From Algicola sp. (lineage in GTDB: Bacteria > Bacteroidota > Bacteroidia > Flavobacteriales > Flavobacteriaceae), in the NCBI GenBank assembly GCA_018222915.1, contig JAAEZI010000001.1, positions 139,082 through 203,081 of the forward strand: a DNA stretch of 64,000 nucleotides. The letters are read 5' to 3'. Below the pieces are notes generated by a model, which worked only from the letters and a program-made list of their open reading frames with translations, made no database searches and was not told where the DNA came from. This document shows positions 1 to 64,000 of this stretch, in pieces (positions within the stretch are counted from its first letter, which is position 1; each line of letters starts with the position of its first letter). The position numbers and the translations under genes were made by a program.

Positions 1-491
1 TCTGGTACCCAGCACTCTTGAAAGCGTTTGATAACTTTTTGATGTAATTTCGTGCTTAACCACGTTGTGTTGCCACTTAATACCTGTAATTGATGCGTCA
101 TAAAGACACAAGGAACTTTTTTGCTGTGAACACCTAAGCGGTTGTCAGAAATAATGCCATCAATTTTATGAGACGTAACGATATGAGCAATGGCTTTTCG
201 TTCTGATTTAATAGCCTTCAACATTTTAGGAGAACTTTGGAGCAATTTTAATTTAAAATGTTGTCCTTTTTTTGGATACATGATGCGATAAGAAGGAAGT
301 TCAATGGCCTCGAGATGAGGAAATTCTTTTTTTAATAATGAAAGTGCTTTTCCATCACTAGCAATGACAGGCTCGAAATCATGTGCTATGAGTTCTTGAA
401 TCAGTGGGATGCAACGAGTGGCATGACCTAATCCCCAATTAAGAGGTGCTACTAAAAGCCTTTTTTTAATCAGAACATCAGTTTTGGTCAT
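1..491 (-). CDS. MurG-like glycosyltransferase, 3' part outside window
   Basis: The reading frame starts with ATG at 491 (minus strand) and runs off the left edge, so only about the first 163 residues are seen. The N-terminus has a Rossmann beta strand followed by NWGLGHATRCIPLIQEL, the glycine-rich acceptor loop typical of GT-B enzymes of the MurG/GT28 type. A second stretch, IDGIISDNRLGVHS, fits the second strand of the same domain. Such proteins move a sugar from a nucleotide donor to a lipid or glycan acceptor at the inner face of the membrane. The acceptor cannot be told from this half. The gene is divergent from trmB, with about 100 bases between them. It is not the peptidoglycan murG on present evidence, only a relative. 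Confidence 0.7.
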   Translation of the reverse strand, partial: MTKTDVLIKKRLLVAPLNWGLGHATRCIPLIQELIAHDFEPVIASDGKALSLLKKEFPHLEAIELPSYRIMYPKKGQHFKLKLLQSSPKMLKAIKSERKAIAHIVTSHKIDGIISDNRLGVHSKKVPCVFMTHQLQVLSGNTTWLSTKLHQKVIKRFQECWVP

Positions 492-593
492 ATAATTTTG
501 TTGAGTCTTTTCAGAATTCGAATATAAAGCTTAAAATGTTTCCTTAATTTTACCGCGTCAACTGTAAAAATAAGAAATTGTTAATTTTTTCAA

Positions 594-1268
594 GTGGGAA
601 GTAAAAATAAACTGAAACGATTTAAGGAAAACGAAACTTTTGCCAACGTTTTTCAGCCAAAACGACATGAATTGGTGGATGCCAATTATAAGCTGAAAGG
701 GAATTGGAACTCAGAAGTGTTTAAAAATGACAACCCTTTAATCTTAGAATTAGGTTGCGGACGAGGTGAATACACCATAGCGTTAGCAAGAAAATATCCA
801 AACAAGAATTTTATTGGGATTGATATCAAAGGAGCACGTTTTTGGAGAGGCGCAAAAACTGCCATTGAAGAGCAGCTTACTAATGCTGCATTTTTAAGGA
901 CACAAATCGAACTGATAGATTTTGCTTTTGGGGAAAATGAAGTGGATGAAATATGGATTACCTTCCCAGACCCTCAAATTAAATATAAGCGAACAAAGCA
1001 TAGAATGACCAATTCTGATTTCTTAAAACGCTATAAGACTATTTTAAAATCGGACGGTATCGTTAATTTAAAAACCGATAGCGAATTCATGCATGGCTAT
1101 ACTTTAGGACTGCTTCACGGCGAAGGTCATGAAGTACTTTATGCCAACCATAATGTGTATAAACAAGAAGGAAGCCCTGACGAAGTTACGAGTATCCAAA
1201 CTTACTATGAGTCCCAATATCTAGAACATAATAAACCAATTACGTATATTAGGTTTAAAATTAAGTAG
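594..1268 (+). CDS. trmB: tRNA (guanine-N7-)-methyltransferase
   Basis: The 224-residue product methylates guanine 46 in the variable loop of tRNAs at N7, using S-adenosylmethionine. The SAM-binding loop is visible as ELGCGRGEYT, followed by the family motif with FPDPQIKYKRTKHR, which is the tRNA/substrate part of the TrmB fold. The N-terminus MGSKNKLKRFKEN is the usual one for the Bacteroidetes form. The start is a GTG at 594; no ATG gives this N-terminus. The length is normal. It opens a tight run with the LysE-type exporter (2 bases apart) and the alkyltransferase-like gene. The function call is secure; the operon link is inferred from spacing. Confidence 0.93.
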   Translation: MGSKNKLKRFKENETFANVFQPKRHELVDANYKLKGNWNSEVFKNDNPLILELGCGRGEYTIALARKYPNKNFIGIDIKGARFWRGAKTAIEEQLTNAAFLRTQIELIDFAFGENEVDEIWITFPDPQIKYKRTKHRMTNSDFLKRYKTILKSDGIVNLKTDSEFMHGYTLGLLHGEGHEVLYANHNVYKQEGSPDEVTSIQTYYESQYLEHNKPITYIRFKIK

Positions 1269-1270
1269 AT

Positions 1271-1900
1271 TTGAACATCACAGTCATTTTTTTTCTAGGT
1301 CTGATCATAGCATTAATTGGTGTTGTTCCTCCTGGTTTATTGAATATGACTGCTGCCAAGATTAGTTTAAAAGAAGGATATGCTCGCGGTATTATTTTTT
1401 CCGTCGGTGTTTGTTTCATCGTGTTTTTGCAAACCTATATTGCTGCCATGTTTGCAAGGTATTTAAGTAATCATCAAAGTGTTGTGGAGATTTTGCAACG
1501 TGTGGCATTTGTTATTTTTGTGCTTATCACTATCTATTTCTTGTTGTTAGCCAAGTCATTCCAAAAACCAGATGTTGAACCACTTGCTAAAAGTAAGCAA
1601 AGCCGTTTTTTTCAAGGTATTTTTTTATCAGCGATTAATGTCTTTCCAATTCCATATCAAGCTTATATGACCATTACCATCGCTTCATTTGGTTGGTTCG
1701 CGTTTGATGTGACAAGCATCGTGACTTATTGCTCCGGAGCCAGCACTGGAACTTTCGTCATGCTGTACGTCTATATTTTCTTTTTTGATAAAGTCAAGGA
1801 CAAGAAATTTACCTCACAGAAAAATATGAATTACATTATCGGAACCATCACTGGCCTTGTAGCAGGTGTAACCTTTATCAATATTTTAATGGAGCTGTAA
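1271..1900 (+). CDS. LysE/RhtB-type amino acid exporter
   Basis: This 209-residue membrane protein has about six hydrophobic segments, the first at residues 3-25 with the PPGLLN motif typical of LysE-family translocators (loop after TM1). Family members export amino acids or similar small metabolites through the inner membrane. The start is TTG at 1271: an in-frame stop lies just upstream, and the next Met (about residue 26) would delete TM1. It follows trmB by 2 bases and is followed by the next gene after 1 base, so the three are probably co-transcribed. The substrate is unknown. Confidence 0.8.
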   Translation: MNITVIFFLGLIIALIGVVPPGLLNMTAAKISLKEGYARGIIFSVGVCFIVFLQTYIAAMFARYLSNHQSVVEILQRVAFVIFVLITIYFLLLAKSFQKPDVEPLAKSKQSRFFQGIFLSAINVFPIPYQAYMTITIASFGWFAFDVTSIVTYCSGASTGTFVMLYVYIFFFDKVKDKKFTSQKNMNYIIGTITGLVAGVTFINILMEL

Positions 1901-1901
1901 T

Positions 1902-2231
1902 ATGACCCCTGAGACACACAATTTTTTTGATAGGGTATATGATGTCGTAAGGCAGATTCCTTTCGGAAAAGTCACCAGCTATGGCGCTATTGCAAATTAC
2001 TTAGGAGCCAAGAGAAGTGCTCGAATGGTAGGTTATGCGATGAATGTTTCTCATGACAAAGATGTTCCTGCGCATCGTGTGGTAAATCGTAAAGGACTAC
2101 TTACTGGAAAACATCATTTTGAAGGGACTCACCTGATGCAACAATTGTTGGAGAACGAAGGTATTAGCATAATCGATCATCAGATCCAGAACTTTGAAGC
2201 GGTATTTTGGGACCCTTCAGAGTCCTTATAA
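1902..2231 (+). CDS. Alkyltransferase-like protein (MGMT family, no active cysteine)
   Basis: The 109 residues match the C-terminal DNA-binding domain of O6-alkylguanine-DNA alkyltransferase: IPFGKVTSYGAIANYLG (recognition helix region), the arginine-finger region SARMVGYAMN, and the active-site loop. In true enzymes the loop reads PCHRV; here it is PAHRV (Ala57), so the alkyl-accepting cysteine is absent. Known alkyltransferase-like proteins bind O6-alkylguanine, bend the DNA and hand the lesion to nucleotide excision repair. That role is inferred here from the family. ATG start, normal ATL length. It sits at the end of the trmB-lysE run. Confidence 0.87.
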   Translation: MTPETHNFFDRVYDVVRQIPFGKVTSYGAIANYLGAKRSARMVGYAMNVSHDKDVPAHRVVNRKGLLTGKHHFEGTHLMQQLLENEGISIIDHQIQNFEAVFWDPSESL

Positions 2232-2337
2232 AACAACGTAAAAGTCATATTCAATCTCATTTGAAACCATGTATTCAATGCGATGAACTATACTATAATT
2301 CTAGTAAATCATGTTATCAATCATTTCAATTAAACCG

Positions 2338-2400
2338 TTTCAAATTCTAAACTATTCACAGTATATTTGCATTTAGAATGATTCTGAATAAAAAGAATCA
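2338..2400 (+). promoter_or_regulatory. Promoter and leader hairpin of mrp
   Basis: TATATTTG at 2362-2369 matches the Bacteroidetes -7 box TAnnTTTG. A -33-like TTTC lies at 2338-2341, 20 bases upstream. The expected start of transcription is near 2375. Just after it, TGATTCT (2379-2385) and AGAATCA (2394-2400) form a 7-bp perfect hairpin in the leader, about 20 bases ahead of the mrp ATG. Whether the hairpin regulates anything is not known. Confidence 0.55.
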
Positions 2401-2419
2401 CTAGGATTTAAAAATTGCT

Positions 2420-3556
2420 ATGAAATTAAATAAAAAGGACATACTTAAAGCCTTGGAAACCATTTCTGCGCCTGGTGAAGGCAAGAATATGGTGGAGAGT
2501 GGTGCCGTGACCAATGTGGTTACTTTTGCAGATGAGGTCGTTGTAGATATTACGATATCCAATCCGAGCTTACAAGCGAAAAAGAAAACAGAAGTGGAGA
2601 TCATGAAAACGATTCATGACAAGGTGTATGAAAAGGCCAAGATCAAGGTCAATGTCAAGGTTAATGCTCCTGAAAAACCAACGACAAATCCTATAAAGGG
2701 AAAAGCAATTCCGGGAATAAAGAACATTATTGCAGTAGCTTCAGGTAAAGGAGGTGTAGGGAAATCTACTGTCACGGCAAATTTAGCAGTCACCTTGGCA
2801 AAAATGGGATTTAAAGTTGGGGTTCTTGATGCCGATATTTATGGACCGTCCATGCCCATCATGTTTGATGTGGAATTTGAAAGACCTTTAGCTGTCAATG
2901 TAGATGGTAAATCTAAGATGAAACCAGTTGAAAATTATGGGGTTAAAATTCTGTCTATTGGCTTTTTTACTAAACCTGATCAAGCGGTTGTTTGGCGAGG
3001 TCCAATGGCAGCCAAAGCCTTGAATCAAATGATATTTGACGCGGCTTGGGATGAACTCGATTTCATGCTTATCGATTTACCACCAGGAACAGGAGATATC
3101 CATTTAAGTATCATGCAATCCTTACCAATCACTGGAGCTGTAGTTGTAAGCACGCCTCAAAATGTCGCGCTGGCCGATGCTAAAAAAGGCGTGGCGATGT
3201 TTCAACAAGAGAGCATCAATGTGCCTGTATTGGGAATTATCGAAAACATGGCTTATTTTACGCCAGAGGAGTTGCCAGACAATAAATATTATATTTTCGG
3301 AAAGGCTGGTGCTAACAATTTAGCAAGCGATTTGGATGTGCCATTTTTAGGTGAAATACCATTAGTGCAAAGTATTAGAGAAGCTGGAGATGTTGGTAGG
3401 CCTGCTGCCTTACAAACGGCAACGCCTTTAGAGAAATCTTTTGAAGAACTTACGCGAAATGTAGTGGAGGAAGTTGTTAAACGTAATGATAATTTACCAC
3501 CTACCGAAGCAATTAAAATAACAACCATGGCTGGGTGTTCAGCAGTAAAGAAGTAA
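2420..3556 (+). CDS. Mrp/ApbC-type P-loop ATPase, iron-sulfur cluster carrier
   Basis: The 378-residue protein has an N-terminal MIP18/DUF59-like domain (about 1-85) and a ParA/MinD-type ATPase with the deviant Walker A GKGGVGKS at 109-116, Walker B MLIDLPPGTGD, and the ENMAYF segment. Mrp/NBP35 family proteins carry and transfer iron-sulfur clusters. In many homologs a CxxC pair follows ENMxYF; here that stretch reads TPEELPDNKYYIFG, with no cysteines, so the usual cluster ligands are missing at that place. The C-terminus has one cysteine (AGCSAVKK). nifU follows after 3 bases, supporting an iron-sulfur role. ATG start behind a good promoter. Confidence 0.9.
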   Translation: MKLNKKDILKALETISAPGEGKNMVESGAVTNVVTFADEVVVDITISNPSLQAKKKTEVEIMKTIHDKVYEKAKIKVNVKVNAPEKPTTNPIKGKAIPGIKNIIAVASGKGGVGKSTVTANLAVTLAKMGFKVGVLDADIYGPSMPIMFDVEFERPLAVNVDGKSKMKPVENYGVKILSIGFFTKPDQAVVWRGPMAAKALNQMIFDAAWDELDFMLIDLPPGTGDIHLSIMQSLPITGAVVVSTPQNVALADAKKGVAMFQQESINVPVLGIIENMAYFTPEELPDNKYYIFGKAGANNLASDLDVPFLGEIPLVQSIREAGDVGRPAALQTATPLEKSFEELTRNVVEEVVKRNDNLPPTEAIKITTMAGCSAVKK

Positions 3557-3559
3557 TAG

Positions 3560-3802
3560 ATGAGTACAGAAGAATTAAGACGTAATGTCGAGAAAGCATT
3601 GGATGAGATCCGCCCTTTCCTGCAAAGTGATGGCGGTGATATCTCTTTGTTGTCCATTGAGGATGATAAGTTGGTAAAGGTCCAATTAGAAGGCGCCTGT
3701 GTGGGTTGTAGTGTCAATCAAATGACGCTTAAATCTGGTGTGGAAATGACGATTAAAAAGTACGCGCCTCAAATAGAGCAAGTGATTAATATTGAAGCTT
3801 AA
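3560..3802 (+). CDS. NifU-like C-terminal domain scaffold protein
   Basis: An 80-residue protein consisting only of the NifU C-terminal (Nfu) domain. The cluster-binding CxxC is Cys47-Cys50 in EGACVGCSVNQ. The SDGGDISLL segment is typical of the fold. Nfu proteins hold a 4Fe-4S cluster and pass it to target enzymes in the cytoplasm. It lies 3 bases behind mrp and is surely co-transcribed, a pairing that makes biochemical sense. The gene ends directly at the intergenic repeat element starting near 3811. Confidence 0.9.
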   Translation: MSTEELRRNVEKALDEIRPFLQSDGGDISLLSIEDDKLVKVQLEGACVGCSVNQMTLKSGVEMTIKKYAPQIEQVINIEA

Positions 3803-3810
3803 TTGGGCGT

Positions 3811-3886
3811 GACCACAAGGGTCAGGCTTTCACGACTCGCTCTCTATGAGGAGCTCAAACAAGTCGCTCAATCCTTCACGCAAACT
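3811..3886 (+). repeat. Intergenic repeat element, copy 1
   Basis: This stretch after the nifU stop matches, in reverse complement, 16981-17056 after the dnaE stop. Shared blocks in order are a CACAAGGGTCAGGCT-like block, ACTCGCTCTCT, a GAGGAGCTCAAACA-like block and CATCCTT-like plus GCAAA. Identity is roughly three quarters with small gaps. It contains short complementary arms (GACC/GGTC and GAGC/GCTC), suggesting a folded RNA or DNA. A 66-codon open frame across it (3803-4003) has no recognisable protein features and is probably not a gene. Function unknown. Confidence 0.6.
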
Positions 3887-4008
3887 GATATTTATCATAG
3901 AAACAAACGACGTATTATGAGATATTTGTTTCGTGAAAGGACCTGCAAAACTTTAATTAGGTTTGTAGGTTTTCAAATTAAAAGAGAACCATCTAGGTGG
4001 TAATGATT

Positions 4009-5061
4009 ATGATCAAAACAGATATACTTATTATTGGAGCAGGACCTACCGGACTGTTCACCGTTTTTGAAGCGGGATTGCTAAAATTAAAATGTCATTT
4101 AATAGATGCACTGCCAAAACCTGGCGGACAATGTTCTGAAATATATCCTAAAAAACCAATTTATGATATCCCAGCTTATCCTGAAATTTTGGCTGGAGAT
4201 CTTACCGATAAACTTTTGGAACAATGCAAGCAGTTTGAGCCAGGATTTACCTTGGGAGAACGTGCCGAAACGATTGATAAACAAGACGATGGTACTTTTA
4301 TAGTAACTACAAATAAAGGGACAAAACACCAGGCGCCTGTGGTCGCAATTGCAGGTGGTTTAGGAAGCTTTGAACCAAGGAAACCCATTATCGACAATAT
4401 TACCGATTACGAAGATAAAGGTGTGGAATACATGATTAAAGACCCTGAATTCTATCGCGATAAAACCGTGGTTATTGCTGGTGGTGGTGATTCTGCGCTT
4501 GATTGGAGTATCTATTTAAGTGATGTCGCAAAACAAGTAACACTTATCCACAGAAGAAATGAATTTCGTGGGCATTTGGATTCTGTAGAGAAAGTACAGG
4601 ATTTAAAAAATGCAGGTAAAATCAATTTGATAACACCAGCTGAGGTCGTTGGTTTGGATGGTGATGAAAAGATTACATCTGTTACCGTGAAACACGGAGC
4701 TAACACTTTTAAAAAGGCTTGTGACCATTTTGTACCCTTGTTTGGATTATCTCCAAAATTAGGACCAATAGCTAATTGGGGCTTGGAGATAGAAAAGAAC
4801 GCGATTAAGGTCAACAATGCTTTGGACTATCAAACAAATATTCCCGGCATCTTTGCCATCGGTGATGTGAATACTTATCCAGGAAAATTAAAGTTAATTC
4901 TTTGTGGGTTTCATGAAGCAACCCTCATGTGTCAAGCGGCCTTTCAAATTATCAATCCAGGTAAGCGTTATGTGTTAAAATATACTACTGTAAGCGGTGT
5001 TGATGGTTTTGATGGCACGCGTAAAGAAGCACCAAAAGCTGTTGTAAAAGCGTTTGATTAA
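4009..5061 (+). CDS. Ferredoxin--NADP(+) reductase-like flavoprotein (thioredoxin-reductase fold)
   Basis: The product (350 residues from ATG 4009) begins with an FAD-binding GxGxxG-like motif (ILIIGAGPTGLF) and has a second nucleotide-binding motif VVIAGGGDSALDW for NAD(P)H. The C-terminal IPGIFAIGDV motif closes the FAD site. No CxxC redox pair is present, which separates it from thioredoxin reductase and fits the YumC-type ferredoxin-NADP reductases. The next gene is a 2Fe-2S ferredoxin overlapping by one base, its likely partner. The frame could open at GTG 3997, but AGGTGG at 3995-4000 is well placed for ATG 4009. Confidence 0.85.
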   Translation: MIKTDILIIGAGPTGLFTVFEAGLLKLKCHLIDALPKPGGQCSEIYPKKPIYDIPAYPEILAGDLTDKLLEQCKQFEPGFTLGERAETIDKQDDGTFIVTTNKGTKHQAPVVAIAGGLGSFEPRKPIIDNITDYEDKGVEYMIKDPEFYRDKTVVIAGGGDSALDWSIYLSDVAKQVTLIHRRNEFRGHLDSVEKVQDLKNAGKINLITPAEVVGLDGDEKITSVTVKHGANTFKKACDHFVPLFGLSPKLGPIANWGLEIEKNAIKVNNALDYQTNIPGIFAIGDVNTYPGKLKLILCGFHEATLMCQAAFQIINPGKRYVLKYTTVSGVDGFDGTRKEAPKAVVKAFD

Positions 5062-5393
5062 TGGAACAAGACATCAAAATAAAGATTACCGATAGGGAAG
5101 GTGTCAAGCATGAGGTACTAGCACCAACAGATATGGCTATGAATCTGATGGAAGTGGTGCGTTCCTATGAACTGGCTCCAGAAGGCACTATTGGTATTTG
5201 TGGAGGTATGGCCATGTGTGCATCTTGTCAATGCTATGTAATTTCTGATCATGAGCTACCAGAGATGCAAGATGATGAGGAAGCGATGCTAAGTGAAGCT
5301 TTTTATGTCAAAGAGAATTCCCGTTTAGGATGTCAAATTCAAATAACGAGCGACATGGAAGGCTTAGAAGTGGAATTGGCTCCTGAAAGCTAG
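5061..5393 (+). CDS. 2Fe-2S ferredoxin, adrenodoxin type
   Basis: The 110-residue protein has the cluster pattern Cys47-x5-Cys53-x2-Cys56 and a distant Cys91, as in adrenodoxin/Isc-type vertebrate-like ferredoxins. The acidic segment ELPEMQDDEEAML is the usual docking surface for the reductase. It carries single electrons in the cytoplasm. Its ATG overlaps the stop of the flavoprotein gene (TAATG), so the two are translationally coupled and probably form one electron-transfer pair. The stop overlaps the convergent metallophosphoesterase stop by three bases. Confidence 0.9.
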   Translation: MEQDIKIKITDREGVKHEVLAPTDMAMNLMEVVRSYELAPEGTIGICGGMAMCASCQCYVISDHELPEMQDDEEAMLSEAFYVKENSRLGCQIQITSDMEGLEVELAPES

Positions 5394-6286
5394 TCTGTCT
5401 TATAATCAACCAATTTTCTAGGTCCTTCCAATAGCACTCGAACGATTTTCAGTGTACCATCATCCGTGGTGGCAATCTGCCATTTAATAAGTGAAATTTC
5501 GCCGTGTTCTATTTCTATGCCAGTAATACTTCGAGGGTGGACACAACTACCATCATTAAAAAAGGCAATATCACCAGGCTCCGGAAAGCGAGGTCTGTGG
5601 GTGTGTCCAACGATCGTAATAAGGTTGTTGTTATCTGAAATCCATTTTTTAGTACGACGCTCAACCTTGATGAGTTCTTTGTAGTTTTTTGCCGGACTGG
5701 TTGGATCTGCAATTCCCATGACATTTAGAGGTTTCCATAGTACTCTCACCATAAATCGACTCCACTTCCAGAATAGGTAATTCCACCAGTCGGCTTGATG
5801 GCCATGAGTCAAAAAAAGTTCTTGTTTGGTGGTACTATGCTTCAGTATAATGCCTTCATGATACCTGATGTTGCAAAACAACTCTACGTCCTCACCAATT
5901 TTTGGGTCAAAGTACGTGGATAAATGTTTTTCTACATATTTAGGATCGCGATAAACCATATCATGGTTACCCCAAATCATATGTAAGCGTTCCTGTTCAT
6001 GAAATAATTTCATGAGTAAGTACACGTTTTTATGAGCGTTTAAGATAGAATCAAACGATAGGTTCTCCCAAAGTTCATCACCATCACCTAGCTCACAATA
6101 GTCGAATCCTTCCGCATAGTAATATTTTAAAGCGTGGAAATAAATATTTCGGTTATTGGCAAAATCGTCAGCAAAACTATTATCACCTCGATGACAATCA
6201 CTGAATAAAATGAATTTACTCGAATCGTCAAAATTGACAATTTTCGCATTCTTGTAGGCTCTATTCAATCTCGACTTTGAAGACAT
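5390..6286 (-). CDS. Metallophosphoesterase
   Basis: A 298-residue calcineurin-like phosphoesterase. The metal ligands are visible in order: FSDCHRGDN (D and H), LGDGDELWE, WGNHD, THGHQADWW and VGHTHRPRF. This arrangement is typical of binuclear-metal phosphoesterases related to LpxH-type UDP-diacylglucosamine hydrolases, but the length and spacing differ and the substrate is unknown. No signal peptide, so probably cytoplasmic. The ATG at 6286 begins MSSKSRLNRAYKNAK. It is convergent with the ferredoxin gene, with overlapping stops. Confidence 0.82.
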   Translation of the reverse strand: MSSKSRLNRAYKNAKIVNFDDSSKFILFSDCHRGDNSFADDFANNRNIYFHALKYYYAEGFDYCELGDGDELWENLSFDSILNAHKNVYLLMKLFHEQERLHMIWGNHDMVYRDPKYVEKHLSTYFDPKIGEDVELFCNIRYHEGIILKHSTTKQELFLTHGHQADWWNYLFWKWSRFMVRVLWKPLNVMGIADPTSPAKNYKELIKVERRTKKWISDNNNLITIVGHTHRPRFPEPGDIAFFNDGSCVHPRSITGIEIEHGEISLIKWQIATTDDGTLKIVRVLLEGPRKLVDYKTD

Positions 6287-6334
6287 ACGTAAACTTTTAT
6301 CTAAAATAAGCAGAATTTACCAATGGCAAGTAGG

Positions 6335-7066
6335 TCATTGCAATTTTTGAATAGCAAAAGGTAAGAGGCGCTCTACAAATTTTGAGTACGCCAGCTCTGA
6401 GGGATGCAACCCATCTGAAGCAACCAAACTAGGTTGCTCTAATCCTAATCTCGTGATATCCGTAATATTTACGAAAGTAATAGCCTCTTGTAAAGCATAA
6501 TTTTCGGCAAAAGCATTGTACATATCAATCTCTTGAGAGGTCTCTTCTGGATTACCAAAATTTTGTCCAAATACGGTATAAGCATAATCAGGAATAGACA
6601 CGATAATGATGCGGTCTTTGTTACCATTTGCTGCTGTAATGGCGGTTTGCACAAGTTCAGGGAATTCAGATTCATAAATCGAAAAAGGCACATTTTGAAA
6701 TTGATTATTGACTCCTATTAGTAAGGTGACTAAATCGTAATCTGATTCAAGAGTTTGATTATCAATAGCATTGATAAGGTCAGAGGTTGTCCAACCAGTT
6801 TGTGCAATCACATTAAGATCTATGGTATAATCTGTGACATTCCCGAGTGCTCTCTTAAGTTGTTCCGGAAACCGACATGTATCACATACACTTTGACCAA
6901 TGGTGTAGCTGTCTCCTAAACTCAAGATACTTCTCGTAAGATCAATTTCCATGGTGTCAATTTCCATGGTGTCTGTCATATCATCAGCAAGGTATTCAAT
7001 GTTTGTACTGCATGACCAACAAGTCATTATGCTCAAGATTAAAATAAAAACGCTGCACTTCCTCAT
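6335..7066 (-). CDS. SGNH/GDSL hydrolase lipoprotein
   Basis: The 243-residue product has an N-terminal signal with cysteines near residue 19 that fit a lipoprotein signal (CWSCS). The catalytic blocks of the SGNH family are present: block I LSLGDSYT with the nucleophile Ser, a GVNNQF segment in place of GxND (block III), and SDGLHPS with the catalytic Asp-His. These enzymes are esterases or lipases acting on lipid or acetylated sugar esters in the envelope. A five-residue in-frame duplication (DTMEI twice) lies just after the signal, from a 15-base tandem repeat. Substrate unknown. Confidence 0.82.
   Translation of the reverse strand: MRKCSVFILILSIMTCWSCSTNIEYLADDMTDTMEIDTMEIDLTRSILSLGDSYTIGQSVCDTCRFPEQLKRALGNVTDYTIDLNVIAQTGWTTSDLINAIDNQTLESDYDLVTLLIGVNNQFQNVPFSIYESEFPELVQTAITAANGNKDRIIIVSIPDYAYTVFGQNFGNPEETSQEIDMYNAFAENYALQEAITFVNITDITRLGLEQPSLVASDGLHPSELAYSKFVERLLPFAIQKLQ
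6943..6972 (+). repeat. 15-base tandem duplication inside the GDSL lipoprotein gene
   Basis: CAATTTCCATGGTGT occurs twice without a gap (6943-6957, 6958-6972). On the coding (minus) strand it adds five residues in frame in the linker between lipoprotein signal and hydrolase domain, so it should not harm the protein. Confidence 0.9.
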
Positions 7067-7114
7067 ACCTAAATATACGCAATTTGATTTATAAAGGTTT
7101 CTTGTAAATCAATC

Positions 7115-7144
7115 ATAAAAAAGCCTTTCACGAAGGAAAGGCTT
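7115..7144 (-). terminator. Intrinsic terminator after the acyl-CoA dehydrogenase gene
   Basis: AAGCCTTTC (7121-7129) and GAAAGGCTT (7136-7144) form a 9-bp stem. Read on the minus strand it is followed by a run of six T. It lies 26 bases past the stop of the gene at 7171-8349. Confidence 0.85.
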
Positions 7145-7170
7145 GTATAAAAATGATATCAGCTAGAAAT

Positions 7171-8349
7171 TTATTTGAATGCATTTAAACCAGTAACATC
7201 CAATCCTGTGATTAATAAATGAATGTCATGAGTGCCTTCATAGGTAATGACGCTTTCTAAGTTCATAGAGTGTCTCATAATACTATACTCACCAGTAATT
7301 CCCATACCACCTAACATCTGTCTTGCTTCTCTAGCAATATTGATGGCCATATCTACATTATTTCTTTTTGCCATTGAGATTTGCGCGGAAGTTGCTTTGT
7401 TTTCATCTCGCAATACACCCAAACGCCAAGTTAATAATTGCGCTTTAGTGATTTCAGTAATCATCTCTGCTAGCTTCTTTTGTTGCAATTGGAATTGCCC
7501 AATTGGCTTTCCAAATTGCATACGTTCTTTACTGTAGCGCAATGCGGTATCGTAGCAGTCCATAGCAGCACCAATGGCTCCCCAAGCGATGCCATATCGG
7601 GCAGAATCTAAACAGCCTAAAGGCGCTCCTAAGCCTGATTTATTCGGTAATAAGTTCTCTTTAGGAACTTTTACATTATCAAAAATCAATTCGCCAGTTG
7701 CGGATGCTCGCAGTGACCATTTGTTATGAGTCTCTGGTGTTGAGAATCCTTCCATGCCACGCTCTACAATTAAACCATGAATACGGCCTTCTTCATTCTT
7801 AGCCCAAACAACGGCTACTTGACAAAAAGGGGCATTGGAAATCCACATTTTAGCACCATTTAAAAGGTAATGATCTCCCATATCCTTAAAATTGGTCGTC
7901 ATGCCACCTGGATTACTGCCATGATCAGGTTCTGTTAATCCGAAAGAACCCATCCATTCGCCAGAAGCCAATTTAGGTAAGAATTTTTGACGTTGCTCTT
8001 CGGTGCCATATTTCCAAATAGGATACATCACTAAAGACGATTGTACAGAAGCCGTACTTCTGACTCCAGAATCCCCACGCTCAATTTCCTGCATGATTAA
8101 TCCATAGGAGATTTGATCCAAACCAGCACCACCATATTCCACAGGAATATAAGGGCCAAATGCACCAATTTCAGCTAGACCTCCAATGATTTGTTTTGGA
8201 AATTCTGCTTTTTGCGCATATTCTTCAATGATAGGTGACACATCCCGTTTTACCCAATCTCTGGCAGCATCGCGCACTAATTTATGCTCCTCGGAAAGTA
8301 ATTCGTCAAGTTGATAGTAATCAGGTGCTTCGAATAAATCTGGTTTCAT
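7171..8349 (-). CDS. Acyl-CoA dehydrogenase, glutaryl-CoA dehydrogenase type
   Basis: The 392-residue flavoenzyme has the standard acyl-CoA dehydrogenase parts: N-terminal helical domain, the FGLTEPDHGSNPGG signature in the beta domain, and the C-terminal helices with RQMLGGMGITGEY. The catalytic base is Glu371 in TYEGTHDIH, the sequence typical of glutaryl-CoA dehydrogenases, which oxidise and decarboxylate glutaryl-CoA to crotonyl-CoA in lysine and tryptophan breakdown. Full-length, ATG start. It is a single-gene unit with its own terminator. A related short-chain acyl-CoA substrate cannot be excluded. Confidence 0.88.
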   Translation of the reverse strand: MKPDLFEAPDYYQLDELLSEEHKLVRDAARDWVKRDVSPIIEEYAQKAEFPKQIIGGLAEIGAFGPYIPVEYGGAGLDQISYGLIMQEIERGDSGVRSTASVQSSLVMYPIWKYGTEEQRQKFLPKLASGEWMGSFGLTEPDHGSNPGGMTTNFKDMGDHYLLNGAKMWISNAPFCQVAVVWAKNEEGRIHGLIVERGMEGFSTPETHNKWSLRASATGELIFDNVKVPKENLLPNKSGLGAPLGCLDSARYGIAWGAIGAAMDCYDTALRYSKERMQFGKPIGQFQLQQKKLAEMITEITKAQLLTWRLGVLRDENKATSAQISMAKRNNVDMAINIAREARQMLGGMGITGEYSIMRHSMNLESVITYEGTHDIHLLITGLDVTGLNAFK

Positions 8350-8453
8350 TTTGCTCTATGTTTTAATCCTTAAATACCATTTGTTTTATCAGGTATTGAT
8401 GTCTTATTTTTGTTTGATAGCAAAAGTAACGAAAACGTTTTCACTTAACAATA

Positions 8454-9173
8454 TTAATGTGACATTTTCAAGTAAAAATCCTGAGTCAATTTGATATATT
8501 CTTCGGTGTATTTATGGCGTTCTGTCTCTATGGTGAGTTCGTTAAATTCTACGTTTCTTTTGGAGAAAGAAAACCTTATTAAGCTTCGTTTTACAGGCGT
8601 AGCCTCTCGTCCTTTTACATGAGTCATATGGGACGGGTAAAGTCCTAAAGTTTCAGCCTGCTTAAGAAATTTTTGTTCTTCTGAAAAAGGAATAATTACT
8701 GAAAATTGTCCGCTTTTAGAAAGCAAAGTAGCAGCACTTCTGAGAAGATGTTCAAAGGGCATGGCATCTTGAAACCTCGCTAAATCTCTCTGAAGGTTTT
8801 GGGTTTTGTAGTCTTCAGCATAAAAAGGCGGATTACAAATAATTAAATCGTAGCGGTCTTCAATTTCTTCAGTAAATTCTTCTAATGAAGCGTGGTAACA
8901 AAATAAGCGGTCACTCCAAGGAGATTGCTCAAAATTATCGACACATTGGGCATGCGCATTGTCATCAATTTCTAGGGCGTCAATGACTTGAGCCTGACAT
9001 CGTTGTGCCATCATTAATGCAAGAATACCAGTGCCCGCACCAATATCCAAAACGGAATATGGGTCATTGTCAATAGGAGCCCAAGCTCCGAGGAGAACAC
9101 CATCAGTTCCAATTTTCATGGCACAGTCATTTTGGTGAACTGAGAATTGTTTGAATTTAAACGGTTTAGTCAT
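8454..9173 (-). CDS. tRNA1(Val) (adenine-37-N6)-methyltransferase
   Basis: A 239-residue class I methyltransferase with SAM motif VLDIGAGTGILALMMAQR and the N6-adenine motif IICNPPFY. N-terminal FKFKQFSVHQNDCAMKIGTDGVLLGAW is the recognised opening of the YfiC/TrmN6 family (shown here broken: FKFKQFSVHQ then CAMKIGTDG). These enzymes methylate A37 next to the anticodon of tRNA1(Val). The gene overlaps the end of rimM by 8 bases, placing it in the ribosome/tRNA operon rpsP-rimM-trmN6. Confidence 0.85.
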   Translation of the reverse strand: MTKPFKFKQFSVHQNDCAMKIGTDGVLLGAWAPIDNDPYSVLDIGAGTGILALMMAQRCQAQVIDALEIDDNAHAQCVDNFEQSPWSDRLFCYHASLEEFTEEIEDRYDLIICNPPFYAEDYKTQNLQRDLARFQDAMPFEHLLRSAATLLSKSGQFSVIIPFSEEQKFLKQAETLGLYPSHMTHVKGREATPVKRSLIRFSFSKRNVEFNELTIETERHKYTEEYIKLTQDFYLKMSH

Positions 9174-9696
9174 TTAAATAGAGATCTATCAATCCTGTTG
9201 GCGTGTTTACGTAGATGATTTTGTTCGGTTTGTCTAATTTGGTAATGAACTCATCATTCATAGGTATTAAAATTTCAATACCGTCACGATCAATTTCGAA
9301 TAACGATTGTGCGGTAGAATCGTTGACAGACTTTATAATACCTACATGACCAAAATTCGTATCCTCAACTTTAAATCCGATGATTTCATGAAAATAAAAT
9401 TTATCATCTTCAAGCTTAGGCAGAAATTCTAACGGCAGATAAAGATCGCTTTTCAAAAGTGAATCTGCATCGGCTTCAGTATCTACATCCTCAAATTTAA
9501 CCCGTAATAATTCTGATTTATGTAACTGGGATGATTCAATAAAAAAGGGTACTAGGTTGTTGCGAACTTCAACAAATACCGAATTCATAGCTTCATAAAG
9601 CTCTGGTTCATCCGTATCTAACTTGATGAGTAGTTCGCCTTTAAAACTATATTTTTTAACGATTTTGCCTAAATAAAAACAGTCTTTTTTATCCAT
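9166..9696 (-). CDS. rimM: 16S rRNA processing protein RimM
   Basis: The 176-residue protein has an N-terminal beta-barrel beginning FYLGKIVKKYSFKGELLIKL (family opening with the G-KGE pattern) and a C-terminal PRC-barrel with FYFHEIIGFKV and a LIPMNDEFI segment. RimM binds ribosomal protein S19 and helps mature the 30S head. It is the standard neighbour of rpsP, which lies upstream on the same strand. An intrinsic terminator stands between them, so rimM is likely expressed by partial read-through or from its own promoter. Confidence 0.93.
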   Translation of the reverse strand: MDKKDCFYLGKIVKKYSFKGELLIKLDTDEPELYEAMNSVFVEVRNNLVPFFIESSQLHKSELLRVKFEDVDTEADADSLLKSDLYLPLEFLPKLEDDKFYFHEIIGFKVEDTNFGHVGIIKSVNDSTAQSLFEIDRDGIEILIPMNDEFITKLDKPNKIIYVNTPTGLIDLYLND

Positions 9697-9742
9697 TGTT
9701 TTAAGCTAAGGTATTAGTTGTGAATTACAGTAGATATCAAAT

Positions 9743-9772
9743 AAAAAAACTCCGATACAAGCGTATCGGAGT
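9743..9772 (-). terminator. Terminator between rpsP and rimM
   Basis: AACTCCGATAC and GTATCGGAGTT (about 9748-9771) form an 11-bp GC-containing stem with a four-base loop. On the minus strand it ends in seven T. It lies 23 bases past the rpsP stop and before the rimM start, so it should lower rimM and trmN6 transcription relative to rpsP. Confidence 0.88.
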
Positions 9773-9794
9773 TTAAAAGTATAAAAAATAATTT

Positions 9795-10316
9795 CTATTC
9801 TTCTTCGTTCGAAGCTGTTACTTCACCTTCAGTTTGTGCTTCCGCGTCTTCAGTAGCTTCTTCAACTTCAGGAGTAGCCGCAGCAATTCTAGCTTCGTTT
9901 ACTGCTTTTTCAGCTGCAAGTGCTTCAGCTTTTGCTTTCGCTTGAGCTTCAGAAAGACCATCTGCTTTCGCTTGTACTTTTGCTGCCTTTTCTTCCAACC
10001 AAGCATTGAATTTAGATTCTGCTTGTTCTTCAGTTAAAGCTCCTTTCTTAACACCTCCTGCTAAATGGTTTTTTAACATAGCACCTTTGTAAGATAAGAT
10101 AGCTCTGGCCGTATCAGTAGGCTGTGCACCATTCTGTAACCATTGTACAGCACCATCAACATTTAATTCAACTGTTGCTGGGTTTGTATTTGGATTGTAA
10201 GCACCTAATTTTTCTAAGTATTTACCATCTCTTTTTGCTCGTGCATCTGCTGCTACGATCCAGTAGTAAGGTTTCCCTTTTTTACCGTGTCTTTGTAATC
10301 TAATTTTTACAGGCAT
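9795..10316 (-). CDS. rpsP: 30S ribosomal protein S16
   Basis: The product from ATG 10316 is 173 residues and starts [20 protein letters not shown], the typical S16 N-terminus; a longer open frame to 10379 would add residues that no S16 has and reaches into the promoter. S16 binds 16S rRNA early in 30S assembly. The core ends near residue 80-90. The remainder is a long tail rich in Ala, Glu and Lys, ending strongly acidic, a tail seen in Bacteroidetes S16 and longer than the 80-90 residues of E. coli S16. Upstream gene of rimM. Confidence 0.95.
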
Positions 10317-10333
10317 ATTTGTAATTAATTTGT

Positions 10334-10373
10334 GAGGTTCTCGACCTCTATTATTAATGAGGGTGCAAAGATA
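10334..10373 (-). promoter_or_regulatory. Promoter and leader hairpin of rpsP
   Basis: On the minus strand TATCTTTG (10373-10366) fits the -7 box TAnnTTTG. No clear TTTG is seen at -33. The resulting leader holds a small hairpin, GAGGT/ACCTC (10348-10334), 17 bases ahead of the ATG. A ribosomal-protein leader role is possible but unproven. Confidence 0.5.
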
Positions 10374-10508
10374 ATACAATTATTTAATTTTGAACATTTT
10401 ATTTGAAATTAAGTAATATTGAAATTTTATTATACTTTTGGGAGTTATTAAACGTTATGTTAAACCAAAAATACTTTAGTGACTCACTGAAGGACGAAAA
10501 ATAAAGCA

Positions 10509-11792
10509 ATGAAAAGACTAATACTTCTTTTTTTAACCGTATTGACTTTAGTAAGCTGTGGCGATGAGGTTGAGTTTAGCTCGCCTGGTTTCCAAGGAAA
10601 TAGAGAGTATGGTTTATGGCGAGCAGAATTTACAAATGCCGCTATTGATGCCAATGGATTTTTGACTATTACAGCTGGTAATAATGTGGAAACAGTGACA
10701 CTTAAAGTGCCTTCGGTTGCCGTGGGAACTTACATCGTAGGTGACTGGGGAACTATGGAAGCTAGATATGTAGATGCCAATGGTACTGTTTATACAACAA
10801 ATAATAGACCAGATGAAGACGTGTCTATTTATCCAGAATATGGTTTCGTGAAAATTGAAGAAATAAATAATAACACATTTACCGGAACCTTCGAGTTCTT
10901 AGCCTTTGATGACTCTGGTTTGAATTCTATTGGTTACAACGAAGGCGTGTTTTATCAAGTACCTTTAATCTCAGGAAGCATACCAGCCGTAGTGATTACT
11001 TGTGATGATACCGAAGCTGTGTCCATTGAGGCTAGAGCTGCATACATTGCATCATATGACACAACGGGTTACATTAATAGAGAAGAATATGAAGCAGCGT
11101 GTAACGCTTACAGAGAAGCATTGATTGTACAACGCGATTATTGTGGTGATATTAGTGGAGAACTAACGCAACTCATAGGTGAGCTTAATGTATGTAACTT
11201 CAGATGTTCGTTTGCCACGCAAAATAGAACGCTGGCTCAGACGGAATTTGAGGATGCTACCATCAGTAATTATGTTGCAGCATGTGACAATTATAGATTT
11301 TATCTGGAGCAGCAATTAGAGATTTGTGGTGATGAAGATGGAAGTATACAAGCTGTATTGGATGAATTAGATTGTAACGATGATGATGCAGATGGTATCC
11401 CAAATTATTTTGAAGATTTTAATGGAAATGGGAATTTGGATGACGATGACCTAGACAATGATGGTATCGCTAATTATTTAGATAACGACGACGACGGTGA
11501 TGGAATATTAACAATTGACGAAGCTCAAGATGTCGATGGAAACCCATTGGATACAGATGGTGATAATGATGTTGATTATCTAGATAATGATGACGACGGT
11601 GACGGGTTATTCACACAATTTGAACCAGGTGATACGGATGGTGATGGTACACCAAATTATCTCGATACCGATGACGATGATGACGGATTGTTGACAATCG
11701 CTGAAAATGCAGATCCAAATTTAGACGGTGATCCAGCAGATGCCTTGGATACAGATTCAGACGGCTTACCAGATTACTTGGACGATATGTAA
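10509..11792 (+). CDS. Lipoprotein with calcium-binding thrombospondin-type-3-like repeats
   Basis: The 427-residue protein starts with a lipoprotein signal (lipobox LVSC, Cys17). Residues about 20-160 form a beta-rich domain of the kind found at the front of many flavobacterial lipoproteins. A cysteine-containing helical part (about 165-290) has two similar halves (TEAVSIEARAAYIA and LAQTEFEDATISNY start them). Residues about 290-427 are Asp-rich repeats of the form DxDxDGxxxYxDxDDDGDG, as in calcium-binding thrombospondin type 3 repeats. It is likely on the outer surface. Specific role unknown. A -7-like TACTTTTG lies at 10433-10440. Confidence 0.7.
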   Translation: MKRLILLFLTVLTLVSCGDEVEFSSPGFQGNREYGLWRAEFTNAAIDANGFLTITAGNNVETVTLKVPSVAVGTYIVGDWGTMEARYVDANGTVYTTNNRPDEDVSIYPEYGFVKIEEINNNTFTGTFEFLAFDDSGLNSIGYNEGVFYQVPLISGSIPAVVITCDDTEAVSIEARAAYIASYDTTGYINREEYEAACNAYREALIVQRDYCGDISGELTQLIGELNVCNFRCSFATQNRTLAQTEFEDATISNYVAACDNYRFYLEQQLEICGDEDGSIQAVLDELDCNDDDADGIPNYFEDFNGNGNLDDDDLDNDGIANYLDNDDDGDGILTIDEAQDVDGNPLDTDGDNDVDYLDNDDDGDGLFTQFEPGDTDGDGTPNYLDTDDDDDGLLTIAENADPNLDGDPADALDTDSDGLPDYLDDM

Positions 11793-11820
11793 GCATTTCG
11801 CAGATGATAAAATATATGAA

Positions 11821-11844
11821 AAGCAGCCTATGGGCTGCTTTTTT
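11821..11844 (+). terminator. Terminator after the calcium-repeat lipoprotein
   Basis: AAGCAGCC and GGGCTGCTT form a stem with a three- to four-base loop, followed by six T. It lies about 30 bases after the stop codon at 11792. Confidence 0.9.
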
Positions 11845-11982
11845 GTTAAATAGCTATAAAGCTTTGTTAAAGATGTTAATTTGTTAGATTTTTCCTACAC
11901 ATTTTATTATGTTGAGTATAGTTGATGTGAAACAATATGCATCCTAAAAGAAGATATTGAAATTTAAAAATGTATAGAGATT

Positions 11983-12432
11983 ATGAAGTATTCTGAAAAA
12001 ATTTCAAATAAATTAAATGAATTATTAATCAAGAACTATGATGCCGAAAAAGGGTATTTAAATGCTATAGATCACGTAGAGAGTGATAAGCTAAAAATGT
12101 TTTTTAAGCGTCGTGCGTCTGAACGAAGCCAATTTGCCAAAGAATTGCGAACAGAAATTTTGCAATATGGTGAAGCTCCTGAAGATTCAGGAAGTTTTAA
12201 AGCAACCATGCATCGCAATTGGATGAGTCTGAAATCTATGTTTTCCTCAAACAATGAAGAAGCCATTATCGAAGAGACGATTAAAGGCGAGGAAGCAAGT
12301 TTGGAAGAGTACAATGAGTTACTTAAAGAACGAGATTTGCCGCCAAGTATTGATTCTTTGCTAATTAAACATAAAAATGCTATTCAATCGGCTATTAATA
12401 CCGAAAAAGTACACGAAGAACTCGTGTCCTAA
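11983..12432 (+). CDS. PA2169-type four-helix-bundle protein (DUF2383)
   Basis: The 149-residue protein is all-helical, with the pattern of the DUF2383/PA2169 family: LNELLIKNYDAEKGYLNAID in helix 1 (E/Y/D of a ferritin-like bundle), FFKRRASERSQFAKEL in helix 2, and a helix with EEAIIEETIKGEEASLEEYN. Members resemble ferritin-like bundles and are often linked with stress or stationary phase, but no reaction is established. No signal peptide. It stands alone between two terminators, so it is a single-gene unit. Confidence 0.8.
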   Translation: MKYSEKISNKLNELLIKNYDAEKGYLNAIDHVESDKLKMFFKRRASERSQFAKELRTEILQYGEAPEDSGSFKATMHRNWMSLKSMFSSNNEEAIIEETIKGEEASLEEYNELLKERDLPPSIDSLLIKHKNAIQSAINTEKVHEELVS

Positions 12433-12454
12433 AAAAGCGCATATAATAAATATC

Positions 12455-12485
12455 AAGTCAGCTGGTAACAGCTGACTTTTTTTGT
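12455..12485 (+). terminator. Terminator after the DUF2383 gene
   Basis: AAGTCAGCT (12455-12463) and AGCTGACTT (12470-12478) form a 9-bp stem with loop GGTAAC, followed by seven T. Confidence 0.9.
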
Positions 12486-12544
12486 TTAAAACTGTTCATA
12501 ACTTCATTTTAAAAAAGAAGAGTTTCTCCTTAATTTTATGGACT

Positions 12545-12552
12545 TACTTTTG
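12545..12552 (+). promoter_or_regulatory. Promoter -7 box of dnaE, decides the start codon
   Basis: TACTTTTG matches TAnnTTTG. The -33 box is poor. Transcription would begin near 12559, after the upstream ATG at 12538, so translation should begin at the ATG at 12592 instead. This also gives the standard N-terminus MYLIFDTETTG. Confidence 0.5.
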
Positions 12553-12591
12553 AAAGTTTTCTTCAAAGGCAGACCTCTAATTAATGTCCAT

Positions 12592-15500
12592 ATGTATTTA
12601 ATCTTTGATACCGAAACCACAGGATTACCGAAACGCTGGGATGCACCAATAACAGATGTTGATAATTGGCCTAGATGTATTCAAATTGCTTGGCAATTGC
12701 ATGACGCTATGGGGAATTGTATCGATCATCAAGACTATCTCGTGCAACCAGAAGGGTTTAATATCCCATATGACGCTGAAAAAATCCATGGGATTTCAAC
12801 GGAGCTTGCTCTCGAACAAGGCATACCGCTAATAGAGGTTCTTGAAAAATTCAATAGTGCTTTATCAAAGACCAAATTTGTTGTTGGACAAAACGTAGGA
12901 TTCGATTTGAATATTATGGGTGCTGAGTTTGTTCGTGAAGACATGGCTAATAATCTTCAAGAGCTTCCGGTTTTAGATACTTGTACGGAACATACGGCTG
13001 AACTCTGTCAACTTCCAGGAGGTCGAGGTGGTAAGTTCAAATTACCAACACTAACAGAACTACATCAACATTTGTTCGACCAACCATTTGCCGAAGCTCA
13101 TAATGCTACCGCTGATGTTGAGGCTACGACTCGCTGTTTTTTGGAATTAATTCGCTTGCGAGAATTCACCAAGGAAGAATTGGATGTACAACCTGATTAT
13201 TTTGAACAATTTAATCAAGAGAATCCAAAACCTATTCAGCTCATTGGGTTGAAACATATCAATCTGAAGAAAGCGAGTGCTAAAATTAATGAGCGACTCC
13301 AAAAACAACAGAGTGACGATATTTCCGAAGCAGAAATTCAAGAGAATATTTCTGATTTAGCTGAGGTTGATTTTGTTCATTTGCATAACCACTCCCAATT
13401 TTCCGTACTGCAATCTACCCTAAGTGTTCAGGACTTGGTAAATGTAGCTGCTGAACAGCAAATGCCAGCCGTAGCGCTAACAGATCATGCTAACATGATG
13501 GGAGCATTTCACTTTGTGAAAGCCGTAGGTAATTACAATAAATCCGTTAAGGCAAAAATTGCAGAAGCGAAAGAGCAAGGCGAAGTCACCACTCTAAAAG
13601 AAATTAAACCGATTATTGGTTGTGAGTTTTTTGTTTGTGAAGATCATCAAGATAAAACCAGAAAAGATAATGGTTACCAAATTGTATTATTAGCCAAAAA
13701 CAAAAACGGCTATCACAATTTAGCAAAGTTATCCTCGCACGCTTTTGTAGACGGATTTTACTATTTGCCTAGAATTGATAAAGCTTTGATTGAACAATAC
13801 CGTGAAGATCTGATCTGTTTAACAGGTAATCTCTACGGAGAGGTTCCAAGTAAAGTGTTAAATGTTGGTGAAAATCAAGCCGAAGAAGCCTTGCTTTGGT
13901 GGAAATCCGTTTTTAAAGAAGATTTGTACATTGAATTAATGCGTCATAATCAAGAAGACGAAAATCGAGTCAATCCTGTTTTAATTGATTTTTCTAAAAA
14001 ACATCAGGTCAAACTGGTAGCAACTAATAATACGTACTACGGGAAACAAGAAGATGGCAATGCTCACGATATTCTCTTATGTGTTAAGGACGGAGAAAAG
14101 CAAGCCACACCCATAGGTCGAGGAAGAGGCTATCGTTATGGATTACCAAACCAAGAATATTATTTTAAATCCTCAGAGGAGATGAAAGCCCTTTTTAGGG
14201 ATGTTCCAGAGGCGATTTTAAATATACAGGAAGTCGTAGATAAAGTTGAAGCCTACGAATTGGCTCGAGATGTCCTGTTACCTGCGTTTGATATTCCCGA
14301 CAAATTTAAAGATGATGCTGATTTGGCTGATGGAGGCAAACGAGGTGAAAATGCCTATTTAAGACACCTCACTTATGAAGGTGCTAAAAAACGGTATGGT
14401 GAACTTACAGACGAGATAACGGAACGTCTTGATTTTGAATTAAGCGTTATTGAGAATACTGGATATCCAGGCTACTTTTTGATTGTAGAGGATTTTATCC
14501 GTGAAGCGCGAAATATGGATGTGTCGGTTGGTCCAGGTCGTGGTTCTGCGGCTGGGTCTGTAGTGGCTTATTGCCTTTGGATTACCAACATAGATCCTTT
14601 GAAATACGATTTGCTTTTTGAGCGTTTCCTTAATCCGGATCGTATCAGTATGCCAGATATCGATATCGATTTTGATGATGAAGGTCGAAGTCGTGTCATG
14701 GATTATGTGATAGAAAAGTACGGTGCAAATCAGGTAGCTCAGATAATTACATACGGAACCATGGCAGCCAAGTCGTCTATTCGCGATACCGCTAGAGTTT
14801 TGGATTTGCCATTGTTTGATGCCGATCGTATCGCCAAATTGATTCCAACCATGTCCAAATTGAACAAGATTTTTGGTTTGGACGAAAAGGAATTGAGTAA
14901 GAAATTTAGAGCTGAAGATTTAGAGAAAGTCAATCAGTTACTACAAATTGCTGATGGCAAAGATTTAGAGTCTGAAACCGTCAATTTAGCTAGAACTCTT
15001 GAAGGTTCGGTAAGAAACACGGGAATTCATGCCTGTGGTGTTATCATTACACCAGACGATATTACAAAGTTTGTTCCAGTCGCTACAGCCAAGGATTCAG
15101 ATTTGTATGTCACCCAATTTGATAACTCTGTCGTTGAAGATGCCGGATTATTAAAAATGGATTTTCTCGGTTTGAAAACCTTGACTTTGATAAAGGATAC
15201 CGTTAAAATCGTAAAAGCGAAGCACGACGTATTATTAGATCCAGAGAGTTTCCCTTTGGATGATGAAAAGACCTATGCACTCTTCCAAAGAGGAGAAACA
15301 GTTGGTGTATTTCAGTATGAATCTCCAGGAATGCAAAAACATTTACGAGATTTAAAACCGACAGTCTTTGAGGATTTGATCGCGATGAATGCGTTATACC
15401 GACCAGGTCCGATGGAATATATACCAAGCTTCGTAAGACGTAAGCATGGTGAAGAAGAGATTGATTATGACCTTCCTGCCATGGAGGAATACCTGCAAGA

Positions 15501-16977
15501 AACCTATGGTATTACAGTATACCAAGAGCAGGTGATGTTGCTCTCACAGAAATTGGCAGATTTTACCAAAGGTGAAGCCGATGTCCTACGAAAAGCTATG
15601 GGTAAAAAGCAAATAGCCGTTTTGGATAAGATGAAACCTAAGTTTATTGAACAAGCGGTTGCCAATGGTCATGATGCCAAAAAACTTGAAAAAATTTGGA
15701 AGGATTGGGAAGCATTTGCGAGTTATGCTTTTAATAAATCACACTCAACTTGCTATGCTTGGATTGCTTACCAAACGGCGTATTTAAAGGCGCATTATCC
15801 AGCCGAATATATGGCAGCTGTGCTGTCTAATAACATGAACGATATCAAACAAGTCACCTTCTTTATGGAGGAGTGTAAACGTATGCGCTTGGATGTATTG
15901 GGACCTGATGTGAACGAATCTTATTATAAGTTTTCTGTAAATCAAGATGGTGCTGTGCGATTCGGAATGGGAGCCATAAAAGGTGTTGGTCATGGAGCCG
16001 TTAAAACCATTGTAGAGAACCGAAAAAAGGATGGACCTTATAAATCCATCTTTGATATGGCCAAACGTATTGATTTGCGAGCTGCTAATAAAAAAGCTTT
16101 TGAGAACTTAGCCTTAGCAGGTGGTTTTGATGGTTTTGGAGACACCCATAGAGCACAATATTTTCATGATGAAGGTGATGGGATCACCTTCTTAGAAAAA
16201 GCGATTAAATATGGTGCTAAGCATCAGGAGAATGAGAATTCAGCACAGGTCAGTCTCTTTGGAGCGGCAAGTGATGTACAGATTGCGGAACCTGTGGTGC
16301 CTCCTTGTGAGGAATGGGGAACTATGGAGAAATTAGCCCAAGAAAAAGAGGTGGTAGGTGTGTATATATCTGGACATCCCCTAGACGACTTTAAGGTGGA
16401 AATGAAAACCTTTTGCAATGGCACACTGGCCTTGTTTAATGACATGGAACAATATGTGAACCGAGAGATTACCTTTGGTGGTGTTGTGACTGATGTGCAA
16501 CACCGTGTGAGCAAACAAGGAAAAGGCTGGGCGATATTTACCGTGGAAGATTATACGGACAGTTATGACTTTAGAATATTTGGTGAAGAATACTTAAAAT
16601 TTAGGCATTTCTTGGTGAAGAATAGTTTTGTTTATGTGCGATCATTTATACGGGAAGGCTGGGTAAATCGTGATACAGGTAAAAAAGGAGATCCAAGGTT
16701 GCAGTTTAACAATTTTCAACTGTTGCACGATGTCATGGATACTTATGCTAAGAAGTTATCGATTCAATTAAATATTCGAGATTTAAAAACGGAACGGATT
16801 TCAGAATTAAAAACCTTGTTTCACAATTACAGAGGTGAGAAAGCCTTAAATTTTGTCATTTATGACAACGCTGAAAAAATCAAACTGAACATGCCGAGTA
16901 GAAAGCAAAAAGTAGCCATATCACAGGAACTACTGAATGCATTGGATATGAAAGATGTGTTGTATAAATTAAACTAG
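12592..16977 (+). CDS. dnaE: DNA polymerase III alpha subunit fused to a proofreading exonuclease
   Basis: The product is 1461 residues from ATG 12592. Residues about 1-200 are a DnaQ-type 3'-5' exonuclease (FDTETTG with catalytic Asp and Glu; HNATADVEATTR with the His and Asp). A PHP domain starts near 260 (FVHLHNHSQFSVLQS), then the C-family polymerase with GPGRGSAAGS near 646 and the catalytic PDIDIDFDD near 687, a helix-hairpin-helix region, and an OB fold near 1290 (EITFGGVVTDVQHRV). It copies the chromosome. Ordinary DnaE is about 1160 residues with DnaQ separate; the fusion explains the extra 300. An upstream ATG (12538) is less likely. Confidence 0.92.
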   Translation: MYLIFDTETTGLPKRWDAPITDVDNWPRCIQIAWQLHDAMGNCIDHQDYLVQPEGFNIPYDAEKIHGISTELALEQGIPLIEVLEKFNSALSKTKFVVGQNVGFDLNIMGAEFVREDMANNLQELPVLDTCTEHTAELCQLPGGRGGKFKLPTLTELHQHLFDQPFAEAHNATADVEATTRCFLELIRLREFTKEELDVQPDYFEQFNQENPKPIQLIGLKHINLKKASAKINERLQKQQSDDISEAEIQENISDLAEVDFVHLHNHSQFSVLQSTLSVQDLVNVAAEQQMPAVALTDHANMMGAFHFVKAVGNYNKSVKAKIAEAKEQGEVTTLKEIKPIIGCEFFVCEDHQDKTRKDNGYQIVLLAKNKNGYHNLAKLSSHAFVDGFYYLPRIDKALIEQYREDLICLTGNLYGEVPSKVLNVGENQAEEALLWWKSVFKEDLYIELMRHNQEDENRVNPVLIDFSKKHQVKLVATNNTYYGKQEDGNAHDILLCVKDGEKQATPIGRGRGYRYGLPNQEYYFKSSEEMKALFRDVPEAILNIQEVVDKVEAYELARDVLLPAFDIPDKFKDDADLADGGKRGENAYLRHLTYEGAKKRYGELTDEITERLDFELSVIENTGYPGYFLIVEDFIREARNMDVSVGPGRGSAAGSVVAYCLWITNIDPLKYDLLFERFLNPDRISMPDIDIDFDDEGRSRVMDYVIEKYGANQVAQIITYGTMAAKSSIRDTARVLDLPLFDADRIAKLIPTMSKLNKIFGLDEKELSKKFRAEDLEKVNQLLQIADGKDLESETVNLARTLEGSVRNTGIHACGVIITPDDITKFVPVATAKDSDLYVTQFDNSVVEDAGLLKMDFLGLKTLTLIKDTVKIVKAKHDVLLDPESFPLDDEKTYALFQRGETVGVFQYESPGMQKHLRDLKPTVFEDLIAMNALYRPGPMEYIPSFVRRKHGEEEIDYDLPAMEEYLQETYGITVYQEQVMLLSQKLADFTKGEADVLRKAMGKKQIAVLDKMKPKFIEQAVANGHDAKKLEKIWKDWEAFASYAFNKSHSTCYAWIAYQTAYLKAHYPAEYMAAVLSNNMNDIKQVTFFMEECKRMRLDVLGPDVNESYYKFSVNQDGAVRFGMGAIKGVGHGAVKTIVENRKKDGPYKSIFDMAKRIDLRAANKKAFENLALAGGFDGFGDTHRAQYFHDEGDGITFLEKAIKYGAKHQENENSAQVSLFGAASDVQIAEPVVPPCEEWGTMEKLAQEKEVVGVYISGHPLDDFKVEMKTFCNGTLALFNDMEQYVNREITFGGVVTDVQHRVSKQGKGWAIFTVEDYTDSYDFRIFGEEYLKFRHFLVKNSFVYVRSFIREGWVNRDTGKKGDPRLQFNNFQLLHDVMDTYAKKLSIQLNIRDLKTERISELKTLFHNYRGEKALNFVIYDNAEKIKLNMPSRKQKVAISQELLNALDMKDVLYKLN

Positions 16978-16980
16978 TGG

Positions 16981-17056
16981 ACTTTGCACAAAGGATGGAG
17001 CCACTGTTGAAGCTCCTCTTTTGAGAGAGCGACTGGCGAGAGCCTGACCCTGTGGT
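16981..17056 (-). repeat. Intergenic repeat element, copy 2
   Basis: The reverse complement of this stretch matches 3811-3886. It begins 4 bases after the dnaE stop. On the plus strand GGAGC (16998-17002) pairs with GCTCC (17012-17016) and is followed by TCTTTT, so this copy may end dnaE transcription. A second hairpin follows just outside, ACCCT-GGTA with TACC-AGGGT (about 17047-17079). Confidence 0.6.
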
Positions 17057-17141
17057 ATTTTAGTACCAAGGGTTGTGCCATTGTGACACCATACAAAGGG
17101 TCAATAAGCCTATAATCAAAACAAATACAGAGGATGTAAGG

Positions 17142-17167
17142 TTTGGCAAAATTTTTGACTAATTTTG
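17142..17167 (+). promoter_or_regulatory. Promoter of trxA
   Basis: TAATTTTG at 17160-17167 matches the -7 box. TTTG at 17142-17145 is only 14 bases upstream, shorter than the usual 19, so the -33 assignment is weak. The trxA ATG is 39 bases downstream. Confidence 0.45.
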
Positions 17168-17205
17168 TGTATTAAAACGAAGTTAAACATATAGATAATA
17201 TAATT

Positions 17206-17523
17206 ATGGCATTAGAAATAACAGATGCAACGTTTGAAGAAACAGTATTAAAGAGCGATAAACCAGTGATGGTGGATTTTTGGGCTGCCTGGTGTGGACC
17301 TTGTCGAATGGTTGGACCAATCATTGATGAAATAAGCACGGAATATGACGGTAAAGCCGTTGTAGGAAAAGTGGATGTGGATGCCAATCAAGAATTTGCT
17401 GCTAAGTATGGTGTGAGAAATATCCCTACGGTTTTGGTATTCCAAAATGGTGAGGTTGTAGGTCGTCAAGTAGGTGTAGCGCCTAAAAACGCGTATACAG
17501 ACGCTATCGATTCTTTATTATAA
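17206..17523 (+). CDS. trxA: Thioredoxin
   Basis: A 105-residue cytoplasmic thioredoxin with the active site WAAWCGPCRM, the conserved Asp (VMVDFWA), and the cis-proline loop RNIPTVLVF. It reduces disulfides in proteins such as ribonucleotide reductase and peroxiredoxins. Length and motifs are fully standard. It has its own promoter and terminator, so it is a single-gene unit. Confidence 0.95.
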   Translation: MALEITDATFEETVLKSDKPVMVDFWAAWCGPCRMVGPIIDEISTEYDGKAVVGKVDVDANQEFAAKYGVRNIPTVLVFQNGEVVGRQVGVAPKNAYTDAIDSLL

Positions 17524-17545
17524 GATATATTCTAAAAGAAATGAT

Positions 17546-17577
17546 AAAAGGTTTGCCGTTATGGTAAACCTTTTTTT
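17546..17577 (+). terminator. Terminator after trxA
   Basis: AAAGGTTTGCC and GGTAAACCTTT form a stem with one mismatch, loop GTTAT, followed by a run of T (to 17577). Confidence 0.88.
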
Positions 17578-17607
17578 ATTTTTAACTAAAATTTAGACAA
17601 CATACCT

Positions 17608-18153
17608 ATGAGTAAGCAAGCAAAAACGCAGGACTTAATTGATAGTAAATTACTAGAGGAACGCAAAGTGTTTCTTTGGGGACAAGTGGATGATAAATCT
17701 GCGAAACACGTTATTGACAGATTGATGTATCTCGATTCTCTGGAAACAAAAGATATTCAACTTTTTATTAATAGTCCAGGAGGTTATGTGACCTCTGGGT
17801 TTGCCATTTATGATTGTATCACATCCTTGAAAAGTGATGTCTCTACGATTTGTACAGGGTTGGCTGCTTCAATGGGCTCAATTTTATTATCTGTGGGTAC
17901 CAAAGGGAAACGTTTTATCCAGCCACATGCGAGAGTGATGATTCATCAGCCTAGTGGAGGTGCTCGTGGACAAGCCAGTGATATCGAAATTACAGCACAG
18001 GAAATTTTAAAGACGAAAGAACTTAGTGCCCAAATATTAGCAGATAATTGTGGACAGGATTATGATAAGGTGATGAAGGATTTTAATCGTGATCATTGGA
18101 TGGATGCAGAAGAATCTGTGTCTTATGGGATTGTTGATGCCTTGTTAAAATAG
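17608..18153 (+). CDS. ClpP-family protease subunit
   Basis: The 181-residue protein has the ClpP catalytic triad: Ser88 in GLAASMGS, His113 in MIHQPSGG, and Asp162 in NRDHWMDAEE. NSPGGYVTSGFAIYD is the conserved substrate-binding strand and turn. ClpP forms two stacked heptameric rings and degrades proteins unfolded by ClpX/ClpA-type ATPases. No clpX is next to it, and it is shorter than the usual long ClpP with propeptide, so it may be a second copy. The DUF58 gene follows after 4 bases. Confidence 0.88.
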   Translation: MSKQAKTQDLIDSKLLEERKVFLWGQVDDKSAKHVIDRLMYLDSLETKDIQLFINSPGGYVTSGFAIYDCITSLKSDVSTICTGLAASMGSILLSVGTKGKRFIQPHARVMIHQPSGGARGQASDIEITAQEILKTKELSAQILADNCGQDYDKVMKDFNRDHWMDAEESVSYGIVDALLK

Positions 18154-18157
18154 CCCT

Positions 18158-19087
18158 ATGAATTTACAGGCAGAACTCAATAAAGCAGGTGGCTTTAAAA
18201 ACCTTGAATTATTAGCCAAACAAGTGGTTGAAGGTTTTATAGCTGGTATGCATAAAAGTCCGTTTCACGGATTTTCTGCCGAGTTTGCTGAACACAAAAT
18301 TTATAATCAAGGGGAAAGTACTAGACATATCGATTGGAAGTTATATGCCAAGACCGATAAGCTATATACCAAGCGTTACGATGATGAAACGAATTTAAGA
18401 TGTCATCTTATAGTTGATAACAGTAGCTCCATGCATTATCCTGAAATCAATAATTTGAGCATTGGCAATTTAAATAAAATAGGCTTTTCTGCCTTAGCAT
18501 CTGCTTCACTGATGCATATCCTTAAAAAGCAACGCGATGCGGTTGGTTTAAGTATTTATAGTGATGCTTATGATTATTATGCACCTGAAAAGGGAAGTGA
18601 ACGTCATCATCAGATGTTGCTGAATCAATTGAGTCAGACAGTGGTTTCAAAACCTTTGAACAAAACTACAGAGACGTATACATACCTGCATCAAATTGCT
18701 GAGAATATCCATAGGCGCTCGTTGATTTTCTTCTTTACAGACATGTTTCAAACATCTTCAGATGAGGTACAATTATTTGAGGCGCTACGTCACTTAAAGT
18801 ACAACAAACATGAAGTCGTCTTATTTCATGTGATCGATAAATCCAAGGAATTAAACTTTGATTTTGACAATGCACCAAAGCGCTTTGTAGATGTAGAGAC
18901 TAATGAGTTTATAAACCTTTATCCAGACACGGTAAAAGAAGGGTATGAAAGTGCTGTAGATGCCTATTTTAAGAGCATACGATTGAAGTGTGGTCAATAT
19001 CAGATAAAGTACGTAGAGGCAGACATTCATCAATCTTTTGATAAAATTTTGACGACTTATCTGGTAGAGCGTCAAAAGTTTATTTAA
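18158..19087 (+). CDS. DUF58 (von Willebrand A-like) protein
   Basis: A 309-residue soluble protein with the DUF58 signature GESTRHIDWKLYAKTDKLY and a degenerate metal-site motif DNSSSMHY of a VWA domain. Such proteins usually sit with MoxR ATPases and membrane VWA proteins in the BatA/BatB locus; here neither is near, and the neighbour is a ClpP-family gene 4 bases upstream. The molecular role of DUF58 proteins is not settled. Start ATG 18158 (MNLQAELNKAGGFKNLELLA) is typical. Confidence 0.82.
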   Translation: MNLQAELNKAGGFKNLELLAKQVVEGFIAGMHKSPFHGFSAEFAEHKIYNQGESTRHIDWKLYAKTDKLYTKRYDDETNLRCHLIVDNSSSMHYPEINNLSIGNLNKIGFSALASASLMHILKKQRDAVGLSIYSDAYDYYAPEKGSERHHQMLLNQLSQTVVSKPLNKTTETYTYLHQIAENIHRRSLIFFFTDMFQTSSDEVQLFEALRHLKYNKHEVVLFHVIDKSKELNFDFDNAPKRFVDVETNEFINLYPDTVKEGYESAVDAYFKSIRLKCGQYQIKYVEADIHQSFDKILTTYLVERQKFI

Positions 19088-19113
19088 TTTTTGTCAAAAT
19101 TCTTTATAAAATG

Positions 19114-19144
19114 TTTGTGTTATAAAAAATGCAGTGTATATTTG
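19114..19144 (+). promoter_or_regulatory. Promoter of tRNA-Asp
   Basis: TTTG (19114-19117), 19 bases, TATATTTG (19137-19144): a perfect match to the Bacteroidetes housekeeping promoter. The tRNA begins 18 bases downstream. Confidence 0.85.
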
Positions 19145-19162
19145 CAACCGCAATAATGCAAC

Positions 19163-19236
19163 GGTCTGGTAGTTCAGTTGGTTAGAATGTCGCCCTGTCA
19201 CGGCGAAGGTCGCGGGTTCGAGTCCCGTCCAGACCG
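19163..19236 (+). tRNA. tRNA-Asp (anticodon GTC)
   Basis: Acceptor arm GGTCTGG pairs with CCAGACC; discriminator base G. The anticodon arm TCGCC/GGCGA holds loop CTGTCAC with anticodon GTC. The T arm is CGCGG-GTTCGAG-CCCG type with GGTTCGAGTCC. The 3' CCA is not encoded. It has a perfect promoter upstream and a terminator downstream. Confidence 0.96.
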
Positions 19237-19254
19237 CAAAAAAATTGCAAAACT

Positions 19255-19281
19255 AAAGCTCTAAGAAATTGGAGCTTTTTT
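19255..19281 (+). terminator. Terminator after tRNA-Asp
   Basis: AAAGCTC and GAGCTTT pair around a loop of about ten bases and are followed by seven T. Confidence 0.8.
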
Positions 19282-19748
19282 TAGCAATAACGATTAGTTG
19301 TGTTGTTCTAGGAGTCATCCTAGAGTTGTGAGAAACTCAATGTTATTGAGTTCTTACCGATGAGAAGCTTTCCTTTTTTTGAGCAATCAAAAATCGGGAT
19401 GCTTTTTTGTTTTAAGGTAATGATCAAGCAGTTATTAACAAGTAACTAACAATTTTTGGATCAAAATACGTATTTCGTCGATATAAAAATACATTTTATC
19501 GGATTTATTTTTGTTTATCTATTAAAATGTGGTATGTTTGAAGTCCTTCATAAGCCCCTAAAATCACTTATCAAGGAAATTTTATTAATCCATTCATGTT
19601 TAAATGCCTTTCGGTATTTAAGTTTCCCTCAATTTTATAGGCATTTTATGCTTTATAGTTAATAATCCATTCTTCCCTCGAATTGGCATTTTTAATGCTG
19701 TTTATTATTAACATAATTGAAACTATATAATCCCTAAAAACGAAAAAC
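19282..19748 (+). other. Gene-free AT-rich stretch
   Basis: No convincing gene is seen. ACTCAAT/ATTGAGT (about 19336-19352) is a short inverted repeat. TACATTTTATCGGAT (about 19488-19502) is nearly identical to a sequence ahead of the STAS gene (36764-36778). A 68-codon open frame at 19456-19662 starts with TTG and has no protein-like features. Confidence 0.5.
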
Positions 19749-19919
19749 ATGAAGACCCTGAAAATTACTTTTTTACTACTAGCTGTATTATTATTAACGG
19801 TATCTGGACAAAGCAGTGACTCTGTTGTGGATACAAACGAACCTACGTACAAAAAATATGACAATAATAACCTTATTGCTCATAAGAGAGAAAAAGCAAA
19901 ATTAGAAACACAAGGATAA
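19749..19919 (+). CDS. Small secreted peptide, 56 residues
   Basis: An ATG frame opens MKTLKITFLLLAVLLLTVSG, a clear signal peptide with a likely cleavage after VSG, leaving a mature peptide of about 35 residues rich in Asp, Asn, Lys and Tyr (YKKYDNNNLIAHKREKAKLE). A strong terminator follows 25 bases after the stop and the two-component system begins next. I do not recognise a family. Short length is the main doubt; signal peptide, ATG, and terminator support a real gene. Confidence 0.6.
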   Translation: MKTLKITFLLLAVLLLTVSGQSSDSVVDTNEPTYKKYDNNNLIAHKREKAKLETQG

Positions 19920-19943
19920 AACAAATCTTTTATCCCAATATTC

Positions 19944-19971
19944 AAGCCCTAATTAAAAGTTAGGGCTTTTG
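19944..19971 (+). terminator. Terminator after the small secreted peptide gene
   Basis: AAGCCCTAA (19944-19952) and TTAGGGCTT (19960-19968) form a 9-bp stem followed by TTTTGTCTTTT. Its T-run overlaps the -33 box of the next promoter. Confidence 0.88.
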
Positions 19972-19997
19972 TCTTTTATATTTTTAGTATACCTTTG
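19968..19997 (+). promoter_or_regulatory. Promoter of the histidine kinase gene
   Basis: TTTG (19968-19971), 18 bases, TACCTTTG (19990-19997). Transcription would start near 20003, leaving a leader of about 20 bases before the TTG start at 20023, which supports that start. Confidence 0.65.
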
Positions 19998-20022
19998 GTT
20001 ATAGAATCATCAATATATATCA

Positions 20023-22044
20023 TTGAAGGTAGTTGCTATTTTAATATTTCTAATTCATTTTAGTTATCTCCAAAATAATCAGGAGCAACCTATAACATCT
20101 ACAATTGATGACCTGATTGAAAAGTCTAAAGACGACGCATTTAGTTTAGAAGAAAGGAAGGCATTCGCTCTAAAATCTGTACAACTTGCCAAACAAAAAA
20201 ATGTGGATTCAATTATTTTGAAAGCGAATCGAAATTTATCGTTGATGTATTATTACACCGAGGATTTTGACAATTATATTGCGGTCAATCAATTCAATAA
20301 TAAACTGGCTTTTAAATTAAAAGATACCTCAGCTTTAGCAGTGGCTAATCACAATTTAGGAAGTTACTATAAGTTCGATAGACAGAATGATAGCGCTTAT
20401 TACTATTTCTCAAAAGCTTTAGGGTATTATAGCAATTTAAATAATTTAGATCAAAAGGCTTATATATTAATGAGTATTGCTGATCTTCAGTATAATGAGA
20501 AAGATTATACATCGAGTGAAAAGAGTGCCATAGATGCCTTAAAAATTTTGGAGCAACTTCCTAGAACAGAGAATAACTTAGATGATTATTGGATTCTAAA
20601 TAATAGAATCGCAGATATATCCTCTGAATTAAATCAGTATCAAAAATCAATTGAGTATCATAAGAAAGCATTAGATATTGCGAAGGAGATGGAAGATGGC
20701 TTTATTGATGAGATTTATTCGATCAATAATATGGCCTTTGTCTATAGAGAGATGGAGGATTATGATAAAGCATTAGAACTTTATAAAAGTTTACTCCCAT
20801 TAAGAGAGAAATATGATGAAGAGGATCCAACATTTTATGCATTAGTCATCAATAATATTGCTTATACCGAATTTTTATCGGGAAGCACTGATTATGAACA
20901 GCTTAAAAAGTCCTTTTATGAGGCTTACGATATTTCTGATCAATATGAAGACGAGGTAACAAAAATGGCTGTTACAACAGACTTGTCTAAGTTTTATCTT
21001 CAACAAGAACAATTAGATTCTGCATATAAATATGCAAATGAAACGTATAAAATCAGTAAACAATTATCAGCAAATGATTATGTGCTGGAGTCCCTCATTG
21101 TATTATCGAAAGTTAGTGAAGGAGATAAGGGAAAGGCATATTTGATGGAACACATCGCCTTAAGCGATAGTTTGCTTAATATTGAAAGAAATACTCGTAA
21201 TAAAAAGGCGAGAATTGAATTTGAAACAGATAAGATAGAGGAGGAAAATAGAAGGATTTCAGAACAGCGAATGTGGCTCATGATTATTTCCGCAGGATTG
21301 TTATTAACGTTATTTCTCCTGTATATTATTATTACTCAACGCGCCAAGAACAAGGAATTAAAATTCGAAAAGGAACAACAAAAAGCCAACGAGGAGATTT
21401 ATAACTTGATGCTGTCACAACAAGATAAAGTAGACGAGGCACGTGCCAATGAAAAGAAGCGCATTTCAGAGGAATTACACGATGGTGTCTTGGGCAGACT
21501 TTTTGGTACTAGATTGAGTTTGGATAGTTTGAATTTTTCGGAAGGTAAAGATGCTATTACTAACAGAGCGTCCTATATTCAGGAGTTAAAAACCATTGAA
21601 AATGATATACGTAAAATCTCACATGATTTAAATACAGATTTTGTGTCTGGCTCCGGATTTATGGATATTGTTTCAGAACTGATTGACAAGCAGACTCAAG
21701 CGTATCAACTCAAATCATCATTCGAATATACAGATGACATTAATTGGGAAATGGTACCCAATAAGACCAAGATTAATATTTATAGAATTATACAGGAATC
21801 ACTTCAGAATATCTACAAACATGCCAATGCTAACCAGGTAAAAATTAGTATTCAATTAAAAAATAATGTAATTTGCTTGTTGATTATTGATAATGGTGAT
21901 GGTTTTGATGTCAACAAAAGTAAAAAAGGTATCGGAATCAAAAACATTAACTCAAGAGTAAATGAGGTTGAAGGGACAGCCGAGTTTATCTCATCAATAC
22001 AACAAGGGACTGAGGTTAAAATTACGATACCTTACAAAAATTAG
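20023..22044 (+). CDS. TPR-sensor histidine kinase, NarL/LuxR-system type
   Basis: The 673-residue kinase has a signal-like N-terminus, then TPR-type helical repeats (about 30-385) as outside sensor, a coiled coil, one membrane helix (417-438), a second coiled coil, a HisKA_3 domain with phospho-acceptor His486 (ISEELHDGVLGR), and an ATPase domain with N box NIYKHANANQ, DNGDGFD (623-629) and GIGIKNI (636-642). It should autophosphorylate and pass phosphate to the regulator 5 bases downstream. The start is TTG: an in-frame stop lies at 20002 and no ATG precedes the signal segment. The stimulus is unknown; TPR sensors often read protein or peptide partners. Confidence 0.88.
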   Translation: MKVVAILIFLIHFSYLQNNQEQPITSTIDDLIEKSKDDAFSLEERKAFALKSVQLAKQKNVDSIILKANRNLSLMYYYTEDFDNYIAVNQFNNKLAFKLKDTSALAVANHNLGSYYKFDRQNDSAYYYFSKALGYYSNLNNLDQKAYILMSIADLQYNEKDYTSSEKSAIDALKILEQLPRTENNLDDYWILNNRIADISSELNQYQKSIEYHKKALDIAKEMEDGFIDEIYSINNMAFVYREMEDYDKALELYKSLLPLREKYDEEDPTFYALVINNIAYTEFLSGSTDYEQLKKSFYEAYDISDQYEDEVTKMAVTTDLSKFYLQQEQLDSAYKYANETYKISKQLSANDYVLESLIVLSKVSEGDKGKAYLMEHIALSDSLLNIERNTRNKKARIEFETDKIEEENRRISEQRMWLMIISAGLLLTLFLLYIIITQRAKNKELKFEKEQQKANEEIYNLMLSQQDKVDEARANEKKRISEELHDGVLGRLFGTRLSLDSLNFSEGKDAITNRASYIQELKTIENDIRKISHDLNTDFVSGSGFMDIVSELIDKQTQAYQLKSSFEYTDDINWEMVPNKTKINIYRIIQESLQNIYKHANANQVKISIQLKNNVICLLIIDNGDGFDVNKSKKGIGIKNINSRVNEVEGTAEFISSIQQGTEVKITIPYKN

Positions 22045-22049
22045 ACATC

Positions 22050-22718
22050 ATGCAACACATTCATATATTGATGGTGGATGACCATCCAATCATTATTGAA
22101 GGTTACCAAAACACATTAATGGCCACAAAAAAAGAGGATCAAACTTTAGTCATCGATACGGCTAATACTTGTGACGCTGCTAATCTTTTAATGCAAAAGG
22201 CCGCTAAAGAACGACCTTATGATGTGTGTTTTTTTGATATCAGTTTACCAGCATCTGAAGACGGTAAGATCACCTCAGGTGAGGACTTAGCTAAAATTTC
22301 ACGGACTATCATGCCAAATGCTAAAGTCATCATTTTGACCATGTTTAATGAATCTTACAGGATTCACAGCATCGTGAAGGAGATTAATCCAGATGGTTTC
22401 TTAATAAAAAGTGATCTTACATCCAGCGAACTTGCAGAGGCGTTCCATCACATTTTAATAGATCCACCATATTACAGTAGTACCGTGAGTAATTTTTTGA
22501 ATAAATCGGTGGTTAATGAAATTTATGTCGATGAAATCAATAGAAAAATACTTCATTTATTATCTCAGGGGATCAAAACACGAAGCTTAACTGAATACAT
22601 CGATTTATCCATGAGTGCTATCGAAAAGCGTAAAAAACAACTCAAAATATTGTTCTCAATTAACGATGGAAAGGATGAATCACTCATTATTGAGGCCAGA
22701 AAAAAAGGGTTTCTTTAA
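22050..22718 (+). CDS. LuxR-type response regulator
   Basis: The 222-residue protein has a receiver domain with the acidic pair Asp10-Asp11, phospho-acceptor Asp63 in CFFDISLP, the Thr of ILTMFNES, and the Lys of FLIKSDL. The C-terminal 60 residues (NRKILHLLSQGIKTRSLTEY onward, with MSAIEKRKKQLK) fit a divergent LuxR-type helix-turn-helix. It is the cognate partner of the upstream kinase. Its likely targets include the repeated boxes that lie directly behind the gene (22744-22823), an inference from proximity and box symmetry. Confidence 0.85.
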   Translation: MQHIHILMVDDHPIIIEGYQNTLMATKKEDQTLVIDTANTCDAANLLMQKAAKERPYDVCFFDISLPASEDGKITSGEDLAKISRTIMPNAKVIILTMFNESYRIHSIVKEINPDGFLIKSDLTSSELAEAFHHILIDPPYYSSTVSNFLNKSVVNEIYVDEINRKILHLLSQGIKTRSLTEYIDLSMSAIEKRKKQLKILFSINDGKDESLIIEARKKGFL

Positions 22719-22743
22719 AAAATCAAAAAAAAATGCATTTTTT

Positions 22744-22823
22744 TACGGTTTCATTTCCTTCTGAAACCATTGCTCTCATTGATAACTACGGTTTTTCCGC
22801 ATCAAGTTTACGGTTTTTCCGTA
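22744..22823 (+). promoter_or_regulatory. Repeated ACGG-N5-CCGT boxes, putative response-regulator sites
   Basis: TACGGTTTTTCCGTA (22809-22823) is a near-perfect inverted repeat ACGG-N5-CCGT. A second copy, TACGGTTTTTCCG, starts at 22787, exactly 22 bases (two helical turns) upstream. A half copy TACGGTTTCATTTCC begins at 22744, 43 bases (four turns) further up. They end about 22 bases before a -7 box that lacks a good -33 element, the arrangement expected for activator sites. Binding by the adjacent regulator is inference. Confidence 0.6.
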
Positions 22824-22845
22824 ACAAAAAGTAAAAGACAATTTC

Positions 22846-22853
22846 TATATTTG
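22846..22853 (+). promoter_or_regulatory. Promoter -7 box behind the two-component genes
   Basis: TATATTTG matches TAnnTTTG. No TTTG is found 18-20 bases upstream; instead the ACGG-N5-CCGT box ends there. Start of transcription expected near 22859. Confidence 0.6.
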
Positions 22854-22858
22854 AATAA

Positions 22859-22952
22859 GTCAACAAACTTAATTAATCCCTCTAAGTAATTTGTTGAATT
22901 AATAGCAAAGAAACAAACCTAACATTTCTCAACAAGTGTTAGGTTTATCTTT
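22859..22952 (+). ncRNA. Candidate small RNA
   Basis: The predicted transcript starts at a hairpin (TCAACAAA-CTTA at 22860-22871 with TAAG at 22883-22886 and TTTGTTGA at 22890-22897) and ends in a perfect 10-bp hairpin (AAACCTAACA 22915-22924, TGTTAGGTTT 22937-22946) followed by ATCTTTT. The loop of the second hairpin carries TCAACAA again, which could compete for the same TTTGTTGA, so two alternative folds exist. No start codon with a usable frame lies within. About 93 nucleotides. The downstream gene is on the other strand, so this is not a leader of it. Existence is predicted only. Confidence 0.45.
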
Positions 22953-22967
22953 TAGTCACATTTTGAA

Positions 22968-23465
22968 TTAGAAGATGACCTCCTGATAATCAAAGAACTT
23001 CACAATAAAGAATCCTAGGAAAATCATCGCGACCATAAATTTTATAAAGGTAGAAGCAATGAAGCCAAGAAAGGATCCAAATGCCGCTTTTAAAGCTTTA
23101 TCAAATTCAGATTTATTAATTAATTCGCCAATAAGTGCTCCAAAAAAGGGTCCGATAATGATGCCACCTGGAATGGGAGATAGTAACCCAACGACCAAGC
23201 CTATTGATGTCCCGATCATACCAGCCTTAGTACCACCAAATCGCTTGGTGCCCATAGCTGGAATAATATAATCGAGAATCCATATGCCCAAGGCAACAAT
23301 GAAGGTGATAATGAGAAATGTCCAATTCATAGGGATAGCCTCGGCTAAATGAAATATGAGAAGACCTACCCAACTTGTCAAAGGACCAGGTAAGACAGGC
23401 AGAAAACTTCCAATAATGCCAAGGATCATGAAAATTCCCGCTAAAACAACTAAAAATATATCCAT
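22968..23465 (-). CDS. DUF456 membrane protein
   Basis: A 165-residue protein made of about four or five membrane helices with glycine-rich stretches (LPVLPGPLTSWVGLLIF near the start; SPIPGGIIIGPFFGALIGE in the middle), the recognisable pattern of DUF456. Glycine zipper-like repeats suggest tight helix packing. No molecular function is known for the family. ATG start at 23465. It faces the candidate small RNA, whose end hairpin could also terminate this gene. Confidence 0.82.
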   Translation of the reverse strand: MDIFLVVLAGIFMILGIIGSFLPVLPGPLTSWVGLLIFHLAEAIPMNWTFLIITFIVALGIWILDYIIPAMGTKRFGGTKAGMIGTSIGLVVGLLSPIPGGIIIGPFFGALIGELINKSEFDKALKAAFGSFLGFIASTFIKFMVAMIFLGFFIVKFFDYQEVIF

Positions 23466-23524
23466 ATAATAAATTTCAAACGTTAATGATTAGACGATAA
23501 ATAGCCATTTATGTTACACTTATG

Positions 23525-23565
23525 AACTAAAAAATTAGTTGTAACTAAAAATTTAGTTATATTTG
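23525..23565 (+). promoter_or_regulatory. Operator and promoter of the first BlaI/BlaR1 module
   Basis: Two 16-base palindromes stand in tandem with an 18-base period: AACTAAAAAATTAGTT (23525-23540) and AACTAAAAATTTAGTT (23543-23558). The second runs straight into the -7 box TATATTTG (23558-23565). Its core CTAAAAATTTAG matches the operator of the second module (CTACAAATGTAG) at 10 of 12 bases with the two changes placed symmetrically. The leader to the gene at 23740 is about 170 bases. Confidence 0.65.
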
Positions 23566-23739
23566 TGATGGAAAAACTATTTTGATTCATTAGAATGTTG
23601 TGAAAATGGGGTTGTCTTTGTGGTACTTTTAGTGTGCTAAGTGTCCGTAGCACAACCATCACATGACAGAAAAAAGTTTAGAGTTTATAAGAAATTTAAT
23701 GTTTTGGTTAACTACCAAAGACTAAAATACAATTAAGTA

Positions 23740-24110
23740 ATGAAGCAACTCACAAAAGCAGAAGAAGAGATTATGCAAATCCTATGGCAATTGGGAAAGG
23801 GCAATGTTAAAGATATTATTGCCGAAATAAAAGCGCCCAAACCTGCTTATAATACCGTGTCGACTATTGTTCGCATGTTCGCATCTTGGAGAATAAGGGT
23901 TTTGTGGATTATGAGAAGCAAGGCAAAGGTCATTTGTATTTTCCCTTAGTAAAAAAGCAAGATTACAGTAACCAAAGCATCAATAATTTGGTTGAAAATT
24001 ATTTTCAAGGCTCCTTCCAAAGCATGGTATCGTTTTTTGTAAAGAAAAATGATATCGATTTAAAGGATATGGAAACTATTTTAAAAGACATTAACAAATC
24101 AAAAACATAG
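23740..24110 (+). pseudogene. BlaI/MecI-family repressor gene, frameshifted
   Basis: The first 45 codons encode the winged-helix N-terminus of a BlaI-type repressor (MKQLTKAEEEIMQILWQLGK onward, to YNTVSTIVR). After that the frame breaks, and the rest (LENKGFVDYEKQGKGHLYFP, then the dimerisation helices) lies in another frame up to 24110. The cause is visible: GTTCGCAT is duplicated in tandem at 23869-23884. Removing one copy restores a single 120-residue protein, close to the intact 121-residue paralog at 42314-42679. As read, only a 69-residue product without the dimerisation part would be made. A sequencing error or a reversible slip cannot be excluded. Confidence 0.85.
23869..23884 (+). 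repeat. 8-base tandem duplication breaking the repressor frame
   Basis: GTTCGCAT occurs twice in a row (23869-23876, 23877-23884). Deletion of one unit gives ...IVRILENKGF..., exactly the family sequence. Confidence 0.9.
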
Positions 24111-24113
24111 CAT

Positions 24114-26108
24114 ATGTTACATTATATATTACAGACGGTTGCGTTTCAATTAGTGTTTTTGATGATCTATGATTTAGTCCTTAGAAAGGAAACGTTCTTC
24201 AACCTAAATAGAGGTTATCTGTTGGTTACGGCTGTACTTTCAGTGGTTATTCCCTTTATAAAAATAGAACAAATAAAATCTGTAGTTTCTAAAGATTTTG
24301 TAATCACATTACCTGAAGTTATCATAGGTAATACAACAACACCTATTGATTTGACACACCCTGAAATCGCCGCTCAAGCTGGACTCCCAATAGAAGAGCC
24401 ATCAATATCCATTTGGTCTATCATTCTGATTCTAGGGATGTGTATAACAATGGCCGTCTTTTTATTTAAAATGTCAAGATTAGTGTGGTTAACTCTAACT
24501 TATAAAAAAAGATGGTTCGGACATGTGTTAATTATAGAATTGCTGAATAGCACTAAGGCATTTTCATTTTTCCACTACATCTTTATGGGAGAAAAACTGA
24601 AACCTCAAGAAAGGGCTGTTATCGTCAAGCATGAAATTATTCACGTAAAGGAAAAGCACACCTTAGACTTGCTACTATTCGAAATTTTGAGAATTGTTTT
24701 TTGGTTTAATCCTCTAGTCTATATGTATCAAAGTAGAATAGCCTTGCTACATGAATACATTGCTGATGCTAAAGCCATCAAACAACAAAACCCGAAAGAT
24801 TATTATCAAAACTTGTTGTCTCAGATCTTTGAAACGCAGGAATTCTCTTTCGTAAATCCATTTTTTAAACAGTCATTCATTAAAAAACGAATTATTATGT
24901 TAAGTAAATCGAAATCTAAACAAATTCATCTATTAAAATATTTGTTATTCATTCCAATGGTATTTGCGATGCTCTTATATACCACATCTTATGCTCAGGA
25001 ATCTAAAAATCAGATAGATTTAAGTCAGTATAGTTACTCGATGTCATTAGATGACACTCAGATGTCTGAAGCTACCAAGAAAACGCATGAAGCTTATGAA
25101 GCGTTTTTAAAATCCAATCATGATTACGTGAGCTGGGCGAAATTTGATAGTGCCTCAAAACGTGTCTTTTATTCGGTGCATTCAAAAAATGAAGAACGTC
25201 CAGATGGTTTTACGAAACACACGATGCGTTTTGAAGATGGGTCTTATTACGTGACATACATGAATCTAAGTTCTGTGATCCAAGAGACTATGGAAATTCG
25301 AGACCTCAAAGCGTCAGATAGTCAATCTGAAGAAGTGCCATTTGCGATTGTTGATAAATCACCAACTTTCGATTTTTGTGATGCATTAAAAACCAATAAT
25401 GAACGCAAAAAGTGTATGACAGAAAATGTAGCCATGCACGTGAACAAAACCTTTAATACTAATCTTGCATCAAGTTTGGGATTAAGTGGTAAACAGCGAA
25501 TTAATGTGATTTTTAAGGTCGATAAGCAAGGTTTTATAACAGAAGTGAAATCGAGAGCGCCTCATCCTGCTTTAGAGAAAGAAGCGATTCGGGTGATCAA
25601 CGAATTACCGCAATTTATTCCTGGTGAACATAAAGGCCAACCAGTAGTCGTTCCTTATAGTTTACCAATTATATTTCAGGTTGCTGATAAGAATAGTCCC
25701 TCTAAAAACACGAACAAATTAAAGAAGGACGAGGTGCTTTTTTCAGAATTAGACAAAGCTCCAAGTAATGAAAATTGTGAAAACATTGTTAGCAATGAAG
25801 ACTCCAAAAAATGCTTTAGAGATTTTGTTTCTAGTTATGTCAATCAAAATTTTAATACCAAATTGGCTTCTAAATTAGGTTTGGAGCACCAATACCGTAT
25901 TGTTCTTGCTTTTAAAATCAACAAGGAGGGAGCTGTGGTACAAGCAAAAGCAACGGCCACACATCCTGAATTAGAGACCGAAGCTATTAGAGTTATCAAT
26001 AGCTTACCAAAATTTACACCAGGTGAGTTAAATGGTGAGCCAGTAACGGTTAATTATTTTCTGCCAATTTTATTTCAAACAGCTCCAGATCAAAAGGGTA
26101 AGAATTAA
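24114..26108 (+). CDS. BlaR1-like M56 metallopeptidase with two TonB-C-like modules
   Basis: The 664-residue membrane protein has helices near 1-20, 35-50, 100-120 and 275-292. The M56 zinc motif HEIIH is at 173-177 with the further ligand region LLHEYIADAK (212-220). After the last helix the outer part carries two copies (about 408-523 and 541-655) of a module with two cysteines (FDFCDALK...KKC) followed by a TonB-C-like fold (HPALEKEAIRVINELPQF and HPELETEAIRVINSLPKF). In BlaR1 systems the peptidase senses a signal and inactivates the BlaI repressor. The repressor gene 3 bases upstream is frameshifted. The TPR gene downstream overlaps by one base. Confidence 0.85.
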   Translation: MLHYILQTVAFQLVFLMIYDLVLRKETFFNLNRGYLLVTAVLSVVIPFIKIEQIKSVVSKDFVITLPEVIIGNTTTPIDLTHPEIAAQAGLPIEEPSISIWSIILILGMCITMAVFLFKMSRLVWLTLTYKKRWFGHVLIIELLNSTKAFSFFHYIFMGEKLKPQERAVIVKHEIIHVKEKHTLDLLLFEILRIVFWFNPLVYMYQSRIALLHEYIADAKAIKQQNPKDYYQNLLSQIFETQEFSFVNPFFKQSFIKKRIIMLSKSKSKQIHLLKYLLFIPMVFAMLLYTTSYAQESKNQIDLSQYSYSMSLDDTQMSEATKKTHEAYEAFLKSNHDYVSWAKFDSASKRVFYSVHSKNEERPDGFTKHTMRFEDGSYYVTYMNLSSVIQETMEIRDLKASDSQSEEVPFAIVDKSPTFDFCDALKTNNERKKCMTENVAMHVNKTFNTNLASSLGLSGKQRINVIFKVDKQGFITEVKSRAPHPALEKEAIRVINELPQFIPGEHKGQPVVVPYSLPIIFQVADKNSPSKNTNKLKKDEVLFSELDKAPSNENCENIVSNEDSKKCFRDFVSSYVNQNFNTKLASKLGLEHQYRIVLAFKINKEGAVVQAKATATHPELETEAIRVINSLPKFTPGELNGEPVTVNYFLPILFQTAPDQKGKN

Positions 26109-27238
26109 TGAGATTAGTTGTATTATTTCTGTTTCTTGGCAATGCTGTATATGCACAATCGTCGATGATTACTAAGGCAGATAGTTTATTTGTCAATGGA
26201 AATTTTAGTAAGGCCATTGCCATTTACAAAACACAGACCAATCAAGAAGAGGTGTATCATAAAATGGCACGATCATACGTGGCTATTGGAAATTACGATA
26301 AAGCGCTTGAATACTATCAACTAAGCGTCACATCTCAACCTAAAGAAGCACTAGTGCTTTATGAATATGCGAAGCTGTTATCGAAAACCAAAAAATATGA
26401 GGCCGCTATCGAGGTCTTTCATCAACTCATGAATATCGATTATCGCAACCCCAATTACCATTATGAAATGGGTTTGGCCATGGAGCGGATGAATGATTCT
26501 ACAGCGATGAATCGGTTTAGAGCAGCTTACGACTTAGACAATTCGCATCAGAAAGCCATTTTTAAAATAGCGAAGCATTATCTTATCAAAAGGAAGCATG
26601 ACATCTCTCTAAAATATATAGACCAAGGTTTAGAAAACTATAAGAATAACTTGGAACTTATTAGTTTGAAAGCTCAGAACTATTATTATTTGAATGATTA
26701 TAAAAATGCGCGACTCTGGTTTCAAAAATTACTGGATTTAGGGGAATCTTCAGAGTTTATTCATGAAAAGTTAAGTCTTATTCACGCTGAATTTTCCGAT
26801 TATGAGTTGGCTATTGAACAACGAAAAAAAGCATTGGCTTTCAATCCTTATGATGCGAATGCCATGTTCGTTATTGGCACCTATTACAATAGTTTACAAG
26901 ATTTTGTAAATGCAGAAAAATACATGAAACAAGCCTTGGCTTTGAAAGATGTACCCTTAGATTTCGAGTATCAAAAATTGGGCATAGTTTTAAATCAACA
27001 AAAAAAACACAAAGAGGCCTTAGCTGCTTTTCAAACGTCACTTGATGAGAATTCAGAGAATGTGGGTTCTGCGTTTTTCATGGTGGTAACTAAAGATAAA
27101 TACTATGAAGACATTGATACCAAAATTCAATTATATCAAGATTTTAAGGAAAAATTCCCAGATAGTTTTTACAGTAAATTTTCGGAACGACGCATTTCTG
27201 AGCTAAAAGAAGAGAAATTTATGAAGGACAAGGAGTAA
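26108..27238 (+). CDS. Secreted TPR protein
   Basis: The 376-residue protein begins with a signal peptide (MRLVVLFLFLGNAVYA, cleavage after AYA-type site) and is otherwise tetratricopeptide repeats: for example AIAIYKTQTNQEEVYHKMAR, NYDKALEYYQLSVTSQPKEA and DYELAIEQRKKALAFNPYDA. It likely sits in the periplasm as a protein-binding scaffold. Its ATG overlaps the stop of the M56 gene (TAATG), so the two are coupled and it is probably part of the BlaR1-like signalling unit. No catalytic residues. Confidence 0.8.
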   Translation: MRLVVLFLFLGNAVYAQSSMITKADSLFVNGNFSKAIAIYKTQTNQEEVYHKMARSYVAIGNYDKALEYYQLSVTSQPKEALVLYEYAKLLSKTKKYEAAIEVFHQLMNIDYRNPNYHYEMGLAMERMNDSTAMNRFRAAYDLDNSHQKAIFKIAKHYLIKRKHDISLKYIDQGLENYKNNLELISLKAQNYYYLNDYKNARLWFQKLLDLGESSEFIHEKLSLIHAEFSDYELAIEQRKKALAFNPYDANAMFVIGTYYNSLQDFVNAEKYMKQALALKDVPLDFEYQKLGIVLNQQKKHKEALAAFQTSLDENSENVGSAFFMVVTKDKYYEDIDTKIQLYQDFKEKFPDSFYSKFSERRISELKEEKFMKDKE

Positions 27239-27288
27239 GTTACCGAAATATCTAAAAAAATTGTACTTTTCAGTTTCAGTTGACTTAC

Positions 27289-27765
27289 ATGAAACACGTC
27301 CTTTCAATAGTTCTATTGCTCAGTTTATGGTCTTGCGATTATTTCGATAAGAAAAAAGTGTATTCTGAAGATATTCTTGCGGAAGAACTTAAAACGTTCA
27401 ACTGGAATGATGTTGATGAATATCCGTCTTTTCAGTCCTGTGATTCAACCACTGGAAAATCAAATAGAAAGTATTGTTTCGAACAAACCTTACGACAAAT
27501 TCTCAACCGAAATCTGTCCCAACACCACATTGTGGTTTCAGAAGAAATCACCGATACTATTGCCCTAGAAATCACTATTGATAATCAAGGAACTTTTTTT
27601 ATCAATACGGTCAGGTGTCATGAGTCAACACGAACACAAATCCCACAGTTAGATAGTTTGTTAAGGCGAAGTCTCGATTCGTTACCCAAAATTTATCCAG
27701 CTATCAAGCGTAGTCAAGAGGTGGCTACGCAATTCGTTCTACCTGTGATCATAAAATTAGATTAA
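27289..27765 (+). CDS. Lipoprotein with a two-cysteine TonB-C-like module
   Basis: From ATG 27289 the product is 158 residues: signal MKHVLSIVLLLSLWSC (lipobox, Cys16), then one module that resembles those in the M56 protein upstream: VDEYPSFQSCD...RKYCFEQTLRQILNRNLS, a central ITIDNQGTFFI strand, and LDSLPKIYPA...FVLPVIIKL. Paired cysteines lie at the same spacing. The open frame could begin at TTG 27280, but that would disrupt the lipoprotein signal. It sits about 50 bases behind the TPR gene. Function unknown; perhaps an interaction partner or decoy of the M56 sensor part. Confidence 0.65.
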   Translation: MKHVLSIVLLLSLWSCDYFDKKKVYSEDILAEELKTFNWNDVDEYPSFQSCDSTTGKSNRKYCFEQTLRQILNRNLSQHHIVVSEEITDTIALEITIDNQGTFFINTVRCHESTRTQIPQLDSLLRRSLDSLPKIYPAIKRSQEVATQFVLPVIIKLD

Positions 27766-28499
27766 AATCGAATAGCTAATTTTTGGAGCAGTCTCAAGGT
27801 TTCTACATATAACCAAATAAGGGTGGCAAGAAGTCCCCAAGTTGCAAGCCATTCTTTGGATTTGGGAGCCTTATTTTTAAAACGCTCGATAAAGTCAAAA
27901 TCCAATAATAAAGAAAACGACGCCACAATAGCAGCAATACAGTTAAATACAATGGCTAACCAAGATGTTCCCCAAAGGTAAGGTTTGACACCAAAGAAAC
28001 TCAGAATCCATGAGATGAGGTAAACTACCATAATACTAACGGCTGATGTGATTATCACACTTCGCAATTTTTTAGTAACCACAATAATCCGTGTCTGATA
28101 AAGAACGAGCATTACAAAAAAGGTAATGATGGTAACACCAATTGCCTGATAAGGTAACTCTGGGAAATGTTTATGGGCATAGGATGAAAAGCCGCCTAGA
28201 AAACAACCTTTAGCAACAGTGTATAACGGTACTAAAAATGGTGCCCAATGCTGTCTTACGGAAATGACAATACTGATAATAATAGCTCCCAACATGCCAC
28301 CTATGGTCAACCATCTTACAGGCATGCCATCTTCATTTAATTTCCAAATATAGGCTGTGATTCCTGCAATGACTAAAATACAGAGTATCGATTTAAGCGT
28401 AATTCCCAAAACCGACATCGTGTTTGATGATGATTTTGGTCCATCCCAAAAATAGCCTGAGAAAACAGGATTGTTGGTTTTGTAATTAGTGAGTTTCAA
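27762..28499 (-). CDS. Bax inhibitor-1/YccA-like membrane protein
   Basis: A 245-residue protein with about seven membrane helices. N-terminal TNNPVFSGYFW is typical of the bacterial Bax-inhibitor-like family related to YccA/TMBIM, as is GFSSYAHKHFPELPYQAI. Relatives conduct ions or protect membrane proteases; no specific role can be assigned here. The stop overlaps that of the convergent lipoprotein gene. It follows the gene at 28503-29375 by 3 bases and is likely co-transcribed with it. Confidence 0.82.
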   Translation of the reverse strand: MKLTNYKTNNPVFSGYFWDGPKSSSNTMSVLGITLKSILCILVIAGITAYIWKLNEDGMPVRWLTIGGMLGAIIISIVISVRQHWAPFLVPLYTVAKGCFLGGFSSYAHKHFPELPYQAIGVTIITFFVMLVLYQTRIIVVTKKLRSVIITSAVSIMVVYLISWILSFFGVKPYLWGTSWLAIVFNCIAAIVASFSLLLDFDFIERFKNKAPKSKEWLATWGLLATLIWLYVETLRLLQKLAIRF

Positions 28500-28502
28500 C
28501 TT

Positions 28503-29375
28503 TTATAAATTAAACTTATAACCAACCGCAAAATCTATCGGAAAGTTGCCTTGATTGTCTAATAGTACAGAAAACAATTCATTGTATGCTAAAGTGATAT
28601 AGCCATCCTTACCAACTTTTATGTCTGCTCCAATACCAAAAGTTAGTGGGACATCAAAGGCTGTTTCATTGAATTCTTCCGTGACGACACTGCCTTCATT
28701 TTCGGTCACTACTGTGGCATTCGAAAAATTCAAGGTGGCAAGCTTTACATTACCATATAAACTGAAGCCTTCATTATTAATAGCTCGAAACCGATATCCA
28801 AGACCCAATTCTGAGGTTGAATATTGTAACTCATCTTGTTCTAAGACATGTCTAAACTGAAGAAAAACCGCATGTCTAGATATTAATTTGACATCTAAAA
28901 CTTCTAGTTCTGCTCCAAATAGAGGTGTTGTGAGGTTGTCTGGATTGGTGATAAACGGGTTATTCGTAATCCCAGCAAAAGCACCTAACCTAAACTGTAA
29001 TTTATTTCTAGTAACCGTAGATTCATAGGATGCATCCACAGAACTATTATAAGTATCTATAAATTCTTTAAGGCTGAAAAGGGTCAGGTTTAAGCGGTCT
29101 GTAGACATACTTGCATTTGTCAACTCATATAAAATTGCCTTATATTCTTCTTGGTATTTACCGTCTTTTTTAGTGTTCTTGAGCTCTACAATGGTATTGG
29201 ATTCCGTTCTTACAAAATAGCGGTAATTGCCATCAATGATATTCCAAAGTAAATCCAATCGACCATCTACTTCATTTTTTAAAACTAATCGTTCTCCATC
29301 TACCATAAAGACTTCTTGCGCTTCAGATAAGGTTACGTTTAAAAGAAGGCCAACTAAAATGACAAATTTTTTCAT
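28503..29375 (-). CDS. Hypothetical envelope protein, predicted outer-membrane beta-barrel
   Basis: The 290-residue protein has a signal peptide (MKKFVILVGLLLNVTLSEAQ). The first part (about 20-120) is mixed; the second half has alternating beta strands (LQFRLGAFAGI, AVFLQFRHVLEQ, ELGLGYRFRAI, FSLYGNVKLATLNF, VPLTFGIGADIKVG, ITLAYNELFSV) and ends FAVGYKFNL with a C-terminal aromatic pattern, as in small outer-membrane barrels. I do not recognise the family. A promoter-like TATTTTTG lies on the minus strand at 29415-29408. Followed by the Bax-inhibitor-like gene after 3 bases. Confidence 0.6.
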   Translation of the reverse strand: MKKFVILVGLLLNVTLSEAQEVFMVDGERLVLKNEVDGRLDLLWNIIDGNYRYFVRTESNTIVELKNTKKDGKYQEEYKAILYELTNASMSTDRLNLTLFSLKEFIDTYNSSVDASYESTVTRNKLQFRLGAFAGITNNPFITNPDNLTTPLFGAELEVLDVKLISRHAVFLQFRHVLEQDELQYSTSELGLGYRFRAINNEGFSLYGNVKLATLNFSNATVVTENEGSVVTEEFNETAFDVPLTFGIGADIKVGKDGYITLAYNELFSVLLDNQGNFPIDFAVGYKFNL

Positions 29376-29428
29376 TGCGATATTGGGTTAGAGTTAGGTA
29401 AATCTAACAAAAATAAATGATAAAAGCA

Positions 29429-30556
29429 CTATTTTGTGAAGGCTCTGTCTTTCCATTTATAACCACTGAAAACTGAGAGAAAGGCTACATAAACATTAAA
29501 AAACGGATAGATGATACAAGCAAAGAAGTAGGACGGTAAACTGTACTCTTGTCCAAAAAATCGAGCGCTTTTAAAAATCAATAACAAATCAATAAGACAT
29601 TTGACCATAAAGGTATATAATAGGCTTTTTAAAGAGATAATTTGAAGTACATATAATAGCGGTAAACACACCAGTAAGGCATTAGTAACAAGTACTATAA
29701 ATCCAGTCATTTTGCCAAGGATCCGTTTGTACTTTGATGTTTTTGAGGCCCATCTCACACGCTGTGCAACAAGTGCTTTCCATGTTGTTTGTGGTTTGGT
29801 AGTTACAGTGAGTTGTGGGTTTTTTATGTAATGTACTGCCTTTTTATCGTGGCTTAAAGCCTTTTCTAATAGAAATATATCATCACCACTAGCAATATCT
29901 GTATTCCCTGAAAACCCATTAAGTGCTTCAAATAAGGATGTCTTGTAAGCAAAGTTAGCACCATTGCACATTAATGGCTTTTTTATACCAAATCCTCCAA
30001 TCGTGATGCCTTGTAAACTCAATATTTCCAATAATTGAAAACGTTCGAAAAAGGAGTTGGCTTGGCCGTAAGTAACTGGAGCTACTAACATTTGGACTTT
30101 GTGTTCTTGAATATAACAATCTAAACCGTCCAACCAGTATTTGGGAAGGATACAATCGGCATCAGTCGTGACAATCCACTGGTGTTTAGCTTGTTTGATA
30201 GCCGTAGTAATAGCGTCCTTTTTAGGAGCGTTAGTTTGGCGTTCATTGTTTAAAATCGTAAGCGAGATGCTGTTTAAAATGGATCGTTCTTTTTCGATGC
30301 AGCTCAAGGAATCATCAGTAGATTCATCATTTACGAGGATGATTTCATAGAGCGACTTAGGGTAGTTCAATTTTGAAAGTGATTTTAATAATGGCGGTAA
30401 ATTTTCAGCTTCATTACGAAAGGGCACAACAATGGTAAACGTTGTTTTTGGAGCAATATCTTTTAATTTATAATCAAGCACTTTATCAAACCCATAAATA
30501 AAGCTTCCGATTAGAAACACGTAACACAAGAGGATAATTAAAAGAAGACTCAACAT
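29429..30556 (-). CDS. Family 2 glycosyltransferase, membrane-anchored
   Basis: The 375-residue enzyme has an N-terminal membrane helix, the GT2 core FTIVVPFRNEAENLPPLLKS, VNDESTDDS, the donor-binding DADCILP (DxD), GDDIFLLEKAL (acidic acceptor base) and AQRVRWASKTSKYKR (the QxxRW motif of processive or membrane GT2 enzymes), then C-terminal membrane helices. It transfers a sugar from a nucleotide donor to a lipid or polysaccharide. It lies 3 bases after the flippase-like gene on the same strand, so the pair probably works in one envelope glycolipid pathway. Product unknown. Confidence 0.85.
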   Translation of the reverse strand: MLSLLLIILLCYVFLIGSFIYGFDKVLDYKLKDIAPKTTFTIVVPFRNEAENLPPLLKSLSKLNYPKSLYEIILVNDESTDDSLSCIEKERSILNSISLTILNNERQTNAPKKDAITTAIKQAKHQWIVTTDADCILPKYWLDGLDCYIQEHKVQMLVAPVTYGQANSFFERFQLLEILSLQGITIGGFGIKKPLMCNGANFAYKTSLFEALNGFSGNTDIASGDDIFLLEKALSHDKKAVHYIKNPQLTVTTKPQTTWKALVAQRVRWASKTSKYKRILGKMTGFIVLVTNALLVCLPLLYVLQIISLKSLLYTFMVKCLIDLLLIFKSARFFGQEYSLPSYFFACIIYPFFNVYVAFLSVFSGYKWKDRAFTK

Positions 30557-30559
30557 AAT

Positions 30560-31531
30560 TTATGGTTTTGCTTTAGACAATTTAAAATTTAGTACATAAT
30601 AACTGCCTAAAATACTAGGGAGCACAAAATTAAGTAACCACATAAGTGTAATAATACTCAACACTGAAAATTCATTCACGCCTACAATTGTAAATAGATA
30701 GATGGCAACACTCCCTTTTATAATGACATCAAAAATAAATATAGCCGGAATCACTGAAGCTAGTAAGTACATCGTAGTGATAACAACCATAGCATTAAAA
30801 TAACTCACATCTACGCCAAATATCAGCAGGAGGTAATAAAACTGAAAAGAAAAGATGAGGTATCGAATCGCAGATAGCCAAAACGTCTTAAAAATAAGTT
30901 GCTTTGATAGTTGGCTAAAGAAATGCTTTAATCGTTCTAATGAAAACCCTTTAATCTTGAATTTGTCTTGCTTTAATGTAAATAGGGTAATAAAGGCAAT
31001 CGTTAAAATGATCATTATTAGCCGAATGACTTTATAGTAATTGATATTCAGATCGTATTTTGAGTACATCACATAACATCCGATAACTCCAAAGATAACA
31101 GTAATGCTCATTTGCATAACGTTACCTAGTAGATTGAGAAGCATTATCTGTTTCCGCTTTGAAGCATGATAATACATAGCTTTTGCGCCATATTCACCAA
31201 TTCTATTCGGTGTTAACAAGGAGGCAGTGAGGGATCCGAGACTTTGTTCAGTTGCACTTGTGAAGTTTATGGATGAAACACTATTTACTAAAGTTCTCCA
31301 TTTTAATATTTCAAAAAACCAGTTCAAACTAGACAATATGACTAAAAAACTGATGTTTTTGATAGAAAAGACGTCCTTTTCAGACAAAAACGCTAAAAAT
31401 TGCTTGAAATCTAAATCACGATTGTTGGTCAATTTATGATAGATAAAATAAAAAGCACCAACAACGATACTTAATTTGATAAGTACAAAAAAGAATTGTT
31501 TAGTTTTGTAAGGAAGGCTGCCAAAATGCAT
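30560..31531 (-). CDS. LPG-synthase transmembrane-like (AglD/UPF0104) membrane protein
   Basis: The 323-residue protein from ATG 31531 has about eight membrane helices, with the family-typical segment SLTASLLTPNRIGEYGAKAM in the middle (PxRxGE motif). Related domains form the flippase part of lysylphosphatidylglycerol synthases. A frame extension to 31567 would add 12 polar residues and overlap the divergent gene at 31558, so the inner ATG is preferred. GT2 neighbour downstream after 3 bases. Substrate unknown, probably a lipid or lipid-linked sugar. Confidence 0.75.
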   Translation of the reverse strand: MHFGSLPYKTKQFFFVLIKLSIVVGAFYFIYHKLTNNRDLDFKQFLAFLSEKDVFSIKNISFLVILSSLNWFFEILKWRTLVNSVSSINFTSATEQSLGSLTASLLTPNRIGEYGAKAMYYHASKRKQIMLLNLLGNVMQMSITVIFGVIGCYVMYSKYDLNINYYKVIRLIMIILTIAFITLFTLKQDKFKIKGFSLERLKHFFSQLSKQLIFKTFWLSAIRYLIFSFQFYYLLLIFGVDVSYFNAMVVITTMYLLASVIPAIFIFDVIIKGSVAIYLFTIVGVNEFSVLSIITLMWLLNFVLPSILGSYYVLNFKLSKAKP

Positions 31532-31557
31532 AGTACAAATTAAACGATTATAATCAT

Positions 31558-32193
31558 ATGACCTCAAATTATAGACTTCAAAAATTAAGTATATTGATGT
31601 TATGCTTATGCAGTGTGCTGTATTTGAATGCTCAAAAAAGCACCAATAAATGGAAAGCGCAGATAGCGTTAGGTGTTAATAGTCCTTCCCAATCGGGTTT
31701 TGTTGAAGCTTTTCAAAGTAAATCCTTGAATTTTCCAACCGTTCACTTAGGTATTCAACACATGTTTAAACGCCAATTGGGTGCCAAATTAGATTTTGGT
31801 TTTAACCGGTTTTCGAGTGATGACAATTCTATAGAATTCAAAACGAATTATACAAGACTCAATGCGCAAATAGTGTATGACCCAACGGAGTCTCTTGGAT
31901 TTTTGCCAACACGATTTGGATTAGTAGCACACGCAGGTCCTGGTTACTCCTTTATAAGGCCTTTAGGGGATTATAGCGGTAATCAAACTTCTTTTTTTAA
32001 TGTCATGGCTGGATTGGAAATACATTATGCCATTTCACAATATATGTCCGTATATACGGATGTCTCCTATATCCTAGGATTTGGTGAGGATTTTGACCCT
32101 ATTACGGATGGTTATGGGGCTTTTAATAGCGATCTTTTGACGGTTACTTTCGGGGTAACCTTTTCATTAAGCGGCTGCCAATACTGCGATTGA
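31558..32193 (+). CDS. Outer-membrane beta-barrel protein
   Basis: A 211-residue protein with a signal peptide (to LYLNAQ) and strands alternating hydrophobic and polar residues, ending VTFGVTFSLSG followed by a short cysteine-containing tail (CQYCD). It resembles OmpA-N-like or OprF-type eight-stranded barrels: WKAQIALGVNSPS, LGAKLDFGFNRFS, RFGLVAHAGPGYS, SVYTDVSYILGFG. There is no OmpA peptidoglycan-binding domain. Its stop overlaps the ruvC start (TGATG), an unusual coupling of a membrane protein and a recombination enzyme that is presumably just operon packing. Confidence 0.7.
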   Translation: MTSNYRLQKLSILMLCLCSVLYLNAQKSTNKWKAQIALGVNSPSQSGFVEAFQSKSLNFPTVHLGIQHMFKRQLGAKLDFGFNRFSSDDNSIEFKTNYTRLNAQIVYDPTESLGFLPTRFGLVAHAGPGYSFIRPLGDYSGNQTSFFNVMAGLEIHYAISQYMSVYTDVSYILGFGEDFDPITDGYGAFNSDLLTVTFGVTFSLSGCQYCD

Positions 32194-32747
32194 TGGCTAC
32201 AGAAAAAATCATATTAGGAATTGATCCAGGCACAACTATCATGGGTTTTGGTCTCATTAAAGTGGTAGGAAAAAAAATGTCTTTTCTTCAACTGAATGAG
32301 TTAGACTTAAAAAAGTACAGTGATCATTATCTGAAATTGAAACTTATTTTTGAACGAACTGTGGAGCTCATCGATACCCATCATCCAGATGAAATTGCTA
32401 TTGAAGCACCATTTTTTGGTAAAAATGTTCAAAGTATGCTGAAACTAGGACGTGCTCAAGGTGTGGCCATGGCAGCAGGATTGTCAAGAGAAGTACCTAT
32501 TACGGAATACTCACCTAAAAAAATAAAAATGGCTATTACAGGCAATGGAAATGCTAGTAAGGAGCAAGTCGCCAAAATGCTACAAAGTTTATTAGATCTC
32601 AAAACACTACCTAAAAACCTCGATGCTACAGATGGATTAGCCGCAGCCGTTTGTCACTTTTATAATGCAGGACGCGTTGAAATTGATAAGAGTTATTCAG
32701 GTTGGTCGAGTTTTGTCAAACAAAATGAAGATCGTGTAAAGAAATGA
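32193..32747 (+). CDS. ruvC: Holliday junction resolvase RuvC
   Basis: The 184-residue enzyme has the four acidic metal ligands of RuvC: Asp in ILGIDPGTT, Glu in IAIEAPFFGKN, and two Asp in LDATDGLAAAVCHF. It cuts Holliday junctions symmetrically during recombination with RuvAB. The start ATG 32193 overlaps the stop of the barrel gene; a TTG one codon earlier is in frame but less likely. hemW starts inside its last codons (4-base overlap). Confidence 0.94.
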   Translation: MATEKIILGIDPGTTIMGFGLIKVVGKKMSFLQLNELDLKKYSDHYLKLKLIFERTVELIDTHHPDEIAIEAPFFGKNVQSMLKLGRAQGVAMAAGLSREVPITEYSPKKIKMAITGNGNASKEQVAKMLQSLLDLKTLPKNLDATDGLAAAVCHFYNAGRVEIDKSYSGWSSFVKQNEDRVKK

Positions 32748-33874
32748 GTGGTATTTATATCCATATTCCATTTTGTAAACAGGCTTGTCATTATTGTGAT
32801 TTTCATTTTTCAACAACCTTGAAACATAAAGATTCACTTATCAAAGCATTGGTAAAAGAACTGATACTTCGAAAAGATGAGTTTCACAATACCACCATTG
32901 AAACAATCTACTTTGGCGGTGGAACACCGTCGCTACTAACGCTAGAAGAATTACATTTTATAATAGCGTCTGTTTATACGCATTTTGACGTATCAGACAG
33001 GCCTGAAATCACTTTAGAGGCGAATCCAGATGATTTGTCAGCCATAAAAATCGATATGTTGGCGGCAAGTCCAGTTAATCGACTTTCGATCGGTATTCAA
33101 TCCTTTTTTGAGCAAGACCTCAAATTGATGAATCGTGCTCACAATGCCGAGGAAGCCAGAGCTTGTTTGGAAAAAGCCTGTGACACTTTTAGTAATATTT
33201 CCATCGATTTAATTTATGGAATTCCTGGTTTAAGTCATGAACGTTGGATAGAAAATATTGATATAGCGCTAAGTTATGGCATTCCTCATATATCAAGTTA
33301 TGCATTAACAGTAGAGCCGAAAACGGCTCTAGAAAGCTTTATTAAAAAAGGGCTTGTAGATGCGGTTGATGATGACATAGCGCAAGAACAATTTCATATA
33401 TTGGTAGATAAATTGGAGCGTCATAATTTTATACATTATGAGCTTTCTAATTTCGGAAAAGAACGTTTTTTCAGTAGAAATAATTCGGCCTATTGGCAAG
33501 GGAAGCCTTATTTAGGTATTGGACCATCGGCACACTCTTTTAATGGTACACAACGCAGTTGGAACGTACGAAATAATTCGAAATATATAAGAGCCATTGA
33601 GAATCATGAGTTGCCATTAGAAATTGAAACGTTGACGCTTACCGATAAATACAATGAGTATATTATGACGGGACTACGAACCATTTGGGGAGTCTCACTA
33701 GAAAAAGTCAAGCATGATTTCGGTGTCAGTTATAAAGACTATTTATTACTACAGGCGGAACCTTTTATAACCCAACATTTATTGTATATTGATGATGAAA
33801 AACTGAAGATTACTAAAAAAGGAAAATTTTTAAGTGACGGGATCGCATCCGATTTATTTAAACTCAATTTATAA
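32744..33874 (+). CDS. hemW: Radical SAM heme chaperone HemW
   Basis: The 376-residue protein begins MSGIYIHIPFCKQACHYCDF with the radical SAM CxxxCxxC at Cys11, Cys15 and Cys18. Further motifs are ETIYFGGGTPSLL, TLEANPDDL, RLSIGIQSF, DLIYGIPG and the C-terminal HemW domain (GIGPSAHSF). HemW proteins bind heme and are now seen as heme chaperones rather than true coproporphyrinogen oxidases. It overlaps ruvC by 4 bases and the cyclase gene starts right after its stop. Length standard. Confidence 0.92.
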   Translation: MSGIYIHIPFCKQACHYCDFHFSTTLKHKDSLIKALVKELILRKDEFHNTTIETIYFGGGTPSLLTLEELHFIIASVYTHFDVSDRPEITLEANPDDLSAIKIDMLAASPVNRLSIGIQSFFEQDLKLMNRAHNAEEARACLEKACDTFSNISIDLIYGIPGLSHERWIENIDIALSYGIPHISSYALTVEPKTALESFIKKGLVDAVDDDIAQEQFHILVDKLERHNFIHYELSNFGKERFFSRNNSAYWQGKPYLGIGPSAHSFNGTQRSWNVRNNSKYIRAIENHELPLEIETLTLTDKYNEYIMTGLRTIWGVSLEKVKHDFGVSYKDYLLLQAEPFITQHLLYIDDEKLKITKKGKFLSDGIASDLFKLNL

Positions 33875-34624
33875 ATGCAAGCAACCATACAATACAATTC
33901 TAGAAAACTTCAAATTGATTTATCCAAACCCTTAGATATCTCCATTCCTATGCGTGCATCTCAGGAGAATGTCAATGCCTGGTACATCGATGCACCAAAA
34001 ATTGAAGCTGAGGTTATTGAAGGTGATACCATCAGTGTTGAGAAAGGTGCTGCCGTGAATTTCAATACCATTCATTTCAATCCGCATGCACACGGAACAC
34101 ATACGGAGTGTGTTGGACATATCACTAAAAAAGTCTACTCTGTTAACAAACACCTGAAGCAGTTTTTTTTCTTAGCAGAGGTGGTCACTGTAGCACCAGA
34201 GAAATTGATGAAAGATACCATCATTTCTAAGAAACAGTTACAATTTGCTTTAGGTAACAAGAAACGCGATGCCATTGTGATTCGGACAATTCCGAATATG
34301 AAAGAAAAATTGTCTCGACAATATTCCAATAGCAATTGGACGTATTTGAAAGAGGATGCTATCAAGTTTTTGGTAAAAAAGGGCATCAAACATTTACTCA
34401 TTGATTTACCCAGTGTGGATAGAGAGGAAGATGGTGGCGAGCTTAGAGGTCATAAAGCCTTTTGGAATTACGATGGAAAATTAAGAAAAGATTGTACCAT
34501 CACTGAGATGATCTATGTGCCTAACACAGTAGCCGACGGCGAGTATTTCTTGAACCTCCAGATTGCACCGTTTGAAAATGACGCCTCACCTAGCAAACCC
34601 ATATTATATAAAGTCTTGGAATAA
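33875..34624 (+). CDS. Cyclase/kynurenine-formamidase-like hydrolase
   Basis: A 249-residue member of the cyclase (PF04199-type) family. The metal-binding motif appears as HFNPHAHGTHTECVGH, close to the family HxGTHxDxPxH, with Glu in place of the middle Asp. Later SVDREEDGGELRGHKAFWNY holds the usual acid and His. Family members hydrolyse cyclic amides or formyl-kynurenine. The substrate here is unknown, and no other tryptophan-pathway gene is near. ATG one base after the hemW stop, followed by the DUF4260 gene 2 bases later, so the run 31558-35594 is a likely operon. Confidence 0.82.
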   Translation: MQATIQYNSRKLQIDLSKPLDISIPMRASQENVNAWYIDAPKIEAEVIEGDTISVEKGAAVNFNTIHFNPHAHGTHTECVGHITKKVYSVNKHLKQFFFLAEVVTVAPEKLMKDTIISKKQLQFALGNKKRDAIVIRTIPNMKEKLSRQYSNSNWTYLKEDAIKFLVKKGIKHLLIDLPSVDREEDGGELRGHKAFWNYDGKLRKDCTITEMIYVPNTVADGEYFLNLQIAPFENDASPSKPILYKVLE

Positions 34625-34626
34625 AA

Positions 34627-34980
34627 ATGGAAAAATTGCTCAAATTAGAAGAGCTTGCAATGTTTATATTAGGCATCATTGTTTTTAGTCAGCAACCTTT
34701 TAGCTGGTGGTGGTTTTTAGTATTGATCCTCTTACCAGATTTAGGAATGTTAGGCTATCTAATAAATTCAAAAGTTGGTGCCCTAACTTACAATATTTGC
34801 CATCATAAAGGCTTGGCATTGTGTTTGTATTTCATTGGTGTCTATTTGGAGATGCCTATATGGCAACTTATAGGTATTATCATATTGTCACATGCATCTT
34901 TGGATCGCATTTTTGGCTACGGACTTAAGTTTGAAGATGCCTTTAACCATACGCATTTAGGTAAAATAGGAAAAAACTAA
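34627..34980 (+). CDS. DUF4260 membrane protein
   Basis: A 117-residue protein with four predicted membrane helices and the family-typical DLGMLGYLI, YNICHHKGLAL and SHASLDRIFGYGLKF (histidine and Asp-Arg near the cytoplasmic end). DUF4260 has no known function. It lies between the cyclase and the DUF4230 gene with two-base gaps on both sides. Confidence 0.82.
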   Translation: MEKLLKLEELAMFILGIIVFSQQPFSWWWFLVLILLPDLGMLGYLINSKVGALTYNICHHKGLALCLYFIGVYLEMPIWQLIGIIILSHASLDRIFGYGLKFEDAFNHTHLGKIGKN

Positions 34981-34982
34981 TT

Positions 34983-35594
34983 ATGGAAACGTTTTTAATC
35001 ATTATTTTAAGCATACTTGTGACTTTAGGTGTTGTAACGCTTATCAAGCAATTTCGTAAAAAGCAACAGACCCATTCGCAATCGGTCATTTTATTAGACA
35101 AGATTAAAAAGGTGTGCAAGTTTATTACGGTAGAAGGCGATTTCGCTGAAATTTATCACTACGAAGATGTCAAAGAACGGTTTTTGAAATTGATTTCTAG
35201 TAGAAAAAAAGCACTGGTAGTCATCAATGCAAAAGCCCATGTAGGTTTTGATTTATCTAAAATTAAAATGGCATCTGATGTTAAGAGCAAAACGGTCACC
35301 TTATTCCATTTTCCACAGCCGGAAGTATTAAGTATCGAAACCGATTTAAATTATTACGATAAAAAGGATGGCATGTTTAACAAATTTGAAGCCTCTGACC
35401 TTACGGAGTTACACAATGAAGCGAAATTGCATATCATGAACAAAGTGCCTGAAAGCGGCTTGTATGAGATTGCGAAAAGGGAAGCCTTGGAATCGGTGTT
35501 GCTTATTGAATCTATAGTGGAAACTATTGGTTGGAAGCTAGACTATTCAGCATTGAAAATAGAGGCAAAGGACGTAAAGGCTTTAAAATCCTAA
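34983..35594 (+). CDS. DUF4230 protein, membrane-anchored
   Basis: The 203-residue product has an N-terminal membrane helix (about 3-22), a basic stretch, and a soluble domain with ITVEGDFAEIYHYED, KALVVINAKAHVGFDLSKIK and NEAKLHIMNKVPESG, recognisable as DUF4230. Family function is unknown; the topology suggests the domain lies in the periplasm. Likely last or near-last gene of the ruvC-hemW operon. Confidence 0.82.
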   Translation: METFLIIILSILVTLGVVTLIKQFRKKQQTHSQSVILLDKIKKVCKFITVEGDFAEIYHYEDVKERFLKLISSRKKALVVINAKAHVGFDLSKIKMASDVKSKTVTLFHFPQPEVLSIETDLNYYDKKDGMFNKFEASDLTELHNEAKLHIMNKVPESGLYEIAKREALESVLLIESIVETIGWKLDYSALKIEAKDVKALKS

Positions 35595-35622
35595 GGTCTT
35601 TTAAATTCATAAATTTTTCGGA

Positions 35623-35991
35623 ATGAACATTGAACAATTACGAGACTACTGTCTGCAAAAAAAAGGTGTAACTGAAACCTTTCCTTTCGATGCTGATACG
35701 CTAGTGTTTAAGGTCATGGGTAAAATGTTTGCCTTATTTCCATTAGAAAAATGGGAAATGGGTGAAGGTTCAGTTAATTTAAAATGTGATCCAGATTATG
35801 CTGAAGAATTAAGAGCAGAATATCACAGTATTGAAGCTGGATGGCACATGAGTAAAAAGCATTGGAACTCTCTTTACATTTACAAGGGCGAATTAAGTCC
35901 TCAACTCGTTCTTGAATTGATTGATCATTCGTATGATTTGGTGGTCAAGGGCTTACCAAAAAAATTAAGAGCGGGTTTATCCAATGAATGA
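35623..35991 (+). CDS. MmcQ/YjbR-like protein
   Basis: A 122-residue protein beginning MNIEQLRDYCLQKKGVTETF, with KMFALFPLEKW, NLKCDPDYAEELRAEY and the C-terminal HWNSLYIYKGELSPQLVLEL helix, all standard for the YjbR (CyaY-like fold) family. The family is annotated as DNA-binding, but its role is not established. Cytoplasmic, normal length. About 28 bases behind the DUF4230 gene. Confidence 0.87.
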   Translation: MNIEQLRDYCLQKKGVTETFPFDADTLVFKVMGKMFALFPLEKWEMGEGSVNLKCDPDYAEELRAEYHSIEAGWHMSKKHWNSLYIYKGELSPQLVLELIDHSYDLVVKGLPKKLRAGLSNE

Positions 35992-36027
35992 TATGAATAT
36001 TTTAACTATCATTGCAAAAAAAATGAC

Positions 36028-36606
36028 ATGAGCGTATTACAAACGTTACAAGAGCGAAGCAACAATTCTTGTGAATTGTGTCAATCTACTGCGAACTTAA
36101 GTCAATACACCATTCCACCTTCACTCAATGAAAATGTGGCTAATGATATTTTGGTCTGTCGTACGTGCTTAGAGCAAATAGAAGAAAAAGCCGATATGGA
36201 TGTGAATCATTGGCGTTGCTTGAATGATAGTATGTGGAGTGAACATGTAGCGGTTCAAATTATGTCTTGGCGTATGTTACAGCGCTTACGGAATGAAGGT
36301 TGGCCTCAGGATTTATTGGATATGATGTATTTGGACGATGAGGCTATGACACTCGCTCGAGCCACCGGAGAACATGAAGATGAAGCAAATAAAATTATTC
36401 ATCGCGATTCAAATGGCGTTATTTTAGAAGCTGGTGATTCTGTGGTTTTAGTTAAAGATTTAAAAGTTAAAGGTTCAAGTATGGTTGCAAAACAAGGTAC
36501 CGCTGTACGGAACATTCGATTGGATCACGAAAATGCTGAATATATTGAGGGGAAAGTAGATGGTCAGCAGATAGTCATCATCACACAATATGTGAAAAAG
36601 CTGTAA
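36028..36606 (+). CDS. PhnA-domain protein
   Basis: The 192-residue protein has an N-terminal zinc-ribbon-like part with two cysteine pairs (SCELC at 14-17 region and LVCRTC further on) and a C-terminal PhnA domain (residues about 128-192: VIHRDSNGVILEAGDSVVLV region, ending IITQYVKKL). Despite the historical name, PhnA-domain proteins are not established phosphonate enzymes. No phosphonate genes are near. The N-terminal WRCLNDSMWSEH part is common in Bacteroidetes forms. Confidence 0.85.
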   Translation: MSVLQTLQERSNNSCELCQSTANLSQYTIPPSLNENVANDILVCRTCLEQIEEKADMDVNHWRCLNDSMWSEHVAVQIMSWRMLQRLRNEGWPQDLLDMMYLDDEAMTLARATGEHEDEANKIIHRDSNGVILEAGDSVVLVKDLKVKGSSMVAKQGTAVRNIRLDHENAEYIEGKVDGQQIVIITQYVKKL

Positions 36607-36868
36607 GCATAACGTCATGTTTTAAACGCGACAATCCTACCATAAAAATGATACTTGTGACTGTGATTTAATAGATAACGCTCTTATTTTTAGGCGTTAA
36701 TCCATTTAGTGTTTGTAGTTTATCGAATAAAAGATGCTATTCATAATACAAAACCAACCAATTATACATTTTATCGAATATATGGTATAAGCCATTCAAA
36801 TTTTCGGATATTTATATCATAATAATATTGATTAATAGCTCCAAAAAACAACCTTAAATCGTATTATT

Positions 36869-37150
36869 ATGAACTTAGAAATTACCAGTGCAAATAACTT
36901 TTTTAAAGTTAAGGGATCGTTAGATAGACATAACATCCATTTGTTCAAAAAGCAATTCAGAAACATTTTTGAGAAGTCCAATTCAATTACTGTAAGTATT
37001 GAAGATTTGACGAGTATTGACCGTTATGGTGTGAGTGCTATCGCTCAATTGCACAATGAAGCATTGATGAAGAACAAGCGTCTTTCAATTATTGGTTTAG
37101 GACATAACAACCTTTATGATCATTTTAAAACAAAAGAGGTCGCAGCATAA
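36869..37150 (+). CDS. STAS-domain protein
   Basis: A 93-residue single-domain protein with the STAS fold: strand FFKVKGSLDRHNI, the helix AxxxFxxxF-like, strand TVSIEDLTSIDRYGVSAIAQL and strand LSIIGLG. In anti-sigma factor antagonists the phosphorylated serine sits in the motif DSxG; here it reads IDRYGVSA, with Arg at the usual Ser position, so phospho-regulation by a SpoIIAB-type kinase is doubtful. No kinase or sigma factor is next to it. Upstream AT-rich DNA holds two copies of TTTATCGAATA 51 bases apart. Confidence 0.75.
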   Translation: MNLEITSANNFFKVKGSLDRHNIHLFKKQFRNIFEKSNSITVSIEDLTSIDRYGVSAIAQLHNEALMKNKRLSIIGLGHNNLYDHFKTKEVAA

Positions 37151-37153
37151 TCA

Positions 37154-37612
37154 TCAGCAGGACATATCTGCAATAATTTTCCACTGATTATCAATCTTTT
37201 TAAAGATAATCATAAAGACACCATTGGCATTTCCAATGTCACGCGTCAAGTGATATTCACCCATGACCCAATAATGACCTGCTTCGATTCGACTGATGTC
37301 ATTGATGACAAATCGTAATATGCCACTTTCTGCTGAAGTTGGGTAAGCTTTTTTGTAGTTATCTAGCGTATTTTCCCAACCATTAGTGAGACCATTACTC
37401 CCATAGAACTTCAGGTTGTCACTGTTCCAATAACCTTCCATAAAGCCTTCCAAGTCATGATTATTCCAAGCCTTTTCTTGATCAGACATCACTTTTTTAA
37501 TAGCAGCGACATCCTTATCGTAGGTAGCTTCTGTAGCCAGTTTGATTTCTTCAGTAGTCGTCGTCTGACAAGAAATCAGTAAAAAGGAGAACAGATAAAA
37601 CACGTATTTCAT
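37154..37612 (-). CDS. NTF2-like (DUF4440) lipoprotein
   Basis: From ATG 37612 the product is 152 residues with a lipoprotein signal MKYVFYLFSFLLISC (Cys15). A longer frame to 37675 would place 21 residues before the signal and overlap the upstream gene, so it is rejected. The rest is an NTF2-like fold: IKKVMSDQEKAWNNHDLEGF, then MEGYWNSDNLKFYGSNG and strands to the end. Such domains are often enzymes or binding pockets for small molecules; none is identifiable. Convergent with the STAS gene (3-base gap). Confidence 0.75.
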   Translation of the reverse strand: MKYVFYLFSFLLISCQTTTTEEIKLATEATYDKDVAAIKKVMSDQEKAWNNHDLEGFMEGYWNSDNLKFYGSNGLTNGWENTLDNYKKAYPTSAESGILRFVINDISRIEAGHYWVMGEYHLTRDIGNANGVFMIIFKKIDNQWKIIADMSC

Positions 37613-37649
37613 ACAATAGCTATTTAAAGAGCTATAAATATACTCAAAT

Positions 37650-38750
37650 TTATAGGGCGTTTTTTTGATGCTCAAAAAAGGCGTCCGCTTGAAGCTCCAT
37701 TAATTCACGGGCTTTTTTGCGTTTGTAGTGATATAGCTCGTCCTCTTCAGCAATATCATTGTATATTTTATTATTGAGTTTTTGATCAGTTTGAAGAAGG
37801 ATTTTACGTTCATTAACTTTTTGTTCCACCCAAGTTTTAACAGCGGTCTCAGCATCTTCTAACTTATAGTCATATTCTCCTTTTGGAGATAATAGTTTTG
37901 CGAAAATAGGCGAGGTTTCAATGGCTAGGAACAATAGAAAAATAAAGAAAGAGGGCAGCCATGGTAATTCACCCAAGGCATTAACGCGCGCCATTAAACC
38001 ATCAAAGCCATCAATAATAGGTTGTGATGTGGTCACTTGAAGTTCATAATCGGATTTTAGTTGTGCCAATTGTGCTTCTGCAGATGCAATTTTTGATTTG
38101 TTCTCAGATTTTAATGCTTGTAATTCTGCAAGGGCAGCATCATGTTTTTCGCGCTTTTCTTTATATACAGGTCCTTTTCCCAACAATTCTGTACCTGCAG
38201 TCCCTTCAGCTTCTGAAATGTAAATATCGTAAAGGGCATTGACCTCAGCTTCTTTAGTGGCTATTTCGGATTGTAGGGTTTGAATATCCGCTTTAAGGGC
38301 TTGTTCGTCTGGGGTAAATTGTTCCGCAATCTGATTTTGATTCGCTAAGGTTAGGTCATTTTTTTGTTCTAAAAGTACCTGATTAATCTCTTTTTCAAAT
38401 ATTTTCAGTTCCATTGGCTTGGAGATGACTACCGCAATAATGACCGCTAAAATAATTCTTGGTGACGCTTGTATAATTTCATCAATAATATTGTTCCTTT
38501 TTTTTATGGTAGAGACTATAAATCGGTCAAGATTGAATATGAGTAAACCCCAAATGAAGCCGAAAGCGATAGCTGCTAATAAATTATCGAAGACCGTATA
38601 AAGTGCATAACAGCAGGCGATGAACGCCATGACCGCCGTAAAAAAAACGGTAGCTCCAATACCAGCATATTTGTTTTGCTCACCTATGGCACAATTATCC
38701 AGAATATCCGTATCGGCCCCAGAGCAAATGATGAAGAATTTTTTAAGCAT
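37650..38750 (-). CDS. DUF4407 membrane protein with central coiled coil
   Basis: The product is 366 residues from ATG 38750 (MLKKFFIICSGADTDIL, the typical start; a frame extension of 13 residues upstream is not). It has three membrane helices at the front (within about 30-115), a long coiled coil (about 120-245, rich in Glu, Lys, Ala and Gln), a further helix near 265-285 and a charged C-terminal region. This matches DUF4407. Function is not known; the shape suggests a structural or scaffold protein. Confidence 0.82.
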   Translation of the reverse strand: MLKKFFIICSGADTDILDNCAIGEQNKYAGIGATVFFTAVMAFIACCYALYTVFDNLLAAIAFGFIWGLLIFNLDRFIVSTIKKRNNIIDEIIQASPRIILAVIIAVVISKPMELKIFEKEINQVLLEQKNDLTLANQNQIAEQFTPDEQALKADIQTLQSEIATKEAEVNALYDIYISEAEGTAGTELLGKGPVYKEKREKHDAALAELQALKSENKSKIASAEAQLAQLKSDYELQVTTSQPIIDGFDGLMARVNALGELPWLPSFFIFLLFLAIETSPIFAKLLSPKGEYDYKLEDAETAVKTWVEQKVNERKILLQTDQKLNNKIYNDIAEEDELYHYKRKKARELMELQADAFFEHQKNAL

Positions 38751-38822
38751 GATGATTTGATTTTTGATTGATTGACTATTAGAACGCAAAAACCATGAGT
38801 TTGTTACATTATTTAACAGAAA

Positions 38823-38858
38823 GGCCTTTCAAAAAATTATGAAACTTTCAGAAAGGCC
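38823..38858 (-). terminator. Hairpin after the gene at 38883-39731
   Basis: GGCCTTTC (38823-38830) and GAAAGGCC (38851-38858) pair perfectly over 8 bp with a 20-base loop. Reading on the minus strand the stem is followed by TTTCTGTT, a weak T-run. Probably ends the minus-strand gene upstream of it. Confidence 0.5.
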
Positions 38859-38882
38859 ATAGAAAGTGCTACCAATCAAAAG

Positions 38883-39731
38883 TCATTCATTCGAAGCACA
38901 ATAAAGCTTGTTACTGTATTTGCCACTCACGTATACATCACTATTCTTTTTAATAACGAATTCAGATAGACCGACGTTTGAAGGATTGTCTGGACTCCAA
39001 TCGTAAGTATATCCCAATTGTGTCCATGGATAGCCATACTCACTAAAGATAGAGTCTGTGCAATCATTATATTGGAATGCTCTAGTGTTATTGAACCATT
39101 GCCGATATTCAGGTGTCACATTTTGAGGCAGATTTAAGCCACATGTGTGATCGTTGGTTTCATTATCTGGAGTAGGTCTGAATAGATCTTCAGGTTTTAC
39201 CCATAATTCTAAAAAAAATGTTTCTACAGTTAAGGGTTGAAGTCCAAGAAGTTGTCTGAGTCTCATATTGGCATCTTTATATTTCTTATGAAAACTGATA
39301 CAACTGTCTTTGATGATGGGTGCAATAGTCACCCAAATGACGCGTGAGCTGTCGTTAAATTTTCCGGAGTCGGGATACCATGCAGGATTTAGCTTCCATG
39401 AGACTACTTTGATATGACGAATGCCATTGATAGTCTTAGTGACTAAATTTGGATCCGTTTCTAAATTAATAAGCTGATGACTAATTTCATGTGGTTCTGG
39501 ATTTTGAGCATCGACCATAGCAGCTTCAAACAGTTTTTTTAAGTGTGGAATGCTGTCATGAATGATTGGCAAAAGTCCAGGCATGTCCTCGTTTTTTGAA
39601 ACTGTAGGATTTGTTGAATTTTCGTCTGGTTGTTCTTCAGCTTTTTTACACTTGGTTAAATTGAAGCCTAAAACAATAAAAAAGATTAGGGAGAGTAGAA
39701 TGGTAAGTTTTGGATTGTCTGATTTTTGCAT
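38883..39731 (-). CDS. Hypothetical secreted or lipid-anchored protein
   Basis: The 282-residue protein has an N-terminal hydrophobic segment ending near LGFNLTKC, a possible lipoprotein signal, then a low-complexity linker (EEQPDENSTNPTVSK). The remainder includes WVTIAPIIKDSCISFHKKYK, HTCGLNLPQNV and PWTQLGYTYDWSPDNP. Several cysteines and tryptophans suggest an exported folded domain. I do not recognise a family. It lies downstream of the second M56 gene on the same strand, separated by a hairpin, so co-transcription is uncertain. Confidence 0.55.
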   Translation of the reverse strand: MQKSDNPKLTILLSLIFFIVLGFNLTKCKKAEEQPDENSTNPTVSKNEDMPGLLPIIHDSIPHLKKLFEAAMVDAQNPEPHEISHQLINLETDPNLVTKTINGIRHIKVVSWKLNPAWYPDSGKFNDSSRVIWVTIAPIIKDSCISFHKKYKDANMRLRQLLGLQPLTVETFFLELWVKPEDLFRPTPDNETNDHTCGLNLPQNVTPEYRQWFNNTRAFQYNDCTDSIFSEYGYPWTQLGYTYDWSPDNPSNVGLSEFVIKKNSDVYVSGKYSNKLYCASNE

Positions 39732-39805
39732 TACCTACAGTTTAAATGTTGATACCATGAAAGTTAGCCTTTGTTCTAATGGTATTTGACACTTAAAACA
39801 CCCAA

Positions 39806-39838
39806 ATCCCGAACCACGTAGAAATACGTGGCTGGGAT
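39806..39838 (-). terminator. Hairpin after the second M56 gene
   Basis: CCACGTA (39814-39820) pairs with TACGTGG (39825-39831), extended by ATCCC/GGGAT (39806-39810, 39834-39838). There is no clear T-run on the minus strand, so a terminator role is only likely, not certain. Confidence 0.45.
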
Positions 39839-39905
39839 GCTTCATGTGATGCGTTCTATAATTTCGAAATCTCAGTTATAAGCTAACAAAGACAGTGTCT
39901 AGTCG

Positions 39906-42311
39906 CTATTCTTTAGTGATGTACACCAACGGTATTTTTGTATCCGTTTCTTTGGCTTTGATATTTAAATCCTTGTTGTTTTTCACAATTGAAATCGCTT
40001 TATCTGATGAAATTTCTTTGTTTTCATAATAAAATTTAGCATCCGTTTTCGCCATATCAACGATAAAATCTAAAGGCGATTGTGGAGGTGGTGGCGGTGG
40101 CGGTAATTCGACGATTTCAGCTTGAGTTTTCGAAATAGGAACTTCTACTTCTATAATTTCAGGTGCAGCTGGAGGTTGTACTTCTTTGATCTCAGGGAAA
40201 TTTGATGAAACTGGAACTTCCACTTCTATAATTTCTGGAGTTTTAGGCGCAGGTGGTGGAGGTGGTGGAGGTAAATCACCATACTTATCAGTAACATCTG
40301 TTAATCCATATTGGTTTATCAAGGATTTAATTTTTTTGACGGTGTCTTTAGGGGATTCATCGAGATACTTAAATAACACATGTTTGTGACCCTTAGATTT
40401 TGCTAAAGACTTGAAGTCTTTGGTGATAGATGATATATCTGCTAATTTATTATTTGCTAATAGCTGACCCTTATGATTCAGAAAGATTGTATAAGGTTCA
40501 TTTTGAACCACAGCTTCTTTCGTGCGTTTTGCAAGTGTTTTTTCTGAATGGGATAGTGGCATATTTGGACCATGTCCCTTGTCCGTTTTAACAGGAGTAG
40601 GAGGTGGTGGTGGCGTTGGACACTCTGGAAACGCTTCAGCCTTCGCTTTTTGTGTTACAGTCATTAAACTATAAATAGACTCAAGTTGCTTGATATCTTT
40701 CAGTTTTATAACGCGTTGATTTTTAGGTTGTTCATTGTATTTTTTTGCGAGCGCATTGTAGGTTGCTAATTGTTTTGGAGTCGCCCCTTGTTGCGCTCTT
40801 TTTTTCGCAGGTAATGGCGCAGGCGGAAAGATTTGATACTTTTCTTTTTCCGAAGATGAGAAAGCCGCATATGTTCTATCCATTTGCTCCTTGAGTATTT
40901 TTAATTCTGAATGCTTTGTAAGCGTTCCGTTTAAATAGGATTGAATAGCATTCGAATATTTCTTTGAAAGCGTGCGGTATGTTTTAACGTTTGATTCTTG
41001 GTAGGTCGCTAGAAACCCTTCCTGTGTAAAAAGACTGTATTGGTACGGCTGCGGATATTTCTCGCTTCTCGCATTAGTATGTACAAAACTACCACTAAAA
41101 TGCACGATATCTTCCCAAGACATGTCCTCTAAACGATTATTAGAAATGGGTTTACCGTTTAACCAAAGGGCATAAGTCTTTGCGTCTTTCCAAGACTCAA
41201 ATTGTGAGGCATTTGGTCGAATAGCGGTTACTTTAGACAAATCGATTGATGGAATGTTTGGGTATGGAGCGACGGAAGCGCGTTGTTCCTGAGACATCAA
41301 ATTATAAATTGAAACCATGCGCTCGTGAGCATTGCTGTATGTTCGGTGGGTGGCATTGTATTCCGAAAGCAATTGCTTGTATTCGGTCATGAGTTCTTCA
41401 GACACGCCTTCAGTAGTTGGTTTCTGAACCAACGCGGATGCATCTTTGATGACTTGTTTTCTTTCTGTAAAACTATACAATAGTATAGCTAACAATGGTA
41501 AAAGCAGTAAACTGCGCAACCATATCGACGGTTTTGATGTTCTTGTTTTCATAACTGTAAATCGTTTTTTAATTGATGAATAATTAATGGCATTCGCCAA
41601 AGATTGATGCGTGGCTTTTGATGTGTAAGCCAATAGCGTATTTTGATAATCAGCTGCTTGTATTCCATGATTCAACACCGCTTGATCGGCTAAAAATTCA
41701 TGGTTGAGTTTGATGTCTTCTTTGAGCATATAGATCAAAGGATTGAACCAAAATACAATTTGGAAGAATTCTATGATAATGATATCAAAACTGTGTTTTT
41801 GTAGGGCATGTGTTTGTTCATGTAAGAGGACTTCCTTTGGGATTTCATGCTTTTCGTATTTCTTCTTATTTAGGAATAGATAGTTAAAAAAGGTATATGG
41901 CGTGACAAGATTCTGAATGAGTACATTCACGAAATTCTGGTTTTTGTGTTTGGGGTTATTACGGATTCTCGATATAATTTGATTCAAATTGAATGCGAAT
42001 TTCAGTAAAAAAGCAACGGCACCAATACCATATAAACTCCATAGTATGATTGGTAGCTGATTCACTGGAGCATGCTGTAGGTCAATGTCTTCAGTGGATA
42101 TATCTTCGATAGGTAGTAGTAAGGATGCGTCTAGCATAACGGGTTCTACATATTCTACAAAGGCAATATTCGGAACAATAAAAGCTATGATGATAGCACC
42201 TAACAAGTAAAACCGTTTGAATTTGTGAATGCTCATCGATTCTAAAACCAATTTATAGAATGCCATCAGAATGGCAAGGCACGCACTAAATTTAAGAATG
42301 AAAATGAGCAT
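39906..42311 (-). CDS. BlaR1-like M56 metallopeptidase with repeated proline-capped modules
   Basis: The 801-residue protein has membrane helices near 1-20, 33-52, 85-108 and 262-281. The zinc motif HEQTH is at 164-168 and the third ligand region NHEFLAD at 203-209. The outer part holds three similar helical modules (about 303-355, 441-502, 514-566), each ending in a Pro-rich turn (PYPNIPS, FPPAPLP, FPECPTP), then strong proline runs and two EIIEVEVP repeats, and a final small domain (FIVDMAKTDAKFYYENKEIS). No TonB-C module, unlike the first M56 protein. It lies 2 bases after the intact BlaI gene and should control that repressor by cleavage. Signal unknown. Confidence 0.85.
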   Translation of the reverse strand: MLIFILKFSACLAILMAFYKLVLESMSIHKFKRFYLLGAIIIAFIVPNIAFVEYVEPVMLDASLLLPIEDISTEDIDLQHAPVNQLPIILWSLYGIGAVAFLLKFAFNLNQIISRIRNNPKHKNQNFVNVLIQNLVTPYTFFNYLFLNKKKYEKHEIPKEVLLHEQTHALQKHSFDIIIIEFFQIVFWFNPLIYMLKEDIKLNHEFLADQAVLNHGIQAADYQNTLLAYTSKATHQSLANAINYSSIKKRFTVMKTRTSKPSIWLRSLLLLPLLAILLYSFTERKQVIKDASALVQKPTTEGVSEELMTEYKQLLSEYNATHRTYSNAHERMVSIYNLMSQEQRASVAPYPNIPSIDLSKVTAIRPNASQFESWKDAKTYALWLNGKPISNNRLEDMSWEDIVHFSGSFVHTNARSEKYPQPYQYSLFTQEGFLATYQESNVKTYRTLSKKYSNAIQSYLNGTLTKHSELKILKEQMDRTYAAFSSSEKEKYQIFPPAPLPAKKRAQQGATPKQLATYNALAKKYNEQPKNQRVIKLKDIKQLESIYSLMTVTQKAKAEAFPECPTPPPPPTPVKTDKGHGPNMPLSHSEKTLAKRTKEAVVQNEPYTIFLNHKGQLLANNKLADISSITKDFKSLAKSKGHKHVLFKYLDESPKDTVKKIKSLINQYGLTDVTDKYGDLPPPPPPPAPKTPEIIEVEVPVSSNFPEIKEVQPPAAPEIIEVEVPISKTQAEIVELPPPPPPPQSPLDFIVDMAKTDAKFYYENKEISSDKAISIVKNNKDLNIKAKETDTKIPLVYITKE

Positions 42312-42313
42312 GA

Positions 42314-42679
42314 TTATTTGTTTTTTATTTCGTTGTCAATTAACGCTTTCAGATCTTCTAATTCCGATTTGGTTAAATCCGTTTCTTTTGTAAAAAATGA
42401 CGCAAATTGAGAAGCACTATCATTAAAAAATGTTTTTATTAGTGAATTAACATGCTTGGAAAAATAATCTTTCTTTTTAACCAAAGGATAGTATTCACGC
42501 GACTTTCCATAGAGCTTGTAAGCAACAAAACCTTTGTCAATCATACGTTTTAAGAGGGTTGCAACAGTTGTTGTAGCTGGTTTAGGTTCAGGGTAGGCTT
42601 CCAATAGGTCCTTCATAAACGCCTTCTCCAATTTCCATAAATACTGCATTAGTTGTTCTTCTGTTTTTGATAATTGCAT
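42314..42679 (-). CDS. BlaI/MecI-family transcriptional repressor
   Basis: The intact 121-residue repressor has a winged-helix DNA-binding part (MQLSKTEEQLMQYLWKLEKA, then TTTVATLLKRMIDKGFVAY) and C-terminal dimerisation helices (KDYFSKHVNSLIKTFFND). Family members bind as dimers to palindromic operators and are cut by the BlaR1 peptidase. It starts about 25 bases downstream of an operator that contains its own -7 box (42703-42737), so it should repress itself and the M56 gene. It is the intact paralog of the frameshifted gene at 23740. Confidence 0.9.
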   Translation of the reverse strand: MQLSKTEEQLMQYLWKLEKAFMKDLLEAYPEPKPATTTVATLLKRMIDKGFVAYKLYGKSREYYPLVKKKDYFSKHVNSLIKTFFNDSASQFASFFTKETDLTKSELEDLKALIDNEIKNK

Positions 42680-42702
42680 TGCTCTACGTTTTTAGAATGT
42701 AC

Positions 42703-42737
42703 TCTACAAATGTAGAATAAAAAATGTAATTACCAAA
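42703..42737 (-). promoter_or_regulatory. Self-controlled promoter/operator of the second BlaI module
   Basis: On the minus strand TTTG (42737-42734), 19 bases, TACATTTG (42714-42707): a perfect Bacteroidetes promoter. The palindrome TCTACAAATGTAGA (42703-42716) covers the -7 box. It contains TACA-NN-TGTA, the core known for BlaI/CopY-type operators. A repressor bound here would block the promoter directly. Confidence 0.8.
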
Positions 42738-42768
42738 TAACCAGATCGATTATTTTGATTAAATCCAC

Positions 42769-42776
42769 TATATTTG
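42769..42776 (+). promoter_or_regulatory. Promoter -7 box of the M28 peptidase gene
   Basis: TATATTTG fits the -7 box; the ATG is 28 bases downstream. No good -33 TTTG is seen at the right distance. It is divergent from the BlaI promoter, 32 bases away from its -33 box. Confidence 0.5.
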
Positions 42777-42804
42777 ATGCAAATTTCTTTGAAAGCTCCC
42801 AACA

Positions 42805-44202
42805 ATGAATAAAGCATATGTATTAGTAACCATCTTGTTTTTTGGTTCTTTGTGTTCCTACGGACAAAGTATTCAAGACCTTATAGATGAAGTCAGTCTG
42901 CCTGAATTAACTCAAAAAATCAATGAGTTTTCGGGTGAGATTCCCACAACTGTGAACGGTAATTCTGTGACCATAATTAACAGACAACAAGCCAATAATG
43001 ATTTGGCGGCAGATTATTTGGTTGAACAATTTCAAGCCATGGATAATCTGACGATAACCGATCAGGCGTTCAATAGTAATGGTAGGAACATCATTGCCAC
43101 ACAAGTTGGTAAGACCAATCCTAACAATATCTATATCATTTGTGCGCATTATGATACGGTTGCAGATTATTGTGCCGATGATAATGCTACTGGAACAATC
43201 GCTGTTTTAGAAGTGGCAAGAATATTATCGCAACAATGTATGGATAACACCATTGTTTATGCCTTGTGGGACGAAGAAGAAATCGGGCTTTTGGGTTCTA
43301 ATTTTTACGCCAATCAAGCGGTGGCTAATGGCGACAATATATTAGGTGTTTTGAACATGGATATGATGGGTTACGATAGCGATAGCCCAGGACAACCTGG
43401 AGACAATCAATTTGATATTGACTATCGGAATATTGCAGGTTCAGTCGCTATGAAAGACGATATCATTTCAGTGTTAAATTCATACACTTTTGATTTAAGC
43501 GTTGTTGAAGTCAATCCAGGAACCACAGCAAGTGACCATTCTAGTTTTTGGTTTGCTGGTAATTTTCCTAATGACGCCATTTCAGCTGTTTTGGTTGGTG
43601 AATCATGGGAAACAAATGACGAAACTCCATTTTATCACACTTCTGGTGATCGTGCTTCAACTTTGGATTTCCAATATTATCACGAAATGGTGAAGTTGAT
43701 TACGGCATATACAGCCACTAAGGGAGGACTGTTAGATGTTGATAATACGGTGTCCCAAAATATGACGATGCTTACATCCAATGAAGATTTGGCGTCTTCC
43801 TATCAATGGTACGATTGTGATACAGACATGGCTATTACAGGTGCAACAAGCCAAAGTTTTGTACCATCATCTAATGGAAATTATGCTGTCGAAATCACAA
43901 TGGGTAGCTGTACGGAACGTAGTGAATGTCTGCTATTTGAAGCTCTAAATGTCGCCTCTTTTGAAGATGGTGAAGTCATCGTGTATCCAAACCCAGTTAA
44001 AAACCATTTGCAAATTGAATCGGGCAATATTTCCGACTTGGAAATGAAGCTTTATGATATGTCTGGTAAATTAGTAAGATCTATTCAAAGTGCCTCAGGA
44101 ACTTTAACAACTATTGATGTGAAGCGTTTACCACAAGGAGTTTATTTTCTGAGTGTTTTGAATTCAGAAAAAGGAGGGACGTTCAAAATTATAAAGGAAT
44201 AA
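42805..44202 (+). CDS. Secreted M28-family aminopeptidase with type IX sorting tail
   Basis: The 465-residue protein has a signal peptide (to SYGQ), an M28 zinc peptidase domain with ligands in CAHYDTV (His, Asp), ADDNATGT (Asp), WDEEEIGLLGS (Glu-Glu), NMDMMGYD (Asp) and FYHTSGD (His), and a C-terminal type A sorting domain with VIVYPNPVKNHLQI, KLYDMSGKLV and LPQGVYFLSV. It likely trims N-terminal residues from peptides outside the cell or on its surface. The sorting tail needs the type IX system, encoded elsewhere. A middle Ig-like segment (about 320-380) links the two domains. Confidence 0.9.
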   Translation: MNKAYVLVTILFFGSLCSYGQSIQDLIDEVSLPELTQKINEFSGEIPTTVNGNSVTIINRQQANNDLAADYLVEQFQAMDNLTITDQAFNSNGRNIIATQVGKTNPNNIYIICAHYDTVADYCADDNATGTIAVLEVARILSQQCMDNTIVYALWDEEEIGLLGSNFYANQAVANGDNILGVLNMDMMGYDSDSPGQPGDNQFDIDYRNIAGSVAMKDDIISVLNSYTFDLSVVEVNPGTTASDHSSFWFAGNFPNDAISAVLVGESWETNDETPFYHTSGDRASTLDFQYYHEMVKLITAYTATKGGLLDVDNTVSQNMTMLTSNEDLASSYQWYDCDTDMAITGATSQSFVPSSNGNYAVEITMGSCTERSECLLFEALNVASFEDGEVIVYPNPVKNHLQIESGNISDLEMKLYDMSGKLVRSIQSASGTLTTIDVKRLPQGVYFLSVLNSEKGGTFKIIKE

Positions 44203-45453
44203 TTATCGATTATACGGCCTTTCATTAATCCAGTGAAATCCGCGTGATTTTAGTTCGAACGAATTCAAATCTTTTCGTCTCATTATTATTTGTAATGTGT
44301 CTTGTTCTAGGATACCTTCCAATGTCAAAATATCAGGATTCGAATTGTCGTAAGTAAAATTGGAAAATCCAATTTCCGATTTAATTGGATATAATTTAAT
44401 TTGATTCGTAATAGAATCAATTGTAAAGTGATAATTCTCTTTTTGGTCATCCATAAATTTAACCGTTGCGATATCTTTATAGTCAGATATGAAGTAACGC
44501 CAACGCTCATCATCCGTAACAAGTGGCGGAAGTGTATCTCCATTTTTAATAAAGTTACTTGTCTCCCAAATACCGTATAGTAAAGGTTTCTGGCGTTTAT
44601 GTCCTCGTTCTCGTTCTGATTGATATCCAAAAACACAAATTAGCACTGTAAATAGGCTTAATACAATAGCTTTGAGCCATATAATGGATTTATGGTAAGT
44701 CTTATGTTTAATGGGATAAAAATAATTAATTGACTTAGTTGGTTGATTCTGAATAAAGACATTAACAAATCGTCGGATATCCGTAAAAAAAATAACGGCC
44801 GCCATTCCCACCAAGTGTGAAGACATCAGTTTGACCGGAATATCAAACATAAAATTCATAATCGCTACATGCGTCATAACACCCATAACGATAAATGCAC
44901 CTAAGGTTTGGGTGCGACGTGGAATTAATAGAAGAGCGCCTAGGACTTCCATAAATCCAGTGAACATATTAAACCCTTCAGAATAACCCATATAGGTCCA
45001 AGCAAGACCCATGGGCGAATAATTACCCAAAGGCTCTAATAACCTCACTAAACTTGGTTGTGGAAATTGGATTTGAAAAATTTTGACGGCGCCGTAAAAA
45101 CACATGGTGAAAATAAGGACGACTCTCAATAGGACTAAAAACCAATAAAAGAGGCGGTTGTAACTTTGGCGTTTTCTGTCTAATACTGTCCAAATAATTA
45201 CAAGTATACCTGTTAATAGCACGTTCATGAATAACGTGACATAGGCATAGGTATGATCACCGCTGCCATAACCACTCACATCATATGCGTAATTAATCCC
45301 TAAACACGTGCTAGCCATCCATCTGAATGGTACCTCAAATAAAGAAGCGGTAAACGTGAGACATATGTATAATGAAAAGTAAGTAGCTGTAAATCGAAAC
45401 CACAACTTTTGGCTAAAGGACCATTGTTCCAGGTATTCCTGATTTTTAAACAT
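44203..45453 (-). CDS. DoxX-like membrane protein with C-terminal soluble domain
   Basis: The 416-residue protein has several membrane helices in the first 280 residues, with DoxX-like features (KIFQIQFPQPS, GYSEGFNMFTGFMEVLGALLLI). The last 130 residues (from about YGIWETSNFIKNGDTLPP) are soluble and beta-rich, ending FELKSRGFHWINERPYNR, and look like a small lipocalin-like barrel. The combined protein is common in Flavobacteriia. A role in redox or membrane stress is suggested for DoxX relatives but unproven here. Adjacent to the M20 peptidase gene on the same strand (1 base). Confidence 0.7.
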   Translation of the reverse strand: MFKNQEYLEQWSFSQKLWFRFTATYFSLYICLTFTASLFEVPFRWMASTCLGINYAYDVSGYGSGDHTYAYVTLFMNVLLTGILVIIWTVLDRKRQSYNRLFYWFLVLLRVVLIFTMCFYGAVKIFQIQFPQPSLVRLLEPLGNYSPMGLAWTYMGYSEGFNMFTGFMEVLGALLLIPRRTQTLGAFIVMGVMTHVAIMNFMFDIPVKLMSSHLVGMAAVIFFTDIRRFVNVFIQNQPTKSINYFYPIKHKTYHKSIIWLKAIVLSLFTVLICVFGYQSERERGHKRQKPLLYGIWETSNFIKNGDTLPPLVTDDERWRYFISDYKDIATVKFMDDQKENYHFTIDSITNQIKLYPIKSEIGFSNFTYDNSNPDILTLEGILEQDTLQIIMRRKDLNSFELKSRGFHWINERPYNR

Positions 45454-45454
45454 G

Positions 45455-46843
45455 TTATTTACTTAATTCCGTAAAGTACTTATAGAATAATGGAATGGTT
45501 TCGATACCTTTTAAATAATTCCAAATACCGAAATGCTCATTGGGAGAATGTATGGCATCACTGTCAAGTCCAAAACCCATCAAAATGGTTTTACTTTTTA
45601 ATTCTTCTTCAAATAAGGAAACTATAGGAATGCTGCCACCACTGCGCTGAGGAATAGGTTGCTTTCCAAAAGTGTCAAAATATGCTTTTGATGCTGCTTG
45701 ATAACCGATGCTATCTATAGGTGTAACATATCCTTGTCCGCCATGGTGTGGTTTCACAGTCACTTTAACACCTTCAGGAGCGATACTTTCAAAGTGCGTT
45801 TTGAATAATTGAGTGATCTCTTCCCAATCTTGATGCGGTACCAATCGCATTGATATTTTAGCATAAGCCTTACTAGCAATAACTGTTTTTGCTCCTTCGC
45901 CAATGTAGCCACCCCAAATACCATTCACATCAAGAGTAGGTCTAATAGAGTTACGTTCATTTGTTGTGTAGCCTTTTTCTCCATAGACAGCGTCAATATC
46001 TAAAGCTTTTTTATAGTCTTCAAGCGAGAATGGTGCTTTGGCCATCTCTCGTCGTTCTTCATCAGACAGCTCCTCGACTTTATCATAAAATCCAGGAATG
46101 GTAATATGATTATTGTCATCGTGTAGTGACGCAATCATTTTTGTAAGTATATTAATCGGATTTGCTACAGCACCACCATAAAGCCCTGAATGCAGATCTC
46201 GATTAGGTCCCGTCACTTCAACTTCTACATAACTCAATCCGCGAAGACCAGTTGTAATTGAAGGGACATCTTTGGCAATCATACCGGTATCAGAAATTAA
46301 AATCACATCATTTTTAAGTTTGTCTTGATTGTTTTTGACAAAGGTTGAAAGATTGACACTGCCCACTTCTTCTTCACCTTCAATCATGAATTTGACATTG
46401 CATGGTAATTGATTGGTTGAGGTCATAAACTCTAGGGCTTTGACGTGCATGTACATTTGACCTTTATCATCGCAAGCACCACGAGCAAAAATAGCGCCTT
46501 CTGGATGCGTCTCCGTTTTTTTAATCACGGGTTCATAAGGCGGAGAATCCCACAATTCAATGGGATCTGCAGGTTGTACATCATAATGGCCATATACCAA
46601 CACAGTGGGAAGGTTCTTGTCAATCATTTTTTCACCATACACAATAGGAAAACCATCAGTTTCACAAATTTCTACGTGATCACAGCCTGCATTTTCTAAA
46701 CTAGACTTAACCGCTTTCGCCGTTTTGATGACGTGATCTTTAAATGCAGGATCTGCACTCACAGAAGGGATCTTTAATAAGTCGATAAGCTCGTTTAAAA
46801 AGCGCTCTTTATGTGTTTCTACATAAGATTGAATATTTTGCAT
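45455..46843 (-). CDS. M20-family dipeptidase
   Basis: A 462-residue cytoplasmic metallopeptidase with the M20 metal ligands in VLVYGHYDVQPAD (His, Asp), GACDDKGQ (bridging Asp), EGEEEVGS (catalytic Glu and ligand Glu), ISDTGM (Asp) and a late His (IHSPNEHFG). The dimerisation domain inserts in the middle (RDLHSGLYGGAVANP). It resembles carnosinase-type and DapE-like dipeptidases that cut dipeptides. It precedes the DoxX-like gene by 1 base. Start ATG 46843, with a -7-like TATTTTTG on the minus strand near 46873-46866. Confidence 0.9.
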   Translation of the reverse strand: MQNIQSYVETHKERFLNELIDLLKIPSVSADPAFKDHVIKTAKAVKSSLENAGCDHVEICETDGFPIVYGEKMIDKNLPTVLVYGHYDVQPADPIELWDSPPYEPVIKKTETHPEGAIFARGACDDKGQMYMHVKALEFMTSTNQLPCNVKFMIEGEEEVGSVNLSTFVKNNQDKLKNDVILISDTGMIAKDVPSITTGLRGLSYVEVEVTGPNRDLHSGLYGGAVANPINILTKMIASLHDDNNHITIPGFYDKVEELSDEERREMAKAPFSLEDYKKALDIDAVYGEKGYTTNERNSIRPTLDVNGIWGGYIGEGAKTVIASKAYAKISMRLVPHQDWEEITQLFKTHFESIAPEGVKVTVKPHHGGQGYVTPIDSIGYQAASKAYFDTFGKQPIPQRSGGSIPIVSLFEEELKSKTILMGFGLDSDAIHSPNEHFGIWNYLKGIETIPLFYKYFTELSK

Positions 46844-46909
46844 GGGTGTTTTTTTTTGATTCCTTCAAAAATACAAAAATGAGGCTGATTTTTTTCCCAA
46901 ATAAACTTA

Positions 46910-46939
46910 TTTGAATATTGAAACTATTGTTTATATTTG
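46910..46939 (+). promoter_or_regulatory. Promoter of tRNA-Leu
   Basis: TTTG (46910-46913), 18 bases, TATATTTG (46932-46939). The tRNA starts 24 bases downstream. Confidence 0.8.
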
Positions 46940-46963
46940 CATCCCATTATTTAATGGAAAGTT

Positions 46964-47045
46964 GCAGGCGTGGTGGAATTGGTAGACACGCTAGACTTAG
47001 GATCTAGTGCCGCGAGGTGTGCGAGTTCGAGTCTCGCCGCCTGTA
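46964..47045 (+). tRNA. tRNA-Leu (anticodon TAG)
   Basis: Acceptor arm GCAGGCG pairs with CGCCTGT (terminal G-U) and discriminator A. The anticodon arm CTAGA/TCTAG holds loop CTTAGGA, anticodon TAG. A long variable arm (TGCCGCGAGGTGT region) marks a class II tRNA, as expected for leucine. No encoded CCA. Own promoter and terminator. Confidence 0.95.
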
Positions 47046-47054
47046 CTGAAACTA

Positions 47055-47083
47055 AAAGCCAGAACATTTGTTCTGGCTTTTTT
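47055..47083 (+). terminator. Terminator after tRNA-Leu
   Basis: AAAGCCAGAAC (47055-47065) and GTTCTGGCTTT (47070-47080) form an 11-bp stem with a four-base loop, followed by a run of T. Confidence 0.92.
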
Positions 47084-47116
47084 AATTTCTTCGCTGATTA
47101 ATTTTATAACCTTAGT

Positions 47117-48232
47117 CTAGTTTTTTTCAAGCATCTCAGGTGTTACTACAGTTCTAAAACCGGTGTGATCTGAACCAGAATCCAAACTCATACCCATACG
47201 CGCTGATATTCTAAAGCTGGCACAATAGGAAGCATGGCATAAAAAAGAGCCACCTTTCATCACAATTTCTTTTTGGTAAGGATTATCCGGACTATAAGGT
47301 TCGCTGGCACCTGTTGGATTGATCAAAACGGAGGACGGATCTAAGCTACTGTAGTAATTCACGTTGAACCAATCGGACGTCATTTCCCATACATTTCCCA
47401 ACATATCATAGATACCAATGCTATTTGGTGCATATGATTTGACAGGCGCGATGTGTGCAAAACCATCAACGCTTTCGTTTTTGATTGGAAAGGTACCTTG
47501 CCAGGTGTTCGCTTTTTCAGTTAAAAGACTGGTGTCATTACCCCAAGTGAAAATAGCATCGGTTGAGGTGCCTTGCGCTGCAGCTTCCCATTCGGCTTCG
47601 GTAGGCAGGCGTCTATTAGCCCATTTACAATAAGCTTGTGTATCTTCCAAAGCGACGTGTACCACCGGATAATCATCTTTCCCGTTAATACTGCTGTTCG
47701 GACCTTCAGGATGTCGCCAATTGGCACCAATTTTCCAAGTCCACCACTGACTGTAGTTCGACATGTTGGCCACGGCATTGACCTGTTTGTTAAAAATGAG
47801 ACTTCCTGGCTGTAAGACTGAATCATGTGGTTTAGGCGTGCCTTCTGGTAATTCCTTTTTCATCTGTTCCCAATCAATAGGTCGTTCTGCAACCGTGATA
47901 TAATTGGTAGCCGTTACAAAGGCTTTGAATTCTTTATTGGTCACCTCGGTAATGTCCATAAAAAAACCATCAACCGTCACTTGATGGCTTGGTTTTTCTC
48001 GTCTCATGGCAAATGAATCATTTGCTTTTGCACCTTGCATAAAGGTTTTACCTTCCACCCAGACCATATCTTTTGGTGTGGCGATATGGGCAGGTTTTGA
48101 TTTTAAAATGGTGTGAGGTTCGTCTGCAATTACTGGTTGAGACTCCTTGTTTTCTGAAGATTGTTTACAATGAAACATCACAGTAAACAGTACGATCATT
48201 AGCGTGTTAAGTGATTTGTTTTTTAACGACAT
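47117..48232 (-). CDS. Formylglycine-generating-enzyme-like lipoprotein
   Basis: The 371-residue protein has a lipoprotein signal (VMFHC, Cys22) and a full FGE-sulfatase domain: MVWVEGKTFMQGA, MDITEVTNKEFKAFV, YPVVHVALEDTQAYCKWANR, RLPTEAEWEAAA, GIYDMLGNVWEMTSDWF and MKGGSFLCHASYCASFRISA. The last holds Cys332 and Cys337 at the spacing of the copper-binding active cysteines of true formylglycine-generating enzymes, which many relatives lack. True FGE turns a sulfatase cysteine into formylglycine. No sulfatase gene is in this window. Envelope location fits maturation of exported sulfatases. It could still be a binding protein. Confidence 0.85.
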   Translation of the reverse strand: MSLKNKSLNTLMIVLFTVMFHCKQSSENKESQPVIADEPHTILKSKPAHIATPKDMVWVEGKTFMQGAKANDSFAMRREKPSHQVTVDGFFMDITEVTNKEFKAFVTATNYITVAERPIDWEQMKKELPEGTPKPHDSVLQPGSLIFNKQVNAVANMSNYSQWWTWKIGANWRHPEGPNSSINGKDDYPVVHVALEDTQAYCKWANRRLPTEAEWEAAAQGTSTDAIFTWGNDTSLLTEKANTWQGTFPIKNESVDGFAHIAPVKSYAPNSIGIYDMLGNVWEMTSDWFNVNYYSSLDPSSVLINPTGASEPYSPDNPYQKEIVMKGGSFLCHASYCASFRISARMGMSLDSGSDHTGFRTVVTPEMLEKN

Positions 48233-48296
48233 AAATTAAGGATATTATCATGAATTTTATTTTAATCACATTTAACTCTCAAAGCTAAACAAATTA

Positions 48297-48617
48297 TTGG
48301 TGTTGATTTTTAAAAAGCAACTACTAGTTATATTTTTCAGTCTTACTTGGCTACTAGGTTTTTCACAAGGTAGTGTTGAATTTCAGCAGTTAAGAGGCGA
48401 GAACGTGCCAACACAGAGCATCACTTATGCGGTTGCTCAAGATAGTATTGAGAATATTTGGATCGCCTCCGAAGAAGGCGTCTTAAAGCATAATTCTAAA
48501 TATTATCGTATTTACAATTCTTATTCTGGACTTTCGAATCTTATGAGTAATAGGATCATGGAGGTGTTTGTTGATACCAAACAGCGCGTATTTGAATTGA
48601 AACTTATCCATTTCTGA
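48297..48617 (+). pseudogene. Truncated two-component-regulator-propeller gene (5' remnant)
   Basis: About 100 codons encode a signal peptide (ending LLGFSQG) and the first blade of a sensor of the hybrid two-component propeller kind: VEFQQLRGENVPTQSITYAV, DSIENIWIASEEGVLKHNSK and the start of the next blade, DTKQRV. Full-length genes of this type code for many hundreds of residues (seven-bladed propellers, membrane helix, kinase or regulator). Here the frame ends at 48617 right after DTKQRV, and no further blade is found in any frame before the next gene. Start codon unclear (TTG 48297, GTG 48300 or TTG 48303). A small functional protein is unlikely. Confidence 0.7.
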
Positions 48618-48683
48618 AATAAGAAATACTCGCACTTTCTCTATTCGATAGATTCATAATTAAAACTTCAACAGGGATTTTAA

Positions 48684-51284
48684 TTACATCTTAATAAACT
48701 TTTTAGTGACTTTGTTATGTTCTGATTGAAAATGAATTACATAAACACCACTTGACAATTTTGACATACTCAGCTCATCTACGCTCTGATTTGGCTTGAT
48801 ATTCTTTACCAATTTCCCAAGTGAATTAAATATTTGAATATTTTCAATTTTAGATGCAGAGTGATATGTTAGTATATCTTCAACCGGATTAGGGTAGATG
48901 CTTACACTATCAGAAAATTCGAAATCATTGACGCTTAAATTGTCTGTTACTACGGTTGTGCTATAACTATTCGTTTCAATAGGAAAATTGTAATCAAAAT
49001 AAATGTTTGCGGTATTTACAAAAGTATCCTCCAATACCAAAGTGGGTAGCGTCCTTATTTTATATAGAATAAATCCATCATTATTAGCGTCATCAAAAGG
49101 TAAGTTTATATTTTCAAAAATAAACTCTACCTTATTTCCAGTCACACGACTTTCAAATTGATGATTACTAGTTAAAATTTTGAGACTAGATAGATCAAAT
49201 TTTTGAAGATCAATGTCATTTTCAACAACGATATTTTGCGCAGGAAAGGTACCTGTATTTTCAAAACGTATACGATAATGGACATACTCTCCAACCTCAT
49301 TAACCAGAATATTTTCACCTTCTAAACAAAGAATATCATTAGGGTCAAATGATCCCACAACTACCTGATCTAGTGAGAATACATTATTATCTGGCGTGAT
49401 GTCAGCAGTGATTGGATTCGCAGTGGCTATATAGGCCAAAACATCGTCAATGTTTACAGGGAAATCAGGGTCAGTTGGTGGATTGACGTTAAATGTGATG
49501 TTAACTGCAAACGACTGAAATGGATTCAAATCATTGAAATTCCATGTAAAGCTATTTATAGTTGAAGCATCAAACGGTATATCAGAATCTATAAAAGTTA
49601 CTAAGTCTTCAGGATAAACTAGGTTCACATTACCACTTATTACTTGATTACCTGCGTTTTTCACCATTAACTGATATTGGGAGTCAAAACCCGGTCTAGC
49701 TGGCGTAAGTTGAATTAATAGCGCTTCTAAGTCATTCGCTACGGAATTAGGAACAATACAAATATCCTGATTAAACGGACTAGCTTCTAGAGGAAAGTCA
49801 ACAGTATAATTTAATGGCGTGACATCAAAAAGCGCAGGATCAATAGAAATAGGCGTAATTGTATAACTTCCAGCTTGTACCGGTATACGATACGAACCTG
49901 TGCTATCAGCGATAGCAATACCTTCATTGGTACCATCGTTAATTGTAAATGTCATAAATGGAACCATAGCATCTGAAACAGTGCAACCATCGCTATCAAA
50001 ATCGAATTGTGACTGACCTTGTATTTCATAAAACTCGCCGCCAGGATTAAAGGAACAATAGGTATTGATATTGATAGTTCCATAACCATTGTTACTCAAC
50101 CAACTTTGAACATCATTTAATTGTTCATCATCTGCACACACATATTGCAAGTTTGGAAGGTTACTAATATTGATGTTAAATAGAGATTCTATACTGCCAT
50201 TTTTGAGCAGAATAGATTCCAAATTCGGATTATTATTAAAAGATCCCCAATTTAAGTTGGTGCAATTGTTCAAGTTAATTTCAGTAAAAAGATTATTTGC
50301 CAATTTGATTTGATAAATGTTATTATTCTCAGCAACGATTAAATTGTCTAATACATTGTTTTGTACTTCAACAATTACGGTGTTGGGTACACCAGACAAA
50401 TCCAGTGTATTTAGTTGGTTGTCACTCATGACAAGCGTAAAAAAGAGCGGACAATTTTGGATGCTGAAATTGCTTATCAAATTTCCAGCGGCACTGATAG
50501 ATTGCAGCACAGGCAAATCCTGAACCGTTAAAGACGTAATTTGATTAGAGGTGATATTTAAATTGCCTAAACTTATGGCTCCAGTCACATCGATGCTAGA
50601 TAGATTATTATTTTCAGCAAACATAGTCGATAAATTAGCCAGCCCGCTTAAGTCTAAACTTGTTAGGGCACCATACTGGCAGTTTAGATCTTCGAGTGCT
50701 GTGCAACCATTTACATTTAAGCTTGTCATATTATCATTACTAGTACATTGAAGATCAGTAAGATTAGTAAGATTGCTAACATCTAGACCGGTAAGGTTGT
50801 CACAATAACTAATGTCTAAAATGGTTAGTGAGCTAAGTGTACTTAAATCAATGCTGCTAAACGGATTGCCATGCGCCCAAAAAATCTGAAGATTTGAGAG
50901 TCCAGTAAGATTGGTGGTTGTTAAATTGTTATTGCTAAAATTGAGATATTCTAGATTAGTGAAAGCAGTACCATCAAAAGTAGCTATGTTATTTAAATTT
51001 ATCTCTAAACGTATTAAATTAATGAAATTTTCTAATCCGGTTAGGTCAGTGATATTGCTTGAACTTATATTAAGCTCATATATGGCTTGTGCTTCGTTGA
51101 TATCAATTTCGTTGTCAGCGTTACTGTCAATGTTTATAGGACTTCCATTAACATCTAATGCGATAAAATTGCTATTACTTGAAGCTAATAATTTGTTTTT
51201 TAATTCTACATCTGGAAAATTTATTATTTGTCCTTGAGCGAAACACGTGAAGAGTAGAATGGCAGTGTAGTAAATAGTTTTCAT
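48684..51284 (-). CDS. Leucine-rich-repeat surface protein with type IX sorting tail
   Basis: The 866-residue protein has a signal peptide (to CFAQGQ), leucine-rich repeats over about 60-410 (LTGLENFINLIRLEINLNNI, LTGLSNLQIFWAHGNPFSSI and so on), a cysteine-containing carboxypeptidase-regulatory-like beta domain (about 430-510), DUF11-like beta domains with NDILCLEGENILVNEVGEYV (typical before the tail in Flavobacteriia), and a C-terminal sorting domain (VSIYPNPVEDILTYHSASKI, LSSGVYVIHF). It is exported by the type IX system and displayed outside. LRRs suggest protein or glycan binding. It lies 51 bases behind the TonB receptor gene on the same strand. Confidence 0.85.
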   Translation of the reverse strand: MKTIYYTAILLFTCFAQGQIINFPDVELKNKLLASSNSNFIALDVNGSPINIDSNADNEIDINEAQAIYELNISSSNITDLTGLENFINLIRLEINLNNIATFDGTAFTNLEYLNFSNNNLTTTNLTGLSNLQIFWAHGNPFSSIDLSTLSSLTILDISYCDNLTGLDVSNLTNLTDLQCTSNDNMTSLNVNGCTALEDLNCQYGALTSLDLSGLANLSTMFAENNNLSSIDVTGAISLGNLNITSNQITSLTVQDLPVLQSISAAGNLISNFSIQNCPLFFTLVMSDNQLNTLDLSGVPNTVIVEVQNNVLDNLIVAENNNIYQIKLANNLFTEINLNNCTNLNWGSFNNNPNLESILLKNGSIESLFNINISNLPNLQYVCADDEQLNDVQSWLSNNGYGTININTYCSFNPGGEFYEIQGQSQFDFDSDGCTVSDAMVPFMTFTINDGTNEGIAIADSTGSYRIPVQAGSYTITPISIDPALFDVTPLNYTVDFPLEASPFNQDICIVPNSVANDLEALLIQLTPARPGFDSQYQLMVKNAGNQVISGNVNLVYPEDLVTFIDSDIPFDASTINSFTWNFNDLNPFQSFAVNITFNVNPPTDPDFPVNIDDVLAYIATANPITADITPDNNVFSLDQVVVGSFDPNDILCLEGENILVNEVGEYVHYRIRFENTGTFPAQNIVVENDIDLQKFDLSSLKILTSNHQFESRVTGNKVEFIFENINLPFDDANNDGFILYKIRTLPTLVLEDTFVNTANIYFDYNFPIETNSYSTTVVTDNLSVNDFEFSDSVSIYPNPVEDILTYHSASKIENIQIFNSLGKLVKNIKPNQSVDELSMSKLSSGVYVIHFQSEHNKVTKKFIKM

Positions 51285-51335
51285 AATTTGAAGATTTAGT
51301 GATAACCCACAAGGTTATTTTGGTTGTGTTGACTT

Positions 51336-53840
51336 TTAAAAATAAATTCGGAAAACGGCGTTAGCAGTAAGTTCTAAGGAGTTTCTAGAAAACTTTTCAA
51401 TCACGTTATTTTCATTAATTCTATAATAATTATTTATGAAATTTTCTCTGTTAGAAATGTTCCAGATTGATGCGCCTATTTCAGATTTGAACCTGTTATT
51501 AATTTTAAATTTATAAACTGCAGAAGCATCTATTCTTAAATAATTAAGTAACCTTTCATTATTGGCTCGGTCAAAGTTGACATCATCGTCTATAATCTCT
51601 GACCCATGCAATGGAATTGAGGTTGGGTTTCCAGTTCTATAATTCAAACCAGCGGATATATTCCATGATTTATGACTAAAAGTACTTCCAAGCGTTACCG
51701 AGTGAGTAATGTCAAAATTGCTTGGAAACTCGATGTCTTCAAGGGTTTCAAAGGTGTAGGTGTTATTTATGTACGAATAGCTTAACCAACTATTGAAATT
51801 ATGGAATGTTTTTCTACATAGAAACTCAAAACCGTAGGCATTATAACGTCCTTTTTCTTTAGCAAATTCATATTTCGTAGTGAAACTCTGACTTTGGGTA
51901 GTAATACCGTCCACTATTTTAAAATAGCTGGTGGCATCCAAGAACCATCCTTTATTTTTATACATAAATCCAAGAGAAACTTGTTTGCTTTGCAGCACAG
52001 GAATACTATCATTATCTGTGAGTTGCCAGCGTCTTTTCTCAATGCCTAGAAAATCATTCTGGAAATTGACGATTTGCGATGTGCTTTGATGTTTAAATTC
52101 GGCCTGCGCTTCAATGTCTATATGTGCGCCTATCGATTTTCTAATACTCACTCTAGGTTCAACGATTGTTTTTTTGAAACGGGTTAAATAGTTAGCTCTT
52201 ACACCAGCTCTTACTGAAAAGTCATTGTTTGAATTTTTGTACCAAGCTTGACCAAAGACACCATGTTCTCTTAAAATTTCTTCATCACGCCTAACAAATC
52301 GCGGTAAGTCAATATCATTCAGGTTGATGACTTCAGTTTCTGTAAATTGATATCCAAGATGATAACGCCATCGATTTGCTTCGAATAAATTATTAATTCG
52401 AACACTTGATTCAGACACAATATTCTCTTGTAATTGCAGCTGATTATTTAATACGTCTGCGTTAAGCGCTTCAAGCTTATATTCATTATTATAGATATTG
52501 ATGTCTGAAGAGAACTTTTCAGTCCATTGTCTTTGGTAGTTGAGTCCAACCGCAAGTGTATTTTGAGAAATACGACTTCTTCTTGTTTGTGAAACGTCAT
52601 TCACATTGGCGGTTTCATTAAAACCTAAGTTATTATTAATCAAAATAAAGTTGAATCTTAAAAAATCTTTGTCTGTTGGTTGGTATAACCATCGAAGTGA
52701 AGCATCATAGAAATCAAACTCTTGATTGGAGTTGATGACATTAGCAACATTGTTATCAGCTTCCGTTTCTTGGATAACTCTTTCAAAGTAGACATCATAA
52801 GTTGGTGTTCTAAGGAAATCATCTAGTGACTTTCTGGAAGCAACTTGAATGGAAGACTTGTTGCCAATACCTATGTTTGAGAACAGCTCTGCATTTAAAA
52901 AATTAAGACCAAAAATACCTTTGAATTCTGAATCAATTTGTTTGTCGGTTTGCATATAGATCGTTCCTGAAACACCATCTGTTAAAGAGACATCAGACCC
53001 ATTATTAATAACACTCGCATTTTGAGTGATGAGAGGATTAAAGCTTGATATAAGCCCAAAGAAGTGCCCAGTTTGATACATCTTGATATCATCCCAAAGT
53101 ATCAAATTTTGATCGTTTGAGCCACCGCGAATATTGATGTTTGATACCGTTTCATCAACACTTAAAATACTTGGCAATGCCTGAACAGTTTGGAGCACAT
53201 CAGATTCAATAAGACCAGGTAACAAACTGAATTTGTGATAATCGATGGAGGTCGTCCAGTCCTGTCTTTTATCAATTCCTTTTACGAGGTACGTTTCAAT
53301 GAGTACAGGTGCGATAAGTTCTTTTTGAACGAACATGGAGATGGTTCCGCATGCTTCCAAGTCGAAATAAGTCACTTGGCGTTCAATAGTTTTAAATCCT
53401 AGATGTCTTATGGTGACATTGGCATTTTTAGATGTCAATACAATTTCGAAGAAGCCATTGTCGTCAGTTAGTGCATAGGCATTTTTACTTCTGATTGTTG
53501 CGCCCGAAAGCGGATGTTTTGATTCTGAATCTTTAATATAGCCACACAATCTTACGGCTCTAGAAATACTGTAAACAAGATGGCTTACCTTTTCAAAAAT
53601 TAAATCAGATTGCTGTTCGATATTTTTAATCTTTGCGGCTAAACTTAAATCCTGTGAAACAGGCATGACAGTCACATCAATTAAAAGATGACTCTCATAA
53701 TTAAAAACAACAGCATGCTGACTAGAAATTTGTTCCAATACTTCTAAAACTGGAATTTTATTTCCGGTGCTTTGACCGTGAGATTTACATATCGAAACGA
53801 TACATAATACTAGAAATATGTGAAATTTAGTTCTGCCCAT
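51336..53840 (-). CDS. TonB-dependent receptor with STN domain
   Basis: The 834-residue outer-membrane receptor has a signal peptide, an STN (secretin/TonB N-terminal) domain at about 25-95, a carboxypeptidase-like beta domain (LCGYIKDSESKHPLSGATIR, about 98-175), the plug (INIRGGSNDQNLILWDDI) and a beta-barrel ending NAVFRIYF with the C-terminal aromatic. STN domains pass a signal to FecR-type anti-sigma factors, and the fecR-like gene directly precedes it (14-base overlap). It likely imports an unknown ligand by TonB and signals its presence. No SusD-like gene is near, so a classical glycan-uptake pair is not present. Confidence 0.88.
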   Translation of the reverse strand: MGRTKFHIFLVLCIVSICKSHGQSTGNKIPVLEVLEQISSQHAVVFNYESHLLIDVTVMPVSQDLSLAAKIKNIEQQSDLIFEKVSHLVYSISRAVRLCGYIKDSESKHPLSGATIRSKNAYALTDDNGFFEIVLTSKNANVTIRHLGFKTIERQVTYFDLEACGTISMFVQKELIAPVLIETYLVKGIDKRQDWTTSIDYHKFSLLPGLIESDVLQTVQALPSILSVDETVSNINIRGGSNDQNLILWDDIKMYQTGHFFGLISSFNPLITQNASVINNGSDVSLTDGVSGTIYMQTDKQIDSEFKGIFGLNFLNAELFSNIGIGNKSSIQVASRKSLDDFLRTPTYDVYFERVIQETEADNNVANVINSNQEFDFYDASLRWLYQPTDKDFLRFNFILINNNLGFNETANVNDVSQTRRSRISQNTLAVGLNYQRQWTEKFSSDINIYNNEYKLEALNADVLNNQLQLQENIVSESSVRINNLFEANRWRYHLGYQFTETEVINLNDIDLPRFVRRDEEILREHGVFGQAWYKNSNNDFSVRAGVRANYLTRFKKTIVEPRVSIRKSIGAHIDIEAQAEFKHQSTSQIVNFQNDFLGIEKRRWQLTDNDSIPVLQSKQVSLGFMYKNKGWFLDATSYFKIVDGITTQSQSFTTKYEFAKEKGRYNAYGFEFLCRKTFHNFNSWLSYSYINNTYTFETLEDIEFPSNFDITHSVTLGSTFSHKSWNISAGLNYRTGNPTSIPLHGSEIIDDDVNFDRANNERLLNYLRIDASAVYKFKINNRFKSEIGASIWNISNRENFINNYYRINENNVIEKFSRNSLELTANAVFRIYF

Positions 53841-54729
53841 TCCTAATAATGACCTCGTTAGTATTCTCGATAGTGTAGGTCAAATTAAGGGGCTGGGTAA
53901 TGGACTTTAAGGCATTTTCAAGGTTGTTGTGTTCAAATGCACCTGTGAATTTCAAATCGGTGTCCGTTGGAAAATCGATGGTTAGATGATATTGCTTTTC
54001 AACTTCGGCTATAACATCTTCAAGTGCCGTATTTTCGAAAACACTCATGTTTTTGAGCCAATATGGTTCTGCGATTACAATGCTTGATTTTACACCTTTG
54101 CCAGATGCTAAAACAAACTCTGAACCAGCAGGTAGCTTGATTTGATTATTGTTATAAATAACTTGAACTAAGCCTTCATAACAGGTGACTTTAAAAATGC
54201 TATCTCTAGATAGTACATTAAACTCTGTTCCTAAAACACTCACCTTTCCAAGGTCTGTATTCACATCAAATCGTTTGCCTTTTTCAACATCAAAATAGGC
54301 TTCTCCTTTCAAGTTTAAGGACCTATTATTATTCCAATCTGAACCATTATAAGCTAACTCTGATAATTCATTCAGTTGAACCTTGGAATTGTCTGGTAAT
54401 GTGATGGTTTCATTTTGTGCTATATCAGTTTTATATGCGCTTAACGGATCTCTGTTTATTAAAGTGAATATGGTAACACCAATTACCAGAACAGCTGCAA
54501 TTCTTGATATCGTTTTTAACCAATGTGTCGAAGTCGCTTTTTTGCTATCTAGTTTTTCATTTAAGGCCTCAAATGTTCCAACTTTAGCATTAGTGTTGCC
54601 TTTAAAACGGTGAGCTTCTTCAATAATTTCTTTGTACAAGTCTGCACCTTCCAATGCTTCAAATGCCTTTGCTTCGGCATCAGAAAGATCATTGTTTAAC
54701 CACTTTTTTAATAGGTATTCTTTTTCCAT
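53827..54729 (-). CDS. FecR-family anti-sigma factor
   Basis: The 300-residue protein has a cytoplasmic N-terminal part (about 1-75), one membrane helix (about 78-98), and the periplasmic FecR domain (ITLPDNSKVQLNELSELAYN, FNVLSRDSIFKVTCYEGLVQ) followed by a C-terminal STN-like part (LKFTGAFEHNNLENALKSI). It should hold the ECF sigma factor and release it when the TonB receptor signals. Order sigma - FecR - receptor and the 14-base overlap with the receptor gene are standard. ATG start (MEKEYLLKKWLNNDLSD). Confidence 0.9.
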   Translation of the reverse strand: MEKEYLLKKWLNNDLSDAEAKAFEALEGADLYKEIIEEAHRFKGNTNAKVGTFEALNEKLDSKKATSTHWLKTISRIAAVLVIGVTIFTLINRDPLSAYKTDIAQNETITLPDNSKVQLNELSELAYNGSDWNNNRSLNLKGEAYFDVEKGKRFDVNTDLGKVSVLGTEFNVLSRDSIFKVTCYEGLVQVIYNNNQIKLPAGSEFVLASGKGVKSSIVIAEPYWLKNMSVFENTALEDVIAEVEKQYHLTIDFPTDTDLKFTGAFEHNNLENALKSITQPLNLTYTIENTNEVIIRNGQN

Positions 54730-54777
54730 AATAAGCTATTATATATTTAAAACAACTTAAAATAGAATTGTCCCAAA

Positions 54778-55302
54778 TTATTTTCGATTTAATTCTTCAA
54801 TGTCTATTTTAAGTTTATTCAAAGCTGCATATATACGATGCTCAGCTACCTTTTTGGTAATGCCTAAAATGTCGGCTACCTCTTTATGTGTTTTACCATC
54901 GACCTTATTTAAAAGGAAAGCCGCTCGTTCTTCTTCTTTTAACGCCGACAATGCGCGTTCAAACCGCTTTAGAAACTCTTTTTTGCGTAACAAGAATTCA
55001 GGAGATTCATTGGTGTAATCTTTGGGCTTTACCTGTTGATATTTTAAAACTACTTTTTGATGCTTTACTTCATTCAGCATCATATTATTTGCGGTCGTAT
55101 ATAAATAAGATTTTGCAGCTTCTGGAGTTATTTTAGCACAGTTCTCCCATAGTTTAATAAACGCTTCCTGAACTTTATCAGCTGGGTTTAAAAGATCGCC
55201 ATATTTATAAAAGAGAATATTGCCCAATGATTGAGCGTACTTTTCATAAAGTTTTGAAAAGCGAATCTTATCACATATATCTTGGTGTAAAGATGTTGGC
55301 AA
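54778..55302 (-). CDS. ECF sigma factor, FecI-like
   Basis: The 174-residue sigma-70 family protein has region 2 (ILFYKYGDLLNPADKVQEAFIK, with KLWEN following) and region 4 (LSALKEEERAAFLLNKVDGK, then THKEVADILGITKKVAEHRI), the whole of a minimal ECF sigma. It directs RNA polymerase to promoters of its regulon, probably including the receptor and perhaps the divergent lipoproteins. It lies 48 bases before fecR. The region between it and the divergent lipoprotein gene is 155 bases and holds a TACCTTTC near-match to the -7 box on the minus strand. Confidence 0.88.
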   Translation of the reverse strand: MPTSLHQDICDKIRFSKLYEKYAQSLGNILFYKYGDLLNPADKVQEAFIKLWENCAKITPEAAKSYLYTTANNMMLNEVKHQKVVLKYQQVKPKDYTNESPEFLLRKKEFLKRFERALSALKEEERAAFLLNKVDGKTHKEVADILGITKKVAEHRIYAALNKLKIDIEELNRK

Positions 55303-55457
55303 GGTTTATTTAATTTGATTTCTGAGTTGAAAGGTAAATAAAAAAAAATCTTTTTTTTCTTGGGACATTTTTTTATTGAGTTGTTTTAAGAATAAAGCGT
55401 CGAGTTATAAGCTTACTATCAATCGAACTTAAACATTTAAAAAAAACACATTTAGTT

Positions 55458-57242
55458 ATGAAAACATTACAACCAATTTTACTGCTAGTTCTTAGTGTGA
55501 TATTCACTTTGACCTCCTGTAGAACCGAAGACGATTTAGCCATAGATCCTCCCGTAGAAGAAACCATCGAAGCCAATTCAACAGTTGCTAATTTAATGAG
55601 CAGAACTGCTTCAAATGATGGGTCTGATGATAATATTATAGACAATGCCAGCTGTTTGAGTGTACAACTTCCAGTGACGGTCACAGTTAATGGCATTGAA
55701 CTAACGATAAATGATGAAGATGGTTATGAGGACATCGAGGATATTATTGATTTGTTTGAAGATGATGTGGACTCCGTTGTTATTTCATACCCTATCACCA
55801 TAATTCTCACAGACTACTCAACAGTTATCGTAAATTCAGATTCAGAATTGGCGGCTCTTACGTCTAATTGTGTTGGTGAAAACGAAAATGATGATGATAT
55901 AGAATGTATCGATTTTCAATATCCTATTACAGCGTCTATTTTTAATGAGAACAATGATCTAATAAGTACAATCACTATTAATAATGATAATGATATGTAT
56001 GATTTCATTGAGGATTTGGATGAATTTGCAGCCGTAACAATTAACTTCCCGCTTTCGGTAATTTTTGCAGATGGCACTACACAAACCATTAATTCTATAC
56101 AAGAATTAGCCAATGCTATTGAAATGGCCGATGATTCTTGTGATGAGGATGATGATAATGATTTTGATGATGACGATTGTGAAAATTGTACAACCAATGA
56201 CTTAGATATGATCTTTGCCGACTGCTCTGAATGGTGGGTTGATAAATTAGAACGCAATGATGATGATCTGGAGGATAACTATGTAGGATATGTGTTTGCA
56301 TTTAATAATGACGGCACAATTTTAGTGACGCAAGGTGCTAATACCTACAATGGTACTTGGGTCGCTTCCGGTGCAGGAAATAATATTTCGGTAGTGATTA
56401 ATGTGACGGGATTAGCAGATTTTAATGACAATTGGAATTTACATGAGATACAGCAAGAACCAGGCGAAGTGAAAGTAGATTTAAGAATTGGTGAAGATCG
56501 ATTACGATTTGAAAGTGATTGTTCGAGTAATGGAAGCATTGATGATTCAGCCTTAGTAAGCGCTTTAACAAATGGCGATTGGTACGTGACCTACTTTTTT
56601 GACGACACAGATGAAACGTCAGACTTTGCAGATTTCGTTTTTAATTTTGCCTCTGACAATGCAGCTACAGCAACGGATACTAATGGTACTACCAACGGCT
56701 CTTGGTCCACCACATCCGGAGACGATACCGAGCTAGGCCTGAATTTAAATTTTGGAACAGGGATTCCATTAGATGAATTAGCCGATGATTGGGATGTTCT
56801 CGAAGTTACCAATGATATTATTCGATTAAAAGATATTAGTGGAGGAGATGGTTCTGAAGACTTTTTAACTTTTGAAAGAACACCGTTTGATGGTGGTAAT
56901 GGAAATGATGACCTACAAAATATTCTAACCGATGGTTTGTGGATTGTGGCTTCCTATTTTGAAGATGCCGATGACCAAACGGCTAACTATACTGGGTATG
57001 AACTCAACTTTGACATAAACGGAACTGTTTCTGCCTCTAATGGTTCTAACACCAACAATGGCACATGGTCTGTATTTAGTTCCGGTAATCAAATGACGCT
57101 GAATTTTGGAACAGAATTGCCATTTGAAGAATTTAATGATGATGATTGGGATGTGATTTCAGTTTCTGCTACCGAAGTGGTCATCCAAGATGTCAGTGGT
57201 GGAGACGGTGGAATTGACACCTTAACGCTTCAAAAACTATAA
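55458..57242 (+). CDS. Acidic lipoprotein with two cysteine modules and three beta repeats
   Basis: The 594-residue protein has a lipoprotein signal (LTSC, Cys21). Then come two similar modules of about 75 residues, each bounded by cysteines (66-138 and 150-228), with shared SxxLPxTVxV/YPITxxI strands. An acidic Asp-rich linker follows (228-245). The C-terminal half is three repeats of about 105 residues (255-354, 365-474, 485-594) of a lipocalin-like beta pattern: W near the start, GT...NGTW, LNFGT.LP, DDWDV, then (K/Q)D(I/V)SGGDG. The next gene encodes one more such repeat. Function unknown. It is divergent from the ECF sigma gene, so it may belong to that regulon. Confidence 0.7.
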   Translation: MKTLQPILLLVLSVIFTLTSCRTEDDLAIDPPVEETIEANSTVANLMSRTASNDGSDDNIIDNASCLSVQLPVTVTVNGIELTINDEDGYEDIEDIIDLFEDDVDSVVISYPITIILTDYSTVIVNSDSELAALTSNCVGENENDDDIECIDFQYPITASIFNENNDLISTITINNDNDMYDFIEDLDEFAAVTINFPLSVIFADGTTQTINSIQELANAIEMADDSCDEDDDNDFDDDDCENCTTNDLDMIFADCSEWWVDKLERNDDDLEDNYVGYVFAFNNDGTILVTQGANTYNGTWVASGAGNNISVVINVTGLADFNDNWNLHEIQQEPGEVKVDLRIGEDRLRFESDCSSNGSIDDSALVSALTNGDWYVTYFFDDTDETSDFADFVFNFASDNAATATDTNGTTNGSWSTTSGDDTELGLNLNFGTGIPLDELADDWDVLEVTNDIIRLKDISGGDGSEDFLTFERTPFDGGNGNDDLQNILTDGLWIVASYFEDADDQTANYTGYELNFDINGTVSASNGSNTNNGTWSVFSSGNQMTLNFGTELPFEEFNDDDWDVISVSATEVVIQDVSGGDGGIDTLTLQKL

Positions 57243-57269
57243 TAATATATTAATCTAAAACTAAGAATT

Positions 57270-57755
57270 ATGAAAAAAGTATGTAATATCGGGCTTCTAA
57301 TCATGTTAAGTTTTTCACTCATGTCATCTATGTGTTCAAATGATGATGATGATGGGAATCCAAACAATAATAGTCAACAAATTGTACAAATAGAAACTAC
57401 CGCTGAATCTGGTACTTGGAGAATTACCAATTTTAATGACTCTGGTCAAAACGAAACTTCTGATTTCAATGGTTATAACTTTAGTTTCAATGCTGATGGT
57501 ACGCTTGTAGCCACTAATGGTTCAAACACTGTCAATGGCACTTGGTCAGTAACAGATGATAGTAATAGTAATGATGATAGTAGTAGTGATGATGATATTG
57601 ATTTCAACATTTTCTTTCCAGTTCCAGAAAGTAATAACTTTGAGGACTTAAATGATGATTGGGATATTATATCTATTTCATCAACCACAATAGAACTCAT
57701 TGATGTTAGTGGAGGAAATGGCGGTACGGATCTGCTAACTTTCGAGATGAACTAA
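57270..57755 (+). CDS. Small lipoprotein, single copy of the same beta repeat
   Basis: The 161-residue protein has a signal with a likely lipobox near SSMC, an Asp/Asn-rich linker (NDDDDGNPNNNSQQ), and one copy of the domain found three times in the preceding gene: GTWRITNFNDSGQNETSDFN, NGTWSV, a Ser/Asp-rich insertion (SNSNDDSSSDDDIDF), NDDWDIISIS and DVSGGNGGTDLLTFE. It lies 27 bases behind its larger paralog and before a strong terminator, so both are one transcript. No enzymatic residues are apparent. Confidence 0.7.
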   Translation: MKKVCNIGLLIMLSFSLMSSMCSNDDDDGNPNNNSQQIVQIETTAESGTWRITNFNDSGQNETSDFNGYNFSFNADGTLVATNGSNTVNGTWSVTDDSNSNDDSSSDDDIDFNIFFPVPESNNFEDLNDDWDIISISSTTIELIDVSGGNGGTDLLTFEMN

Positions 57756-57817
57756 TGAATATCAAGTTTTGAATTAATCAAATGATCCCTCAGCCCCAAA
57801 AATATTTGATTAATAGC

Positions 57818-57850
57818 AAGCCAACTATGAGTTTCATAGTTGGCTTTTTT
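57818..57850 (+). terminator. Terminator after the two beta-repeat lipoproteins
   Basis: AAGCCAACTATG (57818-57829) and CATAGTTGGCTT (57835-57846) form a 12-bp stem with loop AGTTT, followed by six T. Confidence 0.93.
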
Positions 57851-58039
57851 AATTTCTTGTCTAATTTACCTCAAAACTATAGTATATTATCTTTTGATAT
57901 TGGTCTATAATTTACATGATGTTAATATAGAATATATATCCGATAATCGAGTATCGTAGTAGGTTCTTTTTTATGCTGAAATTTGTACCTGAAATAAGAT
58001 TCTATTTCAAGTTAAGTTTAAACTATAAAAGAACACGTT

Positions 58040-58603
58040 ATGAAAAACACAAAATTTTATCCAACATTATGGCAACCATTGCCATATGAATTGTTTGACA
58101 ACAATTGGAAATATAAACAAGCAAAAGTAACATCGACTGAGCTGATATTAAAAAATGATGATATCTTAGAAAAGGGAATTTCTGAAATGACCATAGAGGT
58201 GACCAAACTAGCATTCATTCACGCAACGGGTCAGGAGCATCAAATTTCAGATTTTACCAATCAACAGCTACAATTAAAAGGTGATCACACAGGCTTGTTT
58301 ATTAAATCCAAAAACGCGTTAATGCTAAAGGAGGGACGTTATAAAACTATCAGGTTTTATCTGAATGGAAAGATAGATGAAGCGGTTTATGTAGATAGAA
58401 GTTGTGAAACAATTCACAATGTCAATTATTTGGATTTTCAAATAGAAAACGGACTAAACGTAAGTAGCGATTTCTCAAGTCAAGTGATTCTAAGATTTCA
58501 ATTAAATCCCAATAAGTGGTGGAGCTACTTTTATCCAATTAAAGACTTTTTTGAGAAACATTTAGTAAAGACCAAAAGAATGGCTAATAGCTTTTACAGC
58601 TAA
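58040..58603 (+). CDS. Hypothetical cytoplasmic protein
   Basis: A 187-residue protein without signal peptide or membrane segment. It starts MKNTKFYPTLWQPLPYELFD. Middle strands include MTIEVTKLAFIHATGQEHQI and YKTIRFYLNGKIDEAVYVDR; it ends KDFFEKHLVKTKRMANSFYS with a basic C-terminus. I do not recognise the family. It stands alone between two terminators. Confidence 0.6.
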   Translation: MKNTKFYPTLWQPLPYELFDNNWKYKQAKVTSTELILKNDDILEKGISEMTIEVTKLAFIHATGQEHQISDFTNQQLQLKGDHTGLFIKSKNALMLKEGRYKTIRFYLNGKIDEAVYVDRSCETIHNVNYLDFQIENGLNVSSDFSSQVILRFQLNPNKWWSYFYPIKDFFEKHLVKTKRMANSFYS

Positions 58604-58624
58604 AAAGGACATGTATAAATATCG

Positions 58625-58651
58625 AAAGACGCTACTATAGCGTCTTTTTTT
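58625..58651 (+). terminator. Terminator after the gene at 58040
   Basis: AGACGCTA and TAGCGTCT (58627-58634, 58638-58645) form an 8-bp stem with a three-base loop and are followed by seven T. Confidence 0.9.
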
Positions 58652-58707
58652 ATGAATTGGTTATCTATAAATACTTATATTTATGACATCAATAAACCGA
58701 CCAATTC

Positions 58708-60279
58708 ATGCGACTTATTTTTATGACTCTCTGTTTCGGATTTGTGCTTTTAAGTTCTTGTAAGGGCGAATCCGATAAAACACGTATTCCTGAAGAACAA
58801 CAACAGACTGAACAAACCGATTTATATACCGAAAAATTTAGACCCCAATTTCATTTTTCGCCTCCTGAAAAATGGATGAACGATCCCAACGGACTCGTAT
58901 ATCACGATGGGATCTATCATTTGTTCTATCAATATTATCCCGAAGATATTGTTTGGGGTCCTATGCATTGGGGACATGCCGTAAGCGAGGATCTAGTGTC
59001 TTGGAAAAACAAACCTATAGCACTATACCCAGATAAGTTCGGTTATATTTTTTCAGGTAGTGCCGTTGTTGATAAGACCAATTCATCAGGTTTTGGCACC
59101 TTAGAAAACCCACCGTTGGTAGCGATGTTTACATATCATTCTGACGAAAGAGTCAAACTCGGCACTAATGATCACCAAACGCAAGGGATTGCTTATAGTT
59201 TGGACAATGGTGATACTTGGACCAAATATGAGGGAAATCCTGTGATTGGCAATGAGGGCATGATGGATTTTAGAGATCCGAAAGTTTTTTGGCACAATGG
59301 TTTAGAAAAATGGGTCCTAATTTTGGTCGCTGGTGATTATGCGCTGTTTTATCATTCAGATAATTTAAAGGATTGGGAGCTTAAAAGTGAATTTGGTAAA
59401 AACCGAGGTGCTCATGGCGGTGTTTGGGAATGTCCCGATTTATTTAAGTTGCCGGTTGAAAATGGTGAAACCGAAAAGTGGGTGTTATTAATTAGTATCA
59501 ATCCTGGTGGACCTCACGGTGGAAGTGCTACGCAGTACTTTGTTGGTGATTTTGACGGAACCACATTTACAACGGATCAAAAAGATATCAAATGGTTAGA
59601 CTTAGGAGCCGATAACTATGCTGGAATCACATTCAATAATGCACCAACAGACGATCGATTGTTTATTGGATGGATGAGTAATTGGTTGTATGCACAAAAG
59701 GTGCCGACGAAAACCTGGCGAAGTGCCATGACCTTACCAAGAACGTTAAAATTATTTACTGATAATAACGACTATTATCTAAAAAACTACCCAATAGAAG
59801 CCTTTGATGATCAGCACTATAATTCGAAAACTATGGCAGCTATCAATTTAGAGGCGCCTGTAACGATTGAGAATTCTAATTTTAATGCAAGTGATATTCG
59901 TTTTATGATGAATCTTTCCGAGCATTTAAGATTGGAATTTTCTAACGCTAATAATGATACTTTAGTATTTCAATTGAGTCCAAAAACTTCAGAAATTATA
60001 GTCAATAGAGAACAGTCTGGACAAGTTGATTTTGAACCAAATTTCGCAAACAATATCCAGCCACAGTTTTATCAGCCTCAAAATCGAATGGTTGAGGTAC
60101 GATTAATTATGGATGCAGCGTCTCTAGAAATTTTTATCGATAAGGGGAAATATGCTATTACAAACACGATGTTTCCTTCGGAACCTTATACCAGTTTAAC
60201 CATCGAATCGGAGGATGGTAACACGCTTGAAAACTTAACGATTACTGACGTAAAATCCATCTGGAATAATGAGAAATAA
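58708..60279 (+). CDS. GH32 fructan hydrolase (levanase/inulinase type) lipoprotein
   Basis: The 523-residue enzyme has a lipoprotein signal (LLSSC, Cys18) and the five-bladed propeller of GH32. Catalytic residues are visible: nucleophile Asp59 in WMNDPNG, stabiliser Asp190 in FRDP, and acid/base Glu241 in WECPDLF. The C-terminal beta sandwich (about 385-520) is present. It splits terminal or internal fructosyl bonds in fructans or sucrose at the cell surface. It overlaps the transporter gene by 11 bases, and a fructokinase follows, so fructose release, import and phosphorylation are encoded together. Confidence 0.92.
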   Translation: MRLIFMTLCFGFVLLSSCKGESDKTRIPEEQQQTEQTDLYTEKFRPQFHFSPPEKWMNDPNGLVYHDGIYHLFYQYYPEDIVWGPMHWGHAVSEDLVSWKNKPIALYPDKFGYIFSGSAVVDKTNSSGFGTLENPPLVAMFTYHSDERVKLGTNDHQTQGIAYSLDNGDTWTKYEGNPVIGNEGMMDFRDPKVFWHNGLEKWVLILVAGDYALFYHSDNLKDWELKSEFGKNRGAHGGVWECPDLFKLPVENGETEKWVLLISINPGGPHGGSATQYFVGDFDGTTFTTDQKDIKWLDLGADNYAGITFNNAPTDDRLFIGWMSNWLYAQKVPTKTWRSAMTLPRTLKLFTDNNDYYLKNYPIEAFDDQHYNSKTMAAINLEAPVTIENSNFNASDIRFMMNLSEHLRLEFSNANNDTLVFQLSPKTSEIIVNREQSGQVDFEPNFANNIQPQFYQPQNRMVEVRLIMDAASLEIFIDKGKYAITNTMFPSEPYTSLTIESEDGNTLENLTITDVKSIWNNEK

Positions 60280-61618
60280 AATATTTATTTGGTCTATCAC
60301 AGTAGCTTTGGCTGGCTTTCTATTCGGCTTCGATACGGTTGTCATCTCTGGCGCTAATAAACCGCTTCAAGACTTATGGAATTTATCACCTATCAATCAC
60401 GGGACCTTTATCATGTCTATGGCATTATGGGGAACTGTTTTGGGCTCTTTACTAGGTGGTATTCCAACCAAAAAGTTGGGTCGGAAAACGACCTTATTCT
60501 GGATAGGTATTTTGTTTTTTGTCTCTGCAATTGGGAGTGCCTTGGTAAGTGATCCATACTTATTTTCGTTTTTTCGATTTATAGGTGGCGTTGGCGTTGG
60601 CGTGAGTTCCGTTGCTGCGCCTATTTATATTTCTGAAATTACCTCACCAGAAAGTCGCGGTCGCTTAGGTGCCTTGTATCAGTTTTGCTTGGTTTTTGGA
60701 ATTTTGATGGCTTTTGTAAGTAATTGGGCACTCAAAGGTGTTGGAGGTGAGAATGATTGGCGTTGGATGTTAGGTGTTGAAGCTATACCTGCATTTTTAT
60801 ATACGATTATGGTCCTAAAAGTTCCAAAAAGCCCTAGGTGGTTGGTTTTGCAGAAGGGTGATGATGATAAGGCCTTACCTATACTTAACGTGATCTATGA
60901 AAAAATTGAACTTGCCAAAGCGAAATTAGCTGAAATTAAAGCAGATGCCGCCTTACCTAGTAGCAGTGACAATTTGTTTAATAAAAAGTACAAGCGCGTA
61001 CTTTGGTTAGGATTTCTAATAGCCTTTTTTAATCAATTATCCGGAATTAATTTTGTGCTCTATTATGCGCCTGAGATTTTAGAACAAGCAGGATTAGGTG
61101 GTGAAGATTCCCTGTTTAATTCCATCGCGATTGGCATCGTCAATCTATTGTTTACGCTTGTTGGCGTAAGGCTTATAGATAAACTGGGTCGACGTCAATT
61201 AATTATCATTGGGTCTATTGGTTATATTTTTAGTTTATTGATGGTTGGCTTATGCTTCCAGATGGATTTGAGTCCAACATTGCTCTTAATTTTTATCTGT
61301 CTTTTTGTGGCGTCACATGCCATCGGTCAAGGTGCCGTGATTTGGGTCTTTATATCGGAAATTTTCCCAAATCGTGTACGCTCTTACGGTCAGAGTTGGG
61401 GCACAGGAACTCATTGGGTCTTTGCGGCCATTATTACTTTGGTAACGCCTTATTTTATTGATAGTGATGAAGGTGTCTTTAGAGATAATCTCCAAGTCAT
61501 CTATTATTTCTTCGCAGGAATGATGGTGCTTCAATTATTATGGGCCATATTTAAAATGCCTGAAACGAAAGGTGTTTCTCTGGAAGATTTGGAAAAAGAA
61601 TTGATAGACAACGAATAG
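60269..61618 (+). CDS. MFS sugar porter, likely fructose importer
   Basis: A 449-residue transporter with 12 membrane helices and sugar-porter motifs: TKKLGRKTTLF between TM2 and TM3, PIYISEITSPESRGRLGALYQ (PESRG), VPKSPRWLV, and PETKGVSLEDLEKE at the end. It moves a monosaccharide, with protons, through the inner membrane. Fructose is inferred from the GH32 and fructokinase neighbours. ATG 60269 lies inside the end of the GH32 gene (11-base overlap); the kinase ATG is 1 base past its stop. Confidence 0.88.
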   Translation: MRNKIFIWSITVALAGFLFGFDTVVISGANKPLQDLWNLSPINHGTFIMSMALWGTVLGSLLGGIPTKKLGRKTTLFWIGILFFVSAIGSALVSDPYLFSFFRFIGGVGVGVSSVAAPIYISEITSPESRGRLGALYQFCLVFGILMAFVSNWALKGVGGENDWRWMLGVEAIPAFLYTIMVLKVPKSPRWLVLQKGDDDKALPILNVIYEKIELAKAKLAEIKADAALPSSSDNLFNKKYKRVLWLGFLIAFFNQLSGINFVLYYAPEILEQAGLGGEDSLFNSIAIGIVNLLFTLVGVRLIDKLGRRQLIIIGSIGYIFSLLMVGLCFQMDLSPTLLLIFICLFVASHAIGQGAVIWVFISEIFPNRVRSYGQSWGTGTHWVFAAIITLVTPYFIDSDEGVFRDNLQVIYYFFAGMMVLQLLWAIFKMPETKGVSLEDLEKELIDNE

Positions 61619-61619
61619 A

Positions 61620-62504
61620 ATGACACCTAAAGTAATATGTTATGGCGAAATCCTTTGGGACGTTTTTCCTACCCATACCGTCATTGGAGGCGCTCCTTTG
61701 AATGTCGCATTGCGCATTCAGTCGTTTGGCATTCCAACGGCTGTAATAAGTCGTCTTGGCAAGGATGACCTTGGAAATAAAGCTTTGGCATTTATCGTAA
61801 AACGGCAATTGAATGCTGATTTGATTCAATTTGATGAGAATCTTGAGACAGGATATGTCAAAGTTATATTGGATGACAGTGGTGCGGCATCTTATGAAAT
61901 TCATAAACCAGTGGCTTGGGATATGATTCAGTTAACTAACGACAATAAAAACGCCGTGAGCGCAGCTGATGTATTTGTCTTTGGAAGTTTAGCTTGTAGA
62001 AGTGAGATATCTAAAAAGACCTTACTGCAGTTGCTTCATCTTTCTAATCACGCTGTTTTTGACGTGAATTTACGTCCCCCAGATTACGACTTATCATTTA
62101 TTGTGGAGGTAATATCGCAATCACATACCATCAAATTGAATGACGACGAACTTGATGAAATCGCTGATTTTCTAGGTTTCCAAGATCAAACTATGGAAAC
62201 ACAAATTCAATTATTAGCACAACAGACTCAAACGACTACCATTTGCGTAACGAAGGGAGGTGCTGGTGCACTATTATTTTTTAAAGGGAAATTTTACAAT
62301 AACAATGGTTATCAAGTGACAGTAGAAGATACAGTAGGCGCAGGCGATTCGTTTTTAGCAGCTTTAATTTTTAAGCTATTCATTAAAGCGTTGAAGCCAC
62401 AAGAATCCTTAGATTTTGCGTGTCAAGTTGGTGCTTTAGTAGCTTCTAAGAAAGGTGCAACGACTCAATTAACAGAAGAGGATTTCAAAAAGCTTATCAG
62501 TTAA
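61620..62504 (+). CDS. PfkB-family fructokinase
   Basis: The 294-residue kinase has the PfkB pattern: N-terminal GEILWDVFP and VIGGAPLNVALRIQSFG, and C-terminal TVGAGDSFLAALIF with the catalytic Asp in GAGDS. It phosphorylates the imported sugar with ATP, giving fructose 6-phosphate if fructose is the substrate. It is the last gene of the fructan operon and is convergent with the GH2 gene (overlapping stops). Confidence 0.88.
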   Translation: MTPKVICYGEILWDVFPTHTVIGGAPLNVALRIQSFGIPTAVISRLGKDDLGNKALAFIVKRQLNADLIQFDENLETGYVKVILDDSGAASYEIHKPVAWDMIQLTNDNKNAVSAADVFVFGSLACRSEISKKTLLQLLHLSNHAVFDVNLRPPDYDLSFIVEVISQSHTIKLNDDELDEIADFLGFQDQTMETQIQLLAQQTQTTTICVTKGGAGALLFFKGKFYNNNGYQVTVEDTVGAGDSFLAALIFKLFIKALKPQESLDFACQVGALVASKKGATTQLTEEDFKKLIS

Positions 62505-64000
62505 CAGAATTCAAGGTTACGGTTCCTGCTTTTAAACCTTCACCAGTGACCAGCAACTCTATAGGACCCGATGCTCTTGTTGATTGCACTAAAACCACCA
62601 GTTTTCCACTAAATAGTTTCATAGTGGGTTGGTGAAATAATTCAAGTGAGGTGGCATCGCCATTACAAGCAGCCCTAAATGAACCACTGCCGCTCACTTT
62701 GAATTGTAGTTGGTTGGTTGCTGTCGGACAAGGAATTCCATTTTTATCCACCACCGAAACAGTGACAAATGAGAGGTCTTCACCATTGGCTTCAAGTGTT
62801 GTAACGTCAGGTTCTAAAACAATCTGATGTGGTTTACCAGCTGTTTTTATGTCTTTTTCTGCAACAGGATTTCCATGGGTGTCGAGTGCCACAACTTTCA
62901 ACGTGCCTGGCTGATATTTCACATCCATCCACATCAAACGGTAGCGATGTTGTTTCGTACCTTCTTTATGTTTCTTTTGTATGCCTAGACTTTTTCCATT
63001 TAGGAATAATTCAGCACTATCATAACTCGTATAAACGAATACAGGAGTTATTTGCCCTTCACGACCTTCCCAATTCCAATGAGGCAATAGGTGTAATGTT
63101 TCATCATTGGTATTCCATTTACTCCGATATAAGTAAAATCGGTCTTTTGGTAAACCAGCTAAGTCGCTAATTCCAAAATAGGAGCTACGCGATGGCCAAG
63201 CCTCATCATAAGGTGTGGGTTCACCCAAGTAGTCAAAACCTGTCCATACAAATTCACCAATAACCCATGGTTTGTCGTCTTGCATGACAAAATCATCTTC
63301 AGGTAAATTAGACCAACTACAATATTCTAAATCGTAGGATGACGATTGAAAATCCTTATAAGTTTTCATACTGCCAATTTCTACGGGGAACTTATAAATT
63401 CCTCTAGAACTAACTGTGGAGGCTGTTTCTGATCCTAAAATAAATCCTTGAGGAAAGGTTTCATAAGCTTCTTCATATAGATGGACCCGATAATTTAATC
63501 CTGGAACATCCATAAGCGCACCAAAACCTGATGCCATAACAGCTTTTACCTGATCCATTCCAACCGTAACTGGACGTGTTGGATCTTCTCGATGGAAGAT
63601 GTCTTGTAACCATTTAGCGCGTTTCACGCCGTCACTTCCCCATTGATCCGGTACTTCATTGCCAGAACTCCACATCACAATAGATGGATGATTTCTGGTA
63701 GCCCTTACCAAATTAACGACATCTTTTTCAGCGTAATCCTCAAAAAAGCGATTGTAGCCATTTTTTACTTTAGGTTTTGCCCATTCATCAAAACTTTCAG
63801 CTATAAACATAAAACCCATTTCATCGCATAGTTCTAATTGTTCAATAGAAGGCATATTATGCGCACTTCTGATAGCGTCACACCCCATGTCTTTTAAGAT
63901 TCGTAATTGCCGCCTAAGTGCCGATTTATTAACGGCTGTTCCTAAGGGACCTAAATCGTGATGCAAACAAACACCTTTGAATTTTCTAACGTTTCCATTG
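62497..64000 (-). CDS. GH2 glycosidase (beta-galactosidase-like), N-terminus outside window
   Basis: Only the C-terminal 500 residues are in the window; the frame continues past 64000 without a start. The GH2 barrel is present: the KGVCLHHDLGPLG motif at the right edge, acid/base Glu in MWSSGNEVPDQW, nucleophile Glu in PWVIGEFVWTGFDYLGEPTP. Beyond the barrel are two or three beta domains (from PVFVYTSYDSAELFLNGKSL on) as in DUF4982-type GH2 enzymes. It likely removes beta-galactose or a related sugar from a glycan. It faces the fructan operon and may serve another substrate. Confidence 0.9.
   Translation of the reverse strand, partial: NGNVRKFKGVCLHHDLGPLGTAVNKSALRRQLRILKDMGCDAIRSAHNMPSIEQLELCDEMGFMFIAESFDEWAKPKVKNGYNRFFEDYAEKDVVNLVRATRNHPSIVMWSSGNEVPDQWGSDGVKRAKWLQDIFHREDPTRPVTVGMDQVKAVMASGFGALMDVPGLNYRVHLYEEAYETFPQGFILGSETASTVSSRGIYKFPVEIGSMKTYKDFQSSSYDLEYCSWSNLPEDDFVMQDDKPWVIGEFVWTGFDYLGEPTPYDEAWPSRSSYFGISDLAGLPKDRFYLYRSKWNTNDETLHLLPHWNWEGREGQITPVFVYTSYDSAELFLNGKSLGIQKKHKEGTKQHRYRLMWMDVKYQPGTLKVVALDTHGNPVAEKDIKTAGKPHQIVLEPDVTTLEANGEDLSFVTVSVVDKNGIPCPTATNQLQFKVSGSGSFRAACNGDATSLELFHQPTMKLFSGKLVVLVQSTRASGPIELLVTGEGLKAGTVTLNSVN

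Follow-up and report, generated by a model that had tools for sequence, protein, structure and literature searches.

It is from Proteobacteria that regulators whose output is a small RNA are best known. In the RcsB-RprA system of enterobacteria, RprA is the small RNA, and Rcs is a phosphorelay with RcsC, RcsD and RcsA; its box and RNA sequence differ from those of the locus described here. In Bacteroidetes, PorX/PorY exerts two-component control over genes related to secretion (T9SS), and we know of no small RNA for this pair. In Pseudomonas, the RNAs RsmX/Y/Z, which control extracellular products, are preceded by a palindromic activating sequence that is regarded as a possible binding site of GacA, and they titrate RsmA via several GGA motifs (PMC2375449). 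Rfp18 of Flavobacterium psychrophilum is described, in the available part of its report, as affecting metalloprotease mRNA levels, as found mainly in the genus Flavobacterium, and as pairing through its third stem-loop (PMC9723704).

In this study, we analyzed a locus where a two-component gene pair is followed by two palindromic boxes and a predicted small RNA. It lies in a 64,000-nucleotide stretch of DNA, hereafter named the window, from a Psychroserpens-like genome. As far as sequence comparison goes, it is a real, conserved regulator-small-RNA locus of marine Flavobacteriaceae, undescribed within the literature searched, where no description of this RNA, box or regulon was found. A response regulator with a small-RNA output is known as such; here it comes with a new predicted RNA, a new box and a putative proteolysis regulon.

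Comparison with known systems

The likeness to GacS/GacA-RsmX/Y/Z consists of a LuxR-type response regulator, a palindromic box upstream of a small RNA, and control of extracellular products (PMC2375449). Unlike in that system, the window RNA adjoins the regulator gene, and the box would serve protein genes too. The Gac/Rsm mechanism proper is excluded, because the 93 nt of the window RNA contain no GGA motif and CsrA/RsmA (PF02599) had no match in the window genome (G000, assembly about 95% complete), three of 14 control genomes being positive.

RcsB is among the solved structures nearest to the regulator, and PDB entry 6zj2 is titled as RcsB bound to promoter rprA, which makes up the likeness to RcsB-RprA. 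PorX also came up in the fold search with the regulator, through its receiver domain; PorX chains are about 500 aa long and have another effector domain.

Rfp18, compared here by its description only, is likewise a small RNA of flavobacteria, with a link to the expression of metalloproteases, according to the available part of its report (PMC9723704). Its effect on metalloprotease mRNA levels would fit a reading in which the window RNA is Rfp18 or its ortholog. We hold this to be very unlikely, since the portion of the Rfp18 report at hand describes pairing via the third stem-loop and names no kinase-regulator pair (PMC9723704), and no Flavobacterium title occurs among 80 matches to the RNA pattern listed from GTDB.

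The kinase-regulator pair

The sensor histidine kinase (673 aa, 20023-22044, forward strand) has an N-terminal TPR region (TPR_12, 5e-16), one membrane segment predicted by reading the sequence, a HisKA_3 domain (2e-4; 22.2 bits, just below the curated cut-off of 24) and a HATPase_c domain (1.7e-9, above its cut-off). The response regulator that follows (222 aa, 22050-22718, forward strand) combines a receiver domain (Response_reg, 6.7e-9) with a NarL/RcsB-type helix-turn-helix. A profile made from 45 of its orthologs matched full-length RcsB at 6.7e-10, and also LiaR/VraR and NarL, and its AlphaFold2 model (pLDDT 87.9) gave spr1814, RcsB and LiaR as top Foldseek matches. By their domains, the two proteins are a two-component system of the NarL/LuxR (HisKA_3) class. 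The convergent gene on the other side of the RNA (22968-23465, reverse strand; Pfam DUF456, 1.7e-38) is the usual downstream neighbour in relatives; we do not think that it belongs to the circuit.

Boxes and promoter geometry

An earlier note, made from the window sequence alone, had reported two boxes 22 bases apart upstream of a -7 element, and both hairpins treated below. Rechecking the letters confirmed these features: TACGGTTTTTCCG is present at 22787-22799 and 22809-22821, exactly 22 apart. Box 1, the distal one (22787-22799, forward strand), reads ACGG-N5-CCG, with 7 of the 8 palindrome letters, and is kept in all 23 orthologs of the genus Psychroserpens. Box 2 (22808-22824) is the full palindrome TTACGGTTTTTCCGTAA and, judged from sequence and from the geometry across loci, stands at the -33 element's place. 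The -7 element TATATTTG (22846-22853, forward strand), which we take to be of the Bacteroidetes type TAnnTTTG, appears as TA[TC][AC]TTTG in 23/23 genus orthologs. With up to 3 mismatches, the box pair occurs once in the window, against 0.00 in 100 shuffles; single boxes with at most 1 mismatch occur twice, against 0.06 expected.

The half copy reported 43 bases further up (TACGGTT at 22744) is present in the window, but at that distance it was found at one of 59 loci, the window's own. ACGGTTT lies at 53 in six other loci and at 55 in one, and a third half-box was therefore not retained as a conserved element.

Among 120 loci, 107 have a box and a -7 element, and 13 have none under that rule. 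The distance from the centre of box 2 to TAnnTT is 30 bp in 103 of the 107 (offsets of 28-32 being allowed), and a box spacing of 22 scores highest in 87. An open scan of offsets 10 to 79 covered 106 loci, two of them counted twice, of which 90 have exactly one TAnnTTTG in range. Among these 90, the best palindrome was at offset 30 in 73 loci and, in the other 17, at 52 without 30, so that 90/90 stand at the expected places. Mean scores, out of 8, were 6.78 and 5.78 at offsets 30 and 52 respectively, and about 0.1-3.9 elsewhere. We infer that the phosphorylated regulator would bind the two ACGG-N5-CCGT palindromes, 22 bp apart, and that, from the -33 element's place, it would recruit RNA polymerase to the TAnnTTTG promoter 30 bp downstream, thus activating rather than repressing transcription.

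The predicted small RNA

The product would be a non-coding RNA of about 95 nt, in which a 5' hairpin presenting the loop UUAAUCCCUC is followed by the motif UUAAUAGCA and by an intrinsic terminator. Covariance model, fold energy and alignments (A2 and A3) place its predicted gene, of about 93-100 nt, at 22858-22950 on the forward strand. The covariance model, R1, was built from 26 RNAs and matches the window at 22858-22957. The region 22856-22956 folds at -23.6 kcal/mol, versus -9.9 (sd 2.7) for shuffles (z -5.05), none of 200 being as good.

In the 5' hairpin (22860-22897, forward strand), supported by folding and conservation, TCAACAAA (22860-22867) pairs with TTTGTTGA (22890-22897). Its loop contains TTAATCCCTCT (22873-22883), and TCCCTC is found in 22/23 genus orthologs. 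Right behind follows a motif predicted to be single-stranded, TTAATAGCA (22899-22907, forward strand), recognized by its conservation; TTAATAGC is present in 23/23 genus orthologs and shows no variation in the 26 rows of alignment A3. The terminator hairpin AAACCTAACA...TGTTAGGTTT (22915-22946, forward strand) has a perfect 10-bp stem (22915-22924 with 22937-22946), followed by ATCTTTTAG, a weak T tail, longer T runs being found in most relatives. It is the only terminator-like site in 22600-23600, where shuffles gave 0.4.

The absence of a usable reading frame, also claimed in the earlier note, holds insofar as no ORF of 20 codons or more lies inside the predicted transcript of the window; a 39-codon TTG frame overlaps the boxes and the 5' part of the RNA, and a 26-codon frame lies on the opposite strand. 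On sequence, the element thus combines the traits of a small RNA: a predicted promoter of its own, no ORF, a conserved RNA structure and an intrinsic terminator. A search of Rfam with 501 bases and E up to 5 returned nine matches to unrelated families, all far below gathering scores, which we judged to be chance.

In the unfitted MAFFT alignment A3, compensatory changes affect 6 of 18 pairs, every one in the terminator stem. A model-fitted alignment, which leans towards structure, was made of 100 matches (96 distinct rows, including a few weak opposite-strand ones). There, 11/11 terminator pairs are changed on both sides and 94.9% of terminator cells are paired; overall, 93.6% of cells pair, versus 74.9% in shuffled and 31-49% in slid versions. 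The terminator hairpin is therefore well supported. Little covariation is seen in the predicted 5' hairpin because its UCAAC/GUUGA stem is nearly invariant, and the case for it rests on conservation and folding energy.

Two competing folds had been proposed from two TCAACAA segments. The second copy is present in the window, and TCAACA recurs in 14 of 23 Psychroserpens genomes, but in none of 81 other loci. Competition between folds thus lacks support outside a part of the genus.

The element lies directly behind the regulator gene, and its terminator would also stop read-through towards the convergent DUF456 gene, as would be expected if there were no RNA of its own here and the element were a conserved terminator or 3'-UTR belonging to the regulator operon, or a feature at the DNA level. 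This is highly improbable: a predicted promoter of fixed geometry separates the regulator gene from the RNA, conservation is highest in the loop of the 5' hairpin and in TTAATAGC, both dispensable for termination, and in one genome tandem duplicates each have their own terminator.

Conservation of the locus in relatives

A separate RNA gene remains our preferred reading, and we examined its occurrence in relatives. A search for boxes and hairpins behind orthologous regulators of Flavobacteriaceae, the comparison that the earlier note had named as its test, found them in 23/23 Psychroserpens genomes and in other genera too. In all 23, a regulator ortholog (73-100% identical over nearly full length) is followed by both boxes, the -7 element and the RNA core. 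The genus-wide RNA of about 95 nt has the TCAAC/GTTGA stem, a UCCCU-containing loop, TTAATAGC and the terminator hairpin. The exact box pair was found in six of 199 family genomes (five of 198 genera), always with 9 letters between the copies, the reversed control giving 0.

R1 matched 95 of 349 family genomes, at 98 places. Regulator and kinase genes are upstream in 29 of the 30 best places, the 30th being at a contig end with DUF456 downstream. They are also upstream in 56 of 60 weaker ones (L131 among the 56 being the same locus as L085), and missing in L121, L143, L145 and L147. Seven of the 98 places lie outside these 30 and 60, and two of those (G028 and G082) were inspected separately. 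At E<=0.001, R1 yields false terminator matches, and 4 of the 60 weaker family regions are such matches or unlinked copies. In the most sampled genus, g127, presumably Flavobacterium, 8 of 121 genomes have a match at this threshold, and the three with loci are terminator-only, with neither core nor regulator. In a sample of the order, 6 of 296 genomes matched, and the sole match outside family f1 (L388) is terminator-only.

As an unbiased check from the opposite side, a pattern scan over GTDB for the RNA core alone gave at least 119 places. Among the matches listed, the regulator gene lies upstream in the same orientation, no more than 700 nt away, in 104. In 12 more, the slice ends too soon on the upstream side, and the DUF456 gene follows downstream; the other three, with neither neighbour, are unrelated (L236, L282 and L284: two Chitinophagaceae MAGs and one Alkaliphilus MAG). 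Hosts among 80 matches listed include Winogradskyella, Gelidibacter, Algibacter, Tamlana, Hyunsoonleella, Bizionia and Formosa. We also read by eye 24 further regulator loci, mostly from genomes without R1 match. Fourteen of them (regulator identity 55-73%) have boxes or remnants, a diverged RNA, usually with TAATAGC, and a terminator. The RNA is missing in the other ten, eight at 45-55% regulator identity and two at 57-59%, and it is therefore not tied to all homologs of the regulator.

Some genomes have several copies. In G109, three tandem R1 matches follow one regulator (L131, 1501-2172; also L004); all share the frame TCAAC...GTTGAATTAATAGC, each with a terminator, and their loop sequences differ. 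Two R1 matches are present in L083 (G312). Besides its usual copy, G134 carries at about position 1500 of L143 (G134:C5) an RNA-like copy, TTCAACA...GTTGAATTGGATTAATAGCT plus terminator, with no regulator gene beside it.

Co-occurrence of regulator and box

With the regulator called at E<=1e-60, it is present in 77 of 199 family genomes, and the box TTACGGNTTNNCCGTAA in 43. The box is found in 35/77 genomes with the regulator versus 8/122 without (p 1.4e-10, Fisher, uncorrected for kinship), and the reversed control box in 5/77 versus 6/122 (p 0.75). When boxes within 400 nt behind the regulator are left out, the numbers are 32/77 versus 8/122 (p 3.1e-9, again uncorrected for kinship); since the genomes are related, these Fisher values overstate independence. 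The strict box is absent in 42 of the 77 genomes with the regulator, and many box sites in such genomes may be missed or spurious.

The boxes might instead be bound by another NarL-type regulator of the genome, the neighbouring pair being a bystander, and other, weaker homologs of the regulator are indeed present in these genomes. This is most unlikely given the co-occurrence across the 199 genomes. Moreover, in G184, which lacks a strict regulator, the box is near a more distant regulator gene (L185), and box variants shift together within a genome, as with TTTTCCC at 5 of 6 sites in G107.

Box sites before secreted peptidase genes

In Psychroserpens, the exact palindrome TTACGGTTTTTCCGTAA was matched 45 times, in 19 of 22 genomes, and its reversed control never. 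Thirty of these were available with their loci: 12 are RNA promoters and 18 are other sites. Together with three sites of the window genome (L012, L015 and L016), this makes 21 non-RNA sites, of which 15 face a secreted peptidase gene (M57, M12B, M43 or S8; 13 by Pfam, 2 by BLAST) and six do not. At M57 promoters, the distance from box to TAnnTT is 30 in 5/5 genomes; M12B, M43 and S8 promoters have no TAnnTTTG at +30. A peptide-ABC ATPase gene lies on the other side of the box in many M43/S8 loci and in some M12B loci of other genera.

Thirty loci from other genera were collected with a looser box. Four are RNA promoters, 8 of the 26 others face a peptidase gene (M12B three times, M57, M43, S8, M14 and M1), and 18 are without a recognised peptidase. 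Homology to 12 of these peptidases was found for 24 of 61 box-adjacent ORFs (these 12 included), versus 1 of 91 ORFs from unrelated loci.

As a side observation, M43 and S8 promoters (L154, L161, L166, L169, L175, L158 and L167) have TTCAACGAAAACG about 22 nt after the box; standing where TAnnTTTG would be expected, it is possibly another promoter type. In L016 and L160, a gene for a small secreted protein has its TATATTTG 74 bp after the box, and the leader of this gene, AATTAATTAATTTAATCCCTT, resembles the RNA loop.

The earlier note had proposed the small RNA as the direct output of the pair. Synteny, box and geometry are kept, in agreement with this proposal, but the RNA is probably one output rather than the sole one, because the same palindrome precedes secreted-peptidase genes, with the same geometry at M57. 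Through the same box, the same regulator would drive secreted peptidase genes and the peptide-ABC ATPase, and the RNA would be one arm of an extracellular-proteolysis regulon. We consider likely the model as a whole, i.e. a two-component system acting through a box pair on a small RNA and a peptidase regulon. Its synteny, its box and promoter geometry, the conservation of the RNA and the peptidase regulon are demonstrated at the level of genome comparison. The core of the initial interpretation thus survives, without the third half-box, the two folds and the sole output.

A putative switch sequence before many secreted-protease genes points to an undescribed circuit for extracellular protein digestion, and suggests how marine Flavobacteriaceae, important protein degraders, turn on extracellular proteolysis. 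The locus is a clearly bounded candidate, and the family it comes from is large, of ecological importance and apparently without CsrA (one genome examined). Regulator, box with exact promoter spacing, RNA and coherent targets (secreted peptidases and peptide uptake) are all named, and each link is therefore testable in a culturable marine bacterium.

Possible action of the RNA

We infer that the RNA would most likely act on other mRNAs through its C-rich loop. Its predicted pairing with 19 leaders of the regulon, ranked against 171 background leaders, was no better than background for most. With the loop, no regulon leader reached the top 5%; with the tail, one did (2.3%), and with the 57-nt 5' part, one (1.2%), which gave no convincing targets. 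The loop complement AGAGGGATTA has 40 matches in five genomes, versus 8 for the reversed control. Five of the 40 are RNA genes, and among 30 with loci many are inside genes; no conserved target set was found in these five genomes.

Alternatively, the RNA might be driven by the regulator and act as a decoy, its UUAAUCCCUC loop copying a C-rich pre-start element of some peptidase mRNAs and titrating a translational repressor. Among box-linked peptidase leaders, 4/23 carry A[AT]CCCT in the last 35 nt ahead of the ATG, versus 8/886 others (p 1.4e-4), a post hoc enrichment for which 11 motifs were tried, in leaders that are not independent because they are homologous. In another Psychroserpens genome (L370), an M12B-peptidase-like gene has TAATCCCTCT right before its start. 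Loop sequences vary in some lineages and the genome has no CsrA, which both speak against a decoy, and we regard it as unlikely. TTAAC[CT] is also enriched (8/23 box-linked leaders versus 42/886), driven by homologous leaders.

A fuller version would be an analogue of Gac/Rsm in Bacteroidota that works without CsrA. In it, a leader-mimic RNA made by the regulator would use its UUAAUCCCUC loop and its UUAAUAGCA motif to sequester an RNA-binding protein that represses secreted-peptidase mRNAs, and the peptidase genes themselves would be turned on by the same regulator, in a coherent feed-forward loop. We find this quite unlikely; if it were true, the tandem copies, whose loops differ, would serve as decoys of distinct specificity.

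Action on other mRNAs remains the reading we prefer. In two Psychroserpens genomes, an intergenic element beside a DUF393-like gene (L371 and L373, about position 1500) carries TAATCCCTCT on the reverse strand, ahead of a terminator-like hairpin and its T run, and TTGATTAATAGCAC on the opposite strand. From its sequence, it is possibly a second small RNA with the same loop sequence.

Other features of the window

A TGTTAAAATT stretch is found right behind the stop codon of the regulator gene in 21 of 59 loci (22719-22750 in the window; also L029-L050). Further downstream, at 23740-24110, a BlaI/MecI-like gene is broken into two frames, of 69 and 74 aa, that overlap, and a BlaR1-like gene comes next; both names come from reading the sequence. 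Relatives (L170 and L202) have a single 120-aa frame for the BlaI/MecI-like gene, so that the split in the window would be a frameshift or an assembly error.
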